Positions 1 to 64,000 of a DNA stretch of 64,000 nucleotides are shown here, one piece after another. Within the stretch, counting starts at the first letter, position 1, and every line of letters begins with the position of its first letter. A program made the position numbers and the translations under genes. The notes under the pieces were generated by a model. That model did not search any database and was not told where the DNA came from. It saw only the letters and a list, made by a program, of their open reading frames with translations. The stretch comes from Aliiroseovarius halocynthiae (GTDB lineage Bacteria > Pseudomonadota > Alphaproteobacteria > Rhodobacterales > Rhodobacteraceae): the NCBI RefSeq assembly GCF_007004645.1, contig NZ_ML660019.1, forward strand, positions 1,508,437-1,572,436. The letters run 5' to 3'.

Positions 1-597
1 ATGCGCATCGCACGGCGGGCAATGGATCTGGCGATCTCGGGCGGTGCGCTTCTTGCCCTTTCTCCGGTTTTCCTGACACTCACCGCGCTGATCAAGCTTG
101 ACAGCAAGGGGCCTGCCTTCTTCTCGCAAACACGCATTGGCAAAGACGGGCAGCCGTTCCAGGTTCTAAAATTTCGCTCGATGCACACAGATGCTGAAAA
201 ACGACGTACAGCGCTTTTGGCGCATTCCGAACGGGACGGCATTTGCTTCAAGCATAAAAACGATCCGCGCATCACACGGATGGGTAAGCTGCTGCGCAGG
301 GCCTCTCTGGATGAACTACCACAGCTGATCAATGTACTACGCGGGGATATGTCGATCGTGGGGCCTCGCCCTGCCCTGCCCTCGGAGGTCGCGCAATATC
401 CAAAGCGCGCATTAAAGCGTCTCAGCGTGAAACCCGGCATTACCGGCATCTGGCAAGTATCGGGTCGTGCCGATATCGGGTTCGACAAGATGATTGACAT
501 GGATCTCGCCTATACAAGGTCGCACAGCATCTTGCTGGACATCATCCTTATTTGCCTGACCTTTCGTGCGGTTATCACGGGCCGCGGCGCCTACTAG
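1..597 (+). CDS. Bacterial sugar transferase (ExoY/WcaJ-like priming transferase), possibly 5'-partial
   Basis: Predicted membrane-bound enzyme that transfers a sugar phosphate to undecaprenyl phosphate, the first step in building an exopolysaccharide repeat. The 198-residue product has one N-terminal hydrophobic segment (about residues 10-32), then the family core: the SKGPAFFSQTRIG stretch, KFRSM, the RRASLDELPQL helix, the GDMSIVGPRPALP motif and KPGITGIWQVSGR. This is close to the normal length of the short ExoY type, which lacks the long WcaJ N-terminal membrane region. The frame is open from base 1, so the real start could lie upstream. It probably belongs with the EPS genes at 9988-18549, although unrelated genes lie between. 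The sugar transferred cannot be told from sequence. Confidence 0.88.
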   Translation: MRIARRAMDLAISGGALLALSPVFLTLTALIKLDSKGPAFFSQTRIGKDGQPFQVLKFRSMHTDAEKRRTALLAHSERDGICFKHKNDPRITRMGKLLRRASLDELPQLINVLRGDMSIVGPRPALPSEVAQYPKRALKRLSVKPGITGIWQVSGRADIGFDKMIDMDLAYTRSHSILLDIILICLTFRAVITGRGAY

Positions 598-875
598 TCA
601 AAGTCGGGTACTAATGGGTGTTTTTGTGACCGCAGATTTGAATCTATTCGGTAGATTTCGCGGAGAAACGAACACAGCAACGATGGGGAATGCGGTCAAT
701 CCGGATTCTCCTCAATCCTGAGGATTAAAATAGCCCCCTCTCTCTTTGGGAAGTTTTCTTTCCAAGAAATAAGATAACCCCCAAGCAATTGAGAACGTAA
801 CGTTACTCAAATTATTTGGTCAGATGTCCGGAAAATGTGTTCAAGTAATGCAGACATACGGCTTGGGAGGGTCCT
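598..875. promoter_or_regulatory. Intergenic region with putative operator upstream of the alcohol oxidation operon
   Basis: This 278-base gap holds the likely promoter of the operon that begins at 876. Two dyads are visible: AATCC-tga-GGATT near 715-727, and a perfect 10-base palindrome GTAACGTTAC at 797-806, overlapped by an outer inverted pair TTGAG (789-793) and CTCAA (806-810). The second, about 70 bases before the start codon, is the best candidate operator, perhaps for the TetR-type regulator at 5952-6563. That link is inference. The ribosome site GGGAGG lies just before the ATG at 876. Confidence 0.4.
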
Positions 876-2495
876 ATGGAATTTGACTTTGTTATTGTTG
901 GGGGTGGATCAGCTGGCGCGACGATTGCGTCGCGGTTAAGCGAGGACCCGAACACAAAGGTTTGCCTGCTTGAGGCGGGCGGCACCGGCAAAGATATCTT
1001 CATCAGGACACCCATGGCAGTTGTTGCGATGTTACCGGGGCGTCCGAAGATCAACAACTGGGCCTTCAACACCGTGCCGCAACCCGGCCTGAACGGGCGC
1101 AAAGGGTATCAACCGCGCGGCAAGACCTTAGGCGGATCCAGCGCGATCAATGCGATGCTGTATATTCGCGGCCAGAAAGAAGACTATGACAGCTGGGCCG
1201 ATCTTGGAAACGAAGGTTGGGGTTGGGATGACGTCCTTCCTTATTTCCGCAAAGCCGAAAACAACGTGCGCGGGGCTGACGAGGCACATGGAGGCAGCGG
1301 TCCGCTGCAGGTTTCTGACCAAAAGGCTCCTCGCCCGATCTCGCTGGCTTTCATTGACGCCAGCAATGAGATGCAGGTGCGTCCGACAGCGGATTTCAAT
1401 GACGGCGACAACGAAGGCGCTGGCATGTGGCAAACCACCCTGTTCCACACACCAGACAAAAATGGCGAGAGATGCTCGGCGGCTGCGGCCTATTTGCATC
1501 CCATCATGGATGAGCGTCCGAATCTGACGGTGATCACCAGGGCGCATGCAACCAAGGTGATCTTCGAAGGCAAGCGGGCCGTGGGCGTGGCCTATCGGCA
1601 CGGCAAAAACGTCAGAGAAGTACGCGCAAGCAAAGAGGTCATCTTGTGTGGTGGCGCGTTCCAATCCCCACAACTGCTAATGTTGTCAGGCGTGGGTCGG
1701 CCTCAGGACATCACACCGCACGGTATCGAGATGACCCATGAACTGCCCGGTGTCGGACAGAACCTTCAGGATCATCTTGATTTTGTAATGGGATACAAAA
1801 CCAAGGACACTGACAACCTTGGCATTGGCTTTCGGGCCGGGGTCAAACTGCTGGGCGAGATCCTCAAATGGAAGAAGCACGGCAACTCGATGGTGGCATC
1901 AACCATCACAGAATGTGGCAGCTTCTTCAAAAGCGATCCGTCGATTGATCGCCCGGACCTTCAGACCCATTTCGTGATTTCTGTCGTCGACGACCACGCA
2001 CGCAAACTGCACATGGGCCATGGGTATTCCTGCCATGTCTGCAACCTACGCCCCTACTCGCGTGGCGAAGTCTTCCTGCAAAGCGCAGACCCGATGGATG
2101 CACCGGGCATTGATCCGAAATTCCTGTCGGATGATCGAGACCTCGATATCATGATCAAAGGGGCCAAGCTGACACGCGCGACGCTCGAGGCGCCAGCCTT
2201 GGCCAAATATAAGCACAAAGAGCTTTTCGGCGTGCACGACAACATGACCGATGCCGAATGGGAAGAGGTCATCCGCAATCGGGCCGACACGGTCTATCAC
2301 CCTGTCGGGACCTGCAAAATGGGCACTGACGACATGGCAGTCGTCAGCCCCGAGCTGAAAGTGCGCGGGCTTGCGGGGTTGCGCGTTGCTGACGCCTCAA
2401 TCATGCCGCTGCTGGTGTCCGGAAACACAAACGCCCCTACCATCATGATCGGCGAAAAATGCGCCGACATGATCAAGGCTGAATATGCTGCGTAA
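876..2495 (+). CDS. GMC-family FAD-dependent alcohol dehydrogenase (AlkJ/choline dehydrogenase-like)
   Basis: Predicted FAD-dependent oxidation of a primary alcohol to an aldehyde. The 539-residue protein starts with a dinucleotide-binding motif GGGSAG at residues 9-14, has GMC signature 1 (GKTLGGSSAIN, from about residue 82) and signature 2 (GAFQSPQLLMLSGVG), and carries the catalytic His475 (YHPVGTC) with Asn519 in SGNTNAPT, the His/Asn pair of the family. No signal peptide is visible; AlkJ relatives sit on the cytoplasmic membrane face. The next gene is an acyl-CoA ligase 27 bases downstream, followed by an aldehyde dehydrogenase, so the module would turn an alcohol into an acyl-CoA. Choline dehydrogenase is a less likely alternative, because the expected betB/betI context is absent. 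The start is supported by GGGAGG upstream. Confidence 0.9.
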   Translation: MEFDFVIVGGGSAGATIASRLSEDPNTKVCLLEAGGTGKDIFIRTPMAVVAMLPGRPKINNWAFNTVPQPGLNGRKGYQPRGKTLGGSSAINAMLYIRGQKEDYDSWADLGNEGWGWDDVLPYFRKAENNVRGADEAHGGSGPLQVSDQKAPRPISLAFIDASNEMQVRPTADFNDGDNEGAGMWQTTLFHTPDKNGERCSAAAAYLHPIMDERPNLTVITRAHATKVIFEGKRAVGVAYRHGKNVREVRASKEVILCGGAFQSPQLLMLSGVGRPQDITPHGIEMTHELPGVGQNLQDHLDFVMGYKTKDTDNLGIGFRAGVKLLGEILKWKKHGNSMVASTITECGSFFKSDPSIDRPDLQTHFVISVVDDHARKLHMGHGYSCHVCNLRPYSRGEVFLQSADPMDAPGIDPKFLSDDRDLDIMIKGAKLTRATLEAPALAKYKHKELFGVHDNMTDAEWEEVIRNRADTVYHPVGTCKMGTDDMAVVSPELKVRGLAGLRVADASIMPLLVSGNTNAPTIMIGEKCADMIKAEYAA

Positions 2496-2522
2496 GCGGA
2501 ACAAAGAACACGGAGAGCGACA

Positions 2523-4151
2523 ATGCTGGGCGCAATGATGAAACAAGAGCTGCTGATCAGCTCGTTGATTGAACACGCTGGAAAGTATCACGCCGACACC
2601 GAGATCGTGTCGCGCGAAACCAATGGTGATCTTCACACGACCAATTGGGGCGAAACCGCAATTGAAGCCCGCAAACTGGCGTCCTCATTAAGCAAAATGG
2701 GCCTTGATCAAGGTGACCGGGTGGCCACAATTGCGTGGAACAATCATCGGCACCTGAAGATCTGGTTCGCGTTGTCGGGCAGCGGGCTGGTCTGCCATAC
2801 GCTAAACCCGCGGCTGTTCCCCGAACAGCTGATCTTCATCATCAATGATGCTGGCAACAAGGCGATCTTCTTTGACAAGACGTTCATGCCCTTAATCGTC
2901 GGCACACGAGAGCATCTGAAAGCAGTCGAGCATTTCATATACATGGGGCCTCATGATGAAGAAGTTGCCGCAGCGGTCCCCGGCGCAATCTTCTTTGACG
3001 ATCTCATGGGGGGGGGCGATGGCGACTATCAGTGGCCACAACTGCCCGAAGATACCCCCTGTTCGCTCTGCTATACTTCGGGAACCACCGGACACCCCAA
3101 AGGCGTGCTCTACACAAACCGTTCTACAATGTTGCACAGCTTTGCCATTTCCCTGCCCGATGCCCTGTCCTTGTCCGCGAGCGAGATCATCCTGCCCGTG
3201 GTTCCGATGTTCCATGCCAACGCATGGGGCATCCCCTATTGTGCGGCCATGACCGGGGCCAAATTGGTGATGCCCGGACCGGGCTTGGATGGCGACAGCT
3301 TGCTGGGCCTAATTGATAGCCAGAAGGTCACGCTGGCCCTTGGCGTTCCAACGATCTGGATGATGCTTTTAGACGCCGCCGAAAAATCCGGATCCAAAAT
3401 GGAGACGCTACGCCGAAACGTTATTGGCGGGTCTGCTGCCGCACCATCCATGATCGCAACATTCCGGGACAAATACGACTGTGACACCATCCACGCCTGG
3501 GGAATGACCGAAACCAGTCCACTTGGCACCGCCAACATGCCGAAAGCGAAACACGCCGATCTTGCGCCTGATGCGAGGGCCGCCTTGCGGTTGGGTCAGG
3601 GTCGCCCGCCCTTTGGGATCGATCTGCGCATCGTCGATGAGAACGGCGTCGCATTGCCACATGATGGGGTTGCCGAAGGTGCCCTTCAGGTGCGCGGGCA
3701 CTGGGTTGTTGATACCTATTTCGGCATGACCGAAACCGCGATGACAGACGACGGCTGGTTCGACACTGGCGACGTGTCCACAATCGACGCGGATGGGTAC
3801 ATGGTGATCAGGGATCGCACCAAAGACATCATCAAATCAGGTGGCGAATGGATTTCATCGGTCGACCTGGAAGGGATTGCGGTAGCCCATCCCGGCATCG
3901 CGATGGCCGCTGCAATCGGCGCGAAACATCCGAAATGGGATGAACGCCCGATGATTGTTGCCGTGAAGGCTGACGGAGCCAATCCGACCGAGGAAGAGGT
4001 CATCGCGCTTTTCGCAGACAAGGTCGCCAAGTGGCAAATCCCGGATGCCGTGGTCTTCACCGATGCCATTCCGCTGAACGGCACGGGTAAAATGCTCAAG
4101 AACAAGCTGCGCGAACAGTTTGGCGACACTCTGATTGAAAGGGGTGTGTAA
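2523..4151 (+). CDS. Medium/long-chain acyl-CoA synthetase (AlkK-like AMP-forming ligase)
   Basis: Predicted to activate a fatty acid (or similar carboxylate) to its CoA thioester with ATP. The 542-residue protein has the AMP-binding loop YTSGTTGHPKG at about 184-194, the GMTETSPLG motif near 327, the hinge region DRTKDIIKSGGEW, and the catalytic lysine Lys523 in NGTGKMLK. Length and motifs match the AlkK/FadD13-like group of about 540 residues. It lies 27 bases after the GMC dehydrogenase, and its stop codon is followed after a single base by the aldehyde dehydrogenase start, so the three are very likely co-transcribed. Chain length preference cannot be read from sequence. Confidence 0.9.
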   Translation: MLGAMMKQELLISSLIEHAGKYHADTEIVSRETNGDLHTTNWGETAIEARKLASSLSKMGLDQGDRVATIAWNNHRHLKIWFALSGSGLVCHTLNPRLFPEQLIFIINDAGNKAIFFDKTFMPLIVGTREHLKAVEHFIYMGPHDEEVAAAVPGAIFFDDLMGGGDGDYQWPQLPEDTPCSLCYTSGTTGHPKGVLYTNRSTMLHSFAISLPDALSLSASEIILPVVPMFHANAWGIPYCAAMTGAKLVMPGPGLDGDSLLGLIDSQKVTLALGVPTIWMMLLDAAEKSGSKMETLRRNVIGGSAAAPSMIATFRDKYDCDTIHAWGMTETSPLGTANMPKAKHADLAPDARAALRLGQGRPPFGIDLRIVDENGVALPHDGVAEGALQVRGHWVVDTYFGMTETAMTDDGWFDTGDVSTIDADGYMVIRDRTKDIIKSGGEWISSVDLEGIAVAHPGIAMAAAIGAKHPKWDERPMIVAVKADGANPTEEEVIALFADKVAKWQIPDAVVFTDAIPLNGTGKMLKNKLREQFGDTLIERGV

Positions 4152-4152
4152 G

Positions 4153-5892
4153 ATGGATGGCGCACAAACAGACATCGAAGGCCAGGACGCGCTTTTTGAC
4201 GAATATGATGCAGCCCTTGCAGAGTTGAATGAAGCCAAGGACGCTTGGGTGAAAGTATCCCCCACCGAGCGCATCGCGCTTCTTGCTGGCATGAAAGACG
4301 GCATCATGAAGGTGGCTGAAGGCTGGGCCGATACGTCGGCACGCAAAAAGGGGTTGGTCGCCGGGACGCCGATTGCTGGCGAAGAATGGCTCGCCGGCCC
4401 TTATGCCACCATCGCGGGCGTGAATGCCTTTATGGCGACGCTGAACGAGATTGAAGGCAAAACCTTCGTCGATCATCTGCCGCAACGCGAACTTGCAACA
4501 GGTCAATTGGGGGTGAAGGTTCTGCCGCATTCGATCTGGGATCGCCTGCTCTTATCCGGAGTACGTGCCGAGGTCTGGATGCAAAAAGGTGTAACGCCCG
4601 CCAACCTTAAGAAGCATGTAGCAATTGCCTATGATATTCCGGAAAAGGACCGCATCGGCAAAGTCGCCTTGGTTCTAGGCGCAGGAAATGTGGCGGCGAT
4701 CACCCCACTGGATGTGCTGCAAAAACTGCTGCTCGAAGATCAGGTTGTGATCCTAAAAATGAACCCCATCAATGACTACCTGATCGATTTCTACAAAATC
4801 GCGATGAAGCCGTTCATCGATGGCGGCTTTTTGCGGGTCGTCAAAGGCGATGCCACTGGGGGTGCGTATCTGTGCGAACACCCAATTGTCGAAGAGCTGC
4901 ACATCACCGGATCAGACGCGACCCATGATGCGATTGTCTGGGGCGTCGGGGGCAAAGGGGCAGCCAACAAAAAGGCAGGCACACCCAAGAACACCAAACG
5001 CTTCACGTCGGAACTGGGGTCGGTCAGCCCAACCATCGTGGTGCCGGGCCCTTGGACTTCCGCCGACATCAGGTTTCAGGCCGAGAACATCGCAACGATG
5101 AAGCTGCACAACTCGGGGCATAATTGCATCGCGACGCAAGCGCTGGTCATGCCCAAGGACTGGGCCAAAGGTCCGGCGCTCTTGGACGCTCTGAAATCAG
5201 TGATCGCGTCCTCGACCCGCCCTACATGGTATCCTGGCGCGGAACAACGCTTGAACAGCTACGCAGAACATGGCGGCAAGGTCGAAAAAATCGCGCGCGG
5301 GGAAAATGCGCCACCCGTGATGATCGGAGAGATCTCGGAAGATACTTACAACCGCTCTTGCGAAGTATTTGGCCCTGCGCTTGGCATCAAGGAGCTGGAT
5401 GCTTCGGATGCGGAATCCTATTTGGTTGCCGCGATAGAGTATGCCAACACCGAACTTTGGGGGACGCTGGGGGCGAACATCCTTATACATCCCAAGACCA
5501 TTCGGAAGATTGGCAAGAAGCGGTTTGAGGAAATCCTCGCAGCCCTCCGCTATGGGACGATTGGCGTAAACGGCTGGTGCGGTTTAGGATTTCTGATCAC
5601 AGCCTGCCCGTGGGGCGCGTTCCCCGGCCACACGCTAGAAAACATTGGGTCTGGCATTGGCACGGTGCACAATTCTTTCATGCTAGAGAAAACCGAAAAA
5701 ACTGTCATTCAAGCACCTTGGCGACCATTCCCGCGCGGGGTGCTATCGGGACAACTCTCGATTTTGCCACGGCCACCATTCTTTATAACCAACAAGCGGC
5801 AGCACAAAATCGGAAGGCTTTTGACACGCTTCCAGTACAGGCCAAGCTGGTTCAAGCTGCCCCGCATCTTTCTGAATGCATTGCTGGGGTAG
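4153..5892 (+). CDS. NAD(P)-dependent aldehyde dehydrogenase family protein with C-terminal extension
   Basis: Predicted to oxidise the aldehyde produced by the upstream alcohol dehydrogenase. The ATG at 4153 is chosen over a TTG 18 bases earlier because AAAGGGG lies about eight bases upstream of it. The 579-residue product contains the nucleotide-binding fold (VALVLGAGNVAAITPLD, ITGSDATHDAIVWG), the glutamate motif ELGSVSPTIV and the nucleophile Cys325 in HNSGHNCIA. It is longer than the usual 480-500 residues; about the last 75, after MLEKTEKTV, are basic and rich in Pro, Phe and Arg (RPPFFITNKR), and resemble a membrane or partner contact rather than catalytic core. The family assignment is firm, the substrate is inferred from context. 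Confidence 0.87.
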   Translation: MDGAQTDIEGQDALFDEYDAALAELNEAKDAWVKVSPTERIALLAGMKDGIMKVAEGWADTSARKKGLVAGTPIAGEEWLAGPYATIAGVNAFMATLNEIEGKTFVDHLPQRELATGQLGVKVLPHSIWDRLLLSGVRAEVWMQKGVTPANLKKHVAIAYDIPEKDRIGKVALVLGAGNVAAITPLDVLQKLLLEDQVVILKMNPINDYLIDFYKIAMKPFIDGGFLRVVKGDATGGAYLCEHPIVEELHITGSDATHDAIVWGVGGKGAANKKAGTPKNTKRFTSELGSVSPTIVVPGPWTSADIRFQAENIATMKLHNSGHNCIATQALVMPKDWAKGPALLDALKSVIASSTRPTWYPGAEQRLNSYAEHGGKVEKIARGENAPPVMIGEISEDTYNRSCEVFGPALGIKELDASDAESYLVAAIEYANTELWGTLGANILIHPKTIRKIGKKRFEEILAALRYGTIGVNGWCGLGFLITACPWGAFPGHTLENIGSGIGTVHNSFMLEKTEKTVIQAPWRPFPRGVLSGQLSILPRPPFFITNKRQHKIGRLLTRFQYRPSWFKLPRIFLNALLG

Positions 5893-5951
5893 GATCCGCT
5901 GCGGGCTGGTTGTGTGTTGCATCCAGCCGACAAGATAGCCAAATTTGTAAG

Positions 5952-6563
5952 ATGAATGAAATGCCTACAAAGCTTAAAGACCGCGCAGATCGGAAAACGG
6001 CGAAACGCGATGCAAAGAAGCGCCAAATCGCCGAAAGCGCGATATTGGCGCTGAAAGAGCTGGGCTATGCAAATACCGGCCTGCGGGACATCGCCGCCCA
6101 CAGCGATTTGTCGTTGGGTATGCTGCATTATTACTTCGAAGATCGCGCCGAGCTGATCATCTATTGCGTCGAAATCTACAAACAGGAATTCGTACGGAAG
6201 TTTGTAGACGCCTTAGAAACGGCCCATGGCCGTGATCAGGTGATCGACGCATTCACCGAAGCTCTTGTGGCATCAATTGTCGACGACAACATGACCCATC
6301 GGCTTTGGTATGACATCCGAACACAGGCCATGTTCGACGAGGCCTTCCGCCCAGTTGTCGCGAATATCGAAGAGGCGCTAATCGGCATTTTGCGCACAGC
6401 GTTTGACAAAGCAGGTCATGGCGCACCGTCGAACATAGATATCCATTATGCGCTGCTTGACGGTGCATTCAGGTACATCATGCAAGCCCAAATCGGTGCG
6501 CCCGCTCGGACCCGAGATGAGCTAACAGCGCTATTCCAGAAGTTGCTTTCCCAAATTCTATAG
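5952..6563 (+). CDS. TetR/AcrR-family transcriptional regulator
   Basis: The 203-residue protein has a TetR-type helix-turn-helix at about residues 20-70, ending in the typical LSLGMLHYYFEDRAELI stretch, and a helical ligand-binding C-terminal domain. It lies 59 bases behind the aldehyde dehydrogenase on the same strand, so it is probably the local repressor of the alcohol-to-acyl-CoA operon, perhaps binding the palindrome at 797-806. The frame stays open far upstream, across the end of the preceding gene, but that part shows no TetR sequence. ATG at 5952 or 5961 fits the family; neither has a strong ribosome site. Confidence 0.85.
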   Translation: MNEMPTKLKDRADRKTAKRDAKKRQIAESAILALKELGYANTGLRDIAAHSDLSLGMLHYYFEDRAELIIYCVEIYKQEFVRKFVDALETAHGRDQVIDAFTEALVASIVDDNMTHRLWYDIRTQAMFDEAFRPVVANIEEALIGILRTAFDKAGHGAPSNIDIHYALLDGAFRYIMQAQIGAPARTRDELTALFQKLLSQIL

Positions 6564-6913
6564 TGGCCGCATCTATGCCCCCCCACTCTCCTTTGCGCTA
6601 TGGGTTCGCATTATTAGCCAGCCCATAACTCCGGTCCGAAAGAGATGCTGCCGTTGATCGATTGTTTGCTGCTCATATGTGTGATCGGTGACGCATGCGA
6701 AGCGGCGTTGAATGTTCACAAAGGACATCTCGACACGATCTGGGCAGATCTTAGCCCCGATTTGCACAAACTCCTTCAATCTAAAGAGATTCCCATTCCA
6801 AGCGGCATGACAAATGATTGCAGCCTATCCGATCGGGTATGCCGCTATACTGAATAGAGGATTTCAGTGGCATCAAGTATTTCGTAAGGTCTGATCAGTA
6901 AGAGGAGTTTCCA
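6564..6913. other. 350-base stretch with no convincing gene
   Basis: The gap separates the TetR gene from the SUOX-fold gene. A 70-codon open frame at 6645-6857 (+) begins MLPLIDCLLLICVIG, with a weak AAAGAG before it, but shows no recognisable domain and could be chance. The stretch just before 6914 carries AGAGGAG, the ribosome site of the next gene. I see no clear hairpin terminator for the TetR gene. Confidence 0.4.
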
Positions 6914-7414
6914 ATGTTGTCTAAAGCAATTGCCGTTGTGACCTTTATCTTCGTTGCCCCCTTCACGTTGATTTCGGCAGAATTCAAATCACCCGAAGGG
7001 GACGTGATATTAACGATTAACTATGACGGCGCTACAGGCACGGAAACGATCGAACTAGACCTTGCGGGAATAGAGGATTTGGGGCTGACAACAATCGAAA
7101 CGTCAACCATCTGGACAGAAGGCGTGCAAAGTTTTGTAGGCATTGAACTTGCCACGCTGACCCGGGCGCTTGGAATCGCGTCAGGGACGATCCGCGCAGT
7201 TGCTCTTAACGACTATGCGGTTGAAATCCCGGTGAGCGACGCTGTGACAGGTGGCCCAATTCTGGCCGTCATGCGAAATGCAGCCCCAATGTCGGTGCGA
7301 GACAAAGGTCCGGTGTGGGTTATTTACCCCTATGACGCCTCATCGGACTACCGGACCGAAGTCATCTATTCCCGCAGTATCTGGCAGCTCACAAAACTCG
7401 ATTTCCAGGAGTAA
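6914..7414 (+). CDS. Periplasmic SUOX/molybdopterin-binding-fold protein lacking cysteine
   Basis: The 166-residue product has a cleavable signal peptide (about residues 1-22, ending ISA) and the short sulfite-oxidase-type fold seen in oxidoreductase molybdopterin-binding proteins: TIWTEGVQSFVGIELATL, then LNDYAVEIPVSD and KGPVWVIYPYD. Real enzymes of this fold ligate molybdenum through a conserved cysteine; this protein has no cysteine at all, so it is unlikely to be a catalytic molybdoenzyme. It ends five bases before a hybrid sensor kinase, and the ribosome site of the kinase (AGGAG) lies inside its last codons, so the two are surely co-expressed. A role as a periplasmic ligand-binding or sensory partner of the kinase is inferred. 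Confidence 0.8.
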   Translation: MLSKAIAVVTFIFVAPFTLISAEFKSPEGDVILTINYDGATGTETIELDLAGIEDLGLTTIETSTIWTEGVQSFVGIELATLTRALGIASGTIRAVALNDYAVEIPVSDAVTGGPILAVMRNAAPMSVRDKGPVWVIYPYDASSDYRTEVIYSRSIWQLTKLDFQE

Positions 7415-7419
7415 CTCGT

Positions 7420-9993
7420 ATGACACCAGAGCCTTCCCGGGTCGAAGCAACTCTGTCCCGGATGGTCAACAGTAAGACTGGTTTGATAGGCCTGGCGATC
7501 CTCGCCGGGCTTACACTCTTTTCCATAACCGTATTGTCGATAAATGTAGCTCGCGACATTGGGCAGCTCGACTCTGCGAGATCCGACAATATCCAATGGA
7601 CACTTACGCAAGCCGAGGTAGAGTTTCTGGAGCTTGAGCGCGCTGCGATGCTAGCTCGCCAGAGCGACGCTCCAGATCTGACCGGGCTACGGAGAGAATT
7701 TGACATTTTCTATAGCCGGATCAATACGCTAACCCAGTCTAGCATCTATTCGAATCTCCGAGAAGACGAAACCTTCGGCCAAAGCCTGCTGGCACTTAGA
7801 ACATTTCTGAACGAGACCACACCTGAGATTGATGGGACAGATGCAGACCTGTTGACTGCGCTGCCACAACTCCTAGATCGCACCCAAAAAACCGGTCCCT
7901 CAGCGCGCAGGCTCTCAAACTCGGCACTCAGTTATTTCGCAAATCAGGCGGATATTCGGCGCGCAACTCTACTGGCCACGCTCAGAAACCTTGCGGCTAC
8001 GATGGGAATACTGACGTTTGCTTTGATTGGGCTACTGCTTTTGTTGAATTCGGCAAATCGGCGCAACCGGCTGAACATGATCGCAGCCCAAAACTCTCAG
8101 AGCCGGACCGAGACAATCATAAACACCTCGCTGGACGCAGTGATTGTTACCGACCTGACTGGCAAGGTTCTAGATTACAATAATGCCGCCGAGCTGATTT
8201 TTGGCCACACGCGTGAAACCGCATTAGGCAAAGAACTGGGAGAGCTGATTATTCCCGAAAAATATCGTGCAGCACATGCCGCCGGGATGGAACGCATGCG
8301 CGCATCTGGCGATCGCAATGTTGTTGGACGGGGTCGTGTCCAGCTTGAGGGGCTACGTGCGAATGGGGATGTTTTCCCCGTCGAGCTGGCGCTTCAAGCG
8401 GCCAAGACTGCTGATGGCGAAGTGTTCGTAGCCTTCCTGCGCGATATATCGGCCAAGATCGCTGCGGACAAAGAACTAATTCAGGCACGCGATTCAGCGC
8501 TGGAAAGCGAGCAGGCCAAGAACAGTTTTCTCGCAACAATGAGTCACGAAATCCGCACGCCTTTGAACGGATTACTGGGCAGCCTCGCCTTGCTGCGCGA
8601 CACAGCGCTTAACACTAAACAGTCAACCCACGTAGCGAATATGGAGAAGTCGGGACGACTTTTGATGAACCATATCTCGGATGTTCTGGACATCACAACC
8701 TATGACGCGGGAAAACTGGAACCACACCTTGGCCCTGTGAATCTCAGCAAACTTCTAAAAGACATCGTAAGCAGCCAGTCTGGCGCGGCCATGGCTCATC
8801 ACACCACGCTGGAGTGGGGGTGGAAAGGCAACCCCGTGGATTGGATCGAGACCGATAAGCGAAAGATCCAGCATATTCTGGTCAATCTCATCGGAAACGC
8901 GATCAAGTTCACCCATGCAGGCCGTATCGTACTTGAGACCGAGCTCCGGGCAGATGCGCCTGGGAAGATGACTGCATATCTTCGTGTCTCGGACACCGGG
9001 TGCGGCATTCGTCCGGATATGATCGAGAAGATCTTTGACGATTTCGTAACTGGTGATGCTTCTTATAACCGTAATACCGGCGGTACCGGGCTTGGCCTGG
9101 GCATCGTAAAACGCTTCGTAGATTCGCTTGGTGGAACCGTGACGGTTGACAGCACTGTGGGTGCTGGAACCGTTTTTGAGGTGTCGATCCCCACCCGCCG
9201 CGTTGCGAACCCAGCTACGCCTCATGCTGAGGAAGGCAGCCCGAACGCCATGGCATCATTGGATATCCTTTTAGTTGAGGACAACGAGATAAATCAGTTT
9301 GTTGCAAAAGAGATGCTGTTGAAGGCTGGCCATCAGGTGGCTACAGCCGCGAACGGGAAACTTGGTGTCGATCAGGCCCACGCACATCCGTTCGACCTGA
9401 TCTTCATGGATATCAGCATGCCTGTCATGGATGGGCGCGAGGCAACGCGAGCCATTCGCGCAGGCGCCGGGGCGTCAAAAACAACACCTATCGTAGCCCT
9501 AACCGCAAACGTGCTTCCACAAGAACACGAGGCGTTTCTGGCCGATGGCATGAATGATTTGATTACCAAGCCACTGGACGCCGACACCCTCAGTCAGATC
9601 ACAAGAAAGTGGGTTCTTGAGATGTCGCCGCCCCCCTCGCACCGCACACCATCACTATTGTCGGAGGAGCATTTCACAGAGATGCGCGAGATGATTGGGC
9701 CCGCGCAGCACGCCGCGCTGTTTGATCGCGTATCCGGAGAAATTTCCGACTTTCTTGCAACGCATGGAAATCCGACACAAAACACATTGCCGAACATCAT
9801 AGAACCAACACATAAAATCGTTGGAAGTACATCCGCCATCGGGGCGACTGACGTCTCTGATCTTTTGCGCTCTATCGAAAGAGCAGCAAAGATGGGTGAC
9901 TTTCACACTGCATCGCAAAACATTGATAATATTCAACGGGTTTGGGACAAAACTCACGCGGAATTCGTCGTTCGTAGCGCCGGTAGCCTATAG
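7420..9993 (+). CDS. Hybrid sensor histidine kinase (2 TM, PAS, HisKA, HATPase, REC, Hpt)
   Basis: The 857-residue protein is a complete phosphorelay. Membrane segments lie at about 20-43 and 190-211 and enclose a periplasmic helical domain of about 145 residues. Then come a PAS domain (230-345), the HisKA box MSHEIRTPLNG with His376, the ATPase domain (NLIGNAIKF from 489, DTGCGI at 525, GTGLGLGIVKR), a receiver domain (from 614, VEDNE, phospho-acceptor Asp664 in FMDIS) and a C-terminal Hpt domain with His798 (THKIVGSTSAIGA). Phosphate would pass His376 to Asp664 to His798 and on to an unknown response regulator; none is encoded nearby. The neighbour at 6914-7414 is its likely periplasmic partner. 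Its stop codon overlaps that of the convergent gene by six bases. Confidence 0.93.
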   Translation: MTPEPSRVEATLSRMVNSKTGLIGLAILAGLTLFSITVLSINVARDIGQLDSARSDNIQWTLTQAEVEFLELERAAMLARQSDAPDLTGLRREFDIFYSRINTLTQSSIYSNLREDETFGQSLLALRTFLNETTPEIDGTDADLLTALPQLLDRTQKTGPSARRLSNSALSYFANQADIRRATLLATLRNLAATMGILTFALIGLLLLLNSANRRNRLNMIAAQNSQSRTETIINTSLDAVIVTDLTGKVLDYNNAAELIFGHTRETALGKELGELIIPEKYRAAHAAGMERMRASGDRNVVGRGRVQLEGLRANGDVFPVELALQAAKTADGEVFVAFLRDISAKIAADKELIQARDSALESEQAKNSFLATMSHEIRTPLNGLLGSLALLRDTALNTKQSTHVANMEKSGRLLMNHISDVLDITTYDAGKLEPHLGPVNLSKLLKDIVSSQSGAAMAHHTTLEWGWKGNPVDWIETDKRKIQHILVNLIGNAIKFTHAGRIVLETELRADAPGKMTAYLRVSDTGCGIRPDMIEKIFDDFVTGDASYNRNTGGTGLGLGIVKRFVDSLGGTVTVDSTVGAGTVFEVSIPTRRVANPATPHAEEGSPNAMASLDILLVEDNEINQFVAKEMLLKAGHQVATAANGKLGVDQAHAHPFDLIFMDISMPVMDGREATRAIRAGAGASKTTPIVALTANVLPQEHEAFLADGMNDLITKPLDADTLSQITRKWVLEMSPPPSHRTPSLLSEEHFTEMREMIGPAQHAALFDRVSGEISDFLATHGNPTQNTLPNIIEPTHKIVGSTSAIGATDVSDLLRSIERAAKMGDFHTASQNIDNIQRVWDKTHAEFVVRSAGSL

Positions 9994-11181
9994 AGTTCCT
10001 AAGCTCAAAACTCCAAGAACGCGACCAACTTCAGCGACATTCGTAACAGAACTATCATAACACGCCATCGCATCTCCGGGCAAAAGGAAGGGATCAAAAT
10101 CATCCCGTTCGGATCGGCGCATCAGCTGCTCGATATTGCGCTCGATCACCACGGACACCTGCGTCTCGGGGTTGCGCGAAAACAAAACAACCGACCGGTT
10201 CGCACTGGTCGTTTTTGCCCCGCCAACACAGTTCATGTTGATCGCAGCCTGCAGGAACCTCGTTCCATAGGGTACTTGTCGCGTCTCACGCCCATTGGCC
10301 GATGGCGCGTTTCCTGTCGCGGGCTGCGTCAGGTTCGACACAAACAATGAGATCCCCGGTGGGCTGATGGGACCAGGGCGCATCAGATCATCCTGAAAAC
10401 ACCTGCGGCTCGGGACCCGCACCTGATCCCCGGACAACAGCATGATATCGACATTGTTGTGCCCTTCGAACACGCCGCGCATGTCGATTTTATAGACCAT
10501 TGCACCGCGCGCGACCTCAATCGCAGACAAATCCGCATCCGGACGAACCCCCCCCGCCGCACGCAAAGCCGCAGACAGGTTGCGCCCTTCGGACGACGCC
10601 CCCAAAGCGTCCTGCCGCCGCGCGTCGATGTCTTTTCCGGTGACCGATCCGATCTCGACCGCGTGTGGCTCAAACACGGCACCAGACACCCCTATCGTGA
10701 CCGAGGCAAAATCGCGCACTCGGACCGAAACACTTGGCACTTCAGTAAAGAACTCGCGGGCGCGCAATTTTGCTGCGATATCTGTTTCAATCTCGGTGGT
10801 TAAACGCCCCTGTGCACGGACTGAATCAAGAAACGGAAGCTTCAGTGTTCCATCGCGTGACACAACATAAGGTCCGCTGAACGTATCGTCGCCACTGACA
10901 AAAATCTCGACCAGATCATTCCGGGTCAGGCGCTCTCCAATCAGACGACTCGTCCCTTTGCCCCCATCCCCGCCACGTGGCGCAAGACATTTCTGCGCAT
11001 TCATCCGAGCGGACCTCAGGAAACCTTCTTCATCTTCTGCGGCATTCGGCGCGCGATACTGCGCCTGATAGGCATCACCTTGCTTCACCGGTTCCAGGTT
11101 CTCAGGAGGGTCAAGACTGGCACATCCAGACAGCAGGATAAGCGCGGTAGTGGCAGAGAGGGACTTGGCAACTTTGGACAT
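9988..11181 (-). CDS. Polysaccharide export outer-membrane lipoprotein (Wza-like)
   Basis: Predicted exit channel or adaptor for an exopolysaccharide. The 397-residue product has a lipoprotein signal with lipobox LLSGC and acylated Cys20, then a polysaccharide-export domain (RLTRNDLVEIFVSG, GPYVVSRDGTLKLPFLDSV) and SLBB-like beta-grasp segments (ASVTIGVSGAVFEPHAVEIG, LSGDQVRVPSRR). It is divergent from the flippase gene across a 184-base regulatory gap. Its last codons overlap the end of the sensor kinase gene head to head. Together with the sugar transferase, flippase and glycosyltransferases, it marks a Wzx/Wzy-type EPS locus. No chain-length or tyrosine-kinase partner is seen. Confidence 0.87.
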   Translation of the reverse strand: MSKVAKSLSATTALILLSGCASLDPPENLEPVKQGDAYQAQYRAPNAAEDEEGFLRSARMNAQKCLAPRGGDGGKGTSRLIGERLTRNDLVEIFVSGDDTFSGPYVVSRDGTLKLPFLDSVRAQGRLTTEIETDIAAKLRAREFFTEVPSVSVRVRDFASVTIGVSGAVFEPHAVEIGSVTGKDIDARRQDALGASSEGRNLSAALRAAGGVRPDADLSAIEVARGAMVYKIDMRGVFEGHNNVDIMLLSGDQVRVPSRRCFQDDLMRPGPISPPGISLFVSNLTQPATGNAPSANGRETRQVPYGTRFLQAAINMNCVGGAKTTSANRSVVLFSRNPETQVSVVIERNIEQLMRRSERDDFDPFLLPGDAMACYDSSVTNVAEVGRVLGVLSLGTL

Positions 11182-11259
11182 TTCAAACCTTCAAATCGCT
11201 ATCACTTAAGGCTTAACCCAATTCCACATAAACAACCAATGGTCGTTTGGATCAATTCC

Positions 11260-11277
11260 CCTATCCGCTTGGATAGG
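11260..11277. promoter_or_regulatory. Perfect inverted repeat in the divergent EPS promoter region
   Basis: CCTATCC (11260-11266) and GGATAGG (11271-11277) form a perfect seven-base dyad around GCTT. It lies in the 184-base gap between the divergent export lipoprotein (start at 11181) and flippase (start near 11366) genes and has no U-tract, so an operator that controls both directions is more likely than a terminator. No regulator gene is adjacent. Confidence 0.4.
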
Positions 11278-11365
11278 TCTACCCCCAAACGCGTTCCGCG
11301 CCTGTCCATGGGCGGCCAAGTCACGCGGCCAGTTACAAACTAGACTGAGAACATCGGCAAAACGG

Positions 11366-12610
11366 ATGTTCAAAATGACCACGACCTCACAACTCAGCAC
11401 GCTTACCAAAGGCCTGATGGCCTATGGTGCGTCAGAGATTGCCGCCAAAGCCTCGCGCTTGTTCGTGGTTGTGGCGGTTGCCCGATCGCTTGAGCTGGCC
11501 GAAATTGGCATGGCCGCAGCAGCCATGGCGGCCGGTGACATCGTAAAATCTCTGACCGAGAACGGTGTTGGTCAAAGGATCATCGCTGCCCGCAAGGACA
11601 TGTTGCAAGCGACCTGTAACACCGCACACAAGATTTTCTGGTTCTGGTGCATTGGGTTATTCACTCTTCAAACCAGCATCGCGGGTGTTGTTTTCTTAAC
11701 AGGGGGCAGCACGACCTTATCCGCGCTGATCCTGTTTCTGGCCGTCGAATATCTGTTCATGCCTGGGGGTCTGGTTCAAGTCGCCTTGGCAATGCGGGCG
11801 GGCAAACTTCGGCAAACCGCCGCTATATCAGGTACGCAGATCGTGGGGACCAATCTGGCAGCCGCTGCGCTTGCTGTGATCTGGGCCAGCCCACTGGCAT
11901 TGATCTTGCCGCGCGTATTGTCGGCCCCGTTCTGGTTGATAGCACAACGCCGCCTGCACCCTTGGTCTTCAGACTCTGCAGCGGGCCATGTACCGGTTGG
12001 CCCTTTTATACACTATGGGCGTGCTGTCTTGGGCACAGAAGTCACCAAAGCTCTGCGCATGCAGGCGGACAAAGTGATCATTGGCGCTCTGATGGGCCCC
12101 GAGATACTGGGCCTTTATTTCATGGCCTTCAATGCGGGGCTCAGCTTGGCGAACTCGGTTTCGGTTGCGCTGGCGACGGTGGTTTTCCCACACCTTTGCA
12201 ACGCTCAAGACAAAGCCGAGGCGCTACGTCAGAGTATCTTGCTACCACTCACGGTCGTCGCCCCCATCGTCACACTTCAAGCTATGCTGGCCCCGTTCTA
12301 TGTGCCAGTGCTGTTTGGTGACGGATGGGACGCGATCAGCCCGGTTGTATCGATCCTGTGCCTTGTGGCCATCCCAACGACGCTTTGGACCGCCACCGCA
12401 GGCTGGCTGCGGGCACAAAACCGGCCCGAAGTGGAGCTTTGGGTAACTCTTGCCCTTACGGCGGCCCTGCTGGCGAACGCAACCCTGCTGGCACCCTTTG
12501 GACTGACACCGGTCGCAGCGGGATACGCCATCGTCACCACCGCAATCTTGCTCACCGCATCTGCCCCGGCGCTTCAGCTGGCCTATGGGCGGACCAAACA
12601 GAAAGCATAA
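11366..12610 (+). CDS. Oligosaccharide/polysaccharide flippase (Wzx-like, MATE/MVF fold)
   Basis: Predicted inner-membrane protein that moves lipid-linked oligosaccharide to the periplasmic side. The 414-residue sequence is strongly hydrophobic, with about twelve membrane segments, a typical N-terminal segment (LMAYGASEIAAKASRLFVVVAVARSLE), the long central loop after HYGRAVLGTEVTKALRMQADKVIIGALMG, and closing helices VTLALTAALLANATLLAPFG. ATG at 11375 (three residues shorter) is equally possible. It heads a plus-strand run of flippase and three glycosyltransferases with gaps of three bases or little more. The substrate is unknown. Confidence 0.85.
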   Translation: MFKMTTTSQLSTLTKGLMAYGASEIAAKASRLFVVVAVARSLELAEIGMAAAAMAAGDIVKSLTENGVGQRIIAARKDMLQATCNTAHKIFWFWCIGLFTLQTSIAGVVFLTGGSTTLSALILFLAVEYLFMPGGLVQVALAMRAGKLRQTAAISGTQIVGTNLAAAALAVIWASPLALILPRVLSAPFWLIAQRRLHPWSSDSAAGHVPVGPFIHYGRAVLGTEVTKALRMQADKVIIGALMGPEILGLYFMAFNAGLSLANSVSVALATVVFPHLCNAQDKAEALRQSILLPLTVVAPIVTLQAMLAPFYVPVLFGDGWDAISPVVSILCLVAIPTTLWTATAGWLRAQNRPEVELWVTLALTAALLANATLLAPFGLTPVAAGYAIVTTAILLTASAPALQLAYGRTKQKA

Positions 12611-12613
12611 GCG

Positions 12614-13534
12614 ATGACCAAATTCTCGATCATAATCCCCTGCTTCAACGCGGAAGCCACACTTGGCACCACGCTGGACAGCATTCGCGCTCAATCCTAC
12701 ACGGATTGGGAGGCAATCATCGTCGACGACGGCTCGACGGACAAAAGCGGCCAGATCGCTCGCTCATTCGCGCAACGAGACAGTCGCATCACGTCTGTTC
12801 GCAACAAACTCAAAAATCCAAGCACCGCCCGAAACTATGGGGCGATGAACATCGCGCATGGCGAAATCTTTGCCTTTTGCGACGCCGATGATGTTTGGAG
12901 CACCGGCAAGTTGGCGTCACTTGCTCAGGCCTTCACCGATCCGAAAATTCACGGTGCATTCGGGCAAATTGCGTTCTTCAAAAACACACCACGCGATGCA
13001 TCTGTCTTTTCAACCGTTCCAAATGGCAATCTGACAATCGAGATACTGCTTGGTGAAAACCCGGTTTGTACCTGCTCAAACCTTAGCATCCGACGCGACA
13101 GTTTTATAAGATCAGGCGGTTTCGCAATCGACATGGTACATAACGAGGATCTAGACTGGCTGGTCCGTGCTGTTGGTCAAGGGCTGCAGATCGTTGGCCT
13201 GCAAGAGCTTCACACCTATTACCGCAGCAGTCCTGGCGGATTGTCATCAGATCTCGAGGCCATGGCCACCTCACGACAGCGCGTCTTCGCCACCGCGGCG
13301 CAGTTCGGCGTCTGCCCAAGCCCGCAAAACCACGCGATCTATCACCGCTACCTGGCCCGCCGCGCGTTGCGCATGTGCGACAACCGGCGGCTGCCACTGC
13401 GTTTCACCCTTGCTGGCATAAAAAGCAGCCCCTTAGGCTTCTTTTCCTCGCCACGCCGTGGTGCGCTGACCTTGATCGCAGCGCTTGGCGTTTTGGTGAT
13501 GCCCCGCCCTCTTATTCGCTCTCTTTTTGCCTAG
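12614..13534 (+). CDS. Glycosyltransferase family 2
   Basis: A 306-residue GT-A glycosyltransferase. The N-terminal domain opens with FSIIIPCFNAEATLGTTLDS, followed by the nucleotide-sugar motif IIVDDGSTDKS and the metal-binding FCDADDVW. The acceptor side includes the NEDLDWLVR motif (about 176-184). No membrane anchor is evident until a hydrophobic tail (about 283-298). The gene begins three bases after the flippase and is followed after 13 bases by a second family 2 enzyme, which it resembles in layout and probably arose from by duplication. It should add one sugar of the EPS repeat; donor and linkage are unknown. Confidence 0.87.
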   Translation: MTKFSIIIPCFNAEATLGTTLDSIRAQSYTDWEAIIVDDGSTDKSGQIARSFAQRDSRITSVRNKLKNPSTARNYGAMNIAHGEIFAFCDADDVWSTGKLASLAQAFTDPKIHGAFGQIAFFKNTPRDASVFSTVPNGNLTIEILLGENPVCTCSNLSIRRDSFIRSGGFAIDMVHNEDLDWLVRAVGQGLQIVGLQELHTYYRSSPGGLSSDLEAMATSRQRVFATAAQFGVCPSPQNHAIYHRYLARRALRMCDNRRLPLRFTLAGIKSSPLGFFSSPRRGALTLIAALGVLVMPRPLIRSLFA

Positions 13535-13547
13535 AAAGGACTTTTTC

Positions 13548-14543
13548 ATGACCTTCGCGTCAATCATTGTTCCCGCCTATAACGCGGCCAGAACCCTGCC
13601 TGAAACCATCGAGGCCCTTCTAGCTCAGACCCACGACAGTTTCGAGATCATCATCATCAACGACGGATCGACCGATGAGACGATCGAAATCTCGAACCGC
13701 TATGGCGCTGACGAAAAGATCCGCGTTGTGCACCAACGCAACCGCGGGCTTGCTGGCGCACGCAACAGTGGCATTCACGCTGCGGCAGGCGAATTCATTG
13801 GATTTTGCGATGCTGATGATATCTGGCAACCCGAAAAACTGGCACAACATATTGCACATCTGCGTGCGAACCCGTCGATAGGGCTTAGTTATTCCGGATC
13901 ATTGCTGATCGACGACTTGGGCGCGCCACTTGGCCAGACCCAATCACCCAAACTGACCCGCGTCGACACGGCACATGTCTTCAAGCGAAATCCGATTGGC
14001 AATGGATCAGCTGTCATTGTCCGCCGCGACGTCTTTCGCGACATCGCTTATCGCCCCAATCGCGCCCATGATCGAGACTGGTACTTTGACGAGACTTTCC
14101 GCCAATCCGAAGACATCGAATGCTGGCTGCGCATTGCCCTGACCACAAACTGGGAGTTTCAGGGGATCAAAGGCCACCTGACACAATACCGGATTAATGC
14201 AAATGGTTTGTCGGCCTCAATTGAGAATCAACTTCAAGCCTGGGAACAGATGGTCGAGAAACTGCAGCCATTGGACCCCGATTTCTTCGCCGAGCATCTG
14301 CCTGCTGCGCGTGCATATCAGCATCGTTATTTGTGCCGCCGGGCGCTGAAATCTCTGGATGTCACCCGCGCACACAAACACGCCAATGACTGGATGCGCA
14401 GCTCTGCCCGTCCCTTCCTCGAAGAACCGCTGAAATCCGCGGCGACATGGGGCGCTTTGCAGCTGATGTCCCTGTGCGGCGCAACCGCGATGCAGCGCCT
14501 ATTCACCCTTATTGCATCAACCAACCGCCAAGGAGCCGCCTAA
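13548..14543 (+). CDS. Glycosyltransferase family 2
   Basis: A 331-residue GT-A enzyme with the motifs FASIIVPAYNAARTLPET, IIINDGSTDET and GFCDADDIWQPEKL, then QSEDIECWLRIAL as the probable catalytic-base region. The ATG at 13548 has AAAGGA nine bases upstream and gives the standard N-terminus; the open frame extends seven codons further without support. The stop codon overlaps the start of the next gene in TAATG. The same overall plan as the preceding glycosyltransferase suggests paralogues with distinct acceptor specificity in EPS assembly. Confidence 0.87.
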   Translation: MTFASIIVPAYNAARTLPETIEALLAQTHDSFEIIIINDGSTDETIEISNRYGADEKIRVVHQRNRGLAGARNSGIHAAAGEFIGFCDADDIWQPEKLAQHIAHLRANPSIGLSYSGSLLIDDLGAPLGQTQSPKLTRVDTAHVFKRNPIGNGSAVIVRRDVFRDIAYRPNRAHDRDWYFDETFRQSEDIECWLRIALTTNWEFQGIKGHLTQYRINANGLSASIENQLQAWEQMVEKLQPLDPDFFAEHLPAARAYQHRYLCRRALKSLDVTRAHKHANDWMRSSARPFLEEPLKSAATWGALQLMSLCGATAMQRLFTLIASTNRQGAA

Positions 14544-15574
14544 TGACCCGCAGAACCATCCTTCACCTCTGTGACGATCAAACCGCTGGCGGTGTCACCC
14601 GCGTGCTAGAGCACCTGACCACCTGCCCGATCATTGCTGCCTCAGGCGATAGCCATATCACCAAATTTATCTCGCGCGGCACAGCGCGGCTTGGGCGGCT
14701 TAAGGCCGACGTGATTGTTTCTCATCTGTCAGTTTCATGGCGGATGCTACCGACCCATATAACCTTGCGTGCAACCAATCCTACAACGCCTCTGGTTCAT
14801 GTCGAGCACAGCTATACCCAAAGCTTCTTGGACAATAATGTCCGCCACGAAGGGCGGTTCAAAACACTCCTACGCACGGTATATGCACTTTACGACAGGA
14901 TCATCGCGGTGAGTTTCGCGCAGGGACGTTGGCTGACCGACGCACGGCTGGTGCGCCCTCGGTTGCTAGACGTCATTCAATCGACAACATCATACAAAGA
15001 TCTGCGCGCCCTTCCCGCACGTTCGGGCCCTGCCCGCATCCTTGCCCTGATCGGGCGTCTAGATCGTCAAAAGGGGTTCGACACCGCGATAACGGCTTTC
15101 AGGCAGACCCCAAACCCGAAACTGCGCCTGCGCATCTATGGAAACGGTCCCGAGAAGAACAATCTCACACAGCTCGCACTTGGGGATGCACGGATTTCGT
15201 TCGAAGGACATCACAGCGATCCCTGCGAGATCTATGGAAGTGTCGATGCGGTTCTAATGCCCTCGCGCCGCGAGGCCTTTGGCTTGGTCGCAGCCGAAGC
15301 GCTTGCCGCCCGTCGCGTTGTTCTGGCCCACAAAGTAGATGGGCTTGCGGATCACGCCGAATGCGGTGCAATTATGCTTGCGTCTGAGGACCCCGTCGTC
15401 TGGGCGCACGCCATCGAAAATCTTACGCATACTGCTCCTAAACTCGATGCATCGCATGCATCTGCGACCACGCCGGAACAGATCTTTGCCGCAGCATGGG
15501 AGCATCTTATCGATACGCTCTGCCATCCGTCAAAGGTGCCAACAAAACATGAATACAATGTTTTAGCGACATAG
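14543..15574 (+). CDS. Glycosyltransferase family 4 (GT-B fold)
   Basis: A 343-residue GT-B retaining-type glycosyltransferase. The donor domain shows RILALIGRLDRQKGFDTAI, LRIYGNGPEKNNLTQLA, the VDAVLMPSRREAFGLVAAEA segment with the E-x7-E pair, and a following hydrophobic strand. The start ATG overlaps the previous stop by one base and has AAGGAG about eight bases upstream, which rules out an in-frame extension into the previous gene. It is the last glycosyltransferase of the run, and a separate promoter seems to precede the mutase that follows. Confidence 0.87.
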   Translation: MTRRTILHLCDDQTAGGVTRVLEHLTTCPIIAASGDSHITKFISRGTARLGRLKADVIVSHLSVSWRMLPTHITLRATNPTTPLVHVEHSYTQSFLDNNVRHEGRFKTLLRTVYALYDRIIAVSFAQGRWLTDARLVRPRLLDVIQSTTSYKDLRALPARSGPARILALIGRLDRQKGFDTAITAFRQTPNPKLRLRIYGNGPEKNNLTQLALGDARISFEGHHSDPCEIYGSVDAVLMPSRREAFGLVAAEALAARRVVLAHKVDGLADHAECGAIMLASEDPVVWAHAIENLTHTAPKLDASHASATTPEQIFAAAWEHLIDTLCHPSKVPTKHEYNVLAT

Positions 15575-15632
15575 TTTAGCTTCCCGATCGCCTGCCAGAT
15601 CAATGGGGCATCCGACGTCAAGCTCTTACCTG

Positions 15633-15660
15633 TTGACCAAAAACACGCGTTGCATATCTT
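15633..15660 (+). promoter_or_regulatory. Candidate sigma-70-type promoter for the phosphomannomutase gene
   Basis: TTGACC (15633-15638) and TATCTT (15655-15660) are separated by 16 bases and lie 60 bases before the ATG at 15720. The 145-base gap holds no other obvious signal. Prediction by eye only. Confidence 0.35.
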
Positions 15661-15719
15661 GGGCATTCAAATAATTTCGTACTGCGGAACCTTCTCCACC
15701 ACTCACCGAAAGCCCCTCG

Positions 15720-17084
15720 ATGCCCCCAAAGTTCGGAACCAGCGGCCTGCGCGGCCTTGTCACGGATCTGACACCTCAGCTTGTCGGCAGCCACGTCGCA
15801 GCCTTTATCCGCGCCTGCCCCACTGGATCCGGGCTGTTTGTCGGACGCGACCTGCGCCCGTCTTCAGCGGACATTGCGGGCATGGTTGCACAAGCTGCGC
15901 ATGCGGCTGGGTTGCAAGTTACCGATTGCGGCGACATCCCAACACCGGCGCTGGCGCTCGCCGCAATGTCCGCCGGAGCCTCTGCTGTGATGATCACCGG
16001 AAGCCACATCCCTGCGGATCGTAACGGATTGAAATTCTACACCCCTGAAGGCGAGATCACCAAAGCGCACGAGACGGCAATTTTAGCGACCCTGTCGCAA
16101 GCCGACAGCCCTGCCCCCAGCACAGCTGCGTTCCGAAACACTACTGCTGGGCAAGAGTATGCCGATCGCTATGTCACCGCATTTGGTACGTCAGCGCTGG
16201 AAGGGCTGCGAATTGGTGTTTATAGCCACTCAGCCGTAGGACGTGATCTGCTTATGGACCTCGTCGTGGCATTGGGTGGCGAAGTGATCGAGCTGGGCCG
16301 CAGTGCCCATTTCATTCCCGTTGACACCGAGGCCGTCTCGCCCGAGCTGCGTAGGCAACTGCGGCTATGGGCAAGAGAGCATGAATTGTACGCGATCATC
16401 TCGACCGATGGTGACGGCGACCGCCCCTTGCTGACCGATGAAACTGGGTGGGTCATTGTCGGCGACGTGTTGGGGCAGATCACCGGCGCGGCACTTGGCG
16501 CAGCAGTCGCCGTCACGCCCGTATCCTCAAATTCAGGCGCAGAGACTGTCTTTGATCATGTCATTCGGACCCGCATCGGCTCGCCCTATGTCATCGCAGG
16601 AATGGAAACAGCGGCAGAGCAAGTGGTCGGATATGAGGCGAATGGCGGCTTTCTGCTGGGGTTCCATGCAAACGGCCTGCCACCGTTGATGACCCGGGAC
16701 GCTGTATTGCCGCTGCTGGTTCCGTTGATTCAAGCGCGTACGGCCGGGGCACTGTCAGCCCTTGTTGCCCAGCAACCTGCACATTTCACGGCGTCGGACC
16801 GACTGCAAGAGGTACCAACAGAGCGGTCCAGAACGCTGATTGCGTCCTTGTCCACGGGGCGATCTGCACAAGCCGCATTTCTTGCGAAATTCGGGGGGGC
16901 GCTGGGCAGCACCGATCAAACAGATGGGCTGCGTATGACACTTAAGGACGGTCGGATTGTACATCTGCGCCCGTCGGGCAACGCGCCCGAGTTGCGCCTG
17001 TATACCGAGGCGTCCAGCCCTGACGTGGCACAAGAGATGCTGTCACTTGGACTTGCGACGCTGAAAGAGCTTCTGGATAGCTAA
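15720..17084 (+). CDS. Phosphomannomutase / phosphohexomutase
   Basis: Predicted to interconvert mannose-6-phosphate and mannose-1-phosphate, feeding ManC for GDP-mannose. The 454-residue protein opens KFGTSGLRGLVTDL, carries the phospho-serine loop MITGSHIPADRNG with Ser95, the metal loop STDGDGDRP at 228-236, a sugar-binding region and the C-terminal phosphate site PSGNAPELRLYTEA. The active loop reads TGSHIP where most family members have TASHNP, so it belongs to a divergent subgroup. It converges with manC across 52 bases that carry a strong hairpin. Glucosamine or glucose phosphate as substrate is possible, but manC next door favours mannose. Confidence 0.85.
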   Translation: MPPKFGTSGLRGLVTDLTPQLVGSHVAAFIRACPTGSGLFVGRDLRPSSADIAGMVAQAAHAAGLQVTDCGDIPTPALALAAMSAGASAVMITGSHIPADRNGLKFYTPEGEITKAHETAILATLSQADSPAPSTAAFRNTTAGQEYADRYVTAFGTSALEGLRIGVYSHSAVGRDLLMDLVVALGGEVIELGRSAHFIPVDTEAVSPELRRQLRLWAREHELYAIISTDGDGDRPLLTDETGWVIVGDVLGQITGAALGAAVAVTPVSSNSGAETVFDHVIRTRIGSPYVIAGMETAAEQVVGYEANGGFLLGFHANGLPPLMTRDAVLPLLVPLIQARTAGALSALVAQQPAHFTASDRLQEVPTERSRTLIASLSTGRSAQAAFLAKFGGALGSTDQTDGLRMTLKDGRIVHLRPSGNAPELRLYTEASSPDVAQEMLSLGLATLKELLDS

Positions 17085-17092
17085 ACGGTAAA

Positions 17093-17113
17093 GGGCCGCG
17101 CGATCGGCGGCCC
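17093..17113. terminator. Hairpin between the convergent mutase and manC genes
   Basis: GGGCCGC (17093-17099) pairs perfectly with GCGGCCC (17107-17113) around GCGATCG. It sits in the 52-base gap between two convergent genes. There is no good T-tract on the plus side, so termination efficiency is uncertain. Confidence 0.5.
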
Positions 17114-17136
17114 CCATTCCCCTAAGTACAATGCGG

Positions 17137-18549
17137 CTAGTCGCGGGCGTAAGCGTCCTCGAACCGGATGATATCGTCTTCGCCCAGATAGGACCCAGTC
17201 TGCACCTCGATCAATACCATCGGAAGTTTCCCAGGGTTTTCAAGCCGGTGCATGGCACCAAGCGGGATGTAAACGGACTCGTTTTCAGACACCAGTTTCA
17301 CGTCATCATCAACCGTCACGCGCGCAGTGCCTTCGACCACGATCCAGTGTTCTGACCGATGGTGATGCGATTGCAACGACAACGCAGCCCCCGGACGCAC
17401 CACAATCCGCTTCACCTGAAAGCGATCCCCGATCACAAGGCTTTCGAACCAGCCCCAAGGGCGGTGATCTTTCGGGAAAGCCTCGGCCTGCGGTGCCTGC
17501 TTTTCTTTCAGCGCGATGACCGCCTGCTTCACCTCTTGCGTCCGTCCCTTATGGCTGATCAGAACCGCGTCGGGCATGGCCACGGCCACAATATCCTCAA
17601 GTCCAATCCCGACAATCTGCTGACTTTCGACTTCAGAGCGCAGCAGAGTGTTCTCGCAATCGATCGACGTGGCGGGGCCTGACAAGGACACCCCTTCAGA
17701 TTGGGTTTCCCGCCACACCGCCGCCCAATCGCCCAGATCGGACCAGCGGCCCGCGAAGGGTACAACGGACAGGTTGTCGGCCTTCTCCATCACTGCAAAA
17801 TCGATCGAGATCGCATCAGCGCTCGCCCATGCCTCGGGGTCCAGACGGATGAAACCCAGATCTGTCGTAGCCGCGTTAATCGACGCGTCGACGGCTGTGA
17901 TCAGATCGGGCGCATGCGCCTTGAACGCCTCCAGAATGGTCGGAACAGAGAATAGAAAAATCCCGGCATTCCAAAGATAACGCCCTTCTGCCAGCATCTG
18001 TGCGGCCGTCTCGGCATCAGGTTTTTCGACAAACGCCTTCAAAGGCAAGGCGCTTAGGTCACTGGTCGGGGCCGCATCCAGTTCAAGATAGCCGTACCCT
18101 GTTTCGGGACGGTCAGGACTGATCCCAAAAGTGACCAACTGCCCCTCCTGCGCCGCAGGAATGGCTGCATGCACGCAGGCCGAGAAAGCGTCCGCGTCCG
18201 GGATCACGTGGTCAGATGGGGCCACCAGCATCAGCCCGTCAGGATCACTTTGCGCCAAATGCAGTGCCGCTGCCAAAATTGCAGGTGCCGTGTCACGGCC
18301 CGCAGGTTCGATCAAAACCGCATCCGCCTCGATCCCGGCGCCAGCCAGCTGTTCTGTCACAATAAATCGGAAATCATTGGTCGTTACGACCAACGGCTTT
18401 GCATAACCTTCGCCCGACAAACGACGCGCGCTGTCCTGGAACAGGCTTTCGTCGCCCAACAGGGATGAGAACTGCTTGGGATAGCTTTTGCGCGATAAGG
18501 GCCACAAGCGGGTGCCGGAACCGCCGCAGAGCAATACTGGTGTAATCAT
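17137..18549 (-). CDS. manC: Mannose-1-phosphate guanylyltransferase / mannose-6-phosphate isomerase
   Basis: Bifunctional type II enzyme of 470 residues that makes GDP-mannose. The N-terminal nucleotidyltransferase has VLLCGGSGTRLWPLSRKSYPKQF near residues 5-27 and the FVEKPD motif, and the C-terminal cupin isomerase has RPWGWFESL and the metal-ligand region QSHHHRSEHW with VEGTARV. Length and both halves match ManC/AlgA/CpsB. It is transcribed towards the phosphomannomutase and completes the GDP-mannose supply for EPS. Upstream lies a 511-base gap to pntB, so it should have its own promoter. Confidence 0.93.
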   Translation of the reverse strand: MITPVLLCGGSGTRLWPLSRKSYPKQFSSLLGDESLFQDSARRLSGEGYAKPLVVTTNDFRFIVTEQLAGAGIEADAVLIEPAGRDTAPAILAAALHLAQSDPDGLMLVAPSDHVIPDADAFSACVHAAIPAAQEGQLVTFGISPDRPETGYGYLELDAAPTSDLSALPLKAFVEKPDAETAAQMLAEGRYLWNAGIFLFSVPTILEAFKAHAPDLITAVDASINAATTDLGFIRLDPEAWASADAISIDFAVMEKADNLSVVPFAGRWSDLGDWAAVWRETQSEGVSLSGPATSIDCENTLLRSEVESQQIVGIGLEDIVAVAMPDAVLISHKGRTQEVKQAVIALKEKQAPQAEAFPKDHRPWGWFESLVIGDRFQVKRIVVRPGAALSLQSHHHRSEHWIVVEGTARVTVDDDVKLVSENESVYIPLGAMHRLENPGKLPMVLIEVQTGSYLGEDDIIRFEDAYARD

Positions 18550-19060
18550 GGAACCGTTCTTTTTTGCCTCTCGCCCAGTTTAGCGATGACTAACCACTTG
18601 GCAACTGGGGTTTCTCGCGCCGACAGCTCGTATCCTGCTATTCATCATAGACGGCATCAGCCGCCGCACACCATTGTCGGAGTTTTTTGTTTCCAGTTTC
18701 TGGTCTCAAGGCGGTTGTTCATTGGAAGCTAAGCAGCTTGGGTCCTTTTTATTTCCCGGCCACAAGGTATCGAACACAGATAAGATAGGACGAGTTGGAC
18801 TGCCGCTCCCCGTAAGAGCGCGCGCCACTGCTTAGCATGCAACGCACATAGGAACTGAGACCTTGGGGACATTTGAAGTGCTGTAGGCGTTTACTCGCGA
18901 TCATCAACGTACATTCAACCGATTATTGCAGGCCGGGCACATTCGCATTTCCGCCATCAATCACACATGGAGCAAACTGGAATCTGCCCCTCTGCGCAGC
19001 TAACCCGAAACGCAAAACGCCCCCGAAACTGGGGGCGCTTCACATTATTTTCAGCCTGAC
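18550..19060. other. 511-base intergenic stretch between manC and pntB
   Basis: This gap contains the manC promoter at its left side and the pntB terminator at its right side (19018-19038). No credible open frame was found; a weak plus-strand frame at 18873-19112 runs into pntB and has no domain. A small hairpin AAGCT-aagc-AGCTT precedes CTTTTTATTT near 18726-18755, which could terminate a short unrecognised transcript, but I cannot support a named RNA. Confidence 0.4.
19018..19038 (-). terminator. Intrinsic terminator of the pntAB operon
   Basis: On the minus strand CGCCCCC pairs with GGGGGCG around AGTTTC, followed by TTTTG. It lies about 25 bases downstream of the pntB stop codon. Confidence 0.8.
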
Positions 19061-20506
19061 TTACTGGATCAGCGTTAGAAGCGTATCCAGCGACTGTTTG
19101 GCGTCGCCATAGAACATGCGCGTGTTCTCTTTGAAGAACAGCGGGTTCTCGATGCCCGAGTATCCGGCACCCTGACCACGTTTCGACACGAAGACCTGCT
19201 TGGCCTTCCAGCATTCCAGAACCGGCATGCCGGCGATGGGGCTGTTGGGGTCGTCTTGCGCAGCCGGGTTCACGATGTCGTTTGAGCCGATGACGATGGC
19301 AACATCCGTTTCCGGGAAATCGTCGTTAATCTCGTCCATTTCCAGCACGATATCATAAGGCACTTTGGCTTCCGCCAGAAGCACGTTCATGTGACCGGGC
19401 AGTCGGCCTGCAACCGGGTGGATTGCGAAGCGAACGTTCTTGCCCTTTGCGCGCAGACGACGAGTCAGTTCGGCCACGTTCTGTTGGGCTTGTGCCACAG
19501 CCATACCGTAGCCGGGGATGATAACCACACTGTCGGCCTCTTCCAGAGAAGCGGCCACACCTTCGGCGTCGATGGCGATCTGTTCGCCTTCGATTTCCAT
19601 GGCCGGGCCGTCCGAGCCGCCGCCAAAGCCACCCAGAATAACCGACACGAAGGACCGGTTCATCGCCTTACACATGATGTAAGACAGGATCGCACCCGAC
19701 GAGCCAACCAGCGCGCCCACTACGATCAGAAGATCGTTGCCCAGCGAGAAGCCGATGGCCGCAGCCGCCCAACCCGAATAGCTGTTCAGCATCGACACAA
19801 CCACCGGCATGTCCGCACCGCCGATGCCCATGATCAGGTGATACCCAATGAACAGCGCCGCAATGGTCAGGATGATCAGCGGCAGGAAAGCTGCCGTGTT
19901 CAGATACCAGATCAGACACAGGACCGAAATCGCCGCAGCGCCCGCATTCAGCATGTGACCACCCGGCAGCTTCTCCGCCGACGAGGTTACTTTGCCCGAC
20001 AGTTTGCCATAGGCGATAACCGAACCAGTGAAAGTCACGGCACCGATCCAAACGCCCAGCGACAGTTCGACCAACAGGATGTTGATCTCGACTGCCGATT
20101 TCTTGGCAATCAGCTGACCAAAGGCGCCCAGCTCTTTGACGGCGTCTTTGCCGATGGCCAAAGCCTCGGCCGCGTTGCCAATTTCAAAGTGGGCATTAAA
20201 GCCAACAAACACAGCGGCCAGACCGACCAGTGCGTGCATCCCGGCAACCAGTTCCGGCATCTGGGTCATCTCGACCTTGGAGGCCAGTTGATACCCGATA
20301 TAGCCGCCCGCTGCGATCAGCGGGATCGACAGCCACCACAGACCGGCACCGGGGCCGATCAGGGTTGCAACAACGGCCAGCGCCATGCCGACAATGCCGT
20401 ACCATACTGCGCGTTTCGCGCTTTCCTGCCCCGACAAACCGCCAAGGGAAAGGATGAACAGAACTGCTGCAACAACATATGCAGCTGTGGTGAAACCAAA
20501 TTCCAT
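19061..20506 (-). CDS. pntB: NAD(P) transhydrogenase subunit beta
   Basis: Membrane and NADP-binding subunit of the proton-translocating transhydrogenase, which makes NADPH from NADH using the proton gradient. The 481-residue protein has around nine membrane helices (for instance [42 protein letters not shown]) and a C-terminal Rossmann domain with [28 protein letters not shown] and [12 protein letters not shown]. Start ATG at 20506 has an AAGGGGGTAGGG stretch before it. It follows pntA after 13 bases. Single-polypeptide alpha and beta subunits match the E. coli layout. Confidence 0.96.
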
Positions 20507-20519
20507 GATCCCTACCCCC

Positions 20520-22091
20520 TTAAGATTTCTGGAACATGGCGAGCATGCGCCGTGTCACGAGGAAGCCGCCGAAAATGTTGATCCCAGCCATGAAGACCGA
20601 GGCCGCCGCCAGCAGGATCACCAAGAACGAGCCCGAGCCAATCTGCATCAGCGCGCCCAGAATGATGATCGACGAAATGGCGTTGGTCACAGCCATCAGA
20701 GGCGTGTGCAGCGAGTGCGACACGTTCCAGATCACCTGGAAGCCCACAAACACGGCCAGAACGAACACGATGAAGTGCTGCATAAAACTGGCGGGCGCAT
20801 ATAGACCCAAGAGAAGCAGCAACGCGCCACCGGCAGCCAGCAGGGTCACCTGCTGTTTGGTCTGCGCTTTGAACGCAGCAGCTTCTTGCGCCTTGATTTC
20901 CTCAGGCGTCAGTGCCTTGACCTCGGCCTTCGGCTGGGCCGCAATGGCCTGCACTTTCGGCGGGGGTGGCGGGAAGGTGATTTCGCCTTCGTGGGTCACG
21001 GTCGCGCCACGGATCACGTCATCTTCCATGTCGTGATTGACCTTGCCGTCCTTCTCGGGCGTCAGGTCAGTCATCATGTGACGGATGTTGTTGGCATAAA
21101 GCGACGACGATTGCGAAGCCATGCGCGATGGGAAGTCGGTATAACCGATGATGGTCACGCCATTATCGGTCACGACCTTCTCGTCCATCACGGTGCCTTC
21201 AGCGTTGCCGCCCTTTTCAGCCGCAAGGTCAACGATGACCGAGCCCGGCTTCATCGCGTCGATCATATCCTTCAGCCAAAGCTTCGGAGCTTCGCGGTTC
21301 GGGATCAGCGCGGTGGTGATGACGATATCAACTTCGGGGGCCAGCTCGCGGAACTTGGCCAGCTGAGCTTCGCGGAACTCTGGCGAAGACACAGCAGCGT
21401 AACCACCAGTGGCGGCGCCGTCCTGCTGTTCTTCCTCAAAATCCAGATAGACGAACTCGGCGCCCATCGATTCAACCTGTTCGGCCACTTCGGGGCGCAC
21501 GTCGAATGCATAGGTGATCGCACCCAGCGAGGTCGAGGTGCCAATGGCGGCCAGACCGGCAACGCCTGCACCGACAACCAGAACCTTGGCGGGCGGAACC
21601 TTACCAGCAGCGGTCACCTGACCTGTGAAGAAACGGCCAAAGTTGTTCCCGGCTTCGATCACAGCACGGTAACCTGCGATGTTCGCCATGGACGACAGAG
21701 CGTCCATCTTCTGCGCACGCGAAATACGCGGCACCATTTCCATCGCAATCACGCTGGCACCGGACTTCTTGGCCTTCTCAAGCCCGTCCTCATTGCCGCC
21801 CGGATTGAAGAAGCTGATCAGCGTCTTGTCAGCGGTCAGGCGTTTCAGCTCTGTATCATTGGGCTGACGCACTTTCGCGATGATGTCAGCAGCTTTCCAA
21901 AGTGCTGCAGCAGTCTTTACGACCTCGACACCTGCTTCTTTATATACCGCATCCGAGAAGCCGGCATTTGCGCCCGCTTTGGTCTCGATCACGCAGTCAT
22001 AGCCCAGCTTTTGCAGCATCTTGGCGCTTTCAGGCGTCATCGCAACGCGATTTTCGCCCTCGAACACTTCCTTGGGTACACCGATCTTCAC
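20520..22091 (-). CDS. pntA: NAD(P) transhydrogenase subunit alpha (GTG start)
   Basis: NAD-binding subunit with membrane helices. The family N-terminus [21 protein letters not shown] follows a GTG at 22089-22091 with GGAAGAG seven bases upstream; the ATG 63 bases further out would add residues of no known family match. The 523-residue product has the alanine-dehydrogenase-like domain with [16 protein letters not shown] and [14 protein letters not shown]-like region ([14 protein letters not shown]), a proline-rich linker ([11 protein letters not shown]), and four C-terminal membrane helices ending in [13 protein letters not shown]. It overlaps no neighbour and heads pntAB. Confidence 0.95.
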
Positions 22092-22267
22092 AGTCTCTTC
22101 CTTCTCCCGTCGTGTGCCGAACGAGGGGTCATCCCCCGGCCCCGGCGGTTTCATGGCGCATCAGGCACGCATCGGACGCGCAAGATGTTGTCGTTTCAAC
22201 GATCACAGCAACAATATTATTTCAATACGTCACCAAAAGTCGCGACGCAATGCCGCTTTGCAGCAAA

Positions 22268-22726
22268 TTAAAGCCAGCGACGTACCGTCGCGGCCCAATT
22301 TTCATATTCCTCTCCGAACAAGGTGATCAGCCCCTCCTCTTCCCCAAGGATGAAGCGTGTCGTTATGATTCCCATGAACACAGGCACCAGAACCAACGCT
22401 GGAAGCACGTCCCAACGCAAGACCAGCCCGCCCAACACCATGGCATCTGCTAAATAAATAGGGTTGCGCGTTAGCTGATAGATACCTGATCTTAGAAAAG
22501 CCGACGGACGTTTGCGCGGGATGATCGTGGTGCGGGCGCGCAGAAACTCCCATACTGCCAGCGCCATCACCCCAAGCCCGATACAGATCAAACCAGTGCC
22601 AGCCCCTTGGGTCCAGTTCAAACCAAAGCCAAGCCCCGGAATAAGACGGTCCACTCCAAATGCAGCAACGGCCATCGCGATCAACCAAAATGGAGGCAAA
22701 TCAAGGAAGCGGAACAATCGGGCCAT
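22268..22726 (-). CDS. Isoprenylcysteine carboxyl methyltransferase-family membrane protein
   Basis: A 152-residue integral membrane protein with about four helices and the C-terminal ICMT/phospholipid-methyltransferase signature: SGIYQLTRNPIYLADAMVLGG, then ITTRFILGEEEGLITLFGEEYENW. Bacterial members methylate membrane-associated acceptors that are mostly unknown. ATG at 22726 is preferred, with AGGA upstream; a TTG four codons earlier lies inside the pirin terminator. It lies 176 bases upstream of pntA on the same strand. Confidence 0.8.
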   Translation of the reverse strand: MARLFRFLDLPPFWLIAMAVAAFGVDRLIPGLGFGLNWTQGAGTGLICIGLGVMALAVWEFLRARTTIIPRKRPSAFLRSGIYQLTRNPIYLADAMVLGGLVLRWDVLPALVLVPVFMGIITTRFILGEEEGLITLFGEEYENWAATVRRWL

Positions 22727-22732
22727 GGGTCC

Positions 22733-22763
22733 TATCAAAAAGGGCAGAGTCCCTGCCCTTGTA
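22733..22763 (-). terminator. Intrinsic terminator of the pirin gene
   Basis: On the minus strand AAGGGCAG-ggact-CTGCCCTTTTTGAT forms a GC-rich hairpin with a T-run, about 60 bases after the pirin stop codon. Its T-run nearly reaches the ribosome site of the methyltransferase gene at 22726. Confidence 0.8.
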
Positions 22764-22819
22764 ACAATTCGACAGATTTATGCAATGACCGACAAAACGA
22801 ATTCCCTTTGCGACATTTG

Positions 22820-23731
22820 TTAGTGTGCAGGCTGAATGAACGTCCCGTTACGCAGATCACGCATCGCTTGGCGCAGCTCGTCCTTGGTGTTCATGACGAT
22901 TGGACCGTGCCAAGCAACGGGTTCACCGATAGGAGCTCCGGCAACAAGCAGGAAACGAATGCCTTCTGGCCCCGCCTGCACGCGCACATCATCCCCGGCG
23001 CCAAACCGTATGACCATACGATTGCCTGACAGATCGCGGATGTTGACTTCGTTCCCCATCACTTCTTTTTCAAGCAGTACGCCTTGGGGTGCGGCGGCGT
23101 CGGTAAACGCCCCTGCCCCTTCAAACACATAGGCAAATGCCTGTCGGCGCGTGTCGACCGGCAATGTCTTGGTGACGCCCGCCGGGATAGTTACATCCAA
23201 ATAGAGCGGATCTGCAGCGATCCCATCCACCGGCCCCTTGCGGCCCCAGAAATCCCCCACGATCACACGGACCTTGGTGCCGTCGTCTTCTTCGATGACA
23301 GGGATCTCAACCGAGGGGACATCCTGATAGTTAGGTGCCGTCATCTTCAAATCACGTGGCAAGTTGGCCCACAGCTGAAACCCATGCATCTGCCCGCGCG
23401 TGTTTGCAATGGGCATTTCCTGGTGCATGATGCCAGACCCGGCTGTCATCCACTGAATATCACCTGCCCCAAGCGTCCCCTTGTTGCCAAGACTGTCTTC
23501 ATGCTCGACCTCGCCGGCCAGTACATAAGTGATAGTTTCAATCCCGCGATGTGGATGCCACGGAAACCCTTTTTCGGACAGGCGCGGATCATCGTTGCGG
23601 AAATCATCGAATAGAAGAAATGGATCATACGCCGTTGGGTCCTGAAACCCGAATGCCCGGTGTAAATGGACCCCGGCCCCCTCGATCGTAGGATTTGATG
23701 GATCGGCCGAAAGAACTGGTCGAATGGACAT
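22820..23731 (-). CDS. Pirin family protein
   Basis: A 303-residue bicupin. The start at 23731 has AAGGAG upstream, and the frame extension of 52 codons lacks family sequence. Visible pirin motifs are GFPWHPHRGIETITYVLAGEV and HEDSLGNKGTLGAGDIQWMTAGSGIMHQEMP, which carry the metal-binding His/Glu residues, with a second cupin DVTIPAGVTKTLPV and the C-terminal GPIVMNTKDELRQAMRDLRNGTF. Some pirins are quercetin dioxygenases or redox sensors; the role here is unknown. Confidence 0.92.
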   Translation of the reverse strand: MSIRPVLSADPSNPTIEGAGVHLHRAFGFQDPTAYDPFLLFDDFRNDDPRLSEKGFPWHPHRGIETITYVLAGEVEHEDSLGNKGTLGAGDIQWMTAGSGIMHQEMPIANTRGQMHGFQLWANLPRDLKMTAPNYQDVPSVEIPVIEEDDGTKVRVIVGDFWGRKGPVDGIAADPLYLDVTIPAGVTKTLPVDTRRQAFAYVFEGAGAFTDAAAPQGVLLEKEVMGNEVNIRDLSGNRMVIRFGAGDDVRVQAGPEGIRFLLVAGAPIGEPVAWHGPIVMNTKDELRQAMRDLRNGTFIQPAH

Positions 23732-23838
23732 TGGTATCTCCTTACGAATGACGCGCTTTGTATGGATATGGGGTAAACACCCCACCCAGCCAACTCCGCG
23801 AAAACGAACAGTACTGTCTGCAGCTGTGCACAGGATAC

Positions 23839-23870
23839 AAAAACGCTCCGGCCTTTGGAGGACCGGAGCG
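23839..23870 (-). terminator. Intrinsic terminator of the Tad-like operon
   Basis: On the minus strand CGCTCCGG and CCGGAGCG pair around an 11-base loop, followed by TTTTTG. It lies 67 bases after the stop of the last TadE-like gene (23937) and also separates it from the pirin gene. Confidence 0.8.
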
Positions 23871-23936
23871 TGAAGGAACATCAACATTTAGGCTCTGTTT
23901 GAATCAGACCAAAACTATGCTTTCCATTGCGACACC

Positions 23937-24611
23937 TTATGCATCCGGGTCTTTGCATACCTTTCCAGGCTTCTCGAAGCATAGAAATTCATATTCGCGA
24001 GTGCTGGTCACAACCGTGTTGTGAAAAAAGGTTTCATGTAGACCAGTCCATTCTGTTGGAAAGATCGGCTTAAACCTAGCATGTGTTTCCACAACAAAGA
24101 GATATTCGCCCTCATACATGTTTGGGATACGTCCTCCAAGCTGTTTCAACATCTCTGCAGTGTCTGCAAACACCTTGCCGCCGTTCGCTTCCGCACCCAG
24201 ACTAGCCGCAGAGTTTGCACGCAAAAAGGTTAACTCACGTTTCTCTACATTGTCGGGATCGTCGGCATTGTTGCACTTATCCTTCTCAACAGCACAATGC
24301 ACCACGCTCACGCGGATCCAGCTTTCGTTGCCGGTATTTGACATGTAGCGAAATAGCTTATCAACGCCATTGAACGTTTTGCGATCATACTTATAGACCC
24401 GGGATAGATAGTCAGAAATCGCGTAATTCGCCCGCAAAGCGAGGGACTGCTTGCGAAATGCGTCGAAAAACGCGAAAAACGCCATCAGTGCAAAGAAGAG
24501 CAACGGCAAAATTATCACGCTCTCGACTGTGACAGTCCCTGACTCGTTCTCACAAAACCTGCAAAAGCGGTGCTTCAGCGTGGGTCGGGAGGATCCAATA
24601 TTGGACAACAT
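23937..24611 (-). CDS. TadE-like pseudopilin (third gene of Tad-like trio)
   Basis: A 224-residue protein with a type-IV-pilin-like N-terminus: a short basic leader, GTVTVESVIILPLLFFALMA, then one hydrophobic helix and a long polar C-terminal domain with several cysteines. TadE-type proteins are minor pseudopilins of Flp/Tad pili. ATG at 24611 fits AAAGGA five bases upstream; ATG at 24617 would overlap the ribosome site. It starts nine bases after the preceding gene of the trio, so it is co-translated. No Tad secretion ATPase or flp prepilin is in the window. Confidence 0.8.
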   Translation of the reverse strand: MLSNIGSSRPTLKHRFCRFCENESGTVTVESVIILPLLFFALMAFFAFFDAFRKQSLALRANYAISDYLSRVYKYDRKTFNGVDKLFRYMSNTGNESWIRVSVVHCAVEKDKCNNADDPDNVEKRELTFLRANSAASLGAEANGGKVFADTAEMLKQLGGRIPNMYEGEYLFVVETHARFKPIFPTEWTGLHETFFHNTVVTSTREYEFLCFEKPGKVCKDPDA

Positions 24612-24620
24612 GCGCATCCT

Positions 24621-25217
24621 TTACGGTTCATTCACAAAGGTGGTTGTTGCTGAAATGGCAACGCCACCAGAAGGATCAAGCGGCAAGCCCAAGATCCACG
24701 GGGTCGTTTGGAAGAACGGATCTGCCACAAGGCAAGCCCGAAGCAGCAACAGATCACCGGCTCCACCTGGCCCGTACTCGACATCCTCTGGGGGTTTGAA
24801 ATCGTCATTTCGATCCACGCAAACCCGAGAAACAGTGGGCATACTCCACGCCACCTGATCAATTCGACGCATCTCAATTGTAAGAGATTTCTCACAATCG
24901 TCGAAAATTAACCCCTTCTCACATATTGTTTTCTTAAGATCATCGACCTCGCTGGGCCGAACGGTCCCTAGCCGCAATCCACGCACCTGCAAATCGATAG
25001 CTCGATCCAGAAGAACCGTTCGAAAACCAAAGTATGTTAGCTCGAATGACATCAGGAATAACGTCAGATAGAGCGGGAACCAGATTACAAACTCAATCGT
25101 CGAAGATCCACGCGTAGATCTGCGAAAGTCCCGCAGTTCAGACCATTCACGTTTCATACTGAATGCATCAACACACAATCTGAGACGCCTGCGCGCCAAA
25201 TGTCGATAACGTCTCAT
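24621..25217 (-). CDS. TadE-like pseudopilin (second gene of Tad-like trio)
   Basis: A 198-residue protein with the same plan: basic N-terminal stretch, TRGSSTIEFVIWFPLYLTLFLM with the pilin-type Glu inside the hydrophobic helix, and a C-terminal domain carrying four cysteines. The ATG at 25217 has AGGA upstream and a GTG codon directly before it. It follows the VWA gene by seven bases and precedes the third gene by nine, which marks one operon. Confidence 0.8.
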   Translation of the reverse strand: MRRYRHLARRRLRLCVDAFSMKREWSELRDFRRSTRGSSTIEFVIWFPLYLTLFLMSFELTYFGFRTVLLDRAIDLQVRGLRLGTVRPSEVDDLKKTICEKGLIFDDCEKSLTIEMRRIDQVAWSMPTVSRVCVDRNDDFKPPEDVEYGPGGAGDLLLLRACLVADPFFQTTPWILGLPLDPSGGVAISATTTFVNEP

Positions 25218-25224
25218 CACTGTC

Positions 25225-27201
25225 CTATTCCGTCAGGCGAAGCTTGTTGATGTCATTGGCGAGTTTCGAAAAAGTGGCAGCAATGTTTGTCGTTGACACC
25301 TTGTAGTACTGCAGTACCCGCGTTGCGCTACCATCAAGTGACGCTCTTGAGGCACATCGGCGCATGTAATAATTCCCAGAGCTGGTCATATCGATTGAGA
25401 TGATGATCATCCCATTCCTCTTCGCAGCATTGCATTGCTGGATAAGCCGCTCATTCTTATCATCCCTTCTCACGACATAAGTTGCTTCTTCATCTCGATT
25501 GATAGGTCGGTTGCTGCCATCAGAGGTCAGAAGCCACGGGAACTGTTTCTCTAGGAACTTGACGTCATAGTTTTCTTCAGACCAGAACTGCTCGTAGGTA
25601 AGCTTTCTCGGTTTTGATGCTGGATCCTTGAAACCCGCGCATATTTTACGAACACGATCCCGTTGCAAGCAATCGGTTGGGAGCGTTCCAAAGGGATGAT
25701 CGCTCCATGCTTGAATGCGGTCCGTCACGTCAGTTCCATAGCGGTTAGTACGCAGAACATAGTGCCAGCGATACTGATTTCGAACCGGATAGTATACCGA
25801 CAACACTGAACCATCACGGGCGTTTCGCCAACGCCCGTCTTGCCAACGCTTAGTTCCCGAGTTTGTAGTCCAAATTGGAGATTCGCCAGACCGCGTAACG
25901 GGCTTCATTTGAAGCGCCTCGGTATTTTGGCCGTCAGTCATAAGCACAACAATTTTGCGCGACGATTTGATGGCAGGATCAAACGGGCGATCTTTGTACA
26001 CTTTGTGGATTAGCCCGCTTGTCTCAAGGGGGTTGCCATCTGCGTCCAGCACAGGATTACCATCACCGTCAAGCAGAGGCTTCGTCTCCGAAAGCTTTTC
26101 AACTACCGGCTGAGCAGCTTTGTGCAACAGCGTTGTTCCCCACTTCAAGCCGACCTCAATCGACGTGTTACCACTCGCTTGCAATGCGTTGACCAATCCC
26201 CTGACCTGCTCGGCGCTATGCTGAAGCGGCGCAATCTGGCGCCACGTCTCAGATCCGGTATGACACGGTGTAAGGTCCGGTTCGTAGACCTGTTCTCTAT
26301 AGGCACCGGAGTTTCGGCTTTGGTAGTTACCCCTGGAACTTCTCGCCATTGCCGCTGTAGACTGATGCATCAAGAGATCGCGTTTTTGGACGGCTGTCAT
26401 AAGCAACAGTCCTTCTGGAGGAGGGGTGGGAGCAACTCCCACTTTACGAAAAGACTGCTTCGAGAATGTCACGCAGCTATTCCGATTATGCGCACCAATT
26501 GGATTGAACGCTTGCAGAACTTCGTCACCCGCATTCACATAAGCGGCATAGGGCACCAAGGAAATTGAAATGGGTGCGCCTCCGCTGCCAGAACTGGTGG
26601 GTGCTGGGACCGTACAATCCGTGTATTTGTCTGCATCACTTGGGTCACACAGAAGGAGATTGCTAAACTTAATTGCGGCGCCCTTCAACGCAGTCAACTT
26701 GCTACCGCCCATTGACCCGGATACGTCAAGCACAAGTGAAATCTCAGTAAGCGATACGCCTTTCTCGGCGCGTCCGGCGGCCGGTGCCTCAAGGTAGTTC
26801 ACCCCAGACCAGCTCAGGAATGGCGTATTAACCCGAAGCCTGGCACTCGCCTCAACGGCGTTAAGGTTAGAATCCTTGTCGACAATAACATCTTCGCGCT
26901 TGATCGTATCACCCAGCCCTGCACGCTTGAAATAGTCCATCACGACGTCTACGCGATCATTCTCTTGATCAGGGTGTGCAGCGACCAAGATCGCGCGGTC
27001 CAATGTGGCCTGCAGGCGTGTTCGATGCAGTTCGTACTTCATAAAGTCGATCGCCAGTCCCGAAAAGACCAACATCGTAACAAGGAAGAAAATGGTCAGA
27101 ATATACATCGCCCCGTCTTCCTGAGCGACGAACCGCCGCCCACGAGACAAAGGCCCGCGCATTGCTTGCTTCAGTTTACTGCCAGTAGTAGATTTACGCA
27201 T
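25225..27201 (-). CDS. TadG-like pilus assembly protein with VWA domain
   Basis: A 658-residue protein with a pilin-type N-terminal helix (EDGAMYILTIFFLVTMLVFSGLAID) and a von Willebrand A domain. The MIDAS motif DVSGSMGGSK begins at Asp159; the VWA domain is interrupted by long insertions and includes IVVLMTDGQNTEA, the MIDAS aspartate region. TadG proteins help place pilus or other surface structures in the envelope. The ATG at 27201 follows GGAG by nine bases; 27228 and 27333 are less likely. First gene of the trio, divergent from glutamate dehydrogenase. Confidence 0.85.
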   Translation of the reverse strand: MRKSTTGSKLKQAMRGPLSRGRRFVAQEDGAMYILTIFFLVTMLVFSGLAIDFMKYELHRTRLQATLDRAILVAAHPDQENDRVDVVMDYFKRAGLGDTIKREDVIVDKDSNLNAVEASARLRVNTPFLSWSGVNYLEAPAAGRAEKGVSLTEISLVLDVSGSMGGSKLTALKGAAIKFSNLLLCDPSDADKYTDCTVPAPTSSGSGGAPISISLVPYAAYVNAGDEVLQAFNPIGAHNRNSCVTFSKQSFRKVGVAPTPPPEGLLLMTAVQKRDLLMHQSTAAMARSSRGNYQSRNSGAYREQVYEPDLTPCHTGSETWRQIAPLQHSAEQVRGLVNALQASGNTSIEVGLKWGTTLLHKAAQPVVEKLSETKPLLDGDGNPVLDADGNPLETSGLIHKVYKDRPFDPAIKSSRKIVVLMTDGQNTEALQMKPVTRSGESPIWTTNSGTKRWQDGRWRNARDGSVLSVYYPVRNQYRWHYVLRTNRYGTDVTDRIQAWSDHPFGTLPTDCLQRDRVRKICAGFKDPASKPRKLTYEQFWSEENYDVKFLEKQFPWLLTSDGSNRPINRDEEATYVVRRDDKNERLIQQCNAAKRNGMIIISIDMTSSGNYYMRRCASRASLDGSATRVLQYYKVSTTNIAATFSKLANDINKLRLTE

Positions 27202-27594
27202 ATTTTTACGCTCCAAAATACGAGCCATCGAACTTCCATTCCGGTTTACGCCATTGCGTCCTACAGGACTCAGTAACCCATTATTAAGCACGGCGACAGA
27301 CAACAGATTTCCTGTGTCAAAATTAAGGCGCACTCGACAACAATGAAACCAAAAAACGACCTTTGGTCAGGTGTGGCGTTGTTTTTGTTTACTTTTCGAA
27401 GGTCAAAACAACATTGAAGCCCCATTGAGTCAACCTGGGAAACAATGCGACATGATATAAATGCGCATGAGCAAATTTGTTATGGGGTGTTACTTTGATC
27501 AATTCTTCATAACCTCTGTGCCGTAATGTCGCACGTAGAAACGATTCTGCGGCATCGCAGCAAAGCAAATGCAAAATATGTACAGAGGTACAAA
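27202..27594. other. 393-base divergent intergenic region
   Basis: It should hold the promoters of the Tad-like operon (leftward) and of glutamate dehydrogenase (rightward). It is more AT-rich than its flanks. GACCTT (about 27357) and AAGGTC (about 27403) form a distant inverted pair. A 61-codon minus-strand frame at 27389-27574 looks spurious. I see no confident promoter hexamers. Confidence 0.4.
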
Positions 27595-29025
27595 ATGTCC
27601 CTTACGAATGAGCCGAGTTTTCGAGAATCCGTTGAACTGATGTTCAATCGGGCCGCGTCCCTGATGAACCTGCCTTCTGGTTTGGAAGAGAAGATCCGCG
27701 TCTGTAACGCGACCTATACGGTCAGGTTCGGCGTCCGATTGCGAGGCGAGATCAAGACGTTTACCGGCTATCGCTCTGTCCATTCAGAGCATATGGAGCC
27801 TGTGAAGGGCGGCATCCGCTATGCGGTTGCCGTCGATCAGGACGAGGTCGAGGCGCTGGCCGCGCTCATGACGTTCAAATGCGCGCTGGTCGAGACCCCG
27901 TTTGGCGGCTCGAAAGGCGGACTGTGTATCAACCCGCGCGAATATGAAGAGCACGAACTGGAACTGATCACCCGCCGTTTCGCGTATGAATTGGCCAAGC
28001 GGGACCTGATCAATCCATCGCAAAACGTCCCTGCCCCCGATATGGGCACCGGCGAACGCGAGATGGCCTGGATCGCCGACCAATATGCTCGCATGAATAC
28101 AACCGACATCAACGCACGAGCCTGTGTGACCGGCAAGCCGCCCCATGCGGGCGGGATCGCCGGGCGTGTGGAAGCCACCGGGCGCGGCGTGCAATATGCC
28201 CTGCGCGAGTTCTTCCGCCACCCAGAAGACATCAAGATCGCCAAACTGGATGGCAAGCTGAAAGACAAACGCGTTGTCGTGCAGGGTCTGGGCAATGTAG
28301 GCTATCACGCTGCCAAGTTTCTGTCGGAAGAAGATGGCTCTAAGATCATTGGCATCATCGAGCGTGACGGAGCGCTGTTTGACGAAAAAGGCCTTGATGT
28401 CGAGGCAGTGCACCAATGGATCGCAGGCCATGGTGGCGTCAAGGGTTTTGCCGATGCGCAGTATGTTGAAGACGGTACAGAACTACTGGAAGTGGACTGC
28501 GATATCCTAATCCCGGCCGCGCTTGAAGGTGTGATCAACCTAAGCAATGCCGATCGCATCAAAGCTCCGCTGATTATCGAAGCCGCGAATGGCCCAATCA
28601 CCTCGGGTGCGGACAAGGTCTTGCGCGACATGGGCACGGTGATCATTCCCGATCTCTATGCAAACGCAGGCGGTGTGACCGTGTCGTATTTCGAATGGGT
28701 CAAAAACCTAAGCCACATCCGTTTTGGCCGCATGCAGCGTCGTCAGGAAGAGGCACGTCACCAATTGGTTGTCGACGAGCTGGAGCGTCTGGATCGGTAT
28801 CTGGGGGATGCCTGGTCGATGACACCAGCATTCAAGGATAAATACCTGCGCGGCGCTGATGAGCTGGAGCTGGTGCGCTCGGGTCTGGATGACACGATGC
28901 GCACAGCGTATCAGGCCATGCGCGAAGTCTGGCATTCCCGCGAGGATGTGGATGACTTGCGGATGGCGGCCTATATCGTGGCAATCGACCGCGTATCTGC
29001 CAGCTATCGCGCCAAGGGCCTCTGA
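27595..29025 (+). CDS. Glu/Leu/Phe/Val dehydrogenase (NAD(P)-specific glutamate dehydrogenase)
   Basis: Predicted to interconvert glutamate and 2-oxoglutarate plus ammonia. The 476-residue product has the substrate domain motifs VKGGIRYAVAVDQDEVEALAALM and CALVETPFGGSKGG with catalytic lysines, the PAPDMGTGEREMAWIADQY stretch, and a nucleotide domain with VVVQGLGNVGYHAAKFL. The start at 27595 is preferred because AGAGG lies eight bases upstream; the frame extends 23 codons earlier without family similarity. It stands alone between divergent and convergent neighbours. Leucine dehydrogenase is less likely given the length. Confidence 0.93.
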   Translation: MSLTNEPSFRESVELMFNRAASLMNLPSGLEEKIRVCNATYTVRFGVRLRGEIKTFTGYRSVHSEHMEPVKGGIRYAVAVDQDEVEALAALMTFKCALVETPFGGSKGGLCINPREYEEHELELITRRFAYELAKRDLINPSQNVPAPDMGTGEREMAWIADQYARMNTTDINARACVTGKPPHAGGIAGRVEATGRGVQYALREFFRHPEDIKIAKLDGKLKDKRVVVQGLGNVGYHAAKFLSEEDGSKIIGIIERDGALFDEKGLDVEAVHQWIAGHGGVKGFADAQYVEDGTELLEVDCDILIPAALEGVINLSNADRIKAPLIIEAANGPITSGADKVLRDMGTVIIPDLYANAGGVTVSYFEWVKNLSHIRFGRMQRRQEEARHQLVVDELERLDRYLGDAWSMTPAFKDKYLRGADELELVRSGLDDTMRTAYQAMREVWHSREDVDDLRMAAYIVAIDRVSASYRAKGL

Positions 29026-29042
29026 TCAAAGCGAAAAGTCGG

Positions 29043-29072
29043 AATTGGCTGCCCAAGCGGACGGCCAATTTT
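29043..29072 (+). terminator. Weak intrinsic terminator after glutamate dehydrogenase
   Basis: AATTGGC (29043-29049) pairs with GCCAATT (29064-29070) around a 14-base loop and is followed by TT, 17 bases past the stop. The convergent amidase gene ends at 29101. Confidence 0.5.
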
Positions 29073-29100
29073 CCATTTAGCATCAATTTATTAAGGTCCG

Positions 29101-30498
29101 CTATTGACGCAAAAGCTCAACCCGTCCTGCATCCTCCATCACCCAATACTGTAACGCCTCGCGGATCCCTCTCGCAGCATCTGCCCGCCACGCACGCGAC
29201 GTCAGGCGTTTACGATCACGTTCGGACGACAGAAAGCCCAGTTCAATTAGAACTGACGGAATATCTGCGGCCTTCAAAACTGAAAACCCAGCTTGCAAAC
29301 GCGGTGTCTTATAGGTAGAGCCGGTCGCGCTGTGGATGCCCTCAACGATACTATCTGCCAAAGCATCCGTCCGCGGTGCCGTGTCTGCCCGCGCCAGATC
29401 CATCAGGACCAATGCGACGGCGTCGTCTTGTTGGGACAAGTCAACCCCGGCCAGAATATCACCCCTGTCATGTCGCTCTGCCAGCTTGCGCGACGCCTCG
29501 TCCGACGCCTCGTCTGACAAGGTATAAACACTGGCTCCGGTCGCTCGCCCCTGCGCCAAGGCATCCGCATGCAGAGACAGGAACACATCTGCACCCGCAC
29601 GACGCGCGATGGTGACACGTTCCTCCAGAGGAACAAACTTATCCTCATCACGGGTGAGAACCACATCGAAGCCCCCTGCCCGCAACAGCTCCTCCTTCAG
29701 TTCGCGCGCGAAACTCATCATCAGATGCGCCTCGACCACACCGCCTCGTTCCGCACCTGGATCAATCCCGCCATGCCCCGGATCCAATACCACGGTTACG
29801 TTCCCATTTTCTTGTTCACGCCCCTTTGGTGATGGCATCGGTCGCGCAGGCAGGTCGAACAACGCATCTTTTGGCGCTCCTGCTGCCGCTGCGAATTCCG
29901 CCTCAGACGTCGCGGTCAGCTCGATCCGCAACCGAGCGGATTCGACACGCTGACTTACCGATACTGCGCGATCTTGCGTTTTCAGCCCGGCCGACATCAC
30001 CTGCATGGGGCCCTTCATTTCAAAGACAATCCGCGTCCATCCGGGGCGAAAAAGGCCGGCACGAATATCTGTGAACCACTCAACTTTGGTAAGGAGAGAC
30101 GGAACATCGATGCCTTGCCAATCCAACTCAGAAAAATCGACGACCAATCGTTTGGGGTTGTCCAATGTGAAGAAACGCCACGGCACAGCCCGCGTCATCG
30201 GAATCTCAATCGCGGCGCCGCGCCACCGATCCAATATCTCGACTCCGTCTCCGGCTAGATATGCTAACCCGCTCAACTGTGCCGACGATTGTGGAACTGC
30301 AACTACTGTCGACCTGCTTGGCGCTTCAGAGGGGCGAGAAACTACTGAAGCGCGCGACGCCGCCACCTCGGGACGTGGCTTGGGCGAGACCGATCGTACA
30401 GGCGCAAGTTCGCTGGCCACCGCCGTGATCGGCAGAAGCGCAAAGACGCAGCCCGTGACCCATCTTTTTCCCCAGCCCCCGAGCATTCCTACGGCCAT
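29101..30498 (-). CDS. N-acetylmuramoyl-L-alanine amidase (AmiC-like, AMIN domain)
   Basis: Predicted periplasmic amidase that cleaves the amide between muramic acid and the stem peptide during cell separation. The 465-residue product has a signal peptide (about residues 1-28, ending AVAS), an AMIN domain (PKRLVVDFSELDWQG, IRAGLFRPGWTRIVFEMK) and a C-terminal Amidase_3 domain with VVLDPGHGGIDPGAERGG and its zinc ligand, the EAHLMMSFA glutamate, FLSLHADAL and IELGFLSSERD. ATG at 30498 or 30486 is possible. It lies 42 bases after a DsbA-like gene, which is read in the same direction. Confidence 0.93.
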   Translation of the reverse strand: MAVGMLGGWGKRWVTGCVFALLPITAVASELAPVRSVSPKPRPEVAASRASVVSRPSEAPSRSTVVAVPQSSAQLSGLAYLAGDGVEILDRWRGAAIEIPMTRAVPWRFFTLDNPKRLVVDFSELDWQGIDVPSLLTKVEWFTDIRAGLFRPGWTRIVFEMKGPMQVMSAGLKTQDRAVSVSQRVESARLRIELTATSEAEFAAAAGAPKDALFDLPARPMPSPKGREQENGNVTVVLDPGHGGIDPGAERGGVVEAHLMMSFARELKEELLRAGGFDVVLTRDEDKFVPLEERVTIARRAGADVFLSLHADALAQGRATGASVYTLSDEASDEASRKLAERHDRGDILAGVDLSQQDDAVALVLMDLARADTAPRTDALADSIVEGIHSATGSTYKTPRLQAGFSVLKAADIPSVLIELGFLSSERDRKRLTSRAWRADAARGIREALQYWVMEDAGRVELLRQ

Positions 30499-30540
30499 AT
30501 GTCCTGACTTCTTGTTGGCTCTGACATTACTGGGCTCAGC

Positions 30541-31314
30541 TCACTGAGCGGCTCGGCCTTGCGCGACAAGATGCTGCATCTGATCCAGCTCCATAAACCC
30601 ACGCGCCATTGTGTCATTCATGACAAAGGCAGGTGTGCCAGAGATCTGCAGCCGCTGACCCAAAGCACGGTTTTCGGCCAGAATACGTTCAACTTCGGGT
30701 GCATTCATCCCCGCAGCGATTGCTGCGCCGTCCAGCTCCAATTCGTTTGCGATCTCGATCAACCGCTGCTCGGTCAGGGTGCCGCGCACCGAGATCAGTT
30801 CGTCATGCAGCTTGCCATAGGCCGCTTCCCCGAATTGCTGTTGGGCCGATAAGGCGAATTGCGCCGACATCAAGCTGGCTTCGCTTAGGATTGGAAACTC
30901 TTTTAAAATCAAACGGATATTACCGTCCTCTGCCAAGAGATCCTGCAGTACATCATAGGCTTTGCGACAATAGCCACATTGGTAGTCCACAAACTCGACG
31001 ATGGTATAGTCCCCATCCGGATTACCAGCTACATGCGAATAGCCGTCGCTAAACAGCGCATTGGCATTTACCGCGACAAGATCTTTGTCCTCTTGAACCT
31101 GTGCCTGTGCCTGCCGCTGCTCCAAAACGCCGATTGCTTCCATCAGCACCTCAGGATTCTCCAACAGATAGGCGCGCACCTCGTCACGAAAAGCGTTGCG
31201 CTCGTCTTCGGTCAGCGCCTCCAAATCCAGCGCGGATGCAGGCAGAGCTGTCGCCAAGCCTAGAACTGCTGTCAAAGTGGCAAGGCGCAGGGCGCGAGGC
31301 AAAGCAAATGTCAT
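30541..31314 (-). CDS. DsbA-family thioredoxin-fold protein
   Basis: Predicted periplasmic thiol:disulfide oxidoreductase. The 257-residue product has a signal peptide (residues 1-28, ending ALPASA), a short helical N-terminal region (LTEDERNAFRDEVRAYLLENPEVLMEAI, of the copper-resistance/27-kDa-antigen type), the active site CGYC at Cys113 and Cys116 in the FVDYQCGYCRKAYD stretch, and a cis-proline region SGTPAFVMND. The ATG at 31314 is chosen for the signal peptide; the frame runs on far upstream with no signal. It lies upstream of the amidase gene in the same direction and is divergent from an aminotransferase. Confidence 0.87.
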   Translation of the reverse strand: MTFALPRALRLATLTAVLGLATALPASALDLEALTEDERNAFRDEVRAYLLENPEVLMEAIGVLEQRQAQAQVQEDKDLVAVNANALFSDGYSHVAGNPDGDYTIVEFVDYQCGYCRKAYDVLQDLLAEDGNIRLILKEFPILSEASLMSAQFALSAQQQFGEAAYGKLHDELISVRGTLTEQRLIEIANELELDGAAIAAGMNAPEVERILAENRALGQRLQISGTPAFVMNDTMARGFMELDQMQHLVAQGRAAQ

Positions 31315-31566
31315 CTGGATGATGTTTCCCGTTTGGTCGCCCAGAAGGCGGTAAAAGATTTCGTTAAACAGGATGTACGCTAAACAGGTCGCGCTGCCAA
31401 CCATCGCATATCGCTGCATCGCGCTAATCGGTGCATTCTGGCGCATTGACTTCCAGTGCCGCGAAAGGCAGGCAATGGGCGAAGTCCTTGGGGTACTAGC
31501 CTGCCTCTGGATCAGGTTGCAGAGGCACTCAGCGCCAATTACCGCACAGAAGTTGGGGGAAACAGT
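31315..31566. other. 252-base divergent intergenic region
   Basis: It contains the promoters of the DsbA-like and aminotransferase genes. A perfect seven-base hairpin GCCTCTG (31503-31509) and CAGAGGC (31520-31526) lies about 40 bases before the aminotransferase start. It could be a leader structure; I recognise no named riboswitch. Confidence 0.35.
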
Positions 31567-32733
31567 ATGAAAGCATCTGACCGGGGTAAGGTGGATCCGT
31601 TCATCGTTATGGATGTCATGGAAGCCGCCCGCGCCGCCGAAGCATCGGGCCGCCACATCATTCATATGGAGGTCGGTCAGCCGTCCAGCCCCGCCCCCGA
31701 ACGCGCACGTTCAGCCCTGACACGCGCGATGGGCGATGATGCGCTGGGATACACTGTTGCCCTGGGCCTTCCCGAACTTCGAGAAGGCATCGCAAAGCTT
31801 TATAAAGATTGGTATAATTTAGATCTCAACCCTGAACGCGTCGTGGTGACGCCCGGCAGTTCGGGGGCGTTCATTCTGGCCTTCACGGCCTTGTTCAACG
31901 CAGGTGACAAAGTGGGGCTGGGCGAGCCGGGATACCCGTCCTATCGCCAGATCCTGAAGGCGCTGAATTTGACGCCGGTCGGGCTGCAAACCAAGCCCGA
32001 GAACCGCCTGCAACCGGTGCCGTCAGACATTCCCGACGGATTGGCTGGATTGATCACTGCTTCACCCGCGAACCCGTCGGGCACCATGCTGGACCACGCC
32101 GCCCTTCAAGCCCTGATCGAGACCTGCCGTGCCAAAGACACCAGCTTCATCGCGGACGAGATCTATCACGGCTTGCAGTACGAAGGACGCGCCGTTTCAG
32201 CGCTGGAAGTGTCCGATGACATCTATGTGATCAACAGCTTTTCCAAGTATTTCTCGATGACCGGCTGGCGCGTTGGCTGGATGGTCGTGCCCGAGGATCA
32301 CATTCGCATCATCGAACGCCTCGCCCAGAACATGTTCATCTGCCCGCCCCATGCCAGCCAGATCGCCGCACTAGCCGCATTGGATGCCCGTGACGAGCTT
32401 GACGCCAATCTTGCCACTTATCGTACCAACCGAAGGCTGATGCTGGACGAGCTTCCAAAAGCCGGGTTTGATAAAATTGCTCCGCCAGATGGCGCCTTCT
32501 ATATCTACGCTGATATCAGCGCTTATACGAATGACAGTCGCGCCTTTGCCAAAAAGATCCTTGATCAGGCCGGTGTGGCCGTGACCCCAGGCATGGATTT
32601 TGACCCTGTGCGTGGACACCAGACGCTGCGGTTTTCCTATGCCCGTTCGACCGAGGATATACGCGAAGGTTTGGCGCGGCTGAGTCGTTTTATGAACGAT
32701 CGGCAGCCCCAAAATATCTCGCAAAAATCGTAA
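31567..32733 (+). CDS. PLP-dependent aminotransferase (class I/II)
   Basis: A 388-residue fold-type I aminotransferase. The start ATG at 31567 follows GGGGGAAACAGT and gives the usual N-terminus. It has the nucleotide-like VTPGSSGAFILAF region, the PANPSGTM motif, the IADEIYHGLQY aspartate and the PLP lysine Lys227 in SFSKYFSMTGWRVGW. The RFSYARS C-terminal arginine binds a carboxylate. Substrate unknown; aspartate- or branched-chain-like enzymes share this pattern. It is a second paralogue to the aminotransferase at 56690. Confidence 0.87.
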   Translation: MKASDRGKVDPFIVMDVMEAARAAEASGRHIIHMEVGQPSSPAPERARSALTRAMGDDALGYTVALGLPELREGIAKLYKDWYNLDLNPERVVVTPGSSGAFILAFTALFNAGDKVGLGEPGYPSYRQILKALNLTPVGLQTKPENRLQPVPSDIPDGLAGLITASPANPSGTMLDHAALQALIETCRAKDTSFIADEIYHGLQYEGRAVSALEVSDDIYVINSFSKYFSMTGWRVGWMVVPEDHIRIIERLAQNMFICPPHASQIAALAALDARDELDANLATYRTNRRLMLDELPKAGFDKIAPPDGAFYIYADISAYTNDSRAFAKKILDQAGVAVTPGMDFDPVRGHQTLRFSYARSTEDIREGLARLSRFMNDRQPQNISQKS

Positions 32734-33031
32734 ACTTTTGACGGTATCACCACCCTTGGTTTATCAGTGGTCAACAATGAGGGGATTCCGCCAAGACTTT
32801 CCCCCAAAAGGTACTGAAAACCATGCATATTTGCCTTGAATTTGACGTATTTAAATTGTCTTTATCGATTAGTTTTACGTTGGGTGAACTAAAGGCCGAT
32901 AGCGTGACTTGGGGAACGCAGTAGAAGAGATTTCCGATCGGCCGAAAGGGAAATGTACGAGTGGGAAGTGCCCGGTTGGTGGAGCCGGCGCAGTGGTATG
33001 TAGCGAGTAAGATAATTTTGGGGAAAATATC
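32734..33031. other. 298-base promoter region of the Hint protein gene
   Basis: The left part is AT-rich (TTTGACGTATTTAAATTG, around 32840). No open frame is convincing. The ribosome site GGGGAAAA stands seven bases before the ATG at 33032. No hairpin that would end the aminotransferase transcript was identified with confidence. Confidence 0.4.
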
Positions 33032-35236
33032 ATGGCGACATTAGACAATGCCATTTGGCTGACGGGTACCAGTGGTGAGGCTGAGAACGGAAGCACGGTC
33101 ATCTCTGACGGTGCGAATGACACGACCGTAACGGCATCTTTCACTGGCGACTGGGCTCCTGTCACGAATGGTGGCAGTACGATCGCAGACTTTGGTGGAA
33201 AATTCATCTCGTCGCAGAATACGGCGAATTACGAGTTTTCCAGCCCTATCGAGAACGTGTCATTTGATTTCCAACACGTGAATTCAAGTGGCTCGGCTAA
33301 CGACGATTCCTGGACCATTCGTGCCTATGATGAAAATGGCGACCTCATCGACAGTGACGATATTGTCGCGTCCATCAGTGGACTTGATCAAGACACGGTA
33401 ACGGTCAATCCAGATGGCTCGGTCACCATCGAAGCCGAAGGCAGTGCCGTCAATGATGTCTCCTTCAATTACACTGGTGGCTTTGTCTCTGAGATCAACC
33501 TGACATTCGAACCAGGCGACGACGCCTCTATCACCGGCGGCTCCGGCATTTCGGATTTGACGTTCGATATTGCACCGGACCTTGACGGTGACAACGTCCC
33601 CGACGCGATCGACATTGACGTGGATGGCGATGGCATCCTGAACGAAGATGAAGGCGCCGGCGACACAACGTTGACCGTCACGTTCGACGGTGATTTCTAC
33701 TCGGGCTCCGAAAACTCGTGGGAGATTTTGGACGAGAATGGAAATGTCGTCGCATCAGGCGACGTCACATCTTCGGGCGTTGAAACGTGGGATGTTTCAG
33801 TTCCGCCGGGCTCCAACTACACGTTCAAAGTGGTTGATACCTTTGGCGATGGTTTGGGCTGGACAAGCGGCGACTCAAACTCGGATGCTGGTTTCTCGTT
33901 GTCTATTGGCGGCACAACGGTGCTCGACAATGGTGGCAATCCCATCAGCAGCACGGGATATGAAGACTTCGGAAGCGAGACGTCGTTCACGTTCGATCTT
34001 GATCCGCTAGATACAGACGGTGATGGAGTTGCCGACTATCTGGATCTGGACAGCGACAATGACGGCATTTTGGACAATGTCGAGGCACAAACCTCGACCG
34101 GCGATGTCGCCCCGACGGGCGTGGACAGCGATGGCGACGGTCTGGACGACGCCTATGACGCGACGCCAACAACAGGTGCTGTGGGATCGAACGGACTGTC
34201 CCCGGAAGACACGGACAATGATGGCGTAGACGACTATCTGGATCTGGACAGTGATAATGACGGTATCACGGATAACGTCGAGGCGCAGACCAGCACAGGT
34301 TATGTCGCTCCGACGGGCATCGATACAGATGGCGACGGAATTGACGACGCTTATGACGCGACCCCCACGACTGGATTGGCAGGCTCTAACGGCCTGACCC
34401 CGGAAGACACGGATGGGGACGACACGGAAGACTACCGCGACACGGACAGTGACGGTGATGGTATTTCCGACACGGATGAGGCCGGGCATGGTGTCGACCA
34501 AGCCGCCATTGACGCATCTGGTGATGCAGATGGCGACGGCATCAAAGACGTTGTCGATGACGTGGATGGTTGGGATGTCAACGACGATGATGTTGACGGT
34601 TCAGGCAATATCACCTTGGACGATACCGATGGGGACGCGGGCTCTGGCGGCGATTTCGACTATCGCGATGTGATCTGCTTTACGACGAACAGTCTGATCC
34701 TGACCGATCGTGGCGAGCGTCCCGTACAAGATTTGCGGGTCGGCGATATGGTCGTCACACGCGACCACGGTCTGCAGCCCATTCGCTGGACTGGCCGAAA
34801 AACCACGATTGGAGCAGGCCGTCTTGCCCCGGTCCGCATTCAGGCGGGAACATTTGGCAATCACAGCGATCTGATCGTGTCACCTCAGCACCGTATGGTG
34901 TATGAAGGACCGCAAGCGAACCTTTTGTTCGCCCAGCCCGAGGTCATGATCCCTGCCGTACATCTGCTGCATAGCGGAAGCGCCAAACAGACCGAGATGG
35001 AGCAGGTTACCTATTTCCATATCATGTTTGATGCGCATCAGGTGATCTTCGCCAACGGAGCAGCAACCGAAAGCTTCCACCCCGGCCACCAAGGCCTGAG
35101 CGCGGTACATGATGCCGCACGGGACGAGCTGTTCACCCTGTTCCCGGAATTGCGCAGCGAACCGCGCCAGTACGGAGACACGGCGCGCATGGTTCTGAAG
35201 GGCTATGAAGCACGCGTGCTGGACCTGACACGCTAA
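33032..35236 (+). CDS. Secreted-type acidic protein with TSP3-like calcium repeats and C-terminal Hint domain
   Basis: A 734-residue, very acidic protein without a Sec signal peptide. Residues about 1-185 form a beta-rich domain (lectin-like layout), followed by [17 protein letters not shown], a second beta domain (about 215-325), then Asp-rich thrombospondin-type-3-like calcium loops arranged as two exact 66-residue repeats (327-392 and 393-458) and further loops. A Hint_2-like autoprocessing domain begins at Cys549 ([40 protein letters not shown]) and continues to the end, with VSPQHRMVY. The only cysteine seen is Cys549. Similar proteins are common in roseobacters and usually travel by type I secretion; no transporter is nearby. 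Confidence 0.83.
34010..34405 (+). repeat. Two tandem 198-bp repeats inside the Hint protein gene
   Basis: Copy one (34010-34207) and copy two (34208-34405) encode nearly the same 66 residues, from [19 protein letters not shown] through [12 protein letters not shown] and its counterpart, with sequence drift mainly at third codon positions. A partial third copy follows from 34406. Equal lengths point to an internal tandem duplication. Confidence 0.85.
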
Positions 35237-35255
35237 ACTTCGCGTCACGTTTTGC

Positions 35256-35286
35256 AAAAGGGCCCCAGATTTCTGGGGCCCTTTTG
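35256..35286. terminator. Strong bidirectional terminator
   Basis: AAAAGGGCCCCAGA and TCTGGGGCCCTTTT pair perfectly, with T-runs on both sides. It ends the Hint protein transcript on the plus strand and the cytochrome c transcript on the minus strand, whose stop lies just to the right. Confidence 0.9.
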
Positions 35287-35289
35287 CGT

Positions 35290-35748
35290 TCAGGAAATCC
35301 CGTTGGCTCGCTGAACCGCACGAAGGTATTTCACGATCTCAGCCATCTCGGCGCGGGTGATCCCGTTTACCGGCGGCATGTTGCCAAAGGTCCAATGATG
35401 CGCACGTACGCCGATCTCGGCTGCGCGGAAGAACGCAGCGTCCCCGTGATGCGAGGGTTCATAGATCTTATGGATCAGCGGCGGACCAGCCCCATCCAAT
35501 CCCCCCGCTGACGGTCCATGACAGGCCGCACATTTCGCCGTGAACGCGCGGGCGCCAATCGTGTAGTCACCCCCCAGTTCGGGCAATGCTACCTGCACCA
35601 TCTCGGTCGGTATGGTCGCAGATTGGACTGCACTGCCTGTCTGTTTGGTTCCAGACGCGTCGGGATCGGGGGACGCCCCCAACCCAATCCAAACCACCAC
35701 GGCAATTCCGGCAAGTGCTGCCGCACCATAAAAATACGCTGGCCTCAT
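35290..35748 (-). CDS. Class I cytochrome c, membrane anchored
   Basis: A 152-residue protein with one N-terminal hydrophobic segment (residues 5-24) that could anchor it or be cleaved, and a single haem site CAACH with Cys73, Cys76 and His77. Met in GNMPPVNGIT is the likely sixth ligand. The length and single haem fit small cytochrome c555/c552-like electron carriers. It follows the C26 hydrolase gene by 107 bases. Redox partner unknown. Confidence 0.87.
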   Translation of the reverse strand: MRPAYFYGAAALAGIAVVVWIGLGASPDPDASGTKQTGSAVQSATIPTEMVQVALPELGGDYTIGARAFTAKCAACHGPSAGGLDGAGPPLIHKIYEPSHHGDAAFFRAAEIGVRAHHWTFGNMPPVNGITRAEMAEIVKYLRAVQRANGIS

Positions 35749-35855
35749 CCTGATTATATCCCCGTCGAACTGTCATCTGACACAGCGATACGGGTTCCCG
35801 TAGGGGGAAGGTCAACGGCGCAGCAGGGCAAATTGGCTTGGTCACACGGAAGTGA

Positions 35856-36611
35856 TCACGCGGGCCTGTCTGCGGCCCAGGCCCGAACCGCATCGCCAAA
35901 CGCCGTGAACAACACGCGCGAGACGGGATCCTCGGCCGCCTGATACTCGGGATGCCATTGCACCGACAGCGTAAAACCCGGTGCATCTTTGATCACAATC
36001 GCTTCGGGCGTGCCGTCATCGGCGTGACCTTCAATAATCACCCGGGGGCCTGACGTCTTGATCCCCTGCCCGTGCAACGTGTTGGTCCGCACGCTTTCCC
36101 CCAGCAAATCGCAGAACACGCCGCCCTTGTCGAAATGCACGTCATGGCGAATGGCAAACTTTTCTTCCAGCGTTCCATCCGGCGGCATACGGTGGTTCAT
36201 CCGTCCCGGAAGCTCACGAATTTCAGGGTACAGCGAACCGCCCATGGCCACGTTGACTTCTTGAAAGCCGCGACAGATCCCGAAAAACGGCTGGCCCCGA
36301 TCCACGCATGCACGGATCAACGGCAGTGTGATGGCATCACGGCAGCGGTCGAATTCTCCATGCGCTTCGGTTTCATCTTCGCCATATTCTGCTGGGTGGA
36401 CGTTGGGGCGCCCGCCGGTGAACAGAAACCCGTCGCAGGTCTCTAGCAGCTCGTCCACCGTGACAAACCGCGGATCAGTTGGGACGATCAGGGGCAAACA
36501 GCCCGCCACCTGTGCCACCGCCTCGGAATTCATGGTGCCGCCCGCATGGGTCGGATAGTTGTCATTCAACAAATAGGAGTTGCCGATAATGCCGACGATT
36601 GGGCGTTTCAT
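35856..36611 (-). CDS. Gamma-glutamyl-gamma-aminobutyrate hydrolase-like (peptidase C26, PuuD family)
   Basis: A 251-residue class-I glutamine-amidotransferase-fold hydrolase. It begins MKRPIVGIIGNSYLLN at 36611, with GGAG upstream, and shows DGFLFTGGRPNVHP, the nucleophile Cys113 in FGICRGFQEVNVAMGG and the WHPEYQ histidine-glutamate pair. PuuD cleaves gamma-glutamyl-GABA in putrescine breakdown, but no puu genes are near, so the substrate is uncertain. Upstream on the same strand lies a GlcG-like gene. Confidence 0.85.
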   Translation of the reverse strand: MKRPIVGIIGNSYLLNDNYPTHAGGTMNSEAVAQVAGCLPLIVPTDPRFVTVDELLETCDGFLFTGGRPNVHPAEYGEDETEAHGEFDRCRDAITLPLIRACVDRGQPFFGICRGFQEVNVAMGGSLYPEIRELPGRMNHRMPPDGTLEEKFAIRHDVHFDKGGVFCDLLGESVRTNTLHGQGIKTSGPRVIIEGHADDGTPEAIVIKDAPGFTLSVQWHPEYQAAEDPVSRVLFTAFGDAVRAWAADRPA

Positions 36612-36717
36612 GTATGCTCCGACGCTTTTGATATATTCATTTCCCGGAACGTAAAACAGCGCAAAGGGAAGTTCAAACCCCTTGCGCTGCGTCTTGTTCA
36701 CACGTGATCAGCGGTGA

Positions 36718-37146
36718 TCAACCGTCTGCAATCAGCCCCACCGCATGGATGCCCGCAGTGCCCGCAGCCAGATCGTTTTCCGACGTGTCCCCAGTCACCC
36801 CGACCGCCCCGATCACGTCGCCTGCATCATTGCGCACCAAAATGCCGCCCGGCACCGGCACCAACTTGCCATCATAGGCCGCCCCTGCGGCCGCGACGAA
36901 ATAGGCCTGTACCTCGGCCCGATCGCGTTGCGCCGTCCCGCCGATCCCAAGCATGACCGAGCCATAGGCCTTGCCGCGTGCGATCTCGAACCGACCCGGA
37001 GGTGCCCCATCCGCACGCTCAAAGGCCTGCACATGCCCACCGGAATCAACAACAACCACGGACAGCGGCTTCATACCTTTTTCGCGTCCATAGGCCATCG
37101 TATCGTGAATGATAACGCGGGCTGCGTCCAAAGTGATACGGTTCAT
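36718..37146 (-). CDS. GlcG/HbpS-family heme-binding-like protein
   Basis: A 142-residue protein of the GlcG/HbpS family (old DUF336), with TLDAARVIIHDTMAYGREKGM, LSVVVVDSGGHVQAFERADGA, the ARGKAYGSV stretch and the conserved GAVGVTGDTSENDL tail. Start ATG at 37146 has GAGGGA upstream; a TTG four codons earlier is less likely. The gene begins eight bases after malate synthase G. In E. coli glcG and glcB sit in the same glycolate operon, so the pairing is familiar. Function of the family is poorly known; some members bind haem. Confidence 0.85.
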   Translation of the reverse strand: MNRITLDAARVIIHDTMAYGREKGMKPLSVVVVDSGGHVQAFERADGAPPGRFEIARGKAYGSVMLGIGGTAQRDRAEVQAYFVAAAGAAYDGKLVPVPGGILVRNDAGDVIGAVGVTGDTSENDLAAGTAGIHAVGLIADG

Positions 37147-37154
37147 TTCGTCCC

Positions 37155-39257
37155 TCAAGCCTCTGATTTCTTTTCCAAACGCCGCGCATGCAGCACGGGT
37201 TCAGTATAGCCTGACGGTTGCACACGTCCCTTGAACACAAGGTCGCAGGCGGCCTGAAATGCAACACCATCATAGCCGGGCGCCATGGGCAGATAATCGG
37301 GATCACCTTCGTTCTGTGCGTCAACCTTTACCGCCATCTTGCGCAGGGCTGACATAACCTCGTCTTGGTGCACCACGCCGTGGTGCAGCCAATTGGCCAG
37401 CGCCTGCGAGGAAATCCGACAGGTTGCGCGGTCTTCCATCAGGCCCACATCGTGAATGTCGGGCACTTTCGAACAGCCAACACCTGCGTCAACCCAGCGG
37501 ACCACATAGCCCAGAATGCCTTGGGCATTGTTTTCAATCTCTTCACGGATCTCGGCTTCGGACCAGTTCACACCGGTGGCGACCGGGATCGTCAGAAGAT
37601 CGTCCAACGTTCCCCGCGCCCCGCCTTCCAGCAGCTCGTCTTGGCGCGCCAGAACATCCACTTGGTGATAATGTGTAGCATGCAAGGTCGCGGCGGTGGG
37701 GCTTGGCACCCAAGCACAGGTTGCGCCTGCCATCGGATGGCCGATCTTCTGTTCCAGCATGTCCGCCATCCGATCCGGCGCGGCCCACATGCCTTTGCCG
37801 ATCTGTGCCCGGCCTTTCAGCCCACAGGCCAGACCAATGTCGACATTGCGATCCTCGTAAGACGCAATCCACGGCGCATTCTTCATGTCCCCCTTGCGGA
37901 TCATTGGCCCCGCTTCCATCGACGAATGGATTTCGTCCCCCGTCCGGTCAAGGAAACCTGTATTGATAAAGGCCACGCGGTGTTTGGCAGCGCGGATGCA
38001 TTCCTTCAAGTTCACCGAGGTGCGGCGCTCTTCATCCATAATGCCCAACTTTACGGTGTAGCGCGGCAATCCCAAAAGAGTTTCAACGCGGTCGAAGATC
38101 TGATCCGAGAAGGCGACTTCCTCGGGGCCGTGCATCTTAGGCTTCACCACGTAGACCGAGCCTGTGACCGAATTCCCGCCTTCGCGCTTCAGATCATGCA
38201 TGGCACACAGCGTGGTGATCACAGCATCCATCAACCCCTCGGGCACTTCTGACCCATCGGGCAGCAGGATCGCCGGATTGGTCATCAGATGCCCGACATT
38301 GCGCACCAACATCAGGGCGCGGCCCTTCACAGTCACCTCGCCGTCCGGGCCGTCAAATGTCAGGTCGTCATTCAATTTGCGGGTAAAAGTCTTGCCGCCT
38401 TTGCTAACCTCTTCGGTCAGCGAACCATCCATCAATCCCAGCCAGTTGGAATAGGCCAGCACTTTGTCTTCAGCATCAACGGCGGCAACGCTGTCTTCGC
38501 AATCCATAATTGCCGACAATGCGCTTTCCAGCCGCACATCAGACAAACCAAGGGGATCCGAGGCGCCGATCTCGGTCGTGTCATCAAAGTCAAGAATGAT
38601 CTTCAAGCCATTGCTTTCATAGAAGAACAACGTATTACGACCGCCCAGAAACTGCCCCGGATTGGCCAGCGTCGGGGGTGTCATTCCAATGCGCATTGCC
38701 TCGGCCCAACTGCCATTGGCCAGCGGCAAAACCCCATCAAGGAAGCTTTTGGCGGCTGCGATCACCCGCGCACCACGCGCCGGATCATACCCCTTGCCCG
38801 TTGGCAGATCGCCCAAGGCGTCCGAACCATAAAGCGCGTCATACAGGCTTCCCCAGCGTGCATTCGCCGCGTTCAGCGCATAGCGCGCATTCATAATCGG
38901 CACCACCAGTTGCGGGCCGGGAATTGAGGCGATCTCGGGGTCCGTGTTTTGCGTCTCGATCGAAAAATCCGGCCCTTCCGGAACAAGATATCCAATCTCT
39001 TCCAAGAATGCGCTATATGCGGCTGCATCATGTGGCTGACCAGCGCGGGCTTTGTGCCAATCGTCCAGTTGGGTTTGAATCTGGGTGCGTTTCTCAAGCA
39101 GTGCACGGTTGACCGGTGTCAGATCAGCCAGAATTTCCGCAAAGCCCTTCCAGAAATCATCATATCTTAGCGCGGTCCCAGCCAGCGCACGAGTTTCCAG
39201 AAAACGGCCCAGTTCGCGATGAACCTGAAGCCCTGCCCGTTCGATATAGTCGCTCAT
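37155..39257 (-). CDS. glcB: Malate synthase G
   Basis: Condenses glyoxylate and acetyl-CoA to malate in the glyoxylate cycle. The 700-residue product is close to the roughly 720 of the G-type enzyme and has [47 protein letters not shown], the [16 protein letters not shown] region, the MVKP-like [12 protein letters not shown] stretch and [31 protein letters not shown]. The start at 39257 has AAAGGGG; the frame extends 64 codons upstream without match. Operon with the GlcG-like gene. Divergent from pepN across 190 bases. Confidence 0.96.
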
Positions 39258-39447
39258 CCCGACCCCTTTCTTGAAACTTTTGTCCGGGCAAGAGTTTCCG
39301 ATAAGAAACAGATGCGCAAGTATGTTTATTTTGACGTCGGTTAAGCTGAGCCTAACCGCACTGACGCCAGTTCCCGCCACCCGGGCTTGCAGCCCTGCGA
39401 CTGTGCGCATAGGTTTCTGGCCTGGACACATCCCTGAAGGACATCCC

Positions 39448-42000
39448 ATGAAAGACGCTGCCCCCCAACCGATCTATCTGGCCGACTATACGCCCCCCGC
39501 ATACTTGATCGACGGGGTCGAGCTGGAGTTTCATCTGCACCCGACAGCCACGCGGGTCGTGTCGAAAATCCGTTTCACACCGAACCCCAAAGCAGTCAGC
39601 CGAGATTTTTTCCTGCATGGCGAAGGCCTTACCCTGATCCGCGCCGCGATTGATGGCACCGATATTACCCCCGATCTGGTCGAGGGGGGATTGAAAGCCG
39701 ATGTCCCAGACGCGCCGTTTCTGTGGGAAGCCGAGGTCGAAATCAGCCCCGAAACCAACACGGCGCTGGAAGGGCTTTACATGTCGAATGGCATGTATTG
39801 CACCCAATGCGAGGCCGAAGGCTTTCGCCGCATCACCTATTACCCGGACCGCCCCGATGTGATGGCCCCGTTCAAGGTGCGCATCGAAGGTCGTGAACCG
39901 GTGATGCTGTCCAATGGCAACCCGATCGCGTCGGGTGAAGGTTGGGCCGAATGGGATGACCCATGGCCAAAGCCCGCCTATCTGTTCGCGCTTGTCGCGG
40001 GCGATCTGGTTGCCCGCGATGACAGCTTCACCACCATGTCCGGCAAAGATGTGGGCCTGAAACTTTGGGTGCGTCCGGGTGACGAAGGCAAGACCGCGTT
40101 TGGCATGCAGGCGCTGAAGGATTCGATGAAATGGGATGAAGAGGTTTACGGCCGCGAGTACGATCTGGACATCTTCCAGATCGTCGCCGTCAGTGACTTC
40201 AACATGGGCGCGATGGAAAACAAGGGGTTGAATATCTTCAACACCTCGGCGGTGCTGGCCAGCCCTGAAACCTCGACCGATGCAAATTTCGAGCGGATCG
40301 AAGCCATCATTGCCCATGAATATTTCCACAACTGGACAGGCAACCGGATCACCTGCCGCGACTGGTTCCAGCTGAGCCTGAAGGAAGGGCTGACCGTATT
40401 CCGCGACCAGCAATTCTCGGGCGATATGCGGTCGAAAGCGGTGTGCCGTATTAATGATGTGTCAGCACTGCGCGGGCGGCAATTCCGCGAGGACAATGGC
40501 CCGCTGGCGCACCAAGTGCAGCCTGACAGCTTTGTCGAGATCAACAATTTCTACACGGCTACCATCTATGAAAAAGGGGCCGAGCTGATCCGCATGTTGC
40601 GGGTTCTGGTTGGTGATGATGCCTATGACAAAGCGCTGGATCTGTATTTCACCCGTCACGACGGCGAGGCCGCCACGATCGAGGATTGGGTCAAGGTCTT
40701 TGAGGACAGCACCAGGCGCGATCTGACGCAGTTCCGCCGCTGGTACAAACAGGCCGGCACCCCGCGTGTTGCTGTGTCCGAGGATTGGGCCGACGGCACC
40801 TATACGATGACGTTCAAGCAGTCGACGCCCCCCACCCCGGGTCAGGACGAAAAACTGCCGCAGCACATCCCGCTGGCCGTTGGTCTTCTGGGCCCCAATG
40901 GGGACGAGGTTCTGCCCACGCAGATCCTTGAAATGACCGAGGCAGAACAGAGCTTCACCTTCGAGGGGCTGGCGGCCAAGCCCGTGCCCTCGATCCTGCG
41001 CCACTTCTCGGCCCCGGTGATCCTTGAACGCGACAGCACCGCACAGGAACGCGCATTCCTGCTCGCACATGACACGGACCCGTTCAACAAGTGGGAAGCT
41101 GGCCGGACGTTGGCCAAGGACGTGCTGGTTGCCCTGATCACCGGCGAGGACGCGCCGCTCGAGGACTATCTAAGCGCCATCACCGTAATGCTGCGCGACG
41201 ACAGCCTTGACCCCGCCTTCCGCGCGTTGACGCTGGGCCTGCCCAGTCAGGATGATCTGGCGCAAACGCTGTTTGATGCGGGCCTGACACCGGATCCGAT
41301 GAAGATCTACCGTGCGCAGCAAACGCTTAAACAAGCGATGGCCGAGCATCTTCAGGATCTACTGCCGCGCCTGATGGCAGACATGGATGTGACCGAGCCG
41401 TTCCAGCCGAATGCCGAGCAAGCAGGCAAACGCGCGCTGGGTCTTGGTCTTCTGAACCTCTTGAACCGTCTGGATGGTGGCGCGGCAGCGCAGGCGCTTT
41501 ACGATCGCGCAGATAATATGACGCTTCGTCTGGGCGCTTTGGGTGATCTTCTGCAAGCCCAGAAAGGCGACGCGGCACTGGCGGATTTTCGGGCACAGTT
41601 TGAAACGGACGAGTTGGTGATGGACAAGTGGTTTGCGATGCAAGTCACCCATTCCGCCCCGGAAGACACTGCCCAGATCGTCGCCAAACTGACCGAAGAC
41701 AGCGCCTTCAACTGGAAAAACCCCAACCGCTTCCGCGCCGTCTTTGGTGCCTTCATCATGAACCCGGCCGGTTTCCACAATGCCTCGGGCGAGGGTTATA
41801 AACTGTTTGCCGATTGGTTGATCAAACTGGACCCGGTGAACCCGCAGATCGCCGCGCGCATGTCATCAGGGTTTGAGACGTGGCGGCGCTATGATGCGGA
41901 TCGTCAGGGCATGATGAAAACCCAGATCGAACGGGTTCTGGCGACCGAAGGACTAAGCCGTGACAGTCAGGAAATGCTGGGCCGCATCCTGAACGGTTAA
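39448..42000 (+). CDS. pepN: Aminopeptidase N (M1 zinc metallopeptidase)
   Basis: Removes N-terminal residues from peptides in the cytoplasm. The 850-residue protein carries the GAMENKGLN exopeptidase motif from residue 254, the zinc site HEYFH with His290, Glu291 and His294 and the downstream [10 protein letters not shown] glutamate, and the long C-terminal helical domain. The ATG at 39448 follows GAAGGA, and an in-frame extension of 59 codons is not family-like. Length is that of the bacterial pepN group (about 870). Its end is marked by a perfect inverted repeat at 42015-42049. Confidence 0.96.
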
Positions 42001-42014
42001 CCCTTTACAAATCA

Positions 42015-42049
42015 TTCAATATTCGCTCAATCTTCGAGCGAATATTGAA
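42015..42049. repeat. Perfect 14-bp inverted repeat between pepN and the next gene
   Basis: TTCAATATTCGCTC (42015-42028) and GAGCGAATATTGAA (42036-42049) are exact reverse complements around AATCTTC. It lies 14 bases after the pepN stop and 16 before the ATG at 42065. It lacks a T-run, so an operator or mRNA-stabilising hairpin is as likely as a terminator. Confidence 0.75.
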
Positions 42050-42064
42050 GCAAGGGATTCATCT

Positions 42065-42592
42065 ATGCCCATTCTAGGCTTGCTTGGCACGCTGATTGTC
42101 GCCGGAATTTTCTGGTATGTCCGAAATCGCGGGGCTGTCGGGACTGTTGAAGATGTCGTTGAACTGGCTGGCGAGGCGCGGCGCGCGCCCCGTCGCATGC
42201 GCTTCAAACGGCAGGCCAACATCCACCCGGTGCAGCAATGCGAACATCCGGACGAGCTGGTCGCCGCTTATGCGGCCGCCTTCATGGAAATGGATGGGCT
42301 ACCCAGTCGGGACGCGCAACAGGCCAGCGTCGCCAGCCTGAGCCGCCTCTACAACACAACCCTGCAAGACGCGGAAGAGCTACAAGCCTATGGGCGCTGG
42401 TTGATGGCTGAGTGCGGCACGCCCGAGCAGGCCATCGCGCGTCTTGGCAAGCGCCTGTACAAACTTGATGGCAGCGGATCGTTTAACAACCTGATGTCTG
42501 TAGTTTCAGACATCACGACAGCCAGTGGCGGTTTAAGCGCGCGCCAGAAAGAGGCGCTTGGTCAAATCCAATCGGACTTCCGCATCCAATAA
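42065..42592 (+). CDS. Membrane-anchored protein of unknown function
   Basis: A 175-residue protein with an N-terminal membrane helix (ILGLLGTLIVAGIFWYVRN), a basic stretch (RRAPRRMRFKRQAN) and a helical cytoplasmic domain with paired acidic helices (VASLSRLYNTTLQDAEELQAYGRWL, TARQKEALGQ-like ending SARQKEALGQIQSDF). The fold resembles small TerB-like helical proteins, but I cannot confirm it. It starts 16 bases after the inverted repeat behind pepN and ends before a strong terminator. Its function is not recognised. Confidence 0.75.
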   Translation: MPILGLLGTLIVAGIFWYVRNRGAVGTVEDVVELAGEARRAPRRMRFKRQANIHPVQQCEHPDELVAAYAAAFMEMDGLPSRDAQQASVASLSRLYNTTLQDAEELQAYGRWLMAECGTPEQAIARLGKRLYKLDGSGSFNNLMSVVSDITTASGGLSARQKEALGQIQSDFRIQ

Positions 42593-42606
42593 GGACATAG
42601 ACATAA

Positions 42607-42641
42607 GAGAAGGGCGGGAAATACTCCCGCCCTTCTCTTTT
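42607..42641 (+). terminator. Intrinsic terminator after the hypothetical membrane protein
   Basis: GAGAAGGGCGGGA and TCCCGCCCTTCTC pair around AATAC and end in CTTTT. It lies 15 bases past the stop and is followed by the convergent SLT-type gene at 42685. Confidence 0.88.
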
Positions 42642-42684
42642 CACACCGACCCTAGGGCCGTTGTATTCAATATTCCGCCAGCGC

Positions 42685-43281
42685 TTAGCTGGTTGTGCAA
42701 TAGTTCTGTTCGCGCACCCATGCACGCATTTGCTCGCGCTTACGCTTGGAATGGAATGGCCCCCAATCAGCGGCCACGCCCTTCATCCCACGCGATACCA
42801 CGTTGTCACGCGGCACAGTCACGGACATAATCCGAACAGCACAGCTGAGGTTCATTTCACCGTTTTTCAGTGCCTCGCCCGAGCGCGCCTCGCAGCCATA
42901 TCCGCGAGCGGTCGCAGGTAGGATTTGCACCAGCCCATACCATTTTCCACCGCCACCTACGGCGGTCTGACGCCATGTGCTTTCATAAAATGACAGTGAC
43001 GACAGAAGCCCAGCCCAGAACGCATTGCGCCCGGCGGTATCCTGATTTTCGTAATCCGGGCACCATTCCCCGATATCAGATGGCACACTTTGCGACAAAG
43101 CCGCACCATGGTTTTCCAAAGCCGCAATAGTCGCTTCGGTCCAGGCTTTGGCATGAGGCTTCTCATCCCACTGCATCGTCAATACCGGCTGACGTGGTGC
43201 GCTTGTGCCATAAAAACCTTCGGCCATAGCGGTTTCAGACAGCATTACTGCTGCCACAAGGCCCATAGTGATCCGTTTCAT
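42685..43281 (-). CDS. Transglycosylase SLT-like periplasmic protein
   Basis: A 198-residue protein with a signal peptide (about 1-20, ending MAEG) and a lysozyme-like SLT segment: SSLSFYESTWRQTAVGGGGKWYGLVQILPATARGYGCEA, in which FYES supplies the catalytic glutamate and YGLVQILPATA the second motif. Five cysteines suggest disulfides in the periplasm. ATG at 43281 is preferred over a GTG three codons earlier, with AGGTGGG upstream. It probably trims peptidoglycan; the gene stands alone. Confidence 0.77.
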   Translation of the reverse strand: MKRITMGLVAAVMLSETAMAEGFYGTSAPRQPVLTMQWDEKPHAKAWTEATIAALENHGAALSQSVPSDIGEWCPDYENQDTAGRNAFWAGLLSSLSFYESTWRQTAVGGGGKWYGLVQILPATARGYGCEARSGEALKNGEMNLSCAVRIMSVTVPRDNVVSRGMKGVAADWGPFHSKRKREQMRAWVREQNYCTTS

Positions 43282-43556
43282 TTTTCCCACCTACATCGGT
43301 TGCAGACGTTCCCCGGCGTCCGATCAGCGCCAGATAAGGCGCTTACTTGCGTTCTGCAACCCCTAGATTGCGGCACCGCAGCAATAAGCCAAAAATTGCT
43401 GATATACCTTTAACGCAGAGCTGCCATGCATCGCACCAACCTCAGCTCCCTGAATATCGCGACCGACCTGACCCGCTTGCGCCGCGCCTGCCCTCTTGCC
43501 CCTGCCCGTCACCTCAACTAGAACCCGGTCAGGTTTTGACACTTGGGAAAACACAC

Positions 43557-45071
43557 ATGCTTGATCATCTCGCCTATGAAAGCCCGCAGCCGAAAGTGAT
43601 TGCTGGGGCGAAGGACGACTGGGAACTGGTCATTGGGATGGAAATCCACGCGCAGGTCAGCTCGAACGCGAAGCTGTTTTCGGGCGCGTCGACCAAGTTT
43701 GGGGCGGAACCCAATTCAAACGTGGCCTTCGTGGACAGTGCCATGCCGGGCATGCTGCCTGTGATCAATGAATTCTGTGTCGAGCAAGCCGTGCGCACGG
43801 GTCTGGGCCTGAAGGCGGATATCAACCTGTTCTCGGCCTTTGACCGCAAGAACTATTTCTATCCGGACCTGCCGCAGGGCTATCAGATCTCGCAACTCTA
43901 TCACCCCATCGTGGGTGAAGGCGAAGTGATCGTCGATATGGGGCCGGGTGTCGCGCGCAAAGTGCGGATCGAGCGGATCCACCTTGAGCAGGACGCCGGT
44001 AAATCCGTGCACGACATGGACCCGAACATGTCCTTCGTTGATCTGAACCGTACGGGCGTTGCGCTGATGGAAATCGTCAGCCGCCCCGACATTCGCGGGC
44101 CCGAGGAAGCCGCCGCCTACGTCACCAAGATGCGCCAGATCCTGCGTTATCTAGGCACGTGTGATGGCAACATGCAAAATGGCAACCTGCGCGCGGATGT
44201 GAACGTGTCCGTCTGCCGCCCCGGGCAGTATGAGAAGTACATGGAGACGCAGGACTTCGGTCATCTGGGCACCCGCTGCGAAATTAAGAACATGAACTCG
44301 ATGCGCTTCATTCAGGCGGCAATCGACTATGAAGCAAAACGTCAAATCGCCATCCTGGAAGATGGCGGCGAGGTCGTGCAGGAAACCCGCCTGTATGATG
44401 CGGATAAGAACGAAACCCGTTCGATGCGCTCGAAGGAAGAAGCACACGACTATCGCTACTTCCCCTGCCCCGATCTGCTTCCGTTAGAGATCGAGCAGGA
44501 ATGGGTGGACGACATCGCCAAAACCCTGCCCGAACTGCCGGACGAGAAGAAAGCGCGTTTCGTGACCGAGTTTGGTCTGTCGGAATACGACGCCGACGTG
44601 CTGACCGCCGAAGCCGAGAACGCTGCCTTCTTTGAAGAAGTGGCCGATGGCAATGACGGCAAGTTGGCCGCGAACTGGGTCATTAACGAGCTGTTCGGCC
44701 GCCTGAAGAAAGAAGATCATTCGATCACCGATAGCCCGGTCAGCCCGGCGCAGCTGGGTGGCATCATCAAGCTGATCGCAAAGGGCGACATCTCGGGCAA
44801 GATCGCCAAGGATCTGTTCGAAATCGTCTATACCGAAGGCGGCGACCCGGCAGAAATCGTGGAAGCGCGCGGTATGAAGCAGGTCACCGACACCGGCGCC
44901 ATAGAAGCTGCCGTGGACGAGGTGATCGCCGCCAACCCGGCACAGGTCGAGAAAGCCAAACAGAACCCCAAGCTGGTGGGATTCTTCGTCGGTCAGGTGA
45001 TGAAAGCCACCGGTGGCAAGGCCAACCCGAAGGCCGTGAACGAAATTGTGACGGCCAAGCTGGGTCTCTGA
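43557..45071 (+). CDS. gatB: Asp-tRNA(Asn)/Glu-tRNA(Gln) amidotransferase subunit B
   Basis: tRNA-binding subunit that phosphorylates misacylated Glu-tRNA(Gln). The 504-residue product begins [14 protein letters not shown] and has the family motifs [55 protein letters not shown] and [15 protein letters not shown], with the C-terminal YqeY-like helical domain. The ATG at 43557 is chosen because the 70-codon upstream extension is unlike GatB. gatA and gatC are not in the window. A terminator lies just behind. Confidence 0.96.
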
Positions 45072-45095
45072 TTTCACACGGAAAAACTCAACCCG

Positions 45096-45127
45096 AAGAC
45101 CCCGGCAGGTACTGCGCGGGGTTTTCG
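45096..45127 (+). terminator. Intrinsic terminator after gatB
   Basis: AAGACCCCG (45096-45104) pairs with CGGGGTTTT (45117-45125), one wobble, around a 12-base loop, with a T-run at the foot. It stands 25 bases past the gatB stop. Confidence 0.75.
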
Positions 45128-45172
45128 CAATTTACGTCAAGCCGCCAAATGCGCGAACAAAACGGTGATGCC

Positions 45173-46864
45173 ATGACCAACCAGACCACAGTGAATACCC
45201 CCGGGCGCCGCTCGGAACTTCTGATGCCTGCGGGCAATTTGCGGAAACTGAAGATGGCCGTGCTGTACGGCGCGGACGCGGTGTATTTGGGCACGCCCGA
45301 TATGTCGCTGCGCACCAAGTCGCAGTTTTCACTGGAAGAGGTGATCGAGGGGGTCGAGTTCTGCCACGCCCATGGTCGCCGCGCCTATCTGACGCTGAAC
45401 CTGTTCAGCCATAACAAAGATATTCCGAAGCTGGACGAATACATCGACACGGTGCGCAAGGTGAAGCCTGACGGGCTGATCATCGCGGATCCGGGCGTGT
45501 TCCAATACGTGCGTACCCGCGCGCCAGAACTGCCCCTGCATATCTCGACCCAGGCTAATGTCTGTTCGTGGTTGTCGGTGAAATTCTGGGAAGATCAGGG
45601 CGCGGAACTGGTCGTTCTGGCGCGCGAAGTGTCCTATCCCGAGCTGGTGGAAATTCGTGAAGAATGCCCGGATGTGAAGCTTGAAGCCTTCGTCCACGGC
45701 GCCATGTGCATGACCTATTCCGGGCGCTGCCTGCTATCCAATTTCATGGCCGAACGCGGCGCAAACCAAGGCAACTGTGCGAACTCGTGTCGTTGGAACT
45801 ATGGCGTGCGGATGCGCCTGAAAGACGGCACGATCGAAGATCTGAACATCACCGAAGACAACGCGGATATGTTCGAATTCCTGCTGGAAGAAGGATGCCG
45901 CCCCGGTGAATTCATGCCGATCGAGGAAGACGGGCGTGGTTCCTACATCCTGAACTCGCGCGATCTGTGCATCATGCCGAAGCTGGACGAGTATCTGAAA
46001 ATCGGCGTCGACAGCCTGAAGGTCGAAGGGCGCGGCAAGTCGGAATACTATTGCGCCATCGTCGCCCGCGCCTATCGCATGGCCATCGATGACTACTATG
46101 AGGACCCGGAAAACTGGGATCCGAAACCTTACATGCGCGAGCTGGAAGCGGTTGGAAACCGGGGCTATACGCTGGCCTTCCACCACGGTCGCCTGACCAA
46201 CTATGCCCATGACTACGAACACACAGCCGCACTGGCCCAGTGGGAATATGCAGGCGTCGTGACCGATGTGACCGAGGACGCGTTCCTGGTCGAAGTAAAG
46301 AACAAGCTGGAAGCAGGTGAGGTGCTGGAATTCATCTCACCCATCGCGCGCGACACCGTTCTGCTGCGGATGTATGAGTTCGAGGACTACCACAAGGGTG
46401 ACATCAAAGAGGTCGTCCATGGCAGCACCAAGACTACAATCCGCGTCCCTTTCGCGCTGTTCGATCACGAGGATCTGGACGATCTGAAAGCCCGCTTCCC
46501 GGCCTTCACTGTCTTGCGCAAGGAAAAGGCGCTGACAGACGAACAGTGGAAACGCATCCGCTTTGATAAGCTGACGCAAGGGCTTGAAATGTCGGAAAAA
46601 GAGAACCCTAAAGCCTATGAAAAGCGCCGCGATGATCTGGCCGATGCGATTGCTGCGGATGGTCGAGAAACGCGTTTGAAGACCAATCGCGTGGGGACTG
46701 ATGGCTGCTGTGGTAAAGGCTGCAATGGTTGCCTGATCTTCTGGGAAGACGACCAATACGCCCGTGCCCGCGAGGTGCTTCTGAAGCGCAAACAGGGCGA
46801 ACAGTTGTCACGCGCCGAAGCAACGGCCCTGAAACAGGACACCCCGCCACGTTTGGTCAGCTAA
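45173..46864 (+). CDS. U32 family peptidase-like protein (RlhA/TrhP type)
   Basis: The 563-residue protein begins near MTNQTTVNTPGRRSELLMPAG and has the U32 core: GNLRKLKMAVLYGADAVYLG, HGRRAYLTLNLF, AFVHGAMCMTYSGRCLLSNFMAERGANQGNC with its cysteines, and VEGRGKSEYYCAIVARAYR. C-terminal cysteines (GTDGCCGKGCNGC) suggest an iron-sulfur cluster. Relatives RlhA and TrhP hydroxylate RNA bases rather than cut proteins, so this is more probably an RNA-modifying enzyme. An upstream ATG at 45149 is an alternative start. It lies in a small run with the DUF4177 gene. Confidence 0.87.
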   Translation: MTNQTTVNTPGRRSELLMPAGNLRKLKMAVLYGADAVYLGTPDMSLRTKSQFSLEEVIEGVEFCHAHGRRAYLTLNLFSHNKDIPKLDEYIDTVRKVKPDGLIIADPGVFQYVRTRAPELPLHISTQANVCSWLSVKFWEDQGAELVVLAREVSYPELVEIREECPDVKLEAFVHGAMCMTYSGRCLLSNFMAERGANQGNCANSCRWNYGVRMRLKDGTIEDLNITEDNADMFEFLLEEGCRPGEFMPIEEDGRGSYILNSRDLCIMPKLDEYLKIGVDSLKVEGRGKSEYYCAIVARAYRMAIDDYYEDPENWDPKPYMRELEAVGNRGYTLAFHHGRLTNYAHDYEHTAALAQWEYAGVVTDVTEDAFLVEVKNKLEAGEVLEFISPIARDTVLLRMYEFEDYHKGDIKEVVHGSTKTTIRVPFALFDHEDLDDLKARFPAFTVLRKEKALTDEQWKRIRFDKLTQGLEMSEKENPKAYEKRRDDLADAIAADGRETRLKTNRVGTDGCCGKGCNGCLIFWEDDQYARAREVLLKRKQGEQLSRAEATALKQDTPPRLVS

Positions 46865-46965
46865 CCCAATCGGGGGATCCCGCCGCTGGGGGTATCCCTC
46901 ACTTGGCGCTGGGACCACAATCCGTCTATACGGCGTGCAGCCGGACAAACTGAAAAGGTCATCTT

Positions 46966-47370
46966 ATGACGCGTTACGAATACCAAGTGATCCCGGCCCC
47001 ACGCAAAGGCAAGAAAGCCCGCGGCGTTAAGGGGACCGAGGCCCGTTTTGCCTATGCAATGCAAGAGGCGCTGAACGACGAGGCCGCAGAGGGCTGGGAA
47101 TATGTGCGCACTGACACGTTGCCCAGCGAAGAGCGCTCGGGCCTGACGGGACGCACCACGATCTATCAGAACCTGCTGGTGTTCCGCCGCCGAGTTGAAG
47201 AGCTGTCGGATGATGTCGAATCTGCAGCCGATGCAGCCCCAGCCGAGGCCAAGACGCCAAAAGTCGAGGTCAAGGATGAGGGCGACAACAACGCGCCTAC
47301 CCTGCCCTCGGCCACGGATGCGAATGAAGCCGGCGACGCCGCCCCCAGCATTGAGCGCGACGACCGCTAA
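46966..47370 (+). CDS. DUF4177-like small protein
   Basis: A 134-residue protein. The first 75 residues match DUF4177 in layout (YEYQVIPAPRKGKKARGVKG, LNDEAAEGWEYVRTDTL, YQNLLVFRRR), followed by an acidic, disordered Ala/Glu/Asp tail. The family is of unknown function. The gene stands between the U32 gene and bolA, with a short convergent end. Confidence 0.8.
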   Translation: MTRYEYQVIPAPRKGKKARGVKGTEARFAYAMQEALNDEAAEGWEYVRTDTLPSEERSGLTGRTTIYQNLLVFRRRVEELSDDVESAADAAPAEAKTPKVEVKDEGDNNAPTLPSATDANEAGDAAPSIERDDR

Positions 47371-47381
47371 CTCGGCGGCGC

Positions 47382-47639
47382 CTAGCCGGAAATCTCAAGC
47401 GCAAGGGCGTGAATCTCGGCCACGAGATCTGCGCCCAGTGCCTTGTGCACAGCGCGGTGACGGTTGATGCGTGTCATATCGGCAAATTCTGGCGCACGAA
47501 GGATCACACGAAAATGGCTCTCTCCGCCGTCCTGATACCCCGCATGCCCGCGGTGTTGCTCGCTTTCATCAATGACTTCAAGCAATTCTGGATGAAACGC
47601 GGCGGACAGAGCTGCGTGAATTCGTTCAGATCTATTCAT
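47382..47639 (-). CDS. bolA: BolA family protein
   Basis: An 85-residue BolA/Fra2-type protein that with monothiol glutaredoxins handles iron-sulfur clusters and affects morphology genes. It has the RIHAALSAAFHPELLEVIDESEQHRGHAG segment and the FRVILRAPEFADMTRINRHRAVHKALG core, with the conserved histidines. It is divergent from the J-protein gene, as in many alphaproteobacteria, where bolA, a dnaJ-like gene, cobS and cobT occur together. Confidence 0.92.
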   Translation of the reverse strand: MNRSERIHAALSAAFHPELLEVIDESEQHRGHAGYQDGGESHFRVILRAPEFADMTRINRHRAVHKALGADLVAEIHALALEISG

Positions 47640-47715
47640 TTATTCGCAGTTCCCTCTTCAATCCCGGTGAAAAAGCACTAAACTCTCGGGTCCGAGTCGA
47701 AAAGAGAAGATTACG

Positions 47716-48342
47716 ATGTCCAACGATGATCCCTTTGGTTTTGACATGTCCGTCTCGGCGGCGAAAAAACGCAATCCGCGTGGCAAACGTGGCATGTCTG
47801 GCGCGTTTGAAACCTCGAAACGTGTCTGTGAGCACCCCGGCTGTAAAGAAGCTGGTCAATACCGCGCGCCCCGCTCGCCCGATCATTTGGACGAGTTCAA
47901 GTGGTTCTGCAAAGACCATGTGCGCGAGTATAACTTGAAATGGAATTTCTTCGACGGCGCGACCGAAGAGGAAATGGACGAGCAGATGGAAAAGGATCGC
48001 GTGTGGGAGCGTGAGACGAAGCCATTGGGCACCAAGGACGAACAGCGGGCTTGGGCACGTCTTGGCGTGGATGACCCACATCAGGTTCTGGGTGCTAATG
48101 CGACGCAGAACCCGGGGAAATCCATCACCGGCACGCGCAAGCTGCCCCCTACGGAACGCCGTGCCATCGATATTCTGGAAGCCAAGGATCACTGGACCAA
48201 GGCCGAGATCCGCAAATCCTATAAAAAACTGATCAAAGTGTTGCACCCGGATATGAATGGCGGCGATCGCAGCCAGGAAGATCAGCTGCAGGAGGTTCGC
48301 TGGGCGTGGGACCAGATCAAAGAAAGCCGCAGCTTTAAGTGA
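47716..48342 (+). CDS. J-domain protein (DnaJ-like, HPD near C-terminus)
   Basis: A 208-residue protein. Residues 1-55 are basic with a short N-terminal segment, then a CxxC-like Cys/His zinc-binding patch is hinted at (VCEHPGCKEAGQYRAPRS, WFCKDHVREYN), and the J domain lies near the C-terminus with AEIRKSYKKLIKVLHPDMNGGDRSQEDQLQEV, where HPD stimulates the DnaK ATPase. Its partner chaperone is not encoded here. The start has AGAGAAG upstream. Confidence 0.9.
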   Translation: MSNDDPFGFDMSVSAAKKRNPRGKRGMSGAFETSKRVCEHPGCKEAGQYRAPRSPDHLDEFKWFCKDHVREYNLKWNFFDGATEEEMDEQMEKDRVWERETKPLGTKDEQRAWARLGVDDPHQVLGANATQNPGKSITGTRKLPPTERRAIDILEAKDHWTKAEIRKSYKKLIKVLHPDMNGGDRSQEDQLQEVRWAWDQIKESRSFK

Positions 48343-48586
48343 TTCACCTGCTGCACGGCCCAACTGAGGTCTGCAAACAATCAGATTGAAGGCGGGCGCC
48401 TTAGCCCCCTTCGTGTCGGAATTTTACCAATTGGTCAGGCCAGACACGCTACGTCATTAGGGCCAGCCTTGCCTTGCGTCACCTTTTCCCCGCGCTTCCC
48501 CTTGCACGCGTGATCTTCATCGGGCATCACGTCCATAACAACAGTAATTGGCGCGTAATGGGGCGTGCGACAGAAGGATCCAACAC

Positions 48587-49573
48587 ATGGCAGACGGCAC
48601 TCTGGATATGAACGCGAAACCAACCGAAGACATTTCGGTACGCGAGGTTTTCGGCATTGACAGCGACATGGTTGTAAAAGGCTTTGCCGAGCGCACAAGC
48701 CGTGTGCCAGAGATCGACAGCACCTATAAGTTCGATCCGGACACCACGCTGGCCATTCTGGCGGGCTTTTCGCATAATCGCCGCGTGATGGTTCAGGGCT
48801 ATCACGGGACGGGTAAGTCGACCCATATCGAACAGGTTGCGGCGCGTCTGAACTGGCCCGCCGTGCGCGTGAACCTCGACAGCCACATCAGCCGGATCGA
48901 CCTGATTGGTAAGGACGCGATCAAGCTGAAAGACGGCATGCAAGTGACCGAGTTCCAGGAAGGCATCCTGCCTTGGGCGCTGCGCAACCCGACTGCGATC
49001 GTGTTCGACGAATACGATGCGGGCCGCGCGGACGTGATGTTCGTTATCCAGCGCGTGCTGGAGCATGACGGCAAGCTGACCCTTCTGGACCAGAACGAGG
49101 TCATCACCCCCCACCCGTCCTTCCGTCTGTTTGCCACAGCGAACACCGTGGGTCTGGGCGACACGACGGGGCTGTATCACGGCGTGCAGCAGATCAACCA
49201 AGCGCAGATGGACCGCTGGTCGCTGGTCGCCACGCTGAACTATCTGTCGCATGACGCGGAAACCAACATCGTGTTGGCGAAAAACCCGTTCCTGAACACC
49301 GAAACCGGCCGCCAGACCGTCAGCCAGATGGTCACCGTCGCAGACCTGACCCGCACCGCGTTTATGAATGGCGATCTATCCACAGTGATGAGCCCGCGGA
49401 CCGTAATCAACTGGGCCCAAAACGCATCGATCTTCCGTTCAGTCGGCTATGCCTTCCGCCTGTCCTTCTTGAACAAGTGTGACGAACTGGAACGCCAGAT
49501 CGTGGCCGAGTTCTATCAGCGGTGCTTTGACGAGGAGCTGCCGGAGAGCGCGGTGAGTATGAGCCTTGGTTAA
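48587..49573 (+). CDS. cobS: Aerobic cobaltochelatase subunit CobS
   Basis: AAA+ ATPase subunit that drives cobalt insertion into hydrogenobyrinate a,c-diamide in the aerobic cobalamin pathway. The 328-residue product has Walker [10 protein letters not shown] at 71-79, Walker B IVFDEYD at about 138-144 and the sensor region [16 protein letters not shown]. The ATG at 48587 follows AAGGA by seven bases. It is followed by cobT after one small lipoprotein gene that overlaps it by eight bases. The third subunit, CobN, is not in the window. Confidence 0.95.
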
Positions 49574-49871
49574 GAATTACTCCTATGTACTGCTGATCGG
49601 CTTGCTCGGCTTCGGATGCACCAATACTGGAGACAGTGGCGGATGTGACGAATGGTACGAAGTTGAAGTGATCGAAGATGGTCAAGTGGTGTCTCGTGAT
49701 TATATCTGCGGGCAATACGATCCTGCGTCAACTGATCATTCGGTACTGCCAGACAATGAAGCGGTTGAAGCATCGGACGAGGGAGCACTGCAGAGCAATC
49801 CAACGACAGAGCAATCCAGCGCCGACACGTTGGCAGCTGCCCATCCCGAAGCTAAAAACCGCGCTTTCTGA
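49566..49871 (+). CDS. Small lipoprotein of unknown function between cobS and cobT
   Basis: A 101-residue product read from a TTG at 49566 with GGTGAG upstream; there is no in-frame ATG. It starts with a lipoprotein signal ending LLGFGC (Cys18), then a short acidic domain with two more cysteines ([23 protein letters not shown]) and a disordered Ser/Ala/Glu-rich tail. It overlaps the cobS end by eight bases, and cobT follows two bases later. Codon use looks less GC-biased than its neighbours. Nothing ties it to cobalamin synthesis by sequence, and the unusual start makes it a tentative gene. Confidence 0.6.
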
Positions 49872-49873
49872 CC

Positions 49874-51748
49874 ATGAAAAAACCCACCGACAACCCTGCT
49901 GATCCGTTCAAGAAAGCGCTGGCTGAGGCGACGAAGACGCTTGCCGACGAGCCGGAGCTGTCGGTCAGCTTTACGGTGGACCCCTCGGGCGTCAGCCGCG
50001 ACGCGATGCGCCTGCCTCAGGTCACGCGGCGGATGACCAAGGACGAGGTCTTGTTGGCGCGTGGCACGGCGGATGCCTATGCCATGAAGCTGCGCTATCA
50101 CGACGACGCGACCCATGCGAAATACGCCCCAGCGGGCAACATGGCGCGGGACATCTATGAAGCGATGGAAACCGCGCGGTGCGAAGCGCTGGGTGCACGC
50201 GACATGCCGGGCACGGCGGGCAATATCGACGCCAAGATCGGGCACGAGGCTGACCGCGCAGGCTATGACCAGATCACCGCCGCCGCAGACGCCCCCCTTC
50301 CCGTTGCCGCCGGATATTTGATGCGCCATCTAGCGACGGGTCGCGATCTGCCCCCAGCTGCGGACAACGTGATGGGCCTTTGGCGCGACTTCATCGAAGC
50401 GCAATGTGGTGAACATCTGGATGACCTGACCAGCGCTTTGCATGATCAGCAAGCGTTCTCGCGTTTTGCGCGCCAGATCATCGAAGATCTGGGTTATGGT
50501 GATCAGTTGGGCGATGACCCCGACGCCGAGGATGACGAGACCGAGGACGAAGCCCAGCCCGAAGACGACGAGGCACAGGACGATCCGAATTCGGAACAGT
50601 CGCCGGACGAGGAAGAGGCCGAAGCCGATCCCGAACGGTCGCAAGACGAACAGATGGACCCGTCCGAGGCGCAGGTCACTATTGATGACATGGCCGAGGA
50701 TGACGTTGGCGAAGAGGCAGAAATGCCCGATGCGGACGCGCCGCCTGAGCCGCCGACGCCTCAGCCCGCGTCGGACGCGGACCCGGACTATCTGGTCTAT
50801 GACAACGCCCATGACGAAGAGGTTATGGCAGAGGATTTGGCAGAACCCGCCGAATTGGAACGCCTGCGCGCCTATCTGGACCAACAGCTTGAGCCGCTGA
50901 AGGGCGCCGTAAGCCGTTTGGCCAATAAGCTGCAACGCCGTCTGCAGGCACAACAGAACCGTTCGTGGTTGTTTGACTTGGAAGAAGGCATTCTGGACGC
51001 CGGACGTCTGGCCCGAGTGGTGGCGAACCCGACGACGCCGCTGTCCTTCAAGCAAGAAAAAGACACCGAATTCCGCGACACTGTTGTGACGCTGCTTCTG
51101 GACAACTCGGGCTCGATGCGCGGACGTCCGATCTCGATCGCAGCGATCTGCGCCGACGTGTTGGCGCGCACGCTGGAACGCTGTCAGGTAAAGGTCGAGG
51201 TTCTGGGCTTCACCACCCGTGCGTGGAAAGGCGGGTTGGCGCGTGAAAAATGGCTGGCCGATGGCCGCCCTCAGCAGCCGGGCCGTCTGAACGATCTGCG
51301 CCACATCATCTATAAACAGGCCGATGCCCCCATGCGCCGCACGCGGGACAATCTGGGCTTGATGATGAAAGAGGGGCTTTTGAAAGAAAACATCGACGGC
51401 GAGGCGTTGGAATGGGCGCATCGCCGGATCGTGGCGCGTCCTGAACAGCGTAAAATCCTGATGGTGATTTCGGATGGTGCGCCGGTGGACGATTCAACGT
51501 TGTCCGTTAACCCCGCGAATTATCTGGAAAAACACCTGCGTGACGTGATCGAGATGGTCGAGAAACGCAAACAGGTCGAGCTGCTGGCCATCGGGATCGG
51601 GCATGATGTGACCCGCTATTACGAGCGTGCGGTCACGATCACCGATGCGGAACAACTGGCCGGAGCGATCACCGAACAACTGGCGGCGCTGTTTGACAGC
51701 GATCCCCGCGCCCGCGCGCGCATCATGGGGATCAAGAAAGCCGTCTGA
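49874..51748 (+). CDS. cobT: Aerobic cobaltochelatase subunit CobT
   Basis: Works with CobS and CobN to insert cobalt. The 624-residue product has an N-terminal helical part, a strikingly acidic central linker (about residues 218-310, Asp/Glu-rich), and a C-terminal VWA domain with MIDAS motif DNSGSMRGR at Asp410 and [11 protein letters not shown]. The catalytic role is structural and metal-dependent. It starts two bases after the lipoprotein gene and is followed by a hairpin terminator. Confidence 0.95.
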
Positions 51749-51794
51749 CCCCCTTTTCACCGCGCTCGTTTCGCGGCATGTTGCCCCAACACGC

Positions 51795-51823
51795 GCCCGC
51801 CTTTCGCGGGCGTGTCTTGTTTT
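51795..51823 (+). terminator. Intrinsic terminator after cobT
   Basis: GCCCGC (51795-51800) pairs with GCGGGC (51806-51811) around CTTTC, followed by TGTCTTGTTTT, 47 bases past the cobT stop. Confidence 0.75.
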
Positions 51824-51847
51824 CGCCACCCGATTTCGGAGACAGAG

Positions 51848-53644
51848 ATGTTCCAGACCTTCACCACCACCGCAGATCCAAGCAAAGGGGCTGGACGGCT
51901 TGAACGTCTGCGCCGCGCAATGGGCATGAAAGGGCTGGACGGGTTCTTTGTTCCCCGTGCGGATGCGCATCAAGGCGAATATGTCGCCGCGTGCGACGCA
52001 CGACTGGCGTGGCTGACCGGGTTCACCGGCTCGGCCGGGTTCTGCATAGCGCTGACCGATGTGGCTGGGATTTTTGTCGACGGACGCTATCGCGTACAGG
52101 TGCGCGAACAGGCAGATATGGCTGCATTCTCTGCCGTAGATTGGCCCGAGGTGCAGCCCGGCGACTGGCTGAAAGACCAGATTTCTGGCAAGGCGCGCAT
52201 TGGGTTCGACCCATGGCTGCACACCAAATCCGAGATCGAGAAGATCGAGAAAGCGCTGGATGGCACCGGTATCACACTGGTTCCCACGGACAATCTGGTT
52301 GATCAGATCTGGGAAGACCGCCCCGCCCCGCCATCCGGGAAGATCGTCGAGCAACCACTTGAATTCGCGGGTCAATCCAGCACCGCAAAGCGCGGAGAAC
52401 TGGCGGACGAGCTGTTGGCGAAAGGACAAAAGGCCTGCGCCATTACCCTGTCAGACAGCATTGCATGGCTTTTGAACATCCGCGGCGATGACATTCCTTG
52501 CATTCCCGTGGTGCAGGGGTTTGCAATCCTCAGCGATGATACCTCGGTCCAGTTTTTCACAACTGAAGGCCGCAATATCGACGCGCGGTTCGATGCGGAT
52601 GTCACGCTGAACCCAATCCGCGACTTCCGAAAGGCGCTGACCCGTCTGGACGGTCCCGTCCGCGTCGATCGCGCCTCGGCCCCTTATGCGGTTTGGCAAA
52701 TCCTGACCGAGGCTGGGATCGAAATTGATTGGGCGGAAGATCCTGCGATCCTGCCCAAGGCGCAAAAGAACCCAACCGAGCTGAAAGGAGCACGCGCCGC
52801 CCATCTGCGCGATGCCGCGGCAGTAGTCGAGTTTCTGGCGTGGTTTGACGCCGCAGACAAAGCCAGCCTGACCGAAATCGATCTGGTCAAACAGCTTGAA
52901 GAAAAGCGTCGTGCCACCAATGCACTGATGGATATCTCGTTCGAGACCATCGCGGGCGCGGGTCCCAATGGCGCGATCATGCATTACCGCGTGACTGAAG
53001 ACACAAATCGCACGCTTGAGGGTGGCAATCTGGTCGTTCTGGACAGCGGCGGGCAGTATCGCGACGGCACCACAGACATCACCCGTGTCTTGCGTGTTGG
53101 CGAAGTCGCCGAGGATGAGAAACGCTGTTTCACACGTGTCCTGCAGGGAATGATCGCCCTGTCCCGCACCTATTTCCCAAAAGGTCGTACAGGGCGGGAT
53201 CTGGACGCAGTTGCCCGCTATCCGCTGTGGGCTGCGCATCAGGATTTCAACCATGGGACCGGTCACGGCGTTGGCGCATATTTGTCGGTGCATGAGGGTC
53301 CGCAACGTTTCTCTCCGATTTCCGAAATCGAACTGCTGCCCGGCATGATCCTGTCAAACGAACCCGGCTATTACCGCAATGGGGCTTTTGGGATCCGCCT
53401 TGAGAACCTCGTCGTGGTACAAAACGCCACTGCGCCGGCTGGCGGTGACAGTGATCGTAGCATGCTGAATCTTGAAACTCTTACTTATGTGCCCATCGAC
53501 ACGTCGCTGATTGTACCGGGGATGTTGTCCGGGGAAGAGCGTGACTGGCTGAATGCCTATCACGCTAAAACACTGGAATTGCTGTCGGATCACGTCTCTG
53601 ACGTTGCGTCGAGCTGGCTTGAAACAGTCTGCGCGCCGATTTGA
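51848..53644 (+). CDS. Xaa-Pro aminopeptidase (M24B, aminopeptidase P-like)
   Basis: Removes an N-terminal residue next to proline. The 598-residue product has two creatinase-type N-terminal domains and a pita-bread catalytic domain with the metal ligands in LDSGGQYRDGTTDITR, HGTGHGVGAYLSVHEGPQ, MILSNEPGYY and IRLENLVVV. This three-domain length matches eukaryotic-like cytosolic aminopeptidase P. ATG at 51848 has GGAGACAGAG upstream. It lies in a run with DUF427 on the same strand. Confidence 0.93.
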   Translation: MFQTFTTTADPSKGAGRLERLRRAMGMKGLDGFFVPRADAHQGEYVAACDARLAWLTGFTGSAGFCIALTDVAGIFVDGRYRVQVREQADMAAFSAVDWPEVQPGDWLKDQISGKARIGFDPWLHTKSEIEKIEKALDGTGITLVPTDNLVDQIWEDRPAPPSGKIVEQPLEFAGQSSTAKRGELADELLAKGQKACAITLSDSIAWLLNIRGDDIPCIPVVQGFAILSDDTSVQFFTTEGRNIDARFDADVTLNPIRDFRKALTRLDGPVRVDRASAPYAVWQILTEAGIEIDWAEDPAILPKAQKNPTELKGARAAHLRDAAAVVEFLAWFDAADKASLTEIDLVKQLEEKRRATNALMDISFETIAGAGPNGAIMHYRVTEDTNRTLEGGNLVVLDSGGQYRDGTTDITRVLRVGEVAEDEKRCFTRVLQGMIALSRTYFPKGRTGRDLDAVARYPLWAAHQDFNHGTGHGVGAYLSVHEGPQRFSPISEIELLPGMILSNEPGYYRNGAFGIRLENLVVVQNATAPAGGDSDRSMLNLETLTYVPIDTSLIVPGMLSGEERDWLNAYHAKTLELLSDHVSDVASSWLETVCAPI

Positions 53645-53705
53645 CACGCGATTTTTACACGGGATCTGATAGGGTGCCGCAAAACAACCCCGGGGGATAA
53701 GAAAA

Positions 53706-54047
53706 ATGGCTGACCACATCTCAATTCGTGCCGCTGAAGGCAAATGGACCGTGCGCGCCGGTGGTGCCGTGATTGGGGAAAGCCGTGATGCACTGGAACT
53801 CCGTGAAGGTGATCTGCCCCCGGTGATCTATTTCCCACGCACCGACATTGCGATGGCTTTTCTGGACGACAGCGCCACGGTTACAACCTGCCCCTATAAG
53901 GGCGAGGCAAAACATTTCTCGATCCAGACCAAATCCACCGTGATCGAGGACGCGGCGTGGTCCTATGATGCGCCGATCGAGGATCTGGAGCAGATCAAGG
54001 GATGCATCGCATTCTATGCAGACAAGGCCACCGTCGCCCGCACCTGA
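53706..54047 (+). CDS. DUF427-family protein
   Basis: A 113-residue small all-beta protein of the DUF427 family, of unknown function: WTVRAGGAVIGESRDALELREGD, PPVIYFPRTDIAMAFL, CPYKGEAKHFSI. The start has GGGGGATAAG upstream. It converges with anmK. Confidence 0.87.
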   Translation: MADHISIRAAEGKWTVRAGGAVIGESRDALELREGDLPPVIYFPRTDIAMAFLDDSATVTTCPYKGEAKHFSIQTKSTVIEDAAWSYDAPIEDLEQIKGCIAFYADKATVART

Positions 54048-54056
54048 TTGTGGGGA

Positions 54057-55184
54057 CTAGCCTTTAGCGGGGCACGAGGTTTTTCCACCGCCAGTCGCCT
54101 GACCAACACCTGTGGTCGTCGGCGCCGAAGTTGGCATGCCACGCGCCACGCGCACCGCAAGATAGGCAAAGGCCTGCGCCTCGAGCATATCCCCATCTAG
54201 CCCGGTATCGTTGATATCTTGCACCGGGACATTCAGGCGCGATGATAGCTCAAACATCAAAGCCGCATTTCTACGCCCACCACCCGTGACAAGCAGCCGG
54301 GTTGGCGCGCTTGGGCAGTGGGCCATGCCGATCGCCACAGCCTCGGCCGCGCAGGCGGTTAACGTGCGTGCAGCTTCAGCATCCGAAAGCGTCGCGACAG
54401 ATGGCAGAAGGCCGGGAAATTGGTCCCGGTCAAGCGATTTGGGCGGTTGGCGCTTGAAATATGGATGCTCTAAAAAGTCGCGAACAACGCTATCATCCAC
54501 AGCACCAGACAACGCAAGCGTGCCGCCTTGATCCAGTGCTAGCCCCATTCGCGTCTGCATCAGGTCATTGATCGGCGCATTTGCAGGTCCGGTATCGAAG
54601 GCCAGACAGGCATTGGGATCTTCCGGCGCATCAATTCGTGGATCAACCCAAGTAACATTGCCCACCCCGCCAAGGTTCAGAAAGGCAATCGGGCCGTCCG
54701 CCCCGATGAAACGGGCGCAAGCATGATGGAAGAACGGCGCAAGCGGTGCGCCTTCACCGCCCTCGGCCACATCCTTGCTGCGAAAATCCCAGATGACCGG
54801 CACGCCAAGCGTATCAGCCAGAACCTGTCCGTCTCCTGCCTGATGGGTGCGCCCCATCGCCGGATCATGTGCCAATGTCTGCCCGTGATACCCCAAAAGA
54901 TCCGCAGGGCTGTCCGCCAGCAGCGTCTTCGCCAATGCAATATGCGCCGCGTCGCCCACGCGGGCCGCGTTGTGGACATCGTGCCCACCCGGCCATTGCC
55001 CCAGCGCCGCACGCAGATCCGCCCGCTGCGTGTCCGAATAATCCGCATAACCACTTGGACCAAAGGCGTGAATGCAGGTTCCGTCCGTCTGCACTAGGGC
55101 CGCGTCCACCCCGTCAAGCGATGTGCCAGACATCATGCCCAGGGCCCAGATCGGGTCATCCGTTGCGCCTATTCTATCCGCCAT
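54057..55184 (-). CDS. anmK: Anhydro-N-acetylmuramic acid kinase
   Basis: Phosphorylates anhydro-MurNAc in peptidoglycan recycling. The 375-residue product has [20 protein letters not shown] with the ATP site, [40 protein letters not shown] and [13 protein letters not shown]. The start ATG at 55184 gives the family length; the frame runs 18 codons further without match. It is divergent from tyrS across 76 bases. Confidence 0.94.
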
Positions 55185-55260
55185 CGCCAACACGCTCTTT
55201 CCCTTTTGGCGGCCCCCGTCTATACGGAAAGCCAACATAGACAGGATGGACTGAAAAACG

Positions 55261-56514
55261 ATGACCTACCACCCGAAATCCGACTTCATGCGTGTGATGA
55301 TCGAGCGCGGCTTCCTGGCCGATTGCACCGATTATCAGGCGCTGGACGAAGCTTTGGTTGAAGGTGTCGTTCCGGCCTATATCGGCTATGACGCCACGGC
55401 GCAGTCGTTGCATGTCGGGCACCTGATGAACATCATGGTTCTGCGGTGGCTGCAGAAATGCGGGCACAAGCCAATCACCCTGATGGGCGGTGGCACCACG
55501 AAGGTGGGCGACCCGTCTTTCCGTTCGGATGAGCGCCCCCTGCTTGGACCCGAGCAGATTGACGCGAATATCGCCGGAATGCAGCAGGTATTTGCGAAAT
55601 TCCTGACCTATGGTGACGGCGCGTCTGATGCGATCATGCTGAACAATGCGGAATGGCTGGACGAGCTGAACTATCTGGATTTCCTGCGCGATATCGGGCG
55701 GCATTTCTCGGTCAACCGGATGCTGTCCTTTGAAAGCGTGAAGTCGCGTCTGGATCGCGAACAGAGCCTGAGCTTTCTTGAGTTCAACTATATGATCCTG
55801 CAGGCTTATGACTTCCTTGAGCTGAACCGCCGCTATGGCTGCTTGCTGCAGATGGGTGGCTCGGATCAATGGGGCAATATCGTCAACGGGATCGACCTGA
55901 CCCGTCGCGTGCTGGACAACCAGATTTTCGGTCTGACGACCCCGCTTTTGACGACCTCGGACGGGCGCAAGATGGGAAAAAGTCAGGGCGGCGCGATCTG
56001 GCTGAATGGCGATATGCTGAGCCCCTATGAGTTCTGGCAATTCTGGCGTAACACAACAGATGCGGATACCGGCAAATTCCTGAAGATCTTCACCGAGCTT
56101 CCCGTCGAGGAATGCGACCGGTTGGGCGCGTTGGAAGGGGCCGAGATCAACGAAGCCAAGATCATTCTGGCCAATGAGGTTACGGCGCTTTTGCACGGGG
56201 AGGAGGCCGCCGCCGCTGCCGAATCTACGGCACGTGAAGTGTTTGAGAAAGGTGGCGCCGGTAAGGACCTTCCGACCGTCACGTTGTCGGCTGATGATTT
56301 GGGCGACGGGATTTCGGTTATCCAACTGTTTGTGAAGGCTGGTCTGGTGAAATCTGGCAAGGAGGCCAAGCGCTTGATTGCTGAAAACGGCGCCAAGGTG
56401 AATGACGCCGCGCTGACCGAAACCGAACGGATGATCGCCGCAGCGGATCTGGCGGCACCTATGAAGCTGTCAGCAGGAAAAAAACGCCATGCGCTTGTGG
56501 TGCTAGAAGGCTGA
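55261..56514 (+). CDS. tyrS: Tyrosyl-tRNA synthetase
   Basis: Charges tRNA(Tyr). The 417-residue class I synthetase has HVGH (His51-His54) as HIGH and KMGKS (Lys237-Ser241) as KMSKS, the tyrosine pocket stretch [14 protein letters not shown] and a C-terminal S4-like domain with [19 protein letters not shown]. The start at 55261 fits the family. Behind the stop stands one copy of an intergenic repeat with a hairpin that may end transcription. Confidence 0.96.
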
Positions 56515-56556
56515 GACCTCGGGTAGCACTTTCGGTGGCTCACTGCGTGAGCCTGA

Positions 56557-56620
56557 GGGGCGCTGCCCCTCGCCCTAACGGGCTCACCCCGAGATATTTA
56601 TGACAAGAAAAAGAGGGGTG
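56557..56620 (+). repeat. Intergenic repeat copy 1 (hairpin plus conserved box)
   Basis: A GGGGCgctGCCCC hairpin (56557-56569) is followed by TCACCCC, GATATTT and the block TGACAAGAAAAAGAGGG (56601-56617). The second copy is at 61324-61390, where that 17-base block is exact. AGGGGTGC just after 56613 can pair with GCGCCCCT downstream (about 56637-56644). It lies after tyrS and before the aminotransferase. Confidence 0.75.
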
Positions 56621-56689
56621 CTGACATGGATTGTCGCGCCCCTTTGTCGTTGATAGGGTCTGCGTGAACTCCCGGGAACGAGGACCCAG

Positions 56690-57868
56690 ATGCTGTTAAA
56701 TCCCAACCTTGCCAACACATTTTCGCCACCAGTGATGGAGGCACGGCGTTGGCTTGAGGGAAAGAGCTTCTCGTCCGATTTGCCCTTGATCAATGTCTCG
56801 CAGGCCGCACCGGTGGATCCGCCCCCGGAAGCGATGCGGGCTGCCATGGCAGATGCGATCATGTGTCAGCCGGAAACCCATCTTTACGGCCCTGTTCTGG
56901 GTCTGTCTGCGTTGCGCGATGAATTGGCCTTTAACATCAATCGGCATTATGGGGCGGAAGTGACGGCTGCCAATATCGCGATCACATCGGGATGTAATCA
57001 GGCCTTTGCCGCGACGGTGGCCACGCTCGCCGCACCGGGGGATGAAGTCATTCTGCCAACCCCATGGTATTTCAACCACAAAATGTGGCTTGATATGGGG
57101 GGTATACACGCCGCCGCCCTGCCCACTGGGGCAGATCTGCTTCCGGACCCGGATGAAGCGGCAGCAATGATTACGCCCCGCACCCGCGCCATTGCGCTGG
57201 TCACACCGAACAATCCGACAGGGGTCGAGTATCCGGCCGATCTGGTGACGGCGTTCCGCGATCTGGCGCGCGCGCGCGGAATTGCTTTGATCATCGACGA
57301 AACCTATCGCGATTTTCACAGCTGTGGCGGTGCACCGCACGCGCTGTTTTCCGATCCCGATTGGGACGATACGGTGATCCAACTGTACTCGTTCTCTAAA
57401 TCTTATCGCTTAACGGGCCATCGGGTTGGGTCTGTGTTGACCTCGCCCGCCCGCTTGGCCGAAATCGAGAAGTTTCTGGACACCGTCACCATCTGCCCGG
57501 CGCAACTTGGCCAGCATGCGGCCCTGTGGGGCTTGCGCAATCTGGATGGGTGGCTAGCCGAAGAACGTATTGAAATTCTGTCCCGAGCGCAGGCGATGCG
57601 CGATGGCTTCGCCCCTTTGGCCGAACGCGGGTGGAAATTGATGGGGTGCGGGGCCTATTTTGCGTATCTGCAGCACCCGTTCGAAATGCGCTCGGATCAA
57701 CTGGCACAGGCCTTGGTCGATCAGGCCAGCATTCTTGCCCTGCCTGGGACCATGTTCACGCCCGAGGGGGACAAAAGCGGTGCGCAGCAGCTGCGCGTGG
57801 CCTTTGCCAATATCGATGCGACAGGCATTCAAACCGCTCTGAACCGATTGGTTGCGTTTCAACGCTAA
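56690..57868 (+). CDS. PLP-dependent aminotransferase (class I/II)
   Basis: A 392-residue aminotransferase with GGG-like ITSGCNQAFAATVATLAAPGDEVI, TPNNPTGVEYP, IIDETYRDF and the PLP lysine Lys237 in SFSKSYRLTGHRVGS. The start ATG at 56690 has GAGGA nine bases upstream. It is not close in sequence to the aminotransferase at 31567. Substrate unknown; it follows the tyrS repeat element and precedes the PpiD-like gene by 81 bases. Confidence 0.87.
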   Translation: MLLNPNLANTFSPPVMEARRWLEGKSFSSDLPLINVSQAAPVDPPPEAMRAAMADAIMCQPETHLYGPVLGLSALRDELAFNINRHYGAEVTAANIAITSGCNQAFAATVATLAAPGDEVILPTPWYFNHKMWLDMGGIHAAALPTGADLLPDPDEAAAMITPRTRAIALVTPNNPTGVEYPADLVTAFRDLARARGIALIIDETYRDFHSCGGAPHALFSDPDWDDTVIQLYSFSKSYRLTGHRVGSVLTSPARLAEIEKFLDTVTICPAQLGQHAALWGLRNLDGWLAEERIEILSRAQAMRDGFAPLAERGWKLMGCGAYFAYLQHPFEMRSDQLAQALVDQASILALPGTMFTPEGDKSGAQQLRVAFANIDATGIQTALNRLVAFQR

Positions 57869-57949
57869 CACAGCAGATGCAGGGCGCTTGGCATTCGGCC
57901 ATGAACCGCCTACAACCCCGTTAACAGTCTGATGAAAAGGAAAGTGTCC

Positions 57950-59791
57950 ATGGCGACTGGCAAGGCTTCTCGTACCTTCGGTTGGATCCTGATGGGTCTG
58001 GTGATGGTGGGACTCGTAGGGTTCGGGTCAACGAATTTCGGCGGCTCGGCCCGGTCGATTGGTACGGTGGGTGACACCGAAATCGACGCGCGCCGCTATT
58101 CCCGCGAACTTCAGTCCGAGCTGAATGCATTTCAAGCCCAGACCGGTCAGCGCCTGACCATGCAACAGGCGCAGGCTTTTGGAGTGGATCAGCAGGTGCT
58201 GGCACGTGTGATTTCAGCCGTCGCACTTGAGGACGAGACCGCACGCCTTGGCATTTCCGTGGGCGACGATCAACTGCGTGCCCGCATCGTTGACATCCCT
58301 GCTTTCGCCGGCGTGGACGGCCAGTTCGACCGTGAAAGCTATCGCTTTGCGTTAGAGCAATCGGGGCTTACCGCATCCGAGTTTGAGCAAACCTTGCGCG
58401 CCGAAGTCAGCCGCCAGATCTTGCAAGCCGCTGTCACCAACGGGATTGTGGCAGATGAGACCTATGTTGATACGCTGTATGGGTTTGCCCGAGAGGCACG
58501 GAACTTCACTTGGGCCGAACTGCCTGTATCGCGTCTGACCGCAGCCCTGCCCGACCCGACCGAGGACGAGCTGACCGCATATTACGACGCGAACCCAGCC
58601 GCGTTCACGTTGCCCGAGACCAAACAGATCACCTATGCGTGGCTTGACCCGCAGTCTCTGATCAGCGAGATCGAAGTGGACGCGGCGCAAATTGAAGCGC
58701 TCTATGCCGAGCGTGACGCACAGTATAACCAGCCAGAGCGCCGTTTGGTTGAACGTCTGGTTCTGGGGTCCCAAGAAGAAGCACAAGCCACTGCCGATGC
58801 GATTGCGGCTGGTGAAACCAGCTTCGAAGACATGGTGGGTGAGCGGCAATTGGAACTGGCGGATATTGATCTGGGTGATGTCAGCAAAGCTGAACTTGGT
58901 GCCGCCGGAGACGCCGTTTTTGCCTTGGACGAACCGGGCATTGTCGGCCCGCTTCCAACGGATCTGGGTCCGGCCCTGTTCCGTGTAAATGCGATCTTGC
59001 TGGCCCAAAGCACTCCGCTTGAGGATGTACGCGCAGATCTGAACGCCGAACTGGCCGCTGATGCTGCACGTCGTCGCGTCGGCGACTTGGTCGCAGAACT
59101 GGACGACCTGATGGCCGGTGGCGCAACGCTGGAAGAACTTGGAGAAAGCCACGCAATGACATTGGCGCAAATCGACTGGACGGCTGACAGCTCGGACGGG
59201 ATTGCCGCGTATGAAGCCTTCCGCGACGCCGCAACTGCAGCCGTCGAAGGCGATTTCCCAGAAATCACTCTGATGTCCGATGGTGGTGTTTTTGCCCTGC
59301 GTGTGGACGCGGTCGAACCGACCCGCGTGCAAGACCAAAGTGAAGTTGCCGATGCCGTGTTGGCTGGGTGGCAAGACGAGAAGCGTCTGCAACTGCTGGA
59401 AGAAGAAGCACGCGGTATGATTCCATCGCTGCAGGGTGAGGAAAGCCTGGCATCGCTTGGCCTGACCGAGATTGTTGAGGAAGGTCAGGAACGTGATGCG
59501 TTCGTCGCGGGTACTCCGCCTGCTTTCCTGACCGAAGTCTTCCAGATGGAAGCTGGTGACTGGCAGGTTGTACCGTCAGTGGATGGGGTTCTTCTGGTGC
59601 GTCTTGATGCCGTTGTGCCGGTTGATCAGAATGGCGATGAAGCCACTGCGATCAAAGCCAATTTTGCGTCGCAAACCGCGCAGGAAATTGCCATCGATAT
59701 CGAAAACGCCTTTGCGCGCGCTGTTCAAACCAAGGCAGGGATCGAGCTGAACCGCCCGATGATTAATGCCGTGAACGCGCAGTTCCAGTAA
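57950..59791 (+). CDS. PpiD-like periplasmic peptidyl-prolyl isomerase/chaperone (SurA N-terminal domain)
   Basis: A 613-residue inner-membrane-anchored folding factor. It has a single N-terminal membrane helix (TFGWILMGLVMVGLVGFGS), a SurA_N-like helical region (IDARRYSRELQSELNAFQ, RLTMQQAQAFGVDQQVL) and a periplasmic parvulin-type domain in the middle, with a C-terminal SurA-like part. Isomerase activity is not certain because PpiD parvulin domains are often inactive. ATG at 57950 follows AAGGAAAG; 57932 is an alternative. trpE begins 21 bases after its stop. Confidence 0.87.
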   Translation: MATGKASRTFGWILMGLVMVGLVGFGSTNFGGSARSIGTVGDTEIDARRYSRELQSELNAFQAQTGQRLTMQQAQAFGVDQQVLARVISAVALEDETARLGISVGDDQLRARIVDIPAFAGVDGQFDRESYRFALEQSGLTASEFEQTLRAEVSRQILQAAVTNGIVADETYVDTLYGFAREARNFTWAELPVSRLTAALPDPTEDELTAYYDANPAAFTLPETKQITYAWLDPQSLISEIEVDAAQIEALYAERDAQYNQPERRLVERLVLGSQEEAQATADAIAAGETSFEDMVGERQLELADIDLGDVSKAELGAAGDAVFALDEPGIVGPLPTDLGPALFRVNAILLAQSTPLEDVRADLNAELAADAARRRVGDLVAELDDLMAGGATLEELGESHAMTLAQIDWTADSSDGIAAYEAFRDAATAAVEGDFPEITLMSDGGVFALRVDAVEPTRVQDQSEVADAVLAGWQDEKRLQLLEEEARGMIPSLQGEESLASLGLTEIVEEGQERDAFVAGTPPAFLTEVFQMEAGDWQVVPSVDGVLLVRLDAVVPVDQNGDEATAIKANFASQTAQEIAIDIENAFARAVQTKAGIELNRPMINAVNAQFQ

Positions 59792-59812
59792 ACTCTGACC
59801 GGGAAGACATCC

Positions 59813-61324
59813 ATGGCCCTTACGCCCTCGTTTGAAGAGTTCGAAGCCGGCTGGAATGCGGGCAAAAATCAGGTGGTCTATACCCGCTTGGCGGCGGATC
59901 TGGACACGCCGGTTAGCCTGATGCTGAAACTGACCGAAGCACGGCGGGACAGTTTCATGCTGGAAAGTGTGACAGGTGGCGAGGTGCGGGGTCGGTATTC
60001 GATCGTCGGTATGAAACCTGATCTGATCTGGGAATGCCGGGGCGAGACGTCACGTGTGAACCGCATGGCGCGGTTTGATGCGGAAGCCTTCGAGGATATG
60101 CCGGGCAATCCGCTGGACGCGCTGCGAACTGTTCTGGCCGAAAGCGCGATTGATCTGCCTGACGATCTGCCGCAGGCATCCGCTGGGCTGTTTGGGTATC
60201 TGGGCTATGACATGATCCGTCTGGTCGAGCATTTGCCTGATGTGAACCCCGACCCTTTGGGCGTGCCAGATGCGGTCATGATGCGCCCGTCTGTCGTGGC
60301 CGTTTTGGATGGGGTGAAGGGGGACGTGACACTGGTCTCGCCCGCCTTTACGAGCTCTGGGCTGAGCGCACGTGCCGCCTATGCCCAAGCCGCCGAGCGG
60401 GTCATGGATGCGTTACGTGATCTGGATCGCGGCGCGCCGGGTGAGACACGCAATCTGGGCGAAGCGCAAGAGCTTGGTCCGCTGGTGTCCAATTTCTCGA
60501 AACCCGAATATTTCGCAGCGGTCGAGAAGGCCAAAGAATATATCCGAGCGGGCGACATCTTTCAGGTGGTCCCAAGCCAGCGCTGGACGCAGAACTTCCC
60601 TCTGCCGCCCTTCTCGCTTTATCGCAGCCTGCGACGCACCAACCCGTCGCCTTTCATGTTCTATTTCAACTTTGGTGGCTTTCAGGTCGTGGGTGCAAGC
60701 CCCGAAATTCTGGTCCGCGTCTTTGATGGCGAGGTCACGATCCGCCCCATCGCAGGCACCCGTCCACGCGGTAAGACCCCCGAGGAAGACAAGGCGCTGG
60801 AGGCAGATCTGCTGGCCGACCAGAAAGAGCTGGCCGAGCACCTGATGCTTCTGGATCTGGGGCGCAATGACACGGGTAAAGTGTCCAAGATTGGCACCGT
60901 CCGACCAACCGAAGAGTTCATCATCGAGCGCTACAGCCACGTCATGCACATCGTGTCAAACGTTGTGGGTGAGCTGGCCGATGATCAGGATGCCCTGTCC
61001 GCCTTTATGGCAGGAATGCCTGCTGGCACAGTGTCTGGCGCGCCCAAAGTACGTGCGATGGAGATCATTGACGAGCTGGAACCCGAAAAGCGCGGTGTCT
61101 ATGGCGGTGGCTTGGGCTATTTCAGCGCGGGTGGCGACATGGACATGTGTATCGCCCTGCGGACTGCCGTCGTGAAGGACGAGAAGCTTTATATTCAGGC
61201 AGGCGGCGGCGTTGTCTATGACAGCGACCCGGATGCCGAATATGAAGAGACGGTGAACAAGTCCAAAGCCATCCGACGCGCGGCCGAAGATGCAGCGATG
61301 TTCACTGGGCGCGGCAATGGGTAA
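59813..61324 (+). CDS. trpE: Anthranilate synthase component I
   Basis: Makes anthranilate from chorismate with component II. The 503-residue product has the N-terminal tryptophan-binding region (LLKLTEARRDSFMLESVTGGE-like, LKLTEARRDSFMLESV), the ASPEILVR catalytic segment, RPIAGTRPRGKTPEEDKALEADL, LLDLGRNDTGKVSKIGTV, and the AGMPAGTVSGAPKVRAMEIIDELEP end. The start has GGGAAGA upstream. Genes trpG and trpD are not in the window, and there is no attenuator-like gap in front. Confidence 0.95.
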   Translation: MALTPSFEEFEAGWNAGKNQVVYTRLAADLDTPVSLMLKLTEARRDSFMLESVTGGEVRGRYSIVGMKPDLIWECRGETSRVNRMARFDAEAFEDMPGNPLDALRTVLAESAIDLPDDLPQASAGLFGYLGYDMIRLVEHLPDVNPDPLGVPDAVMMRPSVVAVLDGVKGDVTLVSPAFTSSGLSARAAYAQAAERVMDALRDLDRGAPGETRNLGEAQELGPLVSNFSKPEYFAAVEKAKEYIRAGDIFQVVPSQRWTQNFPLPPFSLYRSLRRTNPSPFMFYFNFGGFQVVGASPEILVRVFDGEVTIRPIAGTRPRGKTPEEDKALEADLLADQKELAEHLMLLDLGRNDTGKVSKIGTVRPTEEFIIERYSHVMHIVSNVVGELADDQDALSAFMAGMPAGTVSGAPKVRAMEIIDELEPEKRGVYGGGLGYFSAGGDMDMCIALRTAVVKDEKLYIQAGGGVVYDSDPDAEYEETVNKSKAIRRAAEDAAMFTGRGNG

Positions 61325-61390
61325 GGGGCTTTGCCCCTCTGCGCGTCGCGCATTCACCCCAGGATATTTCTGACAAGAAAAAGAGGGCGC
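61324..61390 (+). repeat. Intergenic repeat copy 2 (hairpin plus conserved box)
   Basis: AGGGGCtttGCCCCT (61324-61338) is followed by TCACCCC, GATATTT and TGACAAGAAAAAGAGGG (61371-61387), the last block identical to copy 1 at 56601-56617. AGGGCGC (61384-61390) pairs with GCGCCCT (61402-61408), a second hairpin that could terminate trpE. The order and spacing of parts match copy 1. Confidence 0.75.
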
Positions 61391-61411
61391 GGTGGTTTAC
61401 TGCGCCCTCAA
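61384..61411 (+). terminator. Hairpin terminator behind trpE
   Basis: AGGGCGC and GCGCCCT pair around an 11-base loop and are followed by CAATT. It may serve both the trpE end (plus) and the convergent DUF3179 gene. Confidence 0.5.
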
Positions 61412-61426
61412 TTAGGACGCGGGGTA

Positions 61427-62401
61427 TTATCCCCCCAACATCCAGCGTCCATCCGGCCAGAACGCGTGAAATGCGAAGGCAAAGAGCACGTCATGGGGGA
61501 CGTCCCTGCCCTGCGCATCGCGCACGCGGATCGTGCCGACGTCGCGCCCTTTCGAGATCTGCGCTGTGTCTAGTGCCGAGGCTTGCCCGGCAGTCCAGCT
61601 GATTGTTACGCCAGCTTCGCTGATCTCGCCCTCTTTTGAAAGGCGTGTGACGGGCCACGCACGATCCCCCACGCGGACAACACGGGCCAGCGCGGGGACG
61701 CCGTGAGGTGGCTGTTCACCAGTAAAGAAGCCATAGGGGCGGTTGCGGCTGTCATAGCCAGCGTAAGGATTGCGGCCATAAGATCGGTTCGCACGGGGTT
61801 GGTCCATGACAAGCCCGTCTGGGTTGCGGCGGGCGAACTCGGCCCAGCTTTCCATCCAGGCAGGCAGTTGTTTCAGCTGGGTGCCGGTATGTTTACCGAC
61901 AATCCCCTGCCCCAACGCCTGTTGCCACCAGCTTTCTGTCTGGTGGTCATACATCACCATGTCAGAGTTGCGCAGCTTGCCTGTCACGCCGAAGCTCAGC
62001 TTCTGACCGCCCACGCGGCGGTCAAACACCATGCCCGAATTGCAAAGCGGGCAGAAGGTTACGGCGACGGGCACGCCGCCCACTGTGTCGTTCACGATTT
62101 CATGCCAAGTCAGATAGCGCAGCGGATAGGCACGCGGAGTGGCGCCCTTGATCTCGACCGTCAGGACGGGTTCACGGGGATCGATGCGCGTCTCATCGCT
62201 GACGTTGCGAAAGGCAGGATCGGACAGGGCAGGAATGCCATCGCGGCCCGGACCGCCCGACAGGATCTCCTGCCACCCACCAATATCAGATCGCGAGAAG
62301 TCAGTTTTCGGAAACTCTCGTTCCCACTGGGTCGGGTTGGCGCGCACATCCTGCACCCAAAGCCCAACGGTGATCGCAAGCATGGTCATCAGAATACGCA
62401 T
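61427..62401 (-). CDS. DUF3179-domain periplasmic protein
   Basis: A 324-residue protein with a signal peptide (about residues 1-21, ending RANP) and a DUF3179 core: PALSDPAFRNVSDETRID, AYPLRYLTWHEIVNDTVGG, VTFCPLCNSGMVFDRRVGG with a CxxC pair, and SYGRNPYAGYDS. The family is of unknown function, though the CxxC suggests metal or thiol chemistry. It converges with trpE and stands alone. Confidence 0.88.
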   Translation of the reverse strand: MRILMTMLAITVGLWVQDVRANPTQWEREFPKTDFSRSDIGGWQEILSGGPGRDGIPALSDPAFRNVSDETRIDPREPVLTVEIKGATPRAYPLRYLTWHEIVNDTVGGVPVAVTFCPLCNSGMVFDRRVGGQKLSFGVTGKLRNSDMVMYDHQTESWWQQALGQGIVGKHTGTQLKQLPAWMESWAEFARRNPDGLVMDQPRANRSYGRNPYAGYDSRNRPYGFFTGEQPPHGVPALARVVRVGDRAWPVTRLSKEGEISEAGVTISWTAGQASALDTAQISKGRDVGTIRVRDAQGRDVPHDVLFAFAFHAFWPDGRWMLGG

Positions 62402-62496
62402 AGGGCCGCTCCTTTATTTCTGTCGGCCACAGCCTGACAGAGAAAGAAGCGGCCCCATAGCCCCCCTCACGAGGGTTTGAGTATTCGTGCGCGGGG

Positions 62497-63138
62497 TTAT
62501 TCCACCACGCGCATCGAGGTCATAACGTCGGGCTTACCCAGCACAGACCCGTTCGGGCCTTCACCGCGCTTGATCGCTTGCACGACGTCAAAACCAGAAG
62601 TCACGTTGCCCACAACGGTATATTGCCCGTTCAGGAAGTCGCCGGGGGCAAACATGATGAAGAACTGGCTGTTGGCCGAGTTTGGGTTCTGCGAACGCGC
62701 CATGCCAACCGTTCCGGCCACATAGGGCTCTTCCGTGAATTCGGCGGGCAGGTCGGGATAGGTTGATCCCCCCATGCCTGCACGACCGCCATTGCCATCA
62801 GCTTTACCGAACTCAACATCACCCGCCTGCGCCATGAAGCCGTCGATCACGCGGTGAAAGACGACGTTGTCATAGGTGCCTTCCTTTGCCAACGTGATGA
62901 TCCGCTCCACATGCTGCGGGGCCAGATCGGGACGCAGGGTAATCTCGATCACGCCGTTGGCTTCGCCAGCGACCGTAATCTCGACCTTCGGGAAGTCGCT
63001 TTGCGCGATTGCGGCGTTGGGTTCAAAGCTTTGCGGCCATAAGGAGTAGACAGCATAGCCGACCACAAGCGCCACGCCTGCAAGGAACGCGGCCCAGAAG
63101 GTGCGGCGTTCACGCGGGGTGTAGTTGCCGTCAGACAT
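62497..63138 (-). CDS. Peptidyl-prolyl cis-trans isomerase, cyclophilin type, membrane-anchored
   Basis: A 213-residue protein with an N-terminal membrane helix (RTFWAAFLAGVALVVGYAVYSL) and a cyclophilin domain with the VVFHRVIDGFMAQAGD segment, and GMARSQNPNSANSQFFIM. It likely assists folding in the periplasm. ATG at 63138 overlaps the next gene by eight bases; a TTG three codons earlier is less likely. It is paralogous to its neighbour, with long stretches of near-identical DNA. Confidence 0.93.
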   Translation of the reverse strand: MSDGNYTPRERRTFWAAFLAGVALVVGYAVYSLWPQSFEPNAAIAQSDFPKVEITVAGEANGVIEITLRPDLAPQHVERIITLAKEGTYDNVVFHRVIDGFMAQAGDVEFGKADGNGGRAGMGGSTYPDLPAEFTEEPYVAGTVGMARSQNPNSANSQFFIMFAPGDFLNGQYTVVGNVTSGFDVVQAIKRGEGPNGSVLGKPDVMTSMRVVE

Positions 63139-63631
63139 CTGCGGCAACCTTGACCGAAACCATCATGTCGGGCTCTGCAGGCGGCTCGCCACGGGTGATG
63201 GCGTCGACATGCTCCATCCCCGACGTCACGCGGCCATAGACCGTGTACTGACCGTTCAGGAAGTGGTTGTCCTTGAAGTTGATGAAGAACTGGCTGTTGG
63301 CCGAATTCGGGTTCTGCGAACGGGCAGCACCCAGCGTGCCGCGGTCATGCGGCAGCTTCGAAAATTCTGCAGGCAGATCCGGCAGCGACGATCCACCAGT
63401 GCCAGCGCGGCGCAGGGACATCGGGTCTTTCCCATTAGCCACGTCGCCAGTCTGCGCCATGAAGCCATCGATCACGCGGTGGAAAACTACGCCATCATAC
63501 TCGCCCGAGCGGGCCAGTTCTTTCATGCGCTCGGCATGTTTGGGGGCGACGTCGGGCAGCAGCTCGATCACCACGGTGCCGTCTTTCAGCTCCATCAGGA
63601 TGGTGTTTTCGGGATCTTTATATTCGGCCAT
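63131..63631 (-). CDS. Peptidyl-prolyl cis-trans isomerase, cyclophilin type, cytoplasmic
   Basis: A 166-residue cyclophilin with no signal peptide: VVFHRVIDGFMAQTGDVANG, LGAARSQNPNSANSQFFINF and FLNGQYTVYGRVTSGM. It lies first in the pair and overlaps the membrane-anchored paralogue by eight bases. AAGGAGG stands before the ATG at 63631. It is divergent from pgk across 152 bases, a neighbourhood common in this group. Confidence 0.94.
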   Translation of the reverse strand: MAEYKDPENTILMELKDGTVVIELLPDVAPKHAERMKELARSGEYDGVVFHRVIDGFMAQTGDVANGKDPMSLRRAGTGGSSLPDLPAEFSKLPHDRGTLGAARSQNPNSANSQFFINFKDNHFLNGQYTVYGRVTSGMEHVDAITRGEPPAEPDMMVSVKVAADV

Positions 63632-63783
63632 CGGGGCCTCCTTCTAAGATTATGTGTTTCGTTGGCGCCAAACTAAGCACGCAGACGAAAAGATGAAAGG
63701 GCAAGCGGGCTCTTTTCGCCCGCGCCTGTTGACCCGCGCACGCTTTTGGTGTGCAACACGACCAACACCTTATGGAGGGACTG

Positions 63784-64000
63784 ATGGCCTGGAAAACACT
63801 CGACGAGATGGACCTGGACGGCAAAACCGTTCTGACCCGCGTAGACATCAACGTACCGGTGAACGATGGTGTGGTGACCGACAACACCCGCATCCAGCGC
63901 ATCCTGCCCACCATTCACGATATTCTGGCTGCTGGCGGCAAACCGGTTTTGCTGGCGCATTTTGGCCGTCCCAAAGGCGAACGCGTGACTGAGATGAGCC
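63784..64000 (+). CDS. pgk: Phosphoglycerate kinase, N-terminal part
   Basis: Cut by the right edge; 72 codons are visible of about 400. The start [26 protein letters not shown] matches the family, with the RVDINVPV substrate-binding motif, [10 protein letters not shown] and [19 protein letters not shown] lies nine bases upstream of the ATG. It catalyses ATP formation from 1,3-bisphosphoglycerate in glycolysis. Confidence 0.94.

Follow-up and report, generated by a model that had tools for sequence, protein, structure and literature searches.

In the TorT-TorS-TorR system, a periplasmic binding protein informs a hybrid kinase of the H-D-H type. Another periplasmic sensory protein, PruR, is described in the available parts of the review PMC13259868: PruR proteins lack the Mo-ligand cysteine, have a pterin as their ligand (the binding residues in Agrobacterium tumefaciens being Asn102, Tyr104 and Trp160), and are paired with either DcpA or 'DTB' sensor kinases. 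According to the same parts of the review, many PruR proteins precede a two-component kinase whose periplasmic domain resembles that of DcpA and contains a WX7E motif (PruR-DTB); no response regulator, operator or target is named there for these systems. Here we present a Rhodobacterales locus in which, with a probability that we put at roughly 70%, PruR-DTB pterin sensing is wired via a NarL-type regulator and a palindrome to exopolysaccharide (EPS) genes. The kind of PruR-kinase pair found here is already known, and the novelty would lie in the predicted output pathway, i.e. the regulator, the palindrome and the EPS genes, although priority for the regulator is uncertain.

The locus resides in a stretch of 64,000 nucleotides (the window) of the genome of Aliiroseovarius halocynthiae. 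Its pruR-type gene (positions 6914..7414, forward strand) encodes a predicted periplasmic pterin-binding protein of 166 amino acids, whose ORF translation contains a hydrophobic signal-like segment at the N-terminus and no cysteine. The size and the N-terminal signal (cleavage site not computed) fit the family criterion of approximately 170 amino acids with a secretion signal. PruR proteins are recognized by a secretion signal, the SUOX fold, the lack of a Mo-ligand cysteine, a Trp at the SUOX-cysteine position, an Asn/Tyr/Trp pterin site and pterin binding, and all of these features that can be decided at the sequence level were found in the small protein. When it was compared with solved structures (phmmer), the matches above noise comprised only pterin-binding proteins (7RKB, 7KOS/7KOU, 7KP2 and 7KOM; E 2e-27 to 4e-18). 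The preliminary description had seen in this gene a secreted, cysteine-free SUOX-fold protein, and the fold is borne out by the AlphaFold model (pLDDT 92.7): this matches the PruR crystal structures (7KOS/7KOU/7RKB/7KP2/7KOM) with Z values of 20.7-23.1, the Agrobacterium PruR giving Z 23 at 39% identity, and sulfite oxidases with Z values of up to 15.1. Residues N99, Y101 and W157, the counterparts of A. tumefaciens N102, Y104 and W160, are invariant in 113 sequences. The same is true of W67, which is located near the expected place of the SUOX cysteine, as estimated without a residue-level SUOX alignment. Cysteine is absent from 93 of the 114 aligned PruR cores. Judged from both sequence and model, the small protein is a member of the known PruR family; it probably binds a pterin, and its exact ligand could differ from that of the Agrobacterium protein.

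Separated from pruR by 5 bp, in a two-gene operon layout with pruR first, is the gene of a DTB-type hybrid histidine kinase of 857 amino acids (7420..9993, forward strand), with the predicted architecture TM1-helical periplasmic domain-TM2-PAS-HisKA-HATPase-Rec-Hpt. Pfam domains PAS (residues 230-343), HisKA (366-431), HATPase_c (479-593) and Response_reg (616-727) were identified, while the C-terminal Hpt (775-839) reached 17.8 bits against a Pfam cut-off of 24.6. In an alignment of 77 homologous kinases, the relay residues H376 (HisKA), D664 (Rec) and H798 (Hpt) were each found in all 76 scorable homologues, and both the Hpt domain and the relay are therefore considered genuine; the short intergenic gap and the full relay noted originally are thus confirmed. 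A domain search revealed no GGDEF/EAL output domains in the 857-aa protein. The periplasmic domain carries a W60-X7-E68 motif (W60 in 75/77 kinases, E or D at position 68 in 77/77) and can be aligned with that of a Sinorhizobium GGDEF-EAL partner, which also bears WX7E; a Foldseek search with this domain produced weak helical matches alone (NarQ, Vc1313; best E 0.04). From its sequence, the kinase is assigned to the known PruR-linked 'DTB' type. Its best NCBIfam match is TorS (6e-101, residues 355-731), with a score of 339 against an equivalog cut-off of 676, in keeping with the TorS/BaeS-like cytoplasmic kinase part expected of DTB partners. The TorT-TorS-TorR system resembles the present one in combining a periplasmic binding protein with a hybrid H-D-H kinase, but its binding protein is unrelated to PruR, and the candidate regulator identified here is of the NarL type.

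Similarities to PruR-DcpA of A. tumefaciens (PDB 7KOS/7KOU; PMC13259868, available parts) include a periplasmic cysteine-free SUOX-fold PruR, a two-gene operon and a membrane partner with WX7E, and they extend to the retained ligand residues and to a PruA/FolM-type reductase in the genome. The partner in A. tumefaciens, however, is a diguanylate cyclase-phosphodiesterase with c-di-GMP as the output, whereas the partner in our locus is a hybrid kinase, whose output is predicted to be transcription via a NarL-type regulator. The DTB protein WP_011045932.1 of Ruegeria pomeroyi, as presented in Figure 5 of PMC13259868, is a PAS-HisKA-HATPase-Rec kinase encoded behind pruR and carrying the same periplasmic motif; unlike this protein as depicted, the kinase described here also contains an Hpt (His798), which is conserved across the Rhodobacterales set.

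The preliminary description had suggested that the adjacency of the two genes be followed across genomes. The searches were started from PruR, and so covered only kinases linked to PruR; in the species collection, a kinase gene is situated directly downstream of pruR in 77 of the 80 named loci. In the remaining three, its place is taken by the gene of SelO, a protein adenylyltransferase (L039:8523-9986, L074:8516-9991 and L095:8471-10003); in two of these (L074 and L095) a 14-of-16 match to the palindrome discussed below is still present upstream of pruR. A PruR homologue was detected in 107/198 genomes of the same family and in 63/385 genomes of the wider class; in the latter, most homologues are followed by kinases that differ in architecture and a few by GGDEF/EAL proteins. 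On the Agrobacterium plasmid pAtCFBP6623a (L111, 4737-9709), a pruR-kinase pair precedes an annotated HD-domain phosphohydrolase gene, which also matched the regulator profile and represents another possible output.

No response regulator had been noticed near the pair. This is correct for the window but not for the genome, in which a NarL/LuxR-type response regulator (G000:C1:1506793-1507401, reverse strand) is encoded approximately 1.0 kb before the window start and approximately 8 kb from pruR; encoded just outside the window, it could not have been seen from the window sequence. Beside it, in divergent orientation, starts the gene of the EPS initiating sugar transferase (Bac_transf), whose C-terminal part occupies positions 1..597 (forward strand) of the window. 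The regulator is single-copy in this genome (the next paralogue is 31% identical), and its REC residues D7, D8, D53 and K103 are conserved in 74 homologues. In relatives it either lies immediately divergent to pruR or has EPS sugar-transferase genes between itself and pruR, and annotated plasmids of Sulfitobacter and Ruegeria contain a response regulator transcription factor within the same cluster as pruR. A homologue of the NarL-type regulator occurs in 72/80 named loci. By a strict criterion (divergent, upstream and within 6 kb of pruR), the regulator accompanies 64 of the 79 Hpt-kinase loci of the named set, and since many of these loci have no EPS genes, the regulator goes with the pruR-kinase pair. 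Considering all loci, Hpt kinases were found with a divergent regulator in 72 cases and without one in 27, and kinases lacking Hpt in 1 and 44 cases, respectively (the underlying sequences are related, and the cases are therefore not independent of one another). A mirror-tree comparison of regulator and kinase gave a correlation of 0.69, to which we attach no weight, as species history confounds it. We infer that the NarL-type regulator is the partner of the kinase. VarR of Nautella was also considered as this regulator and ruled out, being an autoinducer-type LuxR protein.

Promoters of the regulator, of pruR and of the Wza/flippase pair repeatedly contain an 18-bp palindrome, CCTATCCGNNCGGATAGG. 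It was derived, with the window's own loci left out, from words enriched in three types of intergenic region, i.e. regulator/sugar transferase, Wza/flippase and regulator/pruR. Matches at 12 or more of 16 positions were present in 18/24, 21/23 and 16/33 of these regions, respectively, compared with about 1% of shuffles; at 13 or more positions, the numbers were 13, 17 and 10 regions, with none among the shuffles. Loci of the wider class that lack the regulator rarely carry it: the palindrome was found in 4 of 54 pruR upstream regions. The window contains two predicted operators, namely CCTATCCGATCGGGTATG (6824..6841; 14/16), placed 72 bp upstream of the start codon of pruR, and CCTATCCGCTTGGATAGG (11260..11277; 15/16), situated in the gap from which the Wza-like and flippase genes diverge. 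The chance of a site in its region is approximately 8e-5 for the pruR promoter and 1e-6 for the Wza/flippase promoter, and these two are the only sites with at most two mismatches in the 3.39-Mb genome. The regulator's own promoter bears a weak site in this genome (12/16). The 14-base core, with at most one mismatch, gave 42 matches in 20 genomes, many of which immediately precede pruR; a reversed control gave 7. Among the further one-mismatch matches that were inspected in relatives, the majority are within ORFs, and these were disregarded as targets.

The occurrence of the palindrome is not uniform. About half of the loci with a regulator have no 13-of-16 site at pruR. Eight more distant pruR loci (L187, L189, L192, L194, L195, L196, L198 and L204) do have a NarL-type regulator in divergent orientation, but none of them contains the CCTATCC palindrome; the DNA specificity of the regulator may have changed in these loci. 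We predict that the regulator binds the palindrome, which could instead belong to another DNA-binding protein. In one genome (G006), pruR and the closest regulator are carried by one contig (C38), and an EPS cluster without a regulator by another (C43); both divergent promoters of this cluster bear the palindrome (two sites), an arrangement that points to control in trans rather than to common descent of a single intergenic region alone.

The predicted targets in the window are the genes of a Wza-like polysaccharide export protein (9988..11181, reverse strand; Poly_export and SLBB domains) and of an oligosaccharide flippase (11366..12610, forward strand). The latter is the first gene of a glycosyltransferase run, continued by three glycosyltransferases (GT2, GT2 and GT4; 12614..15574, forward strand) of the EPS cluster. 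Such a cluster adjoins pruR in only about one third of the named loci. Most of the genomes checked contain no close Wza homologue, and the targets therefore differ or vary elsewhere.

Several other interpretations of these genes were weighed. The name molybdopterin-dependent oxidoreductase, given to the PruR homologue in plasmid annotations of relatives, and a faint match with the Oxidored_molyb model (E 0.044, under the cut-off) would suit a small molybdenum enzyme with a non-cysteine ligand and a catalytic role. We rejected this idea as scarcely credible, because the protein has no Mo-ligand cysteine and its closest solved relatives were deposited as pterin-binding proteins; moreover, no redox partner gene is located nearby, and the gene shares its operon with a kinase in nearly all named loci. 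The absence of cysteine, the SUOX fold and the conserved kinase adjacency had also been taken as signs of an undescribed sensory module, built on a SUOX fold without its original metal and responding to an unknown ligand. One half of this proposal has held, as the fold does seem to have been reused as a periplasmic receptor, most likely feeding the adjacent kinase, with which it is kept in 77/80 named loci. Nor did the searches started from PruR bring up any group of homologues in which the Mo-ligand cysteine is conserved or a catalytic partner is present, a finding that would have spoken against the preliminary description. The claim of novelty has not: by sequence and structure the protein is a PruR, whose ligand residues correspond to the published ones, and the available parts of PMC13259868 already contain PruR, its cysteine loss, its pterin ligand and the DTB pairing, including the name of the kinase class. 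After the literature search, the notion of an undescribed module was rejected as very improbable.

A more serious objection concerns the output. The locus might contain a published PruR-DTB pair whose response regulator is encoded elsewhere, the divergent NarL-type protein and its palindrome constituting an independent, neighbouring EPS regulator. Hpt-bearing hybrid kinases can indeed signal to distant regulators, and the NarL-type gene in this genome is about 8 kb away from pruR. Nevertheless, many loci have the regulator directly divergent to pruR and no EPS gene, the presence of the regulator tracks the Hpt-type kinase, and the palindrome is also found in the pruR promoter itself. We therefore regard an independent EPS regulator as unlikely, and prefer the reading in which the NarL-type protein transmits the PruR-DTB signal.

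According to this preferred reading, a reduced pterin would bind PruR in the periplasm, and PruR would dock on the kinase, at the WX7E region of the latter's helical periplasmic domain, altering the phosphorelay H376 -> D664 -> H798. The relay would phosphorylate D53 of the divergently encoded NarL/LuxR-type regulator, which might then act on the 18-bp palindrome at the pruR-kinase and the divergent Wza-like/flippase promoters, thus setting both the transcription of the EPS genes and the abundance of the components of its own pathway. The docking, the direction of phosphoflow and the sign of regulation are presumptive elements of this scheme. It is somewhat probable, in our opinion, that PruR of Rhodobacterales does not act via c-di-GMP and instead works through a dedicated phosphorelay of four steps; this would end at a cognate NarL-type regulator, which would have a palindromic operator of its own and directly control genes of EPS export, whether in cis or in trans. 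If this is true, the reach of pterin signalling would extend beyond c-di-GMP, and transcription for the biofilm matrix would come under its direct control in an abundant group of marine bacteria. PruR-linked kinases are widespread, and the divergent regulator, the palindrome and the EPS genes provide an explicit, testable wiring diagram.

With regard to pterin supply, this genome encodes FolE2 but yielded no GTP cyclohydrolase I (TIGR00063). It also encodes an SDR with the TGX3RXG signature, which is FolM/PTR1-like and passes the unnamed model PRK09134; the FolM equivalog model gave no match above its cut-off in this genome. Among the PDB matches of the SDR, FolM (5TGD) is the closest, followed by pteridine reductases. 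On these sequence grounds, the FolM-like SDR is a plausible counterpart of PruA.

Two further features of the window were recorded. Positions 876-6563 are occupied by a four-gene block (GMC oxidoreductase, AMP-binding ligase, aldehyde-dehydrogenase family protein and TetR regulator), which replaces the UGPase that relatives have between the sugar transferase and pruR. In addition, positions 33032-35236 encode a 734-aa protein with a C-terminal Hint_2 domain.
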